Shown here piece after piece: positions 1 to 64,000 of a stretch of DNA of 64,000 nucleotides. The stretch is from Brachyhypopomus gauderio (Eukaryota > Chordata > Actinopteri > Gymnotiformes > Hypopomidae), in contig NC_135211.1 of NCBI RefSeq assembly GCF_052324685.1, forward strand, positions 7,918,386 through 7,982,385, given 5' to 3'. Position numbers and translations under genes: made by a program. Below the pieces are notes generated by a model that was not told where the DNA came from, did no database searches, and saw nothing but the letters and a program-made list of their open reading frames with translations. Position 1 is the stretch's first letter. Each line of letters starts with the position of its first letter.

Positions 1-6
1 ACTCAG

Positions 7-1205
7 ATGTGATAGGCCTTTCTGGAACATTCTTTGTCAATGGCGTGATTGCACTGGCAGCTGTTGTTTTCATATACCTCCTGCTACCAGAGACCAAGGG
101 CAAATCTCTTCAGGATATTGACAATGAGCTCTGTGAAAGACGGTTAGTTGAGATTAGCATTTTTGAACATGCGATGTATAAAAAAAATAATAGTACAGCA
201 TTTCCTTTCAAAATATCTAATATACAGTACTGCACAAAAGTCTAGGCCACCATTACATTTGTCGCGAGCAATTGTATACTAACCATATAGTTATTTCTCT
301 CTATTAGAATACAACCAGAAAATACAGGAAACCTGTCTCATTATATATATATATATATATATATGCATACATACACACACACACAAAATTGTATACTAAC
401 CATATAGTTATTTCTCTCTATTAGAATACAACCGAAACCTGTCTCATTATATATATATACATTACATATATACATACATACATTCATACACACACACACA
501 CACACACACACACAACCAGTCAAACGTTTGGACTCATCTGACCAAATGCATTTTCTTAATATAAAAAAAGCATTTTAAACTAAGGGGTTATGCAAAATCT
601 TTTTTAGAAGACAAAAATAATTTGGGAAAGGTGTTCTTATATTTTAATTAATTGTCAACACAGATACCCTATTTTAAATGCACACCTGAGGGACTTTAGT
701 TCCTCTCTGCACTGTCCAAGTGCTCTGCATAAGTGAGTGTCATAATAATGGACGGGATATATATATATATATATATATGTATTTTGTATGCATCTGAATA
801 GTCTGAAAAATAATGATGTATGGTTATTATACCACATTATAACATCTAATTGTGGCCCAACACTTTCGCACATTACTGCATATATAAAACCCACCGCTGT
901 TGATATATAAAAAACACCTCTACTATTGTCACATCAATAAGAGAAAACCCATGTTGGATCAGTGAATACATGTAAGACAACAAAGTTACCACTAGAGGGA
1001 GAAATTGTCATGTTTGGATAAAATATGTTGTCTCCTGTATTGCAGATTGCATATTAAATATCAGAGGTACAAAAATACATTACATTTATTACATTACATT
1101 TTTTTTTCTAGATTTCCTTATAGAGAAGAATTGTGCAGCATGTTCCAGAGAAGACATTTCTCAGCAGGATATCAAAGAGTCTCTTTGAGAAATTCATCAA
1201 TGTGA
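7..1205 (+). CDS. slc2a10: SLC2A10-like facilitative sugar transporter, last two coding exons (gene enters from the left)
   Basis: Exons are 7-142 and 1112-1205; the rest of the gene lies outside the window. The first exon encodes the final membrane helix (a hydrophobic run ending IYLLLPETKG) and the major-facilitator sugar-transporter signature PETKGKSLQDID. The exon ends within an Arg codon at a GT donor. It joins in phase to the second exon after a TTTTTTTTCTAG acceptor, giving a short Ser/Arg-rich cytoplasmic tail ending in NSSM. The family moves hexoses across membranes. The PETKG-SL--ID pattern followed by RRF at the exon junction fits GLUT10 better than GLUT12, and the neighbouring genes are also human chromosome 20 orthologs. 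The tail is diverged from the mammalian one. The gene is convergent with csnk2a1. Confidence 0.75.
268..524. repeat. Tandemly duplicated segment with (TA)n and (CA)n microsatellites in the slc2a10 intron
   Basis: A roughly 80-bp segment that begins ATTGTATACTAACC and ends CCTGTCTCATTATATA occurs twice (about 271-350 and 388-455). The second copy has lost an internal stretch of about 12 bp. The copies are separated by (TA)n and (CA)n tracts and followed by another (CA)n tract near 488-514. It is intronic. Confidence 0.7.
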
Positions 1206-2743
1206 CATTTAAAAACATCACTGTGGCAAACTAGTCATTAGAAAATACCTGATTGTTTTTACAGCAATAGCAATCATTTTACTATGATGTATATTCGATG
1301 TATAAATAGTATTAGACTTCTGAATTTGAGTTCTAGATGCCATGCACTCATTGTTTAAATGTATGGAAGGTCCTTCCAACCTAAAGCTAAATGTTACCAA
1401 ACTAAATAGTTAGTATGAGGAATCCAGTGCAATAATTTAAGGACGGACTACTTTAGACATGTTGAACCCTTTTCTGGATTTACAACCTATACAAAATATT
1501 TAGTTGTTTTGTATACAACCTATACAAAATATTTAAATGAACTTCATTAGCCAGGTAGTACCAGATGATGATCTGCATCTAAGCATCAAATTATAGCACA
1601 AATGCTCAATTTACATCTGAACCCTAAATATTCAAAATATCCATCCTATCCATGATTTTTGCATTCAAACCTTATTAGCATTCAATAACCTTGGTAGGAT
1701 ATGTGCGTGCTGATCACATCTGACATGATGTGTTGTTTATATGCATCAGGGAGATTCAGGCAGTGTTACGAATGGAAAAACAAATTCCTCTTCAAAATAA
1801 TTAAATATTCAGAAGGACACATTGAGAAATTTACACATGCGATAAATAAAACACGTTTATTTACACAAATATCCTGAAATACTACTAATCTATTTTAGAA
1901 CATACACATATGTACAATGACGTTTGAGAGTGAAATTCTAATTTTCAGGTCTTGTGTATTTCTATTAGGCTATTCATAATAGAGATGTACATTGGTATTG
2001 GAATAAACAAATATCCATTATCCATATTCTCTATTCCAATTCCAAAAATATTCAGCTTTCATAAATCTGCATATGATGCTGCACCATTAAGTATGGAGGG
2101 TTAAAATAAGTCACATGGAGCGTACTTCTAATGTCAACAAAAAAAGTCACAATATGACAAGGCAAGATAAAGACACCCCCCACCCCCTAGATTGCATCAG
2201 ATACTGCTCGATATTCACCAGAGGCATGCGTGGTCTCTTAAGATGAACACAATGCAACAGAGGCAGCTCCCAGGCCGCAGTCTTACCCCTCTTTTCTGGT
2301 TCAGCCTTCCAGCCTTCCAAACTTCACTAAGGTTTTCAGAATACTGACTGCTGTGGGAAATCCAGTGGTGATGGGTTAGAGGCACGTCACCCCCACCCCC
2401 AACTATGAAGCCTACATATGCAGCCTTGAGCAGCAGTCATGCAGGAGTTCCTCAATGCAAGGCACCGTGCAGAAGCCTGAATGGCTGCTTCGTGGCTTAG
2501 CAGTGGGACAGAGACCCTTCTTGCCCAATGAGAATGCAGCCAGTTCCCTAGGCCTCCCAACTATGGATACGAAGAATCACTTCACTGGTAAGCAGCACTT
2601 GTACTGTGTGGCGATCCATAGGTGCATCTGTAAGCACAATACTCAAACTGACAATTGTGGAAAGAGTACCGACAAAACTACCCAGTATATAATGCGGTGG
2701 CTTCAAAGCATAACTGAAGAGAACTACACTCATCCAAGGGTCG

Positions 2744-2774
2744 TCTTATCTTGATGACCAACATCAAGATAAGA
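2744..2774. repeat. Perfect 13-bp inverted repeat with 5-nt loop
   Basis: TCTTATCTTGATG at 2744-2756 is followed after a 5-base loop by its exact reverse complement at 2762-2774. It could be a hairpin in a 3' UTR or the scar of a small element. No U-tract follows, and eukaryotic Pol II does not use such terminators. Confidence 0.7.
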
Positions 2775-3126
2775 TGCACTAACCTATGCAAAAGTGAAAT
2801 TAAATACACAGTGAAAGAAAACAGCATATATCTATAATTGTACTAAAAGTGGTGGAGTAAAAAAATTATAGGGGGGGGGCAAAAACTGTTCAACTGAAAT
2901 AATCAGTTACTTTCCACCACTTGTCAGTAGAGATAAGAAAATACTTTTGTGCTCACTGAATATTTTCTCCCATTTTGCTCTAAAATCACCTGAAATACAT
3001 AAAATATTATGAATGAGAATGTTTATTTACAGTTAACCATTTTTATTCTTGGAGTCAGATTGAGACACTAAAGCAGCCATATGCAAAAAATATATATATA
3101 TTTGTATATAGCTGGGTTGTTCTTGG

Positions 3127-3164
3127 TATGTATGTATGTATGTATGTATGTATGTATGTATGTA
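3127..3164. repeat. (TATG)n microsatellite
   Basis: About nine consecutive TATG units in the intergenic region. Confidence 0.9.
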
Positions 3165-3831
3165 TCTGAATACTGTTCACAAAAATGTGGAAGCTTGAAA
3201 TGCAAAATAATTTTACATACACATCCTTAATTTATGCATAAACATTTTGATATGACACTACAGATCATGGCATAACTGGCATTCCTGAATACTCAGATAA
3301 AAAAGTGAACATCTTAGGGATTCAGTGTGGATCAACTATGCTGAAGTATAATTAGTAGTACTTTCTTTCTTTTGAAGTTTAACATTAGACACAAATAGTG
3401 CAGTGCATGTAAAGGTGAATCTTGTGTGCCAGACAGTTTACACCCTACGACAATACACTACCAATGAATTCTTATACTTGCGATATCTTTAATACTACAT
3501 GAGCCATAACGTTCTAGAACAATGTTTCTCGACCCAGTTCTGTTGGCCCATAAGCAGGGCAACAATTTTGCTCTTTTTTGCTCTAAACCAAGCCCTTAAG
3601 AACACTGAATACCTGCTATACCCAACACCACCTATAGGTGTACTAGGAGCAATGTTAAAGCAAAAACATAGACTACGGTGAGAAACCCTTCTAGAATAAT
3701 AATAATAATTCTTCAGTGGTTTTCAATTTACGGAGACCTTCACCAGTACAGAAGCTCAGAATCTACCACAAAAAAATCTGAACCACAACCAAGCAAAATT
3801 TCAAAACTATAAATATAATTGTTTAAAGAAA

Positions 3832-3867
<36 letters not shown>

Positions 3868-4683
3868 ACTCACAGATTCACCTTTCCAGCACTCCAAATG
3901 AGAAGGATGTTCTGATGGCAGCATCAAAATGTATTTGTTTTACACTTAAAATACTGCTCCATAAGGTCATGAGTACAAATTGAGTGTTGTAACAACAAAA
4001 ACTGCAGCGATACAGCACCAGTACTTTTAAAACTCTATGGCCACAGTTGTTAAAAGGTGGTTTGAATTTCACACTAAAGTGGAGCGTGAATGCTGACCTA
4101 GGATCAGTGTCTGTCCTTGTCTTGCCTAATGAATATAATTATAACTATTGAAGGGAGCCAATCCTAAATCAGCACTTGTACTCAAGAGACAGTTTATTCT
4201 TGTGGGCCCAGGTCACATTATTAGTGTGCTCCTCTGTTTGGTCCACAGCGTTCCATCCCTTTTAAAAGTAAAATCTAAGCTTGTTCATGTTTTGTGGTCT
4301 GTAGATCAGGGTGGGAAAATGTGCTTAACATCATTGTCACTCATGCGTATCTAACGCTTTTTGAACAACGAGCAAACTCACACTTGCACTCCAGAACTCA
4401 CCTGCCACAAGAACTGAATACCTGTCGGCAACACACGCACGCTCACAGACACTATCACACAAAGTAGTCCATACAGTCCATGTTTTCAGGTAAACTGATC
4501 AACAAGTAAAGAGTTTAAGTTGAGGTGAAGATCAGGGGAGCCAGGGTGGTGTGGGGGTTGTTGTCACGGAGGCTTCCCACAGGCTGAACCGAGAAGTGGC
4601 AGGTGTGCCCTGGCAAACTGGCAAGTACCTCATCACCTGAAGGCAGGGGCCATGGTGAGTAGAGGAAGCAGGCACGAGCGGTG

Positions 4684-10142
<5,459 letters not shown>

Positions 10143-11079
10143 TCACCACGAAGAGGAAACAATGCAGAATGCCGGCAGTGGGCCACAGATGGTGGTGGTG
10201 CCTCTAAACAGCTGTAGGAATGGAAATAGCAGTTCTACTCAGTTTACTGTTAACAGTGCTCTGAAGAAACAAAGGGAAACCACATAAATCTCAAGCCTTT
10301 ATGGGACACTGGATGTAGAAGGATTTTTTTAACACTGCTGCAGATAGAAAGCTATAAGATTACATATTTAAGACTTGCTTTATTTAATCAATTACATATA
10401 AGCTTTAGAAATCATATACGTAATAATGAGCATCAAATGTGGTAAAACTAGTAATTCCTAAACTGCCTTTTCAAACGTCTTAATGCTAACCATACACTAA
10501 AAGACTCTTAAAAGTCTAAGGTCTGACAATCTCTCACATCTAAAGTATCATTAATTACTGTGATTTTGCAAAGATTGGGAATCTTGTAGTATCATAATTT
10601 GCAAGACTGGTACTAGATTCATTTTAGGGATTATTTCCCTAATTTCCATGCTACGGTTGGAATTTTACGACAAAAGAAACTGTTGAACAATAGAGCAAAA
10701 ACAGGAACAGCTTTTGGCCACAACTGCCCTTGTGTGTGTGCCACGATTTGTTCAGACCTCCCTAGAGTCTACTTCATGTCTTATATCTCATCTCTGCATC
10801 AGAGATGTTCCTGCACCCGATTTAATGCTTCTTATTTGGTACTGGAGAGCTCACCGATTGGTACTTCACTATGTCAATGTCACAATGTGCATAAGCCAAG
10901 ACTAGAAACTCTTTACAATATTAAACATTGTTTTTTTTTTTTTGGAACATCAAAACAAGAAGGCAGGTATCCTAACCACCTTACACCAAACAATCCAGAT
11001 GATGGGAGCATCCATAACTCCAGTATATGATACGTATTATCCTCATAAAATAATTTTTAAACTTAAGAGCGAGCCTTTC

Positions 11080-11875
11080 TTGTTGGCCAAGAAAGCACAA
11101 ACACGCCTATACTTCCTACGCAAACTGAGGAGTGCACAAGTCCCGCCCCCCATCATGTCCTCATTCTACAGGGGTACAATTGAGAGCGTACTTACTGGCT
11201 GCATCTCTGCTTGGTTGGGAGGCTGCAGTGCGTCCTGCCGGAAAACACTACAAAGCATTGTAAATACTGCCAGTAAGATCATCGGTACCCCTCAGCCCTC
11301 CATCAGAGACATCTACCACTCCCGCCTCACCTGTAGAGCCATCAGCATCGCTGGAGACCCCTCCCACCCCTTGCACTCATCCTTCAGTCTTTTGCCCTCA
11401 GGGAAACGGTACCGAAGCCTTCGGGCCCGCAACACAAGACTGCTGAACAGCTTCGTCCATCAGGCTGTCAGGAAGCTGAACTCTATCCACCATCTACCTC
11501 ATACTCTGAACTTTAATGCAATAAACAGACTGGCTCTACACATATCCACATAAGAACCTTTTTGCACACCAGAACTCTACCTCAATCATGCTGCTACTGA
11601 CTAAATTGCACTACCACTATTCCCATCCCTTATAATAATACTTGCACTACTGCTATTTTGCACAGTGAACACTGTAGTACCTCAGCACTACTATTACTGT
11701 TACTATTATCATCTTTATTTATGAATACTATTTACTTTACTTTTTATTCTTTAAATTAAATGTTGTGTGTTACGTGTTAAGTGTTAGGTGAGAGAGAAAC
11801 AGTATCTCGATTATATTGTGTGTCATGGACATGCAGTGTAATTGACAAATAAACCTCCTTGAATCCTTGAATTTT
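11080..11875 (+). mobile_element. 5'-truncated non-LTR retrotransposon (L2/CR1-like LINE) 3' end
   Basis: The reading frame ending at 11551 encodes the C-terminal part of a LINE reverse transcriptase ORF: motifs RLYFLRKLRS, FYRGTIESVLTGC and a TRLLNSF segment typical of fish L2-type elements. A 3' UTR with AATAAA follows and ends in short repeats (CCTTGAAT twice). The reverse transcriptase core is missing, as expected for 5' truncation. Clade assignment is from memory. Confidence 0.75.
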
Positions 11876-12899
11876 GTCTTCATTTCTAATTTCCGTCTGG
11901 ATTATATGCCCATTATCCAGTGTGTTTGGTAATATTCATTTAACATAACAGGATCATCTATAAAAATGCATCAAAAAGCCTACAGATATCTGATCTTAAG
12001 GCTGTTAAGTCAATCCAAACCTTAAAAACCTCAAATCTCTACACCACACACAATGTATGCACACCCACCCTTGACTGATCCAGCTAAGGAAAACCTAGAA
12101 GAAATGACTTGCTATATTATGTCTCAAACTGCAAAACCAAAATCTTGTATGCAGTCATCCTTTAAGTAACCCAACACCCCATGGTCCATTTGCTATGTAG
12201 TATCTTATAAAACGAAGTTCTTCCTGAATTTAACTGAACAACATTTAAACTGGTTCCACAACAGCAAATAATAAGTTTAGCATTACGAACTGGTAAGTAT
12301 TCTACCCATTGTGGTATATACAAGAACTTTACTATGATGTTGCAGTACCAGCATTTGAATGACACGCTTCCAACCAGTAAGATAGGCTTATAGAATCTGT
12401 TATTTAACCTTTAAAATCGACAGTATTTGATAGGAATGATTAGAGGATTCTGGTCATGGATGGTTAAAGTTACCACGTGACAAATCTTAAGTAAAATAAA
12501 TTAATTTCTTGTAGCCAAATTATTTTATCCATCACGCTCATGCTATGACTTGAGGACAATATCGGTCATTGTAACATTTCACATGTGCCCTGCGTGCCAA
12601 TGTGAAGTCAAAGGGTCAGAATCCGATTTAAATAATTTCGGCTGTATCGACGTTGTCTACCTTATACACAGGTATATATGTGTATATGAACAATTTAACG
12701 TGTGTTACATGTGGATGGCTCAGAATTAGCTGTAGTCTACATTTTGGTCAAATCAGAACAAACTAGTGCATTACACCATGCCTCTACAAATATGTTCAAG
12801 ACATTCAGTAAATAGCTAACTAGCCATTTTTAAAAGAAAATCGTGTTCCTGTATATTCCAAACTATCAGAGCAGCTAGCTATATGTTGGCCAAGTACGG

Positions 12900-13850
12900 T
12901 ACACGAAAAATAAAATGAAATAAAAACATAAGCATAGGAAATATTGGTAGGTTAGGCCATGCAAAACGGCAACTTAGTCCGCTAACCCAGCTAACGCTAG
13001 CTGACTATCTAAACGTCGCAATCCGAGTAGCATGTTATGCCAAAATATACCAAGCTAACTTATTATGTTTGAAGCTACATGTCTTACAACCCCGTTTCAG
13101 ATTTCTGTAATAATTTGTACGAAAGTCACGGGCAGCCTCAAGAGTGCTGTGGGCTCTGCCAACACCAGCATGCTAAGTGCTAAGCTAGCTAGCAGTTTTG
13201 TGGAGAAGTTAGCCGGCGTCTTGTTGCTAGATATGGGAGACCGATTAAAATCCTGGCCGACATTGTTTAACTGTTTTAACCGTTTTAAACCAGAGTGCAG
13301 CGTATGTTGTCTAAATGTCTGGCTGGTTTATTAGCTAGCGAGCTATTACATAAATGGATTGTACAGCAGCTATATAGTTCGCTAGTCAAAGCTAGACTAT
13401 TGGCTGTGGGTACTCGCGTTAGTTAATTAACATCACCTAAGTTACCTAGCGAATACTGAAAGAAAATCACTTGTTGACTGTTTAAAACGGCAATTACATG
13501 GTAACACCGTTTCCCATCCATGCTATGCAGACGCCGATGAATTGCCAAGTAACGTGTTCTGCATTCACAGATATCTAGATGTTAGATTGCAAGCCAACAA
13601 CCTCTGGCTTGGCTTAGTTTAGCTAGCCGCGCTACTTCACCGACGCTGTCCAACTCTGCCTCTTATAGCTCGGGAGCTAGTTAGTTAGCCAGATAGCTTA
13701 GCAGTAGTGCTGTCTCCTCTTTAAGTTTCTTCGAAGACGCCGAATTAACTATCGATAGCCTTGTTGTGTTTAGAAATGCTTTTACCTTTTTGGTTAAACT
13801 GGCTGTTGGGAAATATTCTTCGCAGGCGTAGCGTCAGTTTCGTTCTTTTC
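12900..13850 (-). promoter_or_regulatory. Probable csnk2a1 promoter and first non-coding exon zone
   Basis: This stretch has more CpG than its surroundings and contains many GCTAGC and CTAGCTAGC motifs. It lies upstream of the csnk2a1 start codon exon, which must be preceded by a spliced leader if it resembles the mammalian gene. No TATA box or exact start site can be assigned. Confidence 0.35.
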
Positions 13851-15579
13851 TAATGTATGATAACGAGTATTTTGCTGTCTCAGAGACAATATGGCACACT
13901 GAGCAGTCTGTGCTCAGCTGATGAGATTCTGTACGTAGAGTGCAAAATTGTACAAGGTAAAGTCTGCGCATGTGCGGGAAATAAAAACGTCGAACTGCAC
14001 GTCTTCACGTTTGATTCAAACACAATTCTTCACTTTAGTCTTTTTAAAATGCAATTCCCATAAAATGTTTCGACTTGAAGCATGTTTTATTATCACTATC
14101 ACTGTACAGTTAGACATGTACACAAGCATTAAAATCCCTACATTTAATTGGTATCTGCATTGAATATGGAGCATATAGCCAAAGTACTGCTGTATTAACG
14201 CGTGATAGAACCTGCTGCGCTCCACCGTAAGCCTGTTCGCTTCTTAAAGACGTGAGACCTTCAGCATTTAGTCACTCATTAAGCAATAATTGGGAAACAC
14301 CATAATTCAAATGTTAATGAACTAGAATCTTTGTTCTTTTGCTGTTCACGTGTGGGGCATGCTGTTACTGTTTTCAAAAACTACATCTTATATGAATCAA
14401 ACAAGACTTGTGATGAAATTTGAATATCAATGAGACGCACTTTTTGAAAGTCTTATCTATAGGCCTGGCAACTGCAAACTGATGTAATGGGAAGGGCTGA
14501 GTACTAGTATATATATATATATATATCAGATTTTACAATAACTTGCTAAAACAAAGTAAAATACCCAAAATGTGCAGTATAAGGAACACTGCAAGTTTTA
14601 GTCATAACAAGAGCAGTTACCACTGAAAGAAGTCATAAAACGTTGCACAAATATCACACAAAAAGCTTTTTCTTATGCAATTCTAATGCTGGAATCCCTT
14701 CCTACGACTGTCAAAGAAAAGTAAACGAGAGAAGACAACTAATAAACCTGCTTGAACAGTCCAGTTAATCTCAAAAGTACAATATACTGATTTTGATAGT
14801 CAGCAAAAATAGCAAATGATACAGATGATGTATTTCATAAAGAAGCTTCTGTGTTCCTGTTTAACAACTGTAACTAAATATAACTAGCAAACTAATCTCA
14901 ATCAAAAATGAGAATACTGCAAAGAGTTACTAAATGTCTGGCCCCCATCCTTTCAAACATGACCATTACTATATGAGCATAAACGCAAACATTTCAAAAT
15001 TGAATGGCTTTGAATACAACAAATAAAGGTCTGTGACCAACTCCAATTAGACACAGAGAGCCTTTCTGGACATGTCAATACTTTTGACTTTGATGATGGT
15101 TCTGAAGGAAAACATTAAATCAGAATAAGCAGCGGCAACATACAGTACACCCAACGTATTCCCTAATTTTTTAATTGGAAGTGAGAGTTGGTGGCACTGA
15201 TCATTTGAATAACAGCACACAGAGACTTACACTTAAGATCATTTATGTTATTTTTACAATCTGCATGTATAACAAATAAAGACTTAAAAAAGAAGCTTAG
15301 TAAGATGTACAGTATTTTGTATCGTAATGTCTGGTCTGCATGGTGGCCTGGGCACACCGGTGCATCCACACTTTCTGTGCAATGGGAGCTTCCGGCCTTG
15401 GAGTGCTCATTGGCTGCTGCAGTGAAGGGGGAGGGACATGGCGTTTAAGAGAAAGGGCTGATAAGGACTTGAAAAGTCTTGAAAAAGAACAGGAATATTC
15501 TGCAAATGTATGTGTGCGGATGTATATTTTGGATGGAGAATTTAGAGGTGAGAGGGAGATGAAGGAGTGGCCTCTGCAC

Positions 15580-18500
15580 TCAGTTGCTGTAGATCTGTCC
15601 CTCGGGAGGCTGGGGCAGCTTCATGTTCTCCTTGCACATCATGAGTCGCCGGAGCTCCTGCAGGACCACGCGGATGCTGTAGGAATTCTGCCACTTGGCC
15701 AGGGAGGACACCGCCCGCATGTCAACCTGAGAGAATCCAAGAGTAACCAGGAGTGAGTGTTGTTCTGAGTGATAACAATGAAGACACCTCAAACTATATT
15801 AAGTGATTACTGTGAAACAAGTCATAATGTTTTAAATATATTGCGTCTACAGTGAAGGGAATGTTCTGCAGGACCACACCCTCCATTAACATGTCACCAC
15901 TGGACATTGAATGATTTGCTCAGTATGAAAGCAATGTCATGCATCATTATCCTCTCCAATACATTTGAGGCCAACCAAAAGCAAAATGGGAGATTCATGG
16001 GGTAATTCAAACTGGTCTATGAGATGGTACCTTCTATATTCATTAACAAAACATGGAATAGCATAAACAAATTTCCAAATCTCTACCAGACATGACTGAA
16101 CAAAAACATTTTTCCACAAGACATCCTATCTCTTTTCAGTGAAGTCCCAACTTGAGCAGATATCTATGCATTGTGATAAGAGATAAAAATTGACTATTGC
16201 ATGTCTCATTACATACAAAGTCTCATGTTTCAAATGTGAAAGTGAATGCCATAGTTGGGCTTCTGATATTAAAAGGTGCATATCACTGTAGAGCCTGCCA
16301 TGTCTGTAGGGTTGAAACTTAAAAGAAAATTACAATGTTTTGCAGAACACATTTACTTCAGTTTTAACACAATGTATCTTGTATAGATGTCCACAGAGAA
16401 GTAGATGGCAAAAAAGTACAGCAAGAACAAAAAAGGGGGTTTTATAAACTGCTTGATGTTTTAATATTGATGCAATACTTACCACACCATTTGAGTTATG
16501 CACACCATTCAAGTTGATCTTGGTCACAAATCGGACAAAAGGAGGAGTCTCTGGGTACCTGGGACCACATTCCACCCTCAGGCTGTACATCCTGTTCTCA
16601 TAGATTGTCTGGATATGTATGCAAAATAAGGTTAATGAAATTTAAGTGAAAAGAAAACTCAAATGTCCTTTGAAAATAAAACACGGCAGACAGAATAATA
16701 GTGGACATCTTCACCCACACTTAAAATTAGACATTATAAAGCTCTTAAATATGGTTAAAAAGTTCAAGTCATAAATCCATAGGTATTGGCTTAATTCTAT
16801 TATATTTAGATGTGAACATTTGTTAGCTGAAATGAAATATTTCAGCAGTTACAATTTCATGAAAGAGTGTCATCTTGCAGCCTTATGGACAATCAGCTTA
16901 GTGTTTTATGATTCTCGAGACAATCCTCAAAACTCTTATTTAAAAAAAAAAAAAAAAAAACCGAGGGTCAAAGTGCTGATTCAGGGTACTGCCAACAGTC
17001 ACAACTGGCATGTGGACTGTTACATGATACAGTGGAATGCTTTGCATTCTCCTTCCAGGGTGCCAGTGTGCGTGCGTGTGTGTGTGTGTGTGTGGGGGGG
17101 GGGGGGGGCTTCAGAAAAAGGCCTTACTTGTCTATCCAGACTGGTAGCACTGTAAATTATACAGATAACCAATGAAATTGACATGTTGTAGTCAGACAGA
17201 TGGAGGGAAATGAATAAAATGATCCTCAAGAAAAAATATATATATTTGAGACAATTTTACAAATGAAAGTAAATGTCCTAATATCACAGCAATCTGCAAT
17301 GTTATCTCAAGGTCTAAAAGGAAGCAAGAAAGGAAGATTATTGGCAGGGAACCAGTAAAACTCACCCTTGGAGGTCCAATTATCATGCCTCTCCAACGTG
17401 TGAGCGTCATGTCCTCATCGTCTTCTAGACCCCAACTCACTGTTCCATCACCAACACCTTTCTGGCCCTCCTCCAGCTCTTCCAACAGCCGGAAGTTGCG
17501 AGGGACTTTGACGCCTAAAACAAATGCATTACAACCGATTGTGAAATGCACAAATGACAATTCAAATGATCCGCATACCTTTCTAATGACAAAGACAACT
17601 GACTGTGAAACTGCAAATCTTTGGAGCTTCTGACGGTAGATGTAAAGGAAATACGACATTTATTATGTGGTCACAGTTCCTCTGATTGGTACAATTTGTA
17701 TCCATTACTAATTTTCCAATCTACTATGATACTTAAGTATTATGTGGTAAGTCAAGTGGCAACAGGTCACTAAGATTTCCCCGCATTCGCTTAAGAGATT
17801 TTCCAGATAACTGCTGCAATCCTGGCCAGTTGAATTAATAGGATATAACAATACGTAGATGAACTACGGGTGAAAATGAGCTGCACGACTCTGCACCATG
17901 GATTGCATATTGAGAGATTTATTTTTTTATTTTACCATATTAGGCCAAAAACTGCCACGTTACTGTGATGCATTTCCGTCAGAAGTTGCAATTCTCAACT
18001 GCAGATTAGATTACACAGGTAGCCAGTAGCGCACACCCTGTCTACCGTTAGTAAGTAGCGTCAATCTAAACATACAAAACGGATAGCTACATAGCTAGCA
18101 TATGAATCTAGCTAGCTAGCGCTGCTTACTAGACAACCCGCTAAAGTTCAAAGTAACATTATCCTTTCGATTCAAAATGCATTTTATTACAACAAGTTGG
18201 TTTCGATTAGTCACATAATAGGAACAAAGTACGAGCAATTTACCCTGAATAATTAGTAGGAGCCCCCAAAGCTAACGGAAAGCATACATGCAGCTAGCTA
18301 GCTAGCGATATTGTTGTTTCCAAGAATGTCCCAGCTCGTCTTGCAGGTTGAGTCGGTGTCTCCGTATCATGACGCTGCAATTGAATAAGTTAGCTAGCGA
18401 GCTAGCACGTTAGCCAGTTGACCAGGGAGGCGCCAAGAAGGGAAATATAATGCTTACTTCACCTACAATCAATGGGCGTAGGTTTCAATCAAAGCGGTCG

Positions 18501-18792
18501 CAAAAGTTAGCTAACAAGAATAGTTTAGACTTGTTAACTAACTAGCTGCCTAGCTATTGCTAATAAACATACCCGGCAGAATAAGCTCAAGCTCAAAATG
18601 CTAGTTAGCTAACTAATATGAAACACCCACGATTCTGTGGAACTTGAAAGGGCATCTAGTCGCATCTTATAAAACGAGTTCATTAAATATGTGCATTGGA
18701 TGTCAGCGTTGTATTCAAAGATAAGGTTAAGCGAACATTACACGAGGGACAGATTTGGAAATTAATTTACCTGATCCGGCGGCCGCCGCCAT
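15580..18792 (-). CDS. ube2v1: Ubiquitin-conjugating enzyme E2 variant 1 (UEV1)
   Basis: Four coding exons on the minus strand: 18771-18792, 17366-17514, 16483-16608 and 15580-15726. They total 444 nt (147 aa, the human length). The first exon encodes MAAAAGS, followed by [11 protein letters not shown]. The UBC-fold signatures [13 protein letters not shown] and PQPPEG are present, and the protein ends in YSN. UEV proteins lack the catalytic cysteine of E2 enzymes. They pair with UBE2N (Ubc13) to build Lys63-linked ubiquitin chains in NF-kB and DNA-damage signalling. The N-terminal alanine extension and the -GQIYSN end identify V1 rather than V2. At LTRWRGMI this copy has Arg where the human protein has Thr. 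Confidence 0.95.
17066..17108. repeat. (GT)n followed by a run of 15 G
   Basis: An alternating GT tract runs directly into a homopolymeric G run in a ube2v1 intron. The length may be unreliable because of sequencing. Confidence 0.8.
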
Positions 18793-18800
18793 CTTGTCGT
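18055..18800 (-). promoter_or_regulatory. Probable ube2v1 promoter and 5' flank, rich in GCTAGC palindromes
   Basis: The start codon at 18790-18792 sits in a CpG-rich patch (GCGGCGGCCGCC). On its intronic side, repeated GCTAGC and CTAGCTAGC stretches occur (about 18105-18125, 18290-18307, 18390-18412). The same motif crowd occurs in the csnk2a1 5' region. The transcription start is not identified. Confidence 0.35.
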
Positions 18801-21800
18801 TAAGCAGCGGGAACGCGCACGTTCTCTACAATTCGTATACTGACGCCAGCGGTCGTACCACAGGAGATGCAGCTGAATCCTTTCCGTGCTTGCTTTTAGT
18901 ATTTGTGGACATCCTTCTATCGTCTGAAGAGGATGGCATGGAACAGTCACCGGAGATTATTCACATAGTTCTTAACCACTACCGTTAGAACAACAGCCCA
19001 CATAACTTTGCTTAACCTGGCCTTATAACCTAGTCTTATAAGTGCATGATGTGCTATGCGTACATGCAAATTGTAGAACATGCATTTATATTAATCCTGC
19101 TTTATTTCTCTACTACTCTTACCAAACACGTTCTTTAGTATTTCAACGTTTCAAAATTTCAAACTTTTATAATTTTTGTTGTGTTGCCTAGACAGGTTTC
19201 CCGTGTTGTCTCCAGTCAGTTTCTTCGTAAGACCAGCCATGGCTTTATTATTTGGTGTCTGGATTTTGATTCCTGTAAATGTACAATGTCTGTAACATGT
19301 GCAATGTTGAATTAAATCTAAATCTAAAAAACTAAAAGTATCAAATTAAATTTAGAATAAGTGAACAAATGTAGCATGATTTATGGCTTTGCTTTTGAAG
19401 AAACTCATTTTAAATGGGAGGTGGAGATAGTAATTACATAAATATATCAATACAGCATGATAACTGATATAGGAGAATCCAAGACCAAGGGACTGGAAAT
19501 TATTTTCTTTTGCTTCCATTGGGGTGGTTTCTCCTTGTGTTAAAAATGTACTGAATAGAGTTGAATCCTCTTTCAAATACTGTATGTTAATATGTGCATA
19601 AATAGAATGTTTTTGCAGTTAAAAAATTTTCATTAAATAAATTGTCCATGCTGTTTTGATGAAGTTATTAAAGGATGTTGTACAAATGGCTCACGTAAGT
19701 CTATTCACATGAGTCTGTCCAACATGTTCACAGTCCCAGTAATGCTTAATTGGACAACCATTGTGAGCCAAGCAAGATTCTGTATTGGATTGGGGAAGTG
19801 TGTCACTGTTGCACTCACATAGGCATGGGCAAGGTTTCCATGGTAAAGTAGCTGCAGTTTGAATAAGTCATTATGACTGTCACTTAAACATATTTTAATC
19901 TTTTAATTACAGTGTCCACATAATCTCATCTATAACTGCCATTGTTTAAAAATCCTTTCAAATACATAATATCCATTAAAAACATAAAAACTGTTGAGAC
20001 ACATGAGACCACACAAATATCTATATTACAAAACAGCCTCAAATTATGATTTATTGCACATCCACTGATAATTATGACATACAATTGAACAGACCCATTT
20101 TGAACAAACAGAGTTGGAAAAAATTACAAAACTTGTTTTGCTTCTTATTTTCTTCTTTGTTTTACCACTGACAGGTTAATAATAAAAAGTCAGGCATAGC
20201 AGGCCAGTATGCATAGGCTTTGAGAAACATTCTCATATTTACCATCTTGCCAAACATGAATTCAGCATCTCAAAAATAACTTGTGAAGTAGTTTTTAAGT
20301 AACTGCACAGATACAATGACACAGCTAAATGCTTCTTACAGATCTGGAGCAGAAAACACCTCAGATAGCTGATAAAAAGGTATAAAACAAACAATTTCAG
20401 CCAAAAACATTTGATGCAAACATTAATTTGCAGTCCCTCACTGATCACAGATTTTACAGAAAGTGGAAATTGACAATTAAAGATCTTTACACATACAACA
20501 TTTTCCATCACCAAATATGGAAAAGAAGAGGTACTATGTTATTCATGTTGGCATCCTGTAATAAACAAGAAAAACAACAACATACTGCATGGTGAATAAC
20601 AAAAAATGATTTCCCTTCAAAACAAGGTGAATAATAAAATGATTTAATTTAGATGATGATACCTGAGAACCATAAACCAAGTAAATAAATTAATGCATGG
20701 CATGGATGAATAAAAAGTATTTTTGCACTTCTACAGAAAAGATTTGGAGTGGGGTTCAACATTGTGAATGTGTAGTTTTCATTTAGGGGTTCTAAACAAG
20801 ACCTTGACAGCTTAAATTTATGGTCATATGTCTCTCTGGTTAAGTTGAAATACCTTGTGTCATTATTGCTATAGGTTCATTAATTGAAGCTGTTAGTTAA
20901 TCAGACACAAAGCAAGCATGCTGACAGGATTGGAAAATGTGGATGAATTAAACATGTCTATGAAACTTCTGCTTACATATATATCAAGATAATTTAAACC
21001 AAGATATTTAGTTTAGTTAGCTAGGGTTAATTACAGCTAACCCAAATTAGCAATTATAAAAATGATCTCAGCTTTCACCAAAGAGTTAAGGACAGAAATA
21101 AACAAACGGTGTAGCCAACAAAAAATATGAATGCATTAATGCTCCTTCCTAAATTCCACATTGCATAACTAATCAATTATGATTTCAGGATGACATAATA
21201 TTTACAAAGTAGTTGTATGTTAGTTATTAGATTAGTACAATGTCCATAACATGCACAATCCTAAATTTAGATAACTTAAATTGATGAATCAAAACCCTTA
21301 CACCATTCCATGATTCAACATTTTTCATATGAAAAAACCGTCACTAAACAAATAGAAAACAAGAAACCTAAAGAAAAGCTGATGCAGTCAATTATGATTA
21401 AAACAATCAAATCTTTTTGAATGCTCACAAATTATTCACAGATAATAAACTGCTTTATTAATAATTTTCAAAATGATGAATAACAAATAACATTATAATA
21501 CAAACTTAAAACAGCAGTTAAAGTGTGTACATGGCTTTCTTTAGCAATGTGATTTAGCATGATTAAGTTCAACATACACAAGGGTTATCAGTAGTTTAAC
21601 TATCAGTTTATGTCAATGTGAAAAAAGTCAATCAGCAGTAATAAGACATTCTGAAACATACTGCATTTATTCTTGAAGTTTAAGGGTTAGGCTAGGGTTA
21701 TAAAAAGCTCAAACATGAATCAGTTGATTAGTCAGAACACATTCTGAAAGGACCTCATAATACACTTGCTAGTTAAGTATCCAGAATGTATAGTTTATGC

Positions 21801-21833
21801 TAATTTAACATACAACATTGTGGTAAAAATGGG

Positions 21834-21947
21834 CACACAGAGGGAATAAAGGTTAGACAAAAATGGCTTTAATCAGCATTTCTTGTTCAGCACACAGATG
21901 GAATAAAGGTTAGACAAAAATGGCTTTAATCAGCATTTCTTGTTCAG
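21834..21947. repeat. 57-bp tandem duplication
   Basis: The unit starting CACACAG and ending TTGTTCAG is present twice back to back (21834-21890 and 21891-21947). I see a single mismatch, so the duplication is recent. Confidence 0.9.
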
Positions 21948-23504
21948 CTGACAACAGTACCCTCACACAATGACCAAAATAATAGATTAAACAAATCTAT
22001 CCAAATAAATAAATAAATAAATAAATGCATTGTTTTGCTGGGTATTTTCATCCAGTTGTCCCCTCATTGTATCATTACATTATTTGTAGAAAAAAATCTT
22101 CTGGACTTAGACTTCAAGTTATAAGGAAAAGAAACCCAATCAGGCTGCCTTGCATTTTCAAAACATGTGACATTTGCAGAGGTGAATCCATTTTAAGACT
22201 TCACAGTCTACAAATTCCAGGCAACATCTTTTAATGTTACATGTTTTACCGCACTGTTCAAGACTAACAAATAATCTGACAAAAAAAAGTCAGTTAGTTC
22301 AAAGGACTTCCATCAGTATCCCACAAAACATGTATGAAGCCACAGGTGGAAATAGGCTGCATTTATTGAATGAAAAAGCACTTCTGAAATTCATACTTGA
22401 CATTCCAGTCTGCTTTATATTCCTACTTCAATATTAGTACTTCAATTCCTTTCCTATGACAAAAATACCAAAAAGTCATTTTCAAAAGGGACAATGTTTA
22501 GACTATTCTAGCTAGAGTAACTTGCTGTCCTATTTAAACACTTTAAAAAAGTATTTAGTACAATAAAGCTGATTGTCCGGTCTACTCTTTAATGTAACAA
22601 GTGTGGTAAGGCATGTTAAGCATAGTATTAAATAATAATAATATGCATTTTTTAACACTAATTAGCCACTGAACTGAGCAATTGCCTTATGTAAACATCA
22701 ACAAAGTTGAGAGTTTGAGTTTCATTACAGAGCCTCCTGACTGGCATAACAACATTAGATCAGGTGATGCATAATATCCCAAATTTGGATTAGGAACTAA
22801 AATATCTGTTTTGGTTCAAAATGTACAAATCTTCAGAAAACTTGATTATCCCCCCCACCCCCCAATTCTAAGTAAACAATTGACAAAGCTGCAAAGATAC
22901 ACACCACCCCAAACTTTGCTGTAACAAAGAGAAAAGATTATAGGCTTATACGATTATTTGCAACAACAAGTTTATGTTATATTAAAATTAATTCTTTATT
23001 ACATGGGACAAAACAGAACCACTTCTTTAAGACCTCTGATTTTTTTTAAAAGAGTGCAACCTAGTACATTTCATTTTGTTCATTCTACATGGCATCAATA
23101 AACCATAGCCTATTTTCTGTGGCTCAGGCACACATGCTAGTGTCATTGATGGTACTGCATCTTAAATTAAAAAAATAAAACAGAGAAGAAGAACAGAAAA
23201 GAAGAAAAAACTGTATCCTATTGAGTTTTGTGTTTCCTAAAAAGAAAACTGACCTGTTTTATAATAATGAGTACATCAGCCCTTTAATTTTAAAATACAA
23301 TGAAAAGATTTAGGAAGAATGCAAAATGTGATCACTCCAAGTCAGAAGGCAAATATAGCTGTTGGCTGATGTTTGGTAGAAATTAGGACTGGGTGATGGA
23401 AAAAAATAAAGAAAGGAAAGAGACACAGACAAATGGGTCGATCCTTTGGTACCTTTGGGCACGTGGCAGTACTGTGCTGGGTAAAAAAAAAAACTCATAC
23501 CGTT

Positions 23505-23506
<2 letters not shown>

Positions 23507-23541
<35 letters not shown>

Positions 23542-23543
23542 AA

Positions 23544-23577
<34 letters not shown>
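23507..23577. repeat. 33-base C run followed by (CA)n
   Basis: About 33 consecutive C (23507-23539) are followed by AAAACCA and then a (CA)n tract to 23577. Apparent ORFs on both strands here are Pro/Gly/Thr-His low-complexity translations and are not genes. The tract probably lies in src 3' UTR or flank. Confidence 0.85.
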
Positions 23578-23584
<7 letters not shown>

Positions 23585-23800
23585 CTTTGTACATGAGGGA
23601 GAAAGTGTTGTCTCCCCCTTCTCCCAAATGCACACAAACGTCTGCACAGTGGCACGTACCCACACATCTGGAGTTCAGTCTCCCTCAAAACACACACACA
23701 CTCCTCATACATGATGGGGAGAGATTTTCACCCAAAATATAAAAACTCGCAGACGCACGTACCCACAGCTTGGATCCCCATCTACCAACACCAAAAATCT

Positions 23801-34546
<10,746 letters not shown>

Positions 34547-35210
34547 TGGAAGGCCTGAGGAAAAGGAAGGAAGACAACCAGTTGTTAGATAAATGAAAAC
34601 TCAGTGTTAAAATTGTTACCAAGAGGACACGATAGATTTTCCTAAAGTACAAGCTGGAGGTGCAGGATCAAAGCCAGTGGACACTGCATTTTAATAAGCC
34701 CACAGCATCTACCATCTGGTGCCATTGCCATTTCAGTTGAAATTGATTGAATTACCAAAGCTTGTTTGTGTGCACAACCCAAAAGTGATTTTTTGTTCTC
34801 TGAAGACACTGATCAGATGGAACTCCCCCCCCCTCAAAGGCACAGAACAGGTGCTTCATTCAGTCATACCATCCATGCAATTACCATCTAGTTAAAACAT
34901 TAAACTGATCTCTCTATTAGAAATACAGTTTTGGGTAGTGTGACAGCACAGAGACAAGCTTAAATGTAAGGTAGTAAAAGTGGTAAATCTGTTTAAAAAG
35001 TGTTACCAAACTGCAATTAATCAATACACTCCAATACAACTAAAAGCCCCCATGAATTAGCATGCAGATAAACATCAAGTCACAAAAGTGCTGACTTGTG
35101 GCCTGTTAATAGTACAAATAATATTTCTGTGATGCCATGTTTCTGCTGGCACTGTTGATGTTAACTCAGTGTGGCGGGTGCCATTATTATTATGCTTTTT
35201 TGTATAGCCT

Positions 35211-35510
35211 TATGGGGGCTGTCATGGTCCTGTGGTAGGGACCTGGTCTTGTGACCGGAGGGTCATGGGTTCGATTCCCAGGTCTGAAGCCATGACTGAG
35301 GTGCCCTTGAGCAAGCCACCTAACCCCAACTGCTCCCCGGGTGCCAGGCTAGGGCTGCCCACCGCTCTGGGCATGTGTGCACCACAGCCCCCTAGTAATC
35401 ACTAGTGTGTGTTTGTGTGTGTTTTAATTGCACAGATGGGTAAATGCGAAGGACAAATTTCGATTGCGGTGAAAAATCACAATTGACAAATATGGCACAT
35501 TTCACATTGT
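35211..35510 (+). mobile_element. tRNA-derived SINE, second copy
   Basis: Same family as 8722-9034: GGGGCTGTCATGGTCC head, B-box GGTTCGATTCC, shared GC-rich body (CCACCGCTCTGGGCATGTG), (GT)n segment and a tail ending in ATATGGCACATTTC. The tRNA-like head cannot form a complete modern tRNA. Confidence 0.85.
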
Positions 35511-36527
35511 CTTTCCTGCTGTTTGTCAAAGTAAAGATGTTGTACTTGTACATATTCATTTCTCAGTAAATGTTTAAGGAGGATAGGTGGAAAAGATAAA
35601 TGAGTATGAGCCTTTCTGGTTTCAGAAAAACTTGAAAAACTTCAGGAAAAAAAATTTGGCTTGTTAAAAGTCGTTCCATGTTATCTGCTTCTAACACAAC
35701 ATATCAACTATTGAATTTTCATTTGCTGCATAATAATATCCCTGCCCATGACACTGCAGCAGAGATGAAAGAGATATGTTATTCACATCACATTTACATT
35801 CACATCACATTTACATTGTAAATGTAAATGTAAACGTTATTCACATCACCTTCACATTGGGTCACATTTCTTAAGGATAATATATTTTTTAACTAGAATC
35901 AAATTAATCAAAAGCATAATCTAATTAAAGCACATAGTCAGTAAATAAAAATGAAGTTACAATATATAAACCAGACAGTGTGAGATTCATGAGGCAACAG
36001 GCTGCAGTGGCTGAACTCGCGCCATCACCTTTAGTGACTAATTTGAAGATTCTTTCCAAGCTCCCAAAATGATTCCAAGTTGTTTGTTATGCTATACCAG
36101 TACCATGAGGTTAGACTGATTTGGCAACACAAAGAACAGTAAAATAAAACAACACTGTGAAAACAAATGATCAAATACAATGATGGAAAATTTGTGTTCT
36201 GCTACAGTGGTCGCAGTGCACCTTTGTAATCATTATGGGAAATAATTATTATTTTGTGATTGGAGAAGTGGGAGGTGACCGACAGGAATAGCCTGTCTGA
36301 CTGATTTCTTTGGTAGTGGAAATACAACACTTCTGGCAAATTTGTTGTACTTTCAAAGCAAGCAAGCAATCTTTCAAACAGATGTGATAAACCCAATGCC
36401 TTTTCTTTGTATTTTTAGGCACTAATAAATGTAAATCTCCCAACATGCTCTGCACTCACACTTTTGTACTATTAAAAGAAAGCTATGAAATTGGAATCTT
36501 GAGAAAGTGACAAATTATGTAAAGCTA

Positions 36528-37498
36528 GTATCAAATCAAATCAAATATATTTGTATAGCGCTTTTCACAACATATGTTGTCACAAAGCGCTTTACAGGAT
36601 TTACAAGGTTAACAATACTATGGGTCCAAATCCCTAATGAGCAAGCCAAAGGCGACAGTGGCAAAGAAAAACTCCCTAGATGGTGGGGAATAGGAAGAAA
36701 CCTTGGGAGGACCAAGACTCAAAAGGGAACCCATCCTCCATTGGACGGCCCGTTAACACACAAATTACACAAAAACAAATTATACAGATGAATACACAAG
36801 TTACAAACAAATCACATAATCAGGCTAAGTATAAGATAACTAGAATGAAAGTTCTGTGTGTTGATATTGTCAATGTAAATGTCTTATGATGAACGCCAGG
36901 TTTTCATTCCGTGTCGGAGTGATGATACTGGTATTGTAGGCTCCAACTGCAGTGTTACTCCCCAAGTGAACCTCGGAGAAGAAAGATATGTGATGTGGTA
37001 AATATGTAAAAGATTATTCAAAGGCCAAACTAAACAGATAAGTCTTTAGTTGAGTTTTAAACATTAAGACTGTGTCTGAGTCCCGAATAAAGGCAGGAAG
37101 ATTATTCCACAGTTGTGGAGCTTTAAAAGAAAAGGCTCTTCCACCTGCTGTGATCTTTTGATCCTAGGAACAGTTAATAAGCCTGCATACTGTGAACGAA
37201 GTGAACGTGCTGGGTTGTAATGATCAATAAGTTCACTAAGATACTCTGGAGCTAAGCCATGCAGTGTTTTATATGTTAATAAAAGTATTTTATAGTCAAT
37301 ACGGAATCTAACTGGCAGCCAATGTAATGATGATAGTACAGGACTAATGTGATCAAATTTTTTAGTTTTCGTTAAAACTCGCGCTGCTGCGTTCTGAACC
37401 AGCTGGAGTTTGTTTTGTTTGATTATGTTAGCTTGTTCGTATATCCAGACTGTAAATTTGTATGTGGAATAGTATATGTAGTTTGCTACAATATCCAT
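36528..37498 (-). mobile_element. 5'-truncated L2/CR1-like LINE with 3' UTR and pentanucleotide tail
   Basis: The minus-strand frame 37064-37498 encodes a reverse transcriptase C-terminus: QNAAARVLT, PVLSSLHWLPV, FRIDYKILLL and GLAPEYLSEL. It is followed by a 3' UTR containing AAAGCGCT-type inverted motifs and ends in (ATTTG)n at about 36528-36550. It is a different family from the LINE at 11080. Confidence 0.8.
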
Positions 37499-39749
37499 TA
37501 TGAACTCAATTCATTAGCCACATCAAAAAAAGTAATTTGTGTAAGGAACAATTAACTAAGCAAGATGCACTATATCACTGTAAAGTGTCAAAGAATTTTG
37601 GAAGCGAATGCCAAAAACTGCTCTGTAAAAAAACAATTATAAAAGCAGGTCTAGACTGCTTCACTGTTCTCATTTTAATAGCCAATGTGGTTGTCTGAAT
37701 TCAATTTGAGGTAAAAACGACAATTTACTGAACACCTAGTGGGAGAGTAAACTGTCATTGTCTATTTTACTTACATAATCTCAAGTTAGAGAAAAAAGTA
37801 CAAGAGAAAGACAGAAAACAGCTACATCTGAGTCTAAAAGTGAAATTCACTTTCATAAGAAATGTGGACAGACTGGAATTAACCACACCTATTTAACTAA
37901 CCGTCAGAAAGAAGAGAAATATACAACACCCCCACAAACCTTTGAAGGAGAAACAAGCATTTGTACACCTAGTGCATTCAAAGTTTTGACTCTGGGTAAT
38001 TATAAGATGAAAAAAAAACTGTGTATCTAATTTTTTACTGAGAGCATGTCATACTAGTTTTTCTTTAGAAAACAAAATAAAATAATTTTCAACTGAGCCT
38101 ATTTTCGTTGGGTTATTAATTATAAATATATAAGAACATAAGATAGTATAATCTTCTGTTTATGCCATAAACACATTCGCTGTGTGGAAAACTGTATCTG
38201 CAAAATAAAAGAAACACTTCCTCCACACATTACTTTTATATGTAGCTGGTTTTTCTTTTGGCTAGAAAACTGTAAAACAGACAAACCTATGCAAAACAAG
38301 CTCCTGGAATGCATATTACACACTCTCAACAAGTCTTGACGATTTCACCACACACCCTACATGCAATGAATGGAGGCTTGTTGGTGGGTGTTGCCAGTGA
38401 CATTTGTTGTAATATGACTAAAGCAGCAATGTCCAAAGGATCCAGGCCTACTCTACTTCCACAGACACAGACTGCCTATACCCCCCCTCCAACCTCCCAC
38501 CCCCCTCACCAAAAGCTACCAGATTCAAGATTCTTTTGTTTACAATTACAGTTATTTAGATTTACATATTGTTTATAACATTAAATGGAACAACAAAATC
38601 ACCAGAATGCAGAATTTAATCCTAATAAAAGACCAGAAAAGTAAAGGGCATGTATCTATTTATTGAATAAAGGCAGTGCTACCTTGACACCATAAAAGGG
38701 TGTCTATGTCAGGAGAAGCTTCAGGTGGTGTTCTTAAAGCACCTCTGCACATATTTACTGGCCACAGCCTGCATTCTAGCAATTAAGCACTGCAAAACAG
38801 TAGTGCTACACTCAAAGACATGACATAAACTGTCCCATATTTCTGTTGAGATGCTTTTGCAAAAGAGAGGCCAGTGTAGTCTTACATAATGTCTATATAA
38901 TGACCCCTCCACATGAAAGGACCAATGCTTAATAAAATATGAATTCAGATGATTGTTAATGTAAGTGTTAAGAGTGGGTATAGAAGGTCCCATATGTGCT
39001 TTGTACATATAATACGTAAAGATAACTCTTGGTGACTGACAATCCCTATAACATGAGAAATAGCCGTTCTAAATAAACCAACTAACAAACTATCAGTTCT
39101 TAATTCTGTGGTACTTTGTGGCTTTCTCTGATTTACAATCACTTAATTTGCAAAATGATTTACAAGGTTTACAAGGTTAACATTCATTTATTCTTTACTC
39201 ATGATTACTGCATGCATCATACTGCTCTTTGCTTGTGAGGGGCTCATACATGGGATGATACATAGAAAATATGGATGCACACATTTATGGATGCACACTC
39301 CATGGAGCACAAACTTATTTTGAAATACACAATTGCACACCCACAACTGTGTGCATTCAATTAAATTGCAGGTCTAAAGTAAATAAAATGCTTGGGATGG
39401 AAGGAATGACGACAAAGTCACCAACACAAAATGATCAGAGTGAATGAATTTTCAAAGACCGTAGATGGTTTTGAGAGAACAATGTCGCATGCTGATCCTT
39501 ACAGGGAGGTCTGCTATAAACACTCAGTGGGAGGCTAAACCAAGGAGAGGTAAACAAACGATTCTTTAGGCTCCAGAAGTCGGCTACTGTATCCATTTGC
39601 ACAGAGTTGGTAACAGAGCCAGGCGCTAGCCTGGCGCAAATGCAATTCACCATGTGTTGCCACTTGTCTGTAACATGACAATGTCTGGTGGACAGTTCCA
39701 ATCAGTTGTAAGTGAATTCACTGGCACGGGCCACGTTTGATTAAACAGG

Positions 39750-40600
39750 GTTAGGGTTAGATACACGATTTATCCGCGTGAATTTGTAGAGGAGCAAGTA
39801 CAGAAAAAAAACTCATTGTATCTGAATAAGCGTGAGCGTTTTCATTTATAATCACTGTTGCAAAGACGAAAACAAACCAGTTTGTTGTATGCCGTATTAC
39901 TGAAGTAGTAAAGACTAGTGATGATTTTTTACTCACCGTATCAGTGTCAGTGACTTGATTATTAACCTAATCAAAGGTAACGATGTGCCAGTCAAATCCC
40001 CTCCCTGGGCGTCATTAAGGATTTTGAGATGTGCAATGCGTTAGTGGACAAATAAAACAAAAAATTGTTTCATTTGTCGATAAATCCCATTCGTTGAATC
40101 CAAGCGGTGCTAGGTCATGACGGGAAATGCCGAGGGGAACAGAGGGCACAACTCAGACTGCGACGATCCGGCTGGAAAATACACACGGAACTCAAGGGAG
40201 AGGCGTACATGCGTTTTTTGGATTCGGTTTTATGGAATCTTACACGATAGATTCAGAAAGTCAGTGACTGAATTGTTGTGGGAGAAAGACCAATGTACCA
40301 CAACAAGGCTGATATGGTGAAAACCAGCTTTCTCAAAGCACGAATGCTCTGCATAGCTGACGAAACGAGAAAGCACAACTGTGATAGGAAGGAATTTTTA
40401 CGTAACTAGATCGTGTTGTGAATTGGCTTTAACGTAGACTTTGCCCAAGGCATTTGTGAACTTACGCGTAGAAGTATGGGCTCTGACGCACGCCCAAATT
40501 TGTGCAGATGTGCGCGATTCTAGTGCCGCGCACACGTAGTCTACGTTCCTCGCGACCAGACAAGCATTATTATTGTCGTTTTATTCTACGTAATTAGGCC
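39750..40600 (-). promoter_or_regulatory. Candidate src promoter/non-coding first exon zone
   Basis: A GC- and CpG-richer patch upstream of src coding exon 1, which must be preceded by a spliced leader. No TATA box or defined exon was identified, so this is positional inference only. Confidence 0.2.
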
Positions 40601-41483
40601 TACTCTCTGATTAATTGACGAACAGACCATCCGTAGTTTTTTGTGATCTGCAGCGATTTTCTTCATTTCGTAAGGATTAACTTCAGTCCAATTAAGTAGG
40701 CCTACTTTTATAAACAACCGTCTTGACTATTTAAAAAATGATCCATTTGCACCCAATTTTATGTTCAGTGGCAGGCATTGTTTCTAATGTATATAAACAT
40801 ATTATCAAGGCCTTGGTTATTTTGTACCAGTGCCTCGAATGTGTCTCTAAAATCAGAGTTCAATATATTTCCTGATTGATGATAAAATACCTCACTGGAC
40901 ATCTGTTCATGTATAAAGTTGATTTTTAATTTATCATAACTGATCATTAAAAATGTGTTTACATACACAGCTTAATTAAAATATCATATATATCTTTAAT
41001 ATACAAAGCCTGGATATAGTTTTAGTGAGGTACTGATCTTACCCAGGTCATTTAAACACAATACAGAGAAAAATGGCTTGCACTGAAGGACTATGGCTTA
41101 CAAAGTGCAGACCCAGGCACCTACATACAAGCTGTGACACTTTAGCGTGATAATCAAATGCTATGAATAATTTATTTCCACCCTAAACTATGTATATTCT
41201 TTTGTTCATTAAATATCATGCCACATGTAAATGTAAATAAATACAAAGTATATTTGAGTGAAACACTGCAATGTTTTCTTAATTAAACCTAGTTATTATT
41301 TTGCATAATGTTTATGTATTTTTTCCAGTGTTTTTGTTTTTCCATATCATAATGTTTCCTTTATTGTCATTAGTGGCAAAAAGTTTATTAGAGGAAATTA
41401 TAATGTGTGTATAAAAGATGAGTCTGACAATATTGCAGTGATTACATTAAATGAGTATGCAACCAGGCACTATGTATTTACAT

Positions 41484-41485
<2 letters not shown>

Positions 41486-41541
<56 letters not shown>
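41486..41541. repeat. (TA)n microsatellite
   Basis: About 28 TA units directly downstream of the gpr182 stop codon. Confidence 0.95.
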
Positions 41542-41547
<6 letters not shown>

Positions 41548-41616
41548 TTGAGGACAGCACAAATGTGTGGGAAATGCCTAAAACATGGATCTGCAACTGG
41601 ATGTCTGATTTTATCC

Positions 41617-42672
41617 TTATGATTGGCTAGTGCTGTTTTCCACCCCATTGCTTGCTTTTGTTCCAGTTGCTGTAGCGACACCTTGGGGGTTCCCATGCTG
41701 ATCCATTCCTTGCTTAGATACTGCATCTTGTGGCAAGTGATGCAATATAATATTGACAAGTTTACCACGGAAACTCCTGCTCAGAAAACTGTAGAAGATG
41801 GGATTAGCCAAGCAGTGAAGAAAAGTGCTGGCCCTTATCACCTTGTAGGAGAGGGAAAGATGATTAAGTGCAATGCAGTCAAACAGGTTGGTGTTCAGAG
41901 TGTCTGCCAGTATGATCAGCATCGTTATCTGGAATGGCAGCCAGCACACCACGAACACCAGGGAATACAGGTGCAGGAACCACACATTGGCTGTTTTACG
42001 GGCTTGCACCTCAGAGGATGCTCGCACGGCTCGGGCTGCCAGCACATTTGAGATGATTATGGTGCAGGCCGGCACGACGAACTGCACAAGGAAATGGACG
42101 ATGATAATCGTGTGGTACCATTCCTCGTGGGAATGTTCCGGCAGGAAGAAGCAACCCGGCTCATCCCATTCTACGACATGCAGGTGGACCGTCTCCAGTG
42201 AACTCAAACACAGCGACAGTGTCCAGATGAGGGCACAGATTACTGCCCTCTTGCATTTCTCTGGTATACCACCGACCTGAGGCATCGAGCCATGACGCAG
42301 CGCCAGATAACGCTCAGCTGACATGTAAGCGAGGAACAGCGAGCTGGCGTACACATTGGTTATGATGGCTAGGTTGGAAAAGCGGCAGAGGAAGTGTCCC
42401 CACAGCCAGACGTGGTCCAGAATCTCCTCAAGCATGTTCACAGGCAACATAACCATAATCATGGTGTCTGCCAGGCTCATGTTGAGTAGGCAGAAGAGCA
42501 CGGTGTTGCGTGAATGCCGACGCAGCCAGTTAACCCACACCACCAGCATGTTCATCGTCAGGCCCAAAATGAAGATAAACAGGTACATGAGGAACAGGCC
42601 AGTCACTTCGGCAACGAAGTGAACATTAATGTTGCAAATAGGCCAAATTGTCTCATTGTAGTGGTAGTCCAT
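41617..42672 (-). CDS. gpr182: G-protein-coupled receptor 182-like (atypical chemokine receptor)
   Basis: An intact 351-codon frame on the minus strand with seven hydrophobic segments. The N-terminus has an NET glycosylation sequon. TM1 contains GLTMNMLVVWVNW, TM2 has the conserved Asp in NMSLADT, and an extracellular Trp motif WLWGHFLCRF follows. The position of the DRY motif is ERY. TM6 has CWLPFQ, TM7 has NPIFYSF, then a helix-8 FRGKLVN. The TM1, WLWG-CRF, ETVHLHVVE and tail LHHLPQD segments match GPR182 (ACKR5), an endothelial receptor that scavenges chemokines rather than signalling through G proteins. An AG acceptor 4 bases upstream of the ATG and a strong GT donor near 43369 suggest a non-coding 5' exon. 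The gene is about 1.4 kb downstream of pip4k2c on the same strand. Confidence 0.85.
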   Translation of the reverse strand: MDYHYNETIWPICNINVHFVAEVTGLFLMYLFIFILGLTMNMLVVWVNWLRRHSRNTVLFCLLNMSLADTMIMVMLPVNMLEEILDHVWLWGHFLCRFSNLAIITNVYASSLFLAYMSAERYLALRHGSMPQVGGIPEKCKRAVICALIWTLSLCLSSLETVHLHVVEWDEPGCFFLPEHSHEEWYHTIIIVHFLVQFVVPACTIIISNVLAARAVRASSEVQARKTANVWFLHLYSLVFVVCWLPFQITMLIILADTLNTNLFDCIALNHLSLSYKVIRASTFLHCLANPIFYSFLSRSFRGKLVNIILHHLPQDAVSKQGMDQHGNPQGVATATGTKASNGVENSTSQS

Positions 42673-44103
42673 CTGTCTGGAGAGAAACCAAAAACCTGTG
42701 AGGCTAACAAACGTCTTGGAAATTGTATAGCTAAATATATATCAACATGTTTTTCTGCAATAAAAAATCCATAATCTTTTGACAAGGTATGTTTTATTTT
42801 TAAGGCTAAATAAGACTGCAAATAAGACTTTGTTAGATTTGTTGTGAAAGTTATGTCTAGCACATATTGAGAAGGTGTGAGTCCTAGAAACACGTTCATA
42901 TATCTGCTGATAAATCAATACCAAAGTACAGCCGATAGAAAAAATTGAGTTGCTGATTTGATAAAGTATACATGAGTATACAGCTGAGTATACATGATAA
43001 ATTACTCCTAGGTTAGTAGAGTTCATCTTTAAGATGTTTGTCTGGAGTTATAAGTAAACTGCTTATAATAATGAATCTTCCATTTTAATAACATTTTCAT
43101 AAAATTAAAAGTATTTTATAAAGTATTTATTATAATTTGGATTAGTGGATTATCTCATCTTTTTTTATAAACAAACATAAACAAAAACAGTGTTACACTA
43201 AAGGCACCCAAAGGTTATTCTGCGTTACAAAGGCTGACCTAGATTGAGAGTTACAAAATATAATTCGCAACCATTCGTAAACATAAATATATCATTATGT
43301 GCTACATGTTCATAATTACACCATTAATAATTCTTAAAATATCTGGCTAGAGTTTTGGACTCACCTGAAGGCTAAAATATTAACAGATTCGAAGAGAAAA
43401 ACTGGACAGCTCTCAAGTTACCTGCTGCTGAGAATGGAATGGAATGCAGACACAAAGAAAGACTTGGATTAAACAAGCTTGGTTTTGCCTAAATGTAGGC
43501 ACTTTCTGACAGCAGGGAAGTACTTGTTTTTGTAACCCTCAGCAGGATTAAATGTGATTTATTAGAAATGGTAAGGACAGGTTTTAACCTTTGAGCTTTT
43601 GACCTCTTCAAGAGGAAACTGTGACCATTAAAATAGCAACCAAAAAGACAATGCTTGCGTTAATACATTTATGCGAGAGACCCGGTAGACATCCAAGGAC
43701 AGTGACAATCACAAACACACACAACATAAAATGTTCTGAAACACAAGCTGTTATGTTACTCATTTTATAATCCCAAAGCAGCCTTCTCACTTCTCACAAT
43801 TTACAAACTAAATGTAACACAGTTCCTGACAGTAAACAGAAAAACAAAGAAAAGAGAATGACAGTGATACTTTTAGAACATTTGAAATGTTAAAATTGCT
43901 CAATTTTAGCAATATAAGCTTAAAAATGTTTTGTGGTGTAGGAGCATTAGATTTAGTATAACAGCAATTTCATTTCACATTCTTCTTCGATAGGCTAAGC
44001 TACAACAAATGTTAACTCCCATATTAACCATCAGATGAAATGATACATTGACTATAATTTTACACTGTCGTTTAAACTGCTAAGAATGTACTATGAAAAA
44101 GAT
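42673..44103. other. Intergenic sequence between gpr182 and pip4k2c, including gpr182 5' leader
   Basis: No coding exon seen. A minus-strand donor (CTTCAG/GTGAGT, near 43369) and a splice acceptor just before the gpr182 ATG suggest one leader exon about 0.7 kb upstream. The remainder is AT-rich. Confidence 0.4.
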
Positions 44104-47100
44104 TCAGTAGTCAATTATGTTTTTAATAAATTCCAGGAGCCTCTTTCCATACAGCTCCGGTTGTAGTGCAGAGATTTCTGCAACAGTCTATGAGAAAACA
44201 CACCACCGAGACACAAAAATATTTGGCACAACTACAACAATGGGTAATACTCCATGGTACCACTGAGGAACCTTGAATATTTAAGGGAATAATCACACAG
44301 TACTTTATGTGTCTAAGAAACCACTACAAAATGCATAAACAGTTAATTTAATGTCACTGACAACTTTTACTTACCCCATATTTAACTGTTTTTGCTGCAT
44401 GGGCAGCTTTCTTCTTGGTGTCATAATGTGTCAGAAGACCTATAAAATACACCTCTCTCTGTGGGGCACCTAGTGAGAGATAAAACAGATATGTTTTGGA
44501 TAATTCTTTCTTAACAATCAAAGAAATATGCAAGCATACATTTAATGCTGTACTGTCCTGTCCATTTAATTTCAGAGGTTAATTTCTGTAATTTCTACAG
44601 CATTTGGCAGATGCTCTTTTCCAGATTGGCTTTTTCAAAGTTTCATGTATGACTGTATGTGTGCTCCCTGGAGGTCAAATCCATGACCTTAGTGGCCATG
44701 ACCAGGTGAGCAATAAGGGTTTCAGCAGACTCACCAGATGCACTCTGAATGGTGTACGCATCAAAACATGGGTGGAACGTGCCTGGAGTCAAAGGCTTAC
44801 AGGCACCCATGTGGTCCGATATGCCCTCGGGTGAAGCACTGAGAGAAGCTACAGCAGGGGGGGCAGGAGATATGCCACTCTCTGGCTCCTCTTCATCATC
44901 GCATGGAGAATTTCCATATTCTTCCTCTTCCTCTCGCTCTGCCCTCTCCACATCATGGATCCCTAACAGCAGGCTGTAGTCTATGATCTTCACACGCACA
45001 AAGAACTGTGGGCGTATACATAGATATGCCACATGAAAGGAAGAAGTAGCTTTGAAAACATTATTAGTAGAAGTATTAGTATTAGCAAAACAGGGCAATA
45101 ATATTAGTAAGTGACAAGTGTTCATTGCTTAAATATGCAGAACATGGGAGAATTGCCTAATGAGAAAAGCAACAGTACATTACAGTATGATTTCTATATA
45201 TTATCAGCCAATGATTTCCCAGCCAATGATCTAATATTATTATATTAATAATAATAAACTATTATAGTTTATATTAGTATTTTTATAATTCATGTTATTA
45301 AAAGAAACTGGGCACAACCTTAAGAGTACTTTTAAAAGGACAACTGTTAGACTAATACTTTTGTCATGCTAAAAAAAAACCTTGTCATCAAGATTCAAGG
45401 TTTGAATCGGTTTTAAGGTTTCCTTCATTTGTACACATTTCCTGCTGTTGTCTTAACAAGATCTATAGGTGTCAAAAGTTGTCGGCGAGAAGTGCTGAGG
45501 TGTGTGTTATCTTTTCTGTCACACACACACACACAGTTACATAACTTATGCTAACCTCTCTATTAACAGGAAAGGTCCTTCTGAATGCATTCAACAACAA
45601 CAATAACAACAATAAGAAAAAAAATCTGTCCAGAAGATCCTAAACAGCACTTTGCAACAACATGAAACATAGTGGAAATGACAAATAAATACAAGAAATA
45701 GAAGACATTAGCATATGCATATCAGCATTCTGAATCACTCACCTCTATATCTCTGTTCAGCTTTGCTAAAAGCTTCTCTTTCTCTTCATCACTAATGTAA
45801 ATATGTTGCATATTGTTCCTGAAGTCTATATCCTTCAGCATGGGGAGATCTATTACCTGTGTTATATCACAAATAGAGCATTTATTATTTTCTTTCTAAT
45901 TAGATTAGAATGTCCTGGGTGGTATAAGAATGGAACAGTTAATTAGCTAATCACTGTGTCTCTTCAGTCAATTGTCTTCTACTGTCTCCACAAGTGTTAA
46001 TATCTCATATTACCACTAGAGTGCAGTAAGATAGAAATCAAGTGGGGGATTTCCACTCAACCAAATATTAAACCAGAATATTACTGTAAAGTGCTTAAGG
46101 TAAAGATAAGGATATATGTTTGAGTATGTGAGACTTTAAACCATAATACTGGTACATGAAGAAAATAAAAAACGTTTTAGAATGATTTTTAGAATGTCAT
46201 GTCTTAGAGTAGGGGTGCCCATTATGTTGAAGGAAGTGTCGGTCGATCGCGAAGGAATGTAAGTAGATCGCATGACATTAAAAAGTGGTGGATGAATGGC
46301 AGGCTATCGTCCATCTGCACTGACGGTTGTATATATACACCGCCCCGGTAGCAATTTACGTTCGCCCAAAGGTAGATCTTTCTGACTTGGTCATCTTATA
46401 AGTAGCTCACAAGCTGAAAACTTGTGGGCACCCCTGTCTTAGAGCAATGTATGGGTGGGCCAGACATTTTAACTCTACCAAAGCTTGAAAAATGTTTCCA
46501 TTCTACTACATCAACCCAGGCACTGTTTGAAGCCAGCAACCCCCACTATGTCACAGAGATTAAACCAGTGATGTTAAGACCATCTAGTTTTCCCAGATTA
46601 GACTGAGACTGGTGGTGGTTGAGTCAGAATACCAAAAAAAGAGAGCTGGTGAGATCAAGTCCAAGACCCTTACATACAGAGGTGTCAATTCCAGGTTCAG
46701 AAAGTAAAAGTCCTCACCAGGATTTTGCTCAAGCTTGCTAGATTTTCAAATTAGTGAAATCCAGGTAAAATTTGTGGAATCAACACAATCCAGGAAGCCT
46801 GAGCAAAATCCTGGTGAGGACTTTTACTTTCTGAACCTGGAATTGACACCTCTGCTTACATATGTACTTACATAATAAACAACAGGAATTGCCCACAAAA
46901 ACACTATTACTCACAACACCAAATAGATATTTTTAGTTGCTATTTCCGGTGCTGTTTAAGTGATAAAACGAGGCAGGATCAACAGGCAAGGGAAAACACA
47001 GGCACGTGGAACAGGGGACCAGAGTGACAGCTAGAAGAAGGGGGCGGAGCCCTACGTGATACACTAATGTTTCATTCACTGTTTTTTAATTAAGATATTG

Positions 47101-50100
47101 TATGTGTGTGCAGTATATTTGTATAGTGCAGAACCACGTTAAGTATATTAGTCTGGCCCTCTAAGACCATTCCAGTTTCTTATGTGGCCCCTTGGGAAAA
47201 TTTATTGCCCATCCTGTTCTAGACTGTTTTGTGAAATGAGCATAAGCCAATGAGTAATTTTGGCGAGCTCAGGCAGTGCACTTGCTGACATATAATGCAG
47301 GTGGACAGATGCTCAATGCTTAAGGGCAAAGGCTTGCTTCATCTTGATTTTCAACATGAATGCAGTGGTGCATCATGATTCTTCTGTCTCTCAGTATTAA
47401 GTGGGAGGTGTCAGACATATGCATTCAAATGTAAAGCCCAGCAATACCCCCAAGTTGCCTAAATGCAAAGCACTTGCACTTGCAATTGCTTTTACATAAT
47501 ACACAGTCCCCTTTATCTTTGTCACTTGTTTCACCATATACCAAAGTACCCTTAAAAAAATATAGCATTAGTCTTGCATTTAATTTTTTAAATAGTTTCC
47601 TTTTCCCTGTAATTAAGTAGTGCAATGGATAACTTTGGGATTTTGCTAATCATATGTTTCTAGTTGATAAAATGTATTCCAGGAAATTACTTAAAACAAA
47701 CTCAGCTAATACCTAACGAGACTAATACCATGCATGCTGTTTACGTGTGAGCATGTCCTGCCTGCTACAACATATTTGTGTGGCAGGGCATTTTCAAAAT
47801 AAAAATAAAAATCAGACCAATACTTGAACAACTTCCATTAAGCACACTGAGACGGTGTATTTTTCTGCAGAACAGTATGTTTAAACAACAAAAAAAGTAC
47901 ATACTAACTGCAGAGTCATTGTCAGACATGGTTATATCATCAGGGCAACTGTTTTCAGTTATGTAATAACCAGGACAACTGTTGTCCTTTGAATGCTACT
48001 TTTAAATGTCCTTCCAGACTTAATGAGAGCGTTGTCTACTCAGTTTTTAATTTGTTAACACAAACTGTTTTAAAGTTGGAGTCATGCGTGTTGAGCTTTG
48101 ACTCCCCTCGACTCAAGGTACATCCGATATTATCTTATTCTTCACCCAAATAGGACATGTTTGGAACACTGCTGAAAAAGTGAGATGTTGGTGAGCATTT
48201 CTTTCAAACATTACCTTAAAGTCATACTTCCTGTGGATAGTCAGTCTGTGACTGAACATGTTCCTCATGACAATAAGGTATGTGTCTTCGCTGTTGACGG
48301 TAATGCGATACATTCCGAGGAACTGGGGTAGGAGGGTGATGCTGTGGCATGTCACAATATGCTGAAAAGCACACAAGCACATCATTCATATGCAACCCCA
48401 CCCCCCCTCCCCCCCCCCCAAAAAAGACTCCCGAAACATAACATTAAAACATTATAGTCTGTTATGATGAATGTGTGGATTCTTGCCATGATGTTGCAAA
48501 GTCACGATATTTATGTTATAATGCTAGCTCCTGTAAAATGTCTCCACAATATCAAATGCAAGGCTGTGAGTGGCACTGTAATCAAAGCTGACCTAACCTG
48601 ACATGAGCACTCAGTCTCATGTCTTCTCATTTGAATGTACTATATAAAAACTGATGTTATTAACCTTTATGATTATATAAATACATTTAAAATCAGAATT
48701 TAAAATGAACATTTTTTTTAACTTTTACAGATGTATTTTATATTTTTGTATGTATTTTTCTCTATTTTTATATTTTTCACTATTTTTTAGCACTCAATTA
48801 AACCATGTATGTTTGCTATGTGTAAAGTGTGCATTTGAATGTGAATTTGAATATGATTCTATGTAAATTCAACCAGGTACATCAATATTTCCAGTTCCTC
48901 TGGCATTTACTTAGGTTACACCACACCTGGTGGTACTCTGACAGGATATTGTGCATATCCTGCACATCTTCACTGAAGAGCTGTTTGACAGTTAATGAGC
49001 AATCATATGAAGTGAGCAACAGCTTCTCCTCCTGACTGTCACCATCCTTAATTGGGCTTGTGTGGGTTAAAGAGGCCTAGGGAGACAAAGTAAAAATACT
49101 TTTCAGTTGCTGTGCAAACCATGATCAGTATGGTGCTGGAAGAAAAACCACTCCTAGTTGGGTTTTACAGAGAATTCACATTCAAAATCTTTACTTTTTA
49201 GCCATATGCAAGGTGGTCAGAGTACTAAATCACACTCAGATAAAAGTATTGTTGATGAACTAATAACTCAAGTATAAGTAAAATAACCCAAAGAACAAAC
49301 AAAAAAACTTAATTACATTGAAGTAAAGTGGTAGCAGTGCTACTGAGGTAGTGAGTTCAATAATTACAACAAGAATTGAAATATAGCTCTATGCCTGCTC
49401 ATCAACAAGGATCAAGTGGCTCAACCCTGCACCTGTCTTGTGTATTCCCAGGGCCGTTATTAACCTTATACTGCAGATTCGCACACCCGGTGGCCATTTT
49501 TAACATTTTTGACATAGTTCACATTAAAACTAGATATCTCAAGTTGTACATATAGGAAAATTATCATTCATGGCTCAAACTGAAGTAGGCAGTTGGGGGA
49601 ACATATTAATACACTTCAGTATCATATTCACATAATTTGGTTTATTTTAGAGCCTCTATTGCAGATGCTAATATGCCAGGAATGTCACAAATGCTGACTT
49701 GAACTTGAACATGACTGGAATGTATATTCACATAGTTATTCAAATTAGGTATCAGAAATTACAATAAATTTCGCTAGGGTCTTTTCTAACAACACAGAAA
49801 AAATGGAGCAAATCCATGCAAGCATTGAAAAGTTATTCAGCTTTATCCAAGGTATGTCAAGTGCACCACACCCATGTCTAAATATGCCACACCCAACACA
49901 CACCATTAGCCAACTAAGCTAACATGCCAACAAATTCCTTACACGAAACCGAGGAGCTACGACAAACAACAATGCTGCACATATTACAGCAAGACCAGAA
50001 AATTCCAATGACTAAATTTCATGTCCAAATATGAACGTTATGATATCATATTTATGTCCAATATAGTCCGACAGCATAAGCTAGGTTACCGTAGCCAACT

Positions 50101-53100
50101 CCGGTAGCATCCGACACGATACAGAGTGCTGCAGCACTCAAACGCTCTAAAACTGTTTATAATCTAACGCTTAGTTAATGTTTAGTATTAGAATATATAT
50201 TTTGTACAATATCGCTTATGAAAAATTATCCATTGTTACTCACAGTACGTAGAATCGCGTCGTAGCCGGTGTACCGTCTTACTTCCGGGTTGGCGAAAAT
50301 TCCGAAAATTGCTCATATATTCCACACAAAGTAATCCGTTTATGTTCAAAAGTATCCACAATCCGCATAAAAACGAACAAAATAATCCATGGCTGCTTCA
50401 GTTTCGCCGAACAGTGTGTTCTGGGGAGCTTAGCTTAGGTTAGCAAAGGGTTAGCTTATGTTGCTATGCTAGCGGCCGAAATTGGAAATGAAGCGCCAGT
50501 TTCCGAGGGCTCAATTTAAAAATATACTTGACCAATCATGTCATATGAGGGCTGGCTAGCTTCGGAAGGATGTACACTATTGGTTAGAACAGCTTTCAAT
50601 CACTTCTGAGGCGCCAGCTTGTCTCTGTGGGCTTATTGGTTCACCCTCCCCCCCTCCCCTTCGCACCTCGCCGTGGGAGAGGTTGTAAAACCTGTCACTC
50701 AAAGTCACTACCCCACTTTAGACCAATAAAAACCACTCAAATCAAAGCAGAACCGCTGCAGCTTTGTAATGAGGGGTCAAATCAGCGTTAAGAATGCTTC
50801 TGTGACGCTTAGGGGGCAGATTTGTCGGAGTGTCTCATTCAGGAAGCGGATTTTGGAAAATTTTGCAGTGAGGTGAGCAAGCTTTTTAAGGTACTTAACC
50901 ACAACGGATCTACGCTGTTAAGGTCTTAAATTAAAGCCTTATTAGTAAACGATTTTTAGGTGACAAAACATTAAGACATTTCACAACATAAATATGTTTT
51001 GTAAACGGATATGTCGGGAGACCCCCTCGCGGGGTGCACTTTTGTGGTCAACTTCAAAGCCGGATATCTCGCGATCGGCTGCACGTAGACGGCTGAAACT
51101 CGGTAGGCATGTAGATGGGATAGGAAATTTTGATTTAAGCGCTTTTGTTCGGAGATTCATTAATGTTTAATATGTTTTATATCGCCGTAAAGGAGCTGGG
51201 CCCGCCGGCGGGCCCACTAGGGGGCGCTTCTGCATAATATTATTTGCTTTTTCGTCAGCTTGTTTGTTTGTGCTTGTAACCTATTATGCAGAAGCGCCCC
51301 CTAGTGGGCCCGCCGGCGGGCCCAGCTCCTTTACGGCGATATAAAACATATTAAACATTAATGAATCTCCGAACAAAAGCGCTTAAATCAAAATTTCCTA
51401 TCCCATCTACATGCCTACCGAGTTTCAGCCGTCTACGTGCAGCCGATCGCGAGATATCCGGCTTTGAAGTTGACCACAAAAGTGCACCCCGCGAGGGGGT
51501 CTCCCGACATATCCGTTTACAAAACATATTTATGTTGTGAAATGTCTTAATGTTTTGTCACCTAAAAATCGTTTACTAATAAGGCTTTAATTTAAGACCT
51601 TAACAGCGTAGATCCGTTGTGGTTAAGTACCTTAAAAAGCTTGCTCACCTCACTGCAAAATTTTCCAAAATCCGCTTCCTGAATGAGACACTCCGACAAA
51701 TCTGCCCCCTAAGGCTGGAAACATACTTGCTGTTTGCCCATGCGTTCGCGTAGACAACGTTCGCGTACGCGTCGCGTTAACTATTGGAGGACGTGCAAGA
51801 CCTACGCGCCAAACCGACGCAGGATACGCGAAGCAGCCATGATGCGTACGCGAACGCGTAGTTAACAGCAAGTATATCTTAGCCTTAAGCGTCACAGAAG
51901 CGTTTTTAACGCTGATTTGATCCCTCATTACAAAGCTGCAGCGGTTCTGCTTTGATTTGAGTGGTTTTTATTGGTCTAAAGTGGGGTAGTGACTTTGAAT
52001 GACAGGTTTTACAACCTCTCCCCCGGCGAGGTGCGAAGGGGAGGGGGAGAGGGTGAACCAATAACCCCACAGAGACAAGCTGGAGCCTCAGAAGTGATTG
52101 AAAGCTGTTCTAACCAATAGTGTACATCCTTCCGAAGCTAACCAGCCCTCATATGACATGATTGGTCAAGTATATTTTTAAATTGAGCCCTCGGAAACTG
52201 GCGCTTCATTTCCAATTTCGGCCGCTAGCATAGCAACATAAGCTAACCCTTTGCTAACCTAAGCTAAGCTCCCCAGAACACACTGTTCGGCGAAACTGAA
52301 GCAGCCATGGATTATTTTGTTCGTTTTTATGCGGATTGTGGATACTTTTGAACATAAACGGATTACTTTGTGTGGAATATATGAGCAATTTTCGGAATTT
52401 TCGCCAACCCGGAAGTGAGATGGTACACCGGCTACGACGCGATTCTACGTACTGTGAGTAACAATGGATAATTTTTCATAAGCGATATTGTACAAAATAT
52501 ATATTCTAATACTAAACATTAACTAAGCGTTAGATTATAAACAGTTTTAGAGCGTTTGAGTGCTGCAGCACTCTGTATCGTGTCGGATGCTACCGGAGTT
52601 GGCTACGGTAACCTAGCTTATGCTGTCGGACTATATTGGACATAAATATGATATCATAACGTTCATATTTGGACATGAAATTTAGTCATTGGAATTTTCT
52701 GGTCTTGCTGTAATATGTGCAACATTGTTGTTTGTCGTAGCTCCTCGGTTTCGTGTAAGGAATTTGTTGGCATGTTAGCTTAGTTGGCTAATGGTGTGTG
52801 TCGGGTGTGGCATATTTAGACATGGGTGTGGTGCACTTGACATACCTTGGATAAAGCTGAATAACTTTTCAATGCTTGCATGGATTTGCTCCATTTTTTC
52901 TGTGTTGTTAGAAAAGACCCTAGCGAAATTTATTGTAATTTCTGATACCATGATACATTTACTATGTGAATATACATTCCAGTCATGTTCAAGTTCAAGT
53001 CAGCATTTTTGACATTGCTGGCATATTAGCATCTGCAATAGAGGCTCTAAAATAAACCAAATTATGTGAATATGATACTGAAGTGTATTAATATGTTCCC

Positions 53101-56100
53101 CCAACTGCCTACTTCAGTTTGAGCCATGAATGATAATTTTCCTATATGTACAACTTGAGATATCTAGTTTTAATGTGAACTATGTCAAAAATGTTAAAAA
53201 TGGCCACCGGGCGTGCGAATCTGCAGCATAAGGTTAAGATGGAAGATAAAACACATCATGGTTAACCCTAGCCTCTTCAGCCATCGTTACAATTACATTA
53301 GATGAAACTTTATTTTCTCTGCGCTAAGTAGAATGCCAGCCATCAAAGCCATGTGGGACTGCTACCAACATAATATTGTTGGACAAACAAAAATGTGACT
53401 ACTAGCTAAATGTGAATGACCTAAGTATAATCACCATCACAAAAATGCAATACATACATTTAACAATACACAGAAAAGTAAAAAAGCCATCACATCTTTA
53501 CATATGTAAATGTAACCACTTGTCTCCGATTAGACAGAATACTGAAATACTGAAATCATATTGTGTTTTTTTTTCATTCAGGGATTGATATTTTAATTGT
53601 AATGCAAAGCTTATGGCAATTGACATGTAATACCCTTAAATATCACCACCAGACCCAGTCTGGGGTGCTTGTGTATCATCACATTCAAGTTCAGGCTGCT
53701 TGACATTAGGCAGCAATCTGTGAAATGTACTGAGGGCACTGGGTGTGGCTTTATGCAAACACCCATGCAGATGTCAGCCAAAATTGTTTCACCCGGTCTA
53801 AAATTCATATGACGCAAGATAGTGAACTGGATGCCTCCACAAATGTTACATTATCAACCAGTAGCTCACATTATGCTACACAAAAAACATGGGATTAGTA
53901 TCATGATTAATTTATTTTGTATTTGAATTGTATTACATTATTTATTGGAGTATACTTGCCAACATCTAAGTATCTGTGCATCTCAGTTTGTAAACATCTC
54001 AGTGTGTAAACCTGCCCTAGCTTTTCCCCAAAAGCTATTTCCCAGTAAAAGCACTGGTCAGAAGCGTCTGCTTTACTGGTGGGTACGAGTAGACACTGAG
54101 TGTCACGTATGGCCTCGCCCCCTCCCTTGGCTGTCACTCCGGGTTCCCTTGTGTCTGTGTTGCCGTGCCTGTTTATCCCGCCCCGCTCGTTTGTCTTCGT
54201 GATTCCTTGTTTATTACCACGCCCCTTGTTATTACCGTCACCTGCCCCTCGTTTAATGTCATTGTATTTAAGTCCCGTCATTCCCCAGTCTGGTATCCGT
54301 GGTTTTGTCTATTCAGTTGTTCATGCTGTTTGTCTATGCCTTGTGCTATACGCTTTGTCTCTGTGTCCTGCCCGTTATCCTGTCTCGTGAGTACTCCCCG
54401 TTTGCTGCCCAGTTGCCCTGTTGTCTGTTTGTTTCAGTTACTCTACGTTTTACTTACGTTTAAGTCTCTAGTCATGTCGCTCAGTGTCTCGTGTTCGGAC
54501 TCCCTTTCGGCTTTGACCAGTGCATTCCTGTTTGACCCTGATTTTGGTATTCCCTTCATTAAACCTTGCTCATCTCAGCATTTGTGTCCGTCTCCTCGCT
54601 CCGTGGCGCGAGCCACGTTACATAATCACGGATCTAACCAGGACACAGCGAGAGAGCGAGACTCCGGTGAGTTTAGTCGCTATAACGAGTTGTTGGCTGC
54701 TTCCGTGCAGTTTAACTCTCATGTGTTACAGCGCGAACGAGCCGGAGACAGGAATACCCCTGGCGCTGTGGGAACAAGGAAGTCTCGTCGCAGACCGAAG
54801 AAAGCGCAGTCTCTCACAACTGGCTTTCGCGACGAGACTCCTATTGAGCGCTGTGAGTCTGCCCCGCTTGGCGAACACCACAGGGGTGAACAACCTGTGG
54901 TGCAAGCAGCGGGCAGACGGAACGAGCGCACAGACGAGCTTTGGCTCAACCCTCGGTTGGCTCTCGATAACCACTGCGAGCTCCCGACGCCTCAGAGGAG
55001 GCGGAGCCATCGTAGAGAGAGCCACAGAGGGGCGTGTGTGTCTGTGTGTTCTTCCAGGCTCAACCCGGACCTCGTGGAAGAGGACCTCCCTCTGCTGATC
55101 CCAGAAGCCGCTCCCCGAAGGCCCCCCAAGAATTTTTTGGGGGGACGCAGTAGCCACGCACCCCAGGAGTGGCTGGCTCGGAACCCGGAGGACGTCAGTA
55201 TGGCGGACACGCCCCCCGATGACGTCAGTATGGCGGACACGCCCCCCGATGACGTCAGTATGGCGGACACGCCCCCCGAGGACGTCGGTACGGCGGACAC
55301 GCCCCCCGAGGACGTCGGTACGGCGGACACGCCCCCCGAGGACGTCGGTGCGGCAACTCCGCCCCCCGAGGACGTCGGTGCGGCAACTCCGCCCCCCGAG
55401 GACGTCGGTGCGGCGACTCCACCTCCCCGTGGACGTCATGTCACATCTGCGCCCCGTCCCCGCTGCCCGTCGGCAGTCCACGGCAGTTCCCGTCCCCGCT
55501 GCCCGTCGGCAGTCCACGGCAGTTCCCGTCCCCGCTGCCCGTCGGCAGTCCACGGCAGTTCCCGTTCCCGCTGCCCGTCGGCAGTCCACGCCAGTTCCCG
55601 TTCCCGCTGCCCGTCGGCAGTCCACGCCAGTTCCCGTTCCCGCTGCCCGTCGGCAGTCCACGCCAGTTCCCGTTCCCGCTGCCCGTCGGCAGTCTATGCC
55701 AGTTCCCGTCCCTGCGACCCAGGAGGGGTCGTCCACGCCGGTTCTTGTACCCGCGACCCAGGAGAGGTCGTCCACGCCGGTTTCTGTCCCCGCGACCCAG
55801 GAGGGGTCGTCCACGCCGGTTCCTGTCCCCGCGACCCAGGAGGGGTCGTCCACGCCGGTTCCTGTCCCCGCGACCCAGGAGGGGTCGTCCACGCCGGTTC
55901 CTGTTCCCGCCGCCCGGCCGCGCCTGTTCCCGCTGCCCGCCAGCGGACCCCGCCTGTTCCCGCTGCCCACCAGCGGACCTCGCCTGTCACCCCAGAGACT
56001 GTGCTGCCCTCGTGTGGGCTCGGACTCAATGTGTGTGTTCCTGCCTCTATGCCCGTGTTCCCCTTGCTCCCGTGTGCTGTCCCCGTGGTGGTGTCTGTTC

Positions 56101-59100
56101 GTGTCCTTGTGCCCATTCCTGTGCCTGTGTCTGGTGGTGTCGTCTCTGTCCCGGTCCCCGTGTCTGTTCCCCGAGTTGTCACTTACCTTGTTCCTGTCCC
56201 TGTCACAGTCGTCCAAGCCGTGTTTGCCTCTGTGTTTGCCCCGGCCCTGTCCCCTGGCCCCGCTCCCGTGTCTGTTCCCGGTCCTGTCTCGTCCGGCCCT
56301 GCTCCCGTGTCTTCCCCTGGCCCTGCCCGTACTGCCGTGCCCCGACCCAGCTCCTGGCCAGTCTCTGCTTCCCTGTCTCCAGTCCCTGCCGTGCCCCAGG
56401 TCCCTCGCCCTGTCTTGTCTGGTCCTGTCCCTCTGGTCCGTCCTGTGTCTGCTGTCCCTGTCCCTCGCCACGTCCCGTGATTCCCTGTCCAGTCTGCCCT
56501 TGCGTGCCCCGGAGTGGCACGCCTTGAGGGGGAGTAATGTCACGTATGGCCTCGCCCCCTCGTCATTGTATTTAAGTCCCGTCATTCCCCAGTCTGGTAT
56601 CCGTGGTTTTGTCTATTCAGTTGTTCATGCTGTTTGTCTATGCCTTGTGCTATACGCTTTGTCTCTGTGTCCTGCCCGTTATCCTGTCTCGTGAGTACTC
56701 CCCGTTTGCTGCCCAGTTGCCCTGTTGTCTGTTTGTTTCAGTTACTCTACGTTTTACTTACGTTTAAGTCTCTAGTCATGTCGCTCAGTGTTTCGTGTTC
56801 GGACTCCCTTTCGGCTTTGACCAGTGCATTCCTGTTTGACCCTGATTTTGGTATTCCCTTCATTAAATCTCGCTCATCTCAGCATTTGTGTCCGTCTCCT
56901 CGCTCCGTGGCGCGAGCCACGTTACACTGAGACACAATTATTTGCACATTTATGTGCACTGTTATAGGCAGAGTGGCAAGACAGTATCCACGTTTCTCCC
57001 TTTCTTATCACTGAAAAACACCTGTATGGTCATGACTGGATCAGGTATTCTTCAACTGACCTATGGTCAGCTAAAGGACTTAAAGATGTGACAAGACGTG
57101 TGTAAAAGACTTCATACAAAAGGCAGCAGGTTTGTGACGGAAAAAATCTAAAAGCTTCTATCATTTGATCAGAAAGCCTTATTGTAGTCTTTATATTACT
57201 ATTGCAGCATTTAATAAAACTTATTAAATCAATTACATGATGTCACCGTGAGGGGGCTGGGTCGCCACCAGAGGGCGCGCAACCCGGCCAGCAGCCGATC
57301 CCAGCACACACCCCCGCGCACGCAGCCACTCCCACAGTCGCAATCACCATCATACTGAGCACCTGTTTCTTGTTTACTTTGCACTTCTTAAGCCCGCAGG
57401 TCGTCTGGTCCAGTGCTGCACATTGCCGCTACACGAGCGTCTCTGGTTGATAGCAAGTCCCTACCGTGTGTGTACGCTACGAGCTTCACCTTGCATCCAC
57501 AGTATATGCGCTACGAGCTTTACCTTGCATCTACAGTGTATGCGCTTCGAGCTTTACCTTGCATCTACAATGTGTGCGCTACGAGCTTTACCGTGCATTA
57601 CTTGCTGTGTATGCGCTACGAGTATTACTGGTTGCCATGGATAATAAACCACCTTCTGTCCAACCCACGTCTCCGGCTGCCTCTGTCCCGACGCCCCCGG
57701 CGTCACACATGATGATTACCAATCGTTCACAAACAATTACATACTAATTAGGTTTCCATTTATTATGGTCTGATAATATGAATATTCCACAGCTTTAAGT
57801 TAGGATATGCAGAGAACATTAAAATCCACACCTGATAGTCAGGATCTTCCATTCCAAATCGTTCTCTGAGGTTTCGGAACACCTGTGGGCAGTACTCTTT
57901 GAACTTAAATTGCCTGGGAAGGTTTTCTCTGTGTCATAAATAGAAAATAACCAACCAGTGAAGTCATTGTCTGTTCTTCAAATAGTCAACAATTTACAAT
58001 CCAGTGCTAAACAACATACACGACGCTACAGACTTAAAAAAAAAACACAAGAAAGTACATTTAATATACAAAGCCATGCATTCGGCTAGATATTCAGTGA
58101 CCTTCTGTTGCCTGCCTGTCTGGTGACTACTGCAGGAACAGGATATCACACTAGTATTTCTAGCCGACTTGCATCAATTTTCATAAAAGATCAAGGTAAT
58201 TATCAAGGAATTATGATAATTAGATCATATGATAATTAGGATGGAACTATTGGGACAGATCGTGCTCAGGGCACAGTACTTTACACAGTGAGCAACTGTT
58301 GAAACCTGAAGTATATTTATCATATTAATGATTGTGCTACTGTGCCATGATCTTAAAATCCTTAACAAAAACCAGAGGCTCTGTGCAGTGCTTTGCTCAA
58401 TCATGTAAACAAGCTCCACTCATTGCGTGTGGGCATTTTTCCACAAATATTTAAACAAAACAAAAACAAATCCCTACATAAATAACTTCAACATAAAATG
58501 GCAAAAAAATAAATTTTGGTCACACAACTCCTCTAATCCTCTAATGTATAATACTCAACAACCTAATATTGAATTACTGCAATTTACTTCCACAAAATAC
58601 TTTTAAATACTGCATATTCTGTTTCACTCAATGAAGTAGAATTTACTTGGTTCTGACCAGCAATCATGTGCATTATTAATGAAAACTGTTTGGCAGACAT
58701 GAGTCCACTGTACTTTAGACAAGTTTAGCAAATGCCCTGTCTCATGAATATTTGAGGGGGATCTTATATTGCTTAAGTTCAGTGGGTCGTACTTGTTGAT
58801 AAGATGGTTGCTCACTTTGATTTTTCTGTTAGCTTTGAAGTCGTCTGGAAGAAGTATTACAGGCATGGGCACATGGCATAGGTCATTTACCTGAAAATGG
58901 TGAACACAGTTAAATATAATGTCAGCACACAGCATTAGTGGAGCAAGTAAACATTATAAGCAGGTATCAACACCTGGAAACATAAAGCCAGGGTTTTTTA
59001 TTTTAAACAAGCACAGAGGTATACTAACACACAAACATTGGAATTGATGTGAACTCTTGAAGTGACTGATTTTAATAACTTCTATTTTCAAGGAAAGTAA

Positions 59101-59281
59101 CAAGAACAGTTTGTCCACAACCTACCGTGTGATTGATACCCCACATAAAAACACTCAAAACCGGGTCACTTGTTCTAAAAACTTCCACTTTCTGCTGCAC
59201 AAAGTTCTTTTTTTTGCTCTTCATCCGCGACACCTTAAAAACAGAGGTTGAGATTGCACTGGGCTTACTAGGTGAAGCCAT
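44104..59281 (-). CDS. pip4k2c: Phosphatidylinositol-5-phosphate 4-kinase type-2 gamma-like, diverged copy
   Basis: Ten coding exons on the minus strand: 59126-59281, 58793-58890, 57832-57928, 48927-49076, 48215-48361, 47503-47550, 45743-45856, 44735-45005, 44375-44469, 44104-44187. They total 1260 nt (419 aa; human 421) in consistent phase. Family motifs are [76 protein letters not shown] and [12 protein letters not shown]. Mammalian members phosphorylate PI5P to PI(4,5)P2, the gamma form only weakly. This copy departs at key places. The glycine-rich segment before SYD is replaced by [10 protein letters not shown]. The GSLVSREAS loop reads GTLVYGETS. Three residues (I-D-I) are deleted from YFxGLIDILT, removing the presumed metal-binding Asp. 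It could be a pseudokinase. Exon 6 has a weak donor. Intron 3 (49077-57831) is swollen by transposons. Confidence 0.88.
46210..46436. mobile_element. hAT-type non-autonomous element (family A, copy 2)
   Basis: Ends (T)AGGGGTGCCCA and GGGCACCCCTG, with perfect 8-bp duplications TCTTAGAG at 46202-46209 and 46437-46444. The interior shares GTAGATCGCATGACATTAAAAAG and the GACTTGGTCAT...AAGTAGCTC right end with copy 1, in shorter form. It is in a pip4k2c intron. Confidence 0.88.
46677..46854. mobile_element. Short hAT-type MITE with long terminal inverted repeats
   Basis: A 178-bp element with about 55-bp, essentially perfect terminal inverted repeats beginning CAGAGGTGTCAATTCCAGG. It is flanked by perfect 8-bp duplications CTTACATA (46669-46676 and 46855-46862). 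There is no coding capacity. Confidence 0.92.
51198..51215. repeat. 18-bp perfect GC palindrome near the fold-back centre
   Basis: GGGCCCGCCGGCGGGCCC is its own reverse complement. The mirror copy in the other arm is at 51306-51323. Confidence 0.9.
51713..51885. mobile_element. PIF/Harbinger-like MITE inserted in the right arm only
   Basis: GGCTGGAAACATACTTGCTGTT at the left and its inverted, slightly diverged form at the right (ending TTAGCCT), with TAA on both sides (51710-51712 and 51886-51888). The matching place in the left arm (near 50810) has the empty site CGCTTAGGGG. The interior is dense in CGCG motifs. Confidence 0.85.
54623..56480 (+). CDS. Repeat-built, Pro/Arg/Ser-rich open frame inside the LTR element
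   Basis: The frame runs open from within the 5' LTR to 56480. The part before about 55180 is non-repetitive, Arg/Glu-rich, with segments such as [11 protein letters not shown]. It then crosses three tandem arrays: a 10-residue unit ([10 protein letters not shown]), a 12-residue unit ([12 protein letters not shown]) and a 13-residue unit ([13 protein letters not shown]), followed by a Pro/Val-rich tail. No gag zinc knuckle, protease or membrane-fusion motif was recognised. Long open frames also occur in other frames and on the other strand because the GC-rich repeats avoid stops, so translation is not established. If real it would be an accessory or gag-like product of the element. Confidence 0.35.
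55187..55915. repeat. Three consecutive tandem arrays (30-bp, 36-bp and 39-bp units)
   Basis: About eight 30-bp units with GACGTC (55187-55435), about seven 36-bp units with CCGTCGGCAGTCCACG (about 55457-55700), and about six 39-bp units with GTCGTCCACGCCGGTT (about 55710-55910). All unit lengths are multiples of three, so the reading frame is kept. Confidence 0.9.
57241..57707 (+). mobile_element. Solo LTR with internal 34-bp tandem repeats
   Basis: Starts TGTCACCGTGAGG and ends CGGCGTCACA, flanked by perfect 5-bp duplications CATGA (57236-57240 and 57708-57712). Inside, about five copies of a 34-bp unit containing GCTACGAGCTTTACCTTGCAT occur at about 57465-57620, and AATAAA at about 57640 could be a polyadenylation signal. 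Because 34 is not a multiple of three, the same peptide appears in successive frames. No internal region or second LTR is present, so this is a recombination product. Confidence 0.82.
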
Positions 59282-60589
59282 AACGTTTGACAACCCAGAG
59301 GTTATTACAGCATTAGCATCGACGAGTCAGGATTGCTCCTTTTGACGAAGAGGAATTACTGAACGCATTTACAATTTAGATTGTAAAAGCCTTTGATAGT
59401 CAGTGTCCCTCTTTTTCCTTATGTAAATTCTCTGCCTAGAGATCTGCTGTGGAGAAATACTACACATTTTGCATGTCACCTGCTAAAGCAACAGGGGAAT
59501 GCTGACTGCTGATGCATGGGCGTCTTTGCAATGCATCCTCCTTAATTAAAGCCACAATGAGGAGTAATTTTGGATATTATTATTAAAGATGACTCTTTAA
59601 GAACAGCACAGAAGGCACCTCTCTCTCCATATTTTTCTTGATATTAAAAGCTTGCGATGTATTATGATTATTATGAAAGTAATTTGAAAGTAATTAGAAC
59701 TACAGCCTCACACTTAAGGTTATAAGATACATAATTTTGTATTATTTCCCTTTTGTAAAGCTATTGTGTCAGTTAACATTTAATAAACATCAAATGATTA
59801 CTCTTCTGCTGGTAATCTGTGACATGCATTCTGAGATGTACAGTACATCAAAGAACAAACAACGTTCACTGTAGTTTTCATTTCAGGACTTTATTGACAT
59901 TCATTTCATATAGGCCTACTTAAATATTGATAGAAAGCAGTGGTCACAATGAATATTTTTACTGAGAGATGTACAGTCAAATAGTTATTAGATCTCCAAA
60001 AGCTGTAACATTAGAAAAGATAAATAATATGGAAAAACTGTAAAGCTCAATAAATAATTTTTGTTTTTAATTTATGAATATTTTAAGAAAATAGGCTATA
60101 CAGACTTTGTATATACATTTGCATAGCCCTAATATGCTTGTGTGATAAGAGGTTTTCAGTTGTATTAAACAAGCGCAAATTTATCTTGATACACGACCAC
60201 AGCTGTTAAACACACAGACATGTATTGAGCAGCAGAGTAAAAACACATTTGCCCATAATGCTGATATCATTTTAAAGTGAAACCACTATCAGATCAATAT
60301 TTTTTTGGGAAAGTGTCCATTGCATATCAATGTGATGAGTATGACACAAACAATGATTTAAATTAGATGCATAATCTCCTGAATTACTGAATAACAACAC
60401 TTCTGACATCTGTTCTGAGTAAACAGAAATCGTAACAAAAATAAGAAATGTGAAAATGTGGCGCAAAAGTCCAATAAGCCCAGTAGAGGGCGGCATAGCA
60501 TCTAAAAATGAACACATGCTTACAATTGGGTTCATTGCGTGACAAAGCACTTGCTTCTTTATCTTCCGTTAAGTGCCTTATTGTGCTTT
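59282..60589. other. Intergenic sequence between pip4k2c and igfbp6
   Basis: About 1.3 kb between the pip4k2c start codon and the igfbp6 stop codon. It should hold the pip4k2c promoter and igfbp6 3' UTR. It is AT-rich; no repeat family or coding exon was recognised. Confidence 0.45.
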
Positions 60590-62081
60590 TTAAGCACTGT
60601 TGCAGGCAACAGAACCATCCACTCTGGTTTGCGATGAAGCTCTGGTTCCCTTCTCATCTACACACCAACACAGACCACGCTGCATACCCCGAGATGACCG
60701 ACACTGTGATGTGGAAAAAAATAGTAAATGGTTTAATTTAATTTTAACAGATTAACATTAAGTGTTGTTGATAAATACATGACATATATTTCATGTTGAA
60801 TATATTTCCAATGTATTTAATGTACTTGAATATTTAATTTAATAAACTTTAAAAATACATACATTTAAATTTAAATGTGAACATTTAAAAATATTAAGCA
60901 GTTTATTTTTTATTGTATCTTGTTTCTATTCAAACACTTTCAGTATGCTGACCTGTTTCCTCTTAAAGTAGCCTTGTCTGTCACAGTTGGGGATGTAGAT
61001 GTCTTGGTTGGTGTGGATGACTGTAAACTTAAAACCCTGGAGAATGATGTTTAGGAGTTCACGGCAAGGGCCCTACAGAGAAAAGCACGAAACATTGATT
61101 GCTGTGTTTTGCAGTGTGTTATGTATATACACTTAAACATCTGGAAAGGAAAACATTACCTTTTCACTGTTCTCACTAATAAATGGCTGAGACTCTAAAA
61201 ATAAAACAGAAAAAAATATTTTTTCAATGTTTTGTATAAACCCAGATGTATGTTGAATGAAGAAATGCACTTACTTTAGATAAAGTTGTGATGATAACAG
61301 TTGATATGATTGTGCTTTTTAGAAATATTGTCACAAATGAATATGCTTACAAAATACCTATTTTTCAAACTGGAAACTAATAATTTTGGAATACATACCA
61401 CAAATTCATTCAACTGTTGGTATTACTGAAAATCATATGACATTTTTTCCATTGCTGAATCAGAACTATCTAATATCTTATGAAATACACATAAGATTCC
61501 AACATCCAAATTACAGAAAATAGGTTGAAAAATTGCCATGTACACATGTGTGTTTAGGTGGCATTGTTTGTATAAGGTATATTGTCACTTACAACAAATA
61601 AATGGCACATAACCACAGAAAACTAATGAATGAGTTTGTATCATTAAAAAAACTCAGGATTGCAATAATCCCCAACACTAGGTGGTGACTGAGAGAGTAT
61701 TACTTTGCAAACATTAAAAAACTGTAAGGAAGCAGACCTACCTGTTGGTGGAGGGCTCTTTGTACTGGCTTTGATGGGGCTACAGATCCCCCTGCCTTGA
61801 AGTAGTGCCTGGAGGGGGTTCGGATCATTATCTGGAGGCAAGCAGCGAAGACCCTTACTGCATGCCAGAAAGTAGACCCCGCAGGTTTCTCCCAAAGCCA
61901 GAATGGACGTGCTCGCCTTTCCTGCCTGAGGTGCAGCTACGTGACCCTTCATGGCCCCTGAAAGCCCACTGCAAGATGAGCAGTTCTTCCTGAGTCCAGC
62001 TCGAGGCATGAGAGAGTAGCTGCCATACAGGTTGAGTTGTATGGTGATTAGAAGGGTCAGCGTGTCATGAAGAGCAAACAT
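60590..62081 (-). CDS. igfbp6: Insulin-like growth factor-binding protein 6-like, N-domain reduced
   Basis: Four exons on the minus strand: 61742-62081, 61160-61194, 60953-61072 and 60590-60703. They total 609 nt (202 aa; human 240) with consistent phases. A hydrophobic leader MFALHDTLTLLITIQLNLYG serves as signal peptide. The N-terminal domain keeps the second subdomain (GETCGVYFLACSKGLRC, LLQGRGIC). Its first part has only CSSC where vertebrate IGFBPs carry many more cysteines. A short Ser-rich linker (exon 2) follows. The C-terminal thyroglobulin type-1 domain is complete with six cysteines: GPCREL, PNCDRQG, KQCRSSRG, GLCWCVD and ACNSA. The family binds IGFs, IGFBP6 preferring IGF-II, in the extracellular space. 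The QCRSS-G and CWCVD spacing and short linker favour IGFBP6. The start at 62079-62081 was chosen because the signal peptide begins there; an upstream in-frame ATG at 62174 would add an implausible basic leader. Confidence 0.82.
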
Positions 62082-63914
62082 GGCTGTTCTGTTAAAGCAC
62101 CTGAAACATAAGAGCCTCTGACGGAATGTCCTCCTCTTCACTTTTCCCCAGCTTGTCCTAAAAGTAAAGTTCACAGATGGGAGTGGAGAGGATTATACAA
62201 AGGTGACGTGAAGATAATGACTAACTAAGTGCTGTCTACGGCTGCAGCTTCAACAGCTTTTAAAGGCCGGAGATGGTAGGGTAGGAGGGAATCAGAGGAG
62301 AGGTGGCATAGTAGCATGCAGAGGTGGAGTTACACAATTGAATGCAATCAGATATAAAATTCCCTCCCATTTTTGCATCACTCACATTTCTTGTCAAACA
62401 TGCTTCTCCCTGAGCAGAATTTATGGAGCATAATAAGGAGCTATTGTTTTGTCCTTGTTATTATCTGTAGTATTTCCCAGGGGAAGAATTTAACTTATCT
62501 GCCATTTGTGTGTGTTAGATCTTTGGTTTTTAAGAATGTTTGAAGATATGTAGTTTGGTTGCAGTGTTACCCAATAGATTTGTTATATATAATTAATAAT
62601 AATTACACATAGGTATCATTTTAAACAAAAGTTAAACTGACTGACTTGAGACATAGTAGGAATAAACCTACTATGGTAAAATCTAATCAGTGTTACCATG
62701 TATCAAGTAACCTTATCAATATTGCACAGCCATAGGTGACATTAATAAGGTTTTCTAGAACCACATTATGAAAGTAATTCACGCTCTTTAGTACCCTAGC
62801 TAATTTCTATGTCTCCCCCATGACTGAAGTCAGATTGTGAAACAATTGGGCACAACCACATAACACGACCCTGTGACGCAGTCTTGTCATGTGTATATAA
62901 TGAATAAATATAACGTCATCCATATGAGTTCCTATGCACTTATCAATGGATGTTTGTTTTTGATGTTGTCATGGAAAGGGTCTGTTTATCAGATTCAGAA
63001 GTAGTCAGCATGTGTCATTTTCTAGAAAAAAACTGATTTGGCATGACACAACATGCTTATGCCCTGTGGGATAGTGAACCGGAAGTAGCAACCATTTACT
63101 GCAAACTATCTTGTCGTGATACGCCAGTGTATGTCATTGGAAAATGTTTTGTGAAATCTAAAGAAATTATTGGATGCATTTCTTTTTTACATGATTTTTT
63201 AAATCACCACGGAAGCAGTATTAATTTGGGATTGATACCTTCAGCAGTGGGTATTAAGAGGTTTAAATCCATAGCATCCATGCAATACTATAAACTGGTT
63301 AAGTGCATTTCAAGGACACTGCTAAAATGGGTACCTCAGCTCTAACCTGAGAGCAATGCTATTTACTTGCTTTTCACTGAAATTGATTAAATGTTCAAAA
63401 TGCTTGCAAAATATATATTTTACTGATACAACACAAGCACATTAATAAACATTTCTTTGAGTATTGCTCATATGTAATATATTTAAGTTTGGTGAATTTG
63501 TAAGACTTTTCAGAATGTCAATATCTTTCGCTTTTTAGTGGATTTTCAAATACTGGCTCAAAAAACTAGCTTGTTTTTTTTTTTGTCTGTATGGATTCTT
63601 GGCTTTACTAAAAGCTGTAGAAGCCAAAGTATGTAGAGTAACTGTTGCTCTCACACATTCATAAGCATGTTGCATTGGAAAAGCTTCCAGCTCATCCACC
63701 CCTGCTATGACTATCTGTCTTGAGAGGCGGTATATTAATCTTATTCCACCCATCCTGACTACATCCCATTTCCAAATGATTATCTTTATATTGGCACAGC
63801 ATCTCTCCATTTCTACACGTGAGCTATAAAACACAACTCTTTCTGACAACATTTGGAACTATTTACAATTATTAGCCTTGGGAAAAATTATCCCAACTCT
63901 CTAAGGATGTTATC
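62082..63914. other. igfbp6 5' flank and right-hand intergenic region
   Basis: No coding exon recognised. The igfbp6 promoter should lie just right of 62081; a TATA-like sequence could not be assigned confidently. The 100-codon frame at 63043 and the 105-codon minus-strand frame ending at 63852 match no family I know. Confidence 0.4.
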
Positions 63915-64000
63915 CTAATTGTAGAGCTGGGCGATTAATCGATATTATCTATTAATTCGAATTTACAGTTAAGGACGATGTGTTTTTAAGAAAATCGATT
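63915..64000. mobile_element. Start of a possible hAT-type element truncated by the window edge
   Basis: TAGAGCTGGGCGATTAATCGATATTAT resembles the TIR-like GGGCGAT-ATCGAT left ends common in fish non-autonomous hAT elements. The other end is outside the window, so the call is tentative. Confidence 0.35.

Follow-up and report, generated by a model that had tools for sequence, protein, structure and literature searches.

Two tail-to-tail copies of a piggyBac-type family very probably form an intronic hairpin in Brachyhypopomus gauderio, and the family has a TTAA-precise left end and an often ragged right end

Introduction

Fold-back (FB) elements consist of long inverted repeats around a short loop. 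An intron of a pip4k2-type gene in Brachyhypopomus gauderio holds a structure of just this appearance, with two nearly identical arms in inverted orientation and TTAA outside both. The question raised by this locus is whether the two arms moved there as one transposon or came to lie side by side in some other way, and, if they are separate, what kind of element each arm represents and how it inserts.

Results

Two inverted arms lie within a pip4k2-type gene

We compared the window, which is the whole stretch of 64,000 nucleotides analysed here, with itself and found the arms as two inverted pairs. The first pair, 49460-50821 and 51876-53237, is 98% identical, and the second, 50808-51239 and 51282-51713, is 100% identical with a gap of 42 bp. 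The left arm measures 1,776 bp and the right arm 1,952 bp, which is 1,776 bp plus a 176-bp offset caused by one insert. TTAA occupies 49460-49463 and 53234-53237, adjoining CCTTATACTGCAG and CCTTATGCTGCAG, and outward of each arm TTAA is followed by CCTTATRCTGCAG. The end 21-mer (up to three mismatches) occurs twice in the window, compared with 0 of 100 shuffles, and both occurrences are the arm ends. The original prediction had described two inverted arms of about 1.78 kb, a 42-bp loop, one insert and TTAA outside both arms, and all of this was confirmed. The features of the locus are as follows.

49460..49463, no strand: left-end TTAA target of the left copy (genome-wide, TTAA is found before 83 of the 87 intact left ends)
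49464..51239, plus strand: left copy, subfamily A, with ends CCTTATACTGCAG...CTTCTGCATAATA; no private change relative to nine A copies
51214..51228, plus strand: CTCF-like motif CCACTAGGGGGCGCT in the left copy near its right end (window letters)
51240..51279, no strand: spacer of about 40 bp (boundaries +/- 2 bp), read as pre-insertion host DNA from the alignment to C5:13544586
51280..53233, minus strand: right copy, subfamily G with a private insert (copy alignment; the arm is also given from 51282)
51293..51307, minus strand: the same CTCF-like motif within the right copy, oriented towards the first across the spacer (window letters)
51712..51885, no strand: private insert of the right copy (176-bp offset between the arms)
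52950..52960, minus strand: private changes clustered at arm positions 274-283 of the right copy (copy alignment)
53234..53237, no strand: left-end TTAA target of the right copy (window letters)

At their inner ends, the left copy has a right terminus that falls short of a full GGG, and the right terminus of the right copy reads AGG beside TTAC. The private insert is 174 bp long when read as AGGCT...AGCCT with a TA duplication, or 173 bp with TAA, and among the genome matches listed no other match covered it (query 1352-1520). We found no transposase gene in the element; the longest stop-to-stop frame touching it was 105 aa and ran through the private insert.

A profile search placed a PIP5K Pfam match, slightly over the cut-off, at 44646-45128. 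With exon motifs as queries, we also found what we take to be PIP4K2-like exons near 48.2-48.3 kb and 57.85-57.90 kb; one further PIP4K2 exon motif had no match at the locus. The Pfam match and these exons support a position of the arms within a minus-strand pip4k2-type gene, and the intronic placement of the original prediction is likewise supported.

Each arm belongs to a family of single-arm copies

We searched the genome (796.5 Mb, 840 contigs) with a 1,737-base query from the left arm and kept the 40 best-scoring of 1,545 first-look candidates, a choice that favours full copies. All 40 were at 100%, after rounding, over the query, and one was the window itself. For 20 of the 39 non-window matches we fetched about 1.5 kb to the left and about 4 kb to the right, and 20 of 20 loci carried one arm only; 18 have distinct flanks, L009/L010 and L024/L025 sharing theirs. 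The 25-base left end including TTAA has 112 exact occurrences in the genome. Among 100 listed of these 112 left ends, the window's was the only facing pair at 3.75 kb (distances were computed for 88 left-end places and judged by eye for the remainder). The end 21-mer had no exact match in viral contigs.

To place the two arms within the family, we aligned both with nine copies of subfamily A and six of subfamily G. The left arm belongs to subfamily A with zero private changes. The right arm has the G state, against the nine A copies and the left arm, at 15 positions common to all six G copies (7, 22, 225, 284, 432, 512, 817, 1093, 1150, 1186, 1211, 1235, 1313, 1329 and 1332), and at three more (217, 813 and 1169) common to some of the six, which gives 18 subfamily sites at which the two arms differ. 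Local gene conversion was considered for the identical inner 432 bp and dropped, as the subfamilies do not differ there elsewhere either; because both share this segment, its identity is uninformative on local conversion.

A relative of the site lacks both elements

The strongest evidence is an empty relative of the site on another contig, at C5:13544586, to which 26 bases from the left outer flank align with two mismatches. At this relative the left flank runs through the spacer into the first bases of the right flank, and neither element is present. The alignment, with 103 of 130 positions identical and 8 gap positions, extends from about 62 bp of the left flank through the spacer into 17 bp of the right flank; beyond these 17 bp the two sequences fail to align, so the right side is a short match. 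On a plain reading, the spacer would predate both insertions. Since the spacer is present at C5:13544586 without the elements, the two would have inserted separately, each at its own TTAA site close to the other. Relative to C5:13544586, the left copy appears by eye to lack about 6 bp of flanking DNA beside its right end, a count that is rough at such identity.

The original prediction took both arms as one 3.77-kb fold-back transposon, its terminal repeats 1.78 kb long, inserted whole into TTAA, which agrees with the TTAA at both outer ends. However, we did not find the arms moving as one unit: the 20 loci with long flanks are all single arms, the two arms belong to different subfamilies, the spacer resembles the pre-insertion site at C5:13544586, and no other pair faces at that spacing among 100 listed of the 112 left ends. 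The fold-back transposon was thus not borne out, and we regard it as extremely improbable. An assembly artefact, in which one arm was inverted and duplicated, was named with the original prediction as a possible refutation, and we found nothing in its favour. The arms differ at the 18 subfamily sites, which are common to all or some of the six G copies, and by the private insert, and the left flank, spacer and start of the right flank match C5:13544586 in the same order. From the sequence, such an inversion artefact is unlikely, to the point of being hardly credible.

The history that we favour is that two piggyBac-type copies of about 1.78 kb inserted independently, in opposite orientation and tail to tail, at intronic TTAA sites about 45 bp apart. 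The expected number of tail-to-tail pairs within 46 bp by chance is about 0.0002 when calculated from 126 right ends and 0.03 from the 1,545 first-look candidates, and the closeness of the two copies is to some extent left unexplained by independent insertion. Clustering of copies is mild, with 4 pairs within 50 kb versus 0.5 expected for 88 places, the window pair being one of the 4. A second tail-to-tail pair lies on C8, its members 3.6 kb apart and 99.4% and 95.7% identical to the left arm. The hairpin would thus differ from FB elements in being two adjacent insertions and not one mobile unit, and the loss of the fold-back reading is a caution for counting fold-back elements from assemblies.

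The family has piggyBac-type termini

The cleanest copies run TTAA-CCTTATACTGCAG...CTTCTGCATAATAGGG-TTAA. The CCYT motif is present as CCTT at the left end and as CCCT at full right ends. The terminal inverted repeat is imperfect, with 14 of 19 terminal bases agreeing (shuffle p 1e-5), and 0 of 3,430 other arm 19-mers reach 14 matches, none exceeding 12. Of 87 intact left ends, 83 have TTAA immediately before them, and TTAA lies near the right junction at 30 of 96 distinct right ends (among 100 listed of 126). By eye, two copies, L014 and L030, show a clean TTAA duplication, with neighbouring units of a tandem repeat as the empty site, and L039 shows the duplication with one extra T. These termini, the terminal repeat and TTAA uphold the prediction of a piggyBac-like element inserting at TTAA. 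The Kolobok superfamily also targets TTAA, and its termini are not known to be CCYT.

Because the family encodes no DDE_Tnp_1_7 transposase, it would be at most a non-autonomous piggyBac member, which a piggyBac-type transposase presumably mobilises in trans. The genome has many open frames for piggyBac transposases (116 scored of 1,287 candidates). None of eight piggyBac loci fetched from the 116 shares the family's ends, and left ends that continue into other sequence (three places, two of them fetched) gave no partner. Two candidate partners were rejected, L136 as an older copy of the family and L134 as mostly different sequence with the same end. L137, fetched for its right end, has only 32 bp in common with the arm. 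We describe the family as young, non-coding and about 1.78 kb long; repeat catalogues may already include it.

The left end is precise and the right end is often ragged

We counted the junctions at both ends of the family genome-wide. On the left, TTAA precedes 83 of 87 intact ends, or 80 of 84 by distinct flanks, and the four exceptions are preceded by CCCA, CTAA, CTAA and ATTC. In copies fetched with both ends, 58 of 59 have the left TTAA, although these were chosen by score and are thus biased toward intact left ends. The left census required intact terminal letters and is blind to truncated left ends, whereas the right census was anchored 10 bp inside; as a partial check on the left, of 40 other copies 39 begin at base 1 and the remaining copy at base 4.

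The right census comprised 96 distinct ends among 100 listed of 126 matches, of which 34 reach the full GGG. In these 34, TTAA follows directly in 8, after one extra T in 2 and after two extra T in 6, and 18 have none within four bases. The scoring put the remaining 62 among the short ends, of which 12 adjoin TTAA, or 11 if a variant full end is set aside. Compared with a background TTAA rate of 1.3% per position, 11-12 of 62 is above expectation, a sign that the cut is linked to the boundary with TTAA. Not all 62 are truncations, as the 23 of 96 right ends that are not CAT include variants and related families; ATAGGG is still reached in at least four of these 23 and in one CAT end. The 73 CAT ends divide into 34 full and 39 short or variant ends, and 27 have TTAA near the junction. 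Since only ends with intact terminal letters enter the left census, the fair comparison is between intact ends on both sides, and gives 83 of 87 on the left against 16 of 34 at best on the right (Fisher p 7e-9).

As a control, we used L109, a piggyBac element with an open transposase frame in the same assembly, whose right end matched 127 times; copies were taken by this match and not by the coding status of each. Among 100 listed, 97 right ends were intact, 91 of the 97 at TTAA, and 2 of 100 were short (p 2e-8 against 16 of 34). With this control clean, the raggedness belongs to the ~1.78-kb family and not to the assembly or to piggyBac elements of this genome generally.

Two right junctions without TTAA, L021 and L036, were compared with empty sites; both copies lie in repeats that have many relatives without the element. 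L021 retains one TTAA and has lost the next 9 bases (TTCCAAAAA). Across the junction, all 40 of its listed relatives have 8-9 more bases, and the three that were aligned, of four fetched, read TTAA in one case and CTAA and CTAG in the others at the target. L036 has lost 2 or 6 target bases, depending on which of two aligned relatives (of eight fetched) is used. These losses match the expectation for a right end joined by end joining. The left and right flanks show a weak excess of inverted similarity (5.64 versus 5.23 +/- 0.15 for shuffled pairing, 2.7 sd). Their direct similarity is 7.49 versus 5.89 +/- 0.18, which we attribute mostly to copies that lie in tandem repeats.

Host end joining could account for the right end

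In our proposed mechanism, a piggyBac-type transposase would cut both ends of an element and transfer the left end into TTAA. The right end would be properly transferred in a minority of events; otherwise host end joining would seal it close to the cut, after a trimming of 0 to about 12 bases or in some cases more. Such joining could occur during insertion, as one-ended transposition, or after a later cut at the right end only. Whichever timing applies, we consider the combined account very probable: two independent insertions in the window, a family with TTAA-precise left and ragged right ends, and a right end joined by the host.

From the junctions, we infer frequent one-ended insertion with repair of the right end by the host. 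Quite possibly, then, this recently active natural family spreads mainly by one-ended transposition, and most new copies would lack a second TTAA and may not move again. A rival timing, possible though somewhat doubtful, is that insertion is canonical and that the transposase then repeatedly cuts the right end only, end joining removing TTAA and a few bases. A full GGG without TTAA is common (18 of 34), as expected of an exact cut at the boundary; however, a cut at the right end only would be needed in many copies. Otherwise, one-ended insertion and a later right-end cut appear indistinguishable with the present data.

A retroelement read in reverse, with a fixed 3' end at TTAA and a variable 5' end, would likewise give one fixed and one ragged end along with small target losses. 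The terminal inverted repeat (shuffle p 1e-5, matched by no other arm 19-mer), the TTAA duplications at clean copies and the CCTT/CCCT termini argue against a retroelement, which we find very improbable.

Discussion

Precise insertion of both ends is what piggyBac is valued for, which makes the end asymmetry the useful part of these results. If one-ended events are frequent, the family offers at least 100 natural junctions in which to ask which end features enforce two-ended transfer. In open-licence literature, judged mostly from titles and the starts of abstracts, we found no natural piggyBac family with such an asymmetry.

Single-ended insertions of piggyBac into TTAA are described in HeLa assays, for which a lariat model is proposed (PMC3952818). 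As here, one end enters TTAA and the other does not. There they are described as aberrant products of plasmid assays in which the other end stays on the donor, whereas here we have a natural multi-copy family whose second end would have been cut and rejoined. The same study gives left/left end pairs as inactive with the native enzyme (PMC3952818), and by analogy the composite in the window, with its two left ends outward, may be poorly mobile. Coral CMITEs (PMC2872659) resemble the present family in targeting TTAA, in ending in CC[C/T]T, in having short terminal repeats and in lacking a transposase gene; they measure about 100 bp compared with 1.78 kb here, and the present family differs in a right end that is often ragged and mostly without TTAA. 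Teratorn, the piggyBac-herpesvirus fusion of medaka, has piggyBac ends as well, but is described as about 180 kb long with herpesvirus-like genes (PMC5601938), and the arms here hold no frame above 105 aa.

The arms could form a hairpin whatever their origin

A transcript across both arms could pair over about 1.8 kb. The ADAR editing, small RNAs and hindered splicing suggested in the original prediction may still occur, because the arms can pair whatever their origin, and the hairpin is a possible source of double-stranded RNA within a gene intron on either history. Beside the loop, the motif CCACTAGGGGGCGCT is one that we take to resemble the CTCF motif, an unscored likeness.

Subfamily sites and motifs in the window pair

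We compared both arms of the tail-to-tail pair (left copy, subfamily A; right copy, subfamily G) with nine A and six G copies of the family. The last 440 bp of the arm (positions 1333-1772 along the element) contained 0 subfamily-diagnostic sites, whereas 15 to 18 lay upstream of position 1333, the range depending on whether three sites that the right arm shares with only some G copies are counted; for these totals, such an absence has a p-value of 0.014 to 0.006. Recombination between subfamilies or constraint could each account for the site-free segment. The same alignment revealed about seven changes inside 10 bp at 52950-52960 that are private to the right copy, a cluster resembling the product of a local template switch or a scar left by excision. 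Each copy also carries, close to its right end, a candidate CTCF-like motif:

51214-51228, candidate motif in the left copy
51293-51307, candidate motif in the right copy

Because both lie near right ends, the tail-to-tail arrangement places them face to face. Another two family members, one of them older, also lie tail to tail at C8:18572900-18580500, with 3.6 kb between them.

Transposase frames and variant family copies

A frame search of the genome assembly (116 scored of 1,287 candidates) found open piggyBac transposase frames of about 440-550 aa in dense clusters on four contigs:

C9, 17.6-23.2 Mb
C22, 1.39-1.69 Mb
C3, 26.57-26.64 Mb
C36, 2.61-2.66 Mb

The frames on C3 and C36 are often about 5.6 kb apart, which suggests that they form arrays. 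At C1:12045600-12051200, an old family copy (86.6-88.4% over its longer pieces) is interrupted at one of its internal TTAA sites by a piggyBac that has TTAACCCCTTCAGACC ends and contains an open transposase frame. At C21:3540660-3540960, a copy has the right terminus CTGCAGCATAAGG-TTAA, which looks to have been swapped for an inverted left terminus. A domain search of the window identified a further frame:

24617-25576, open frame of 320 aa with Tc1/Sleeping Beauty-type transposase domains
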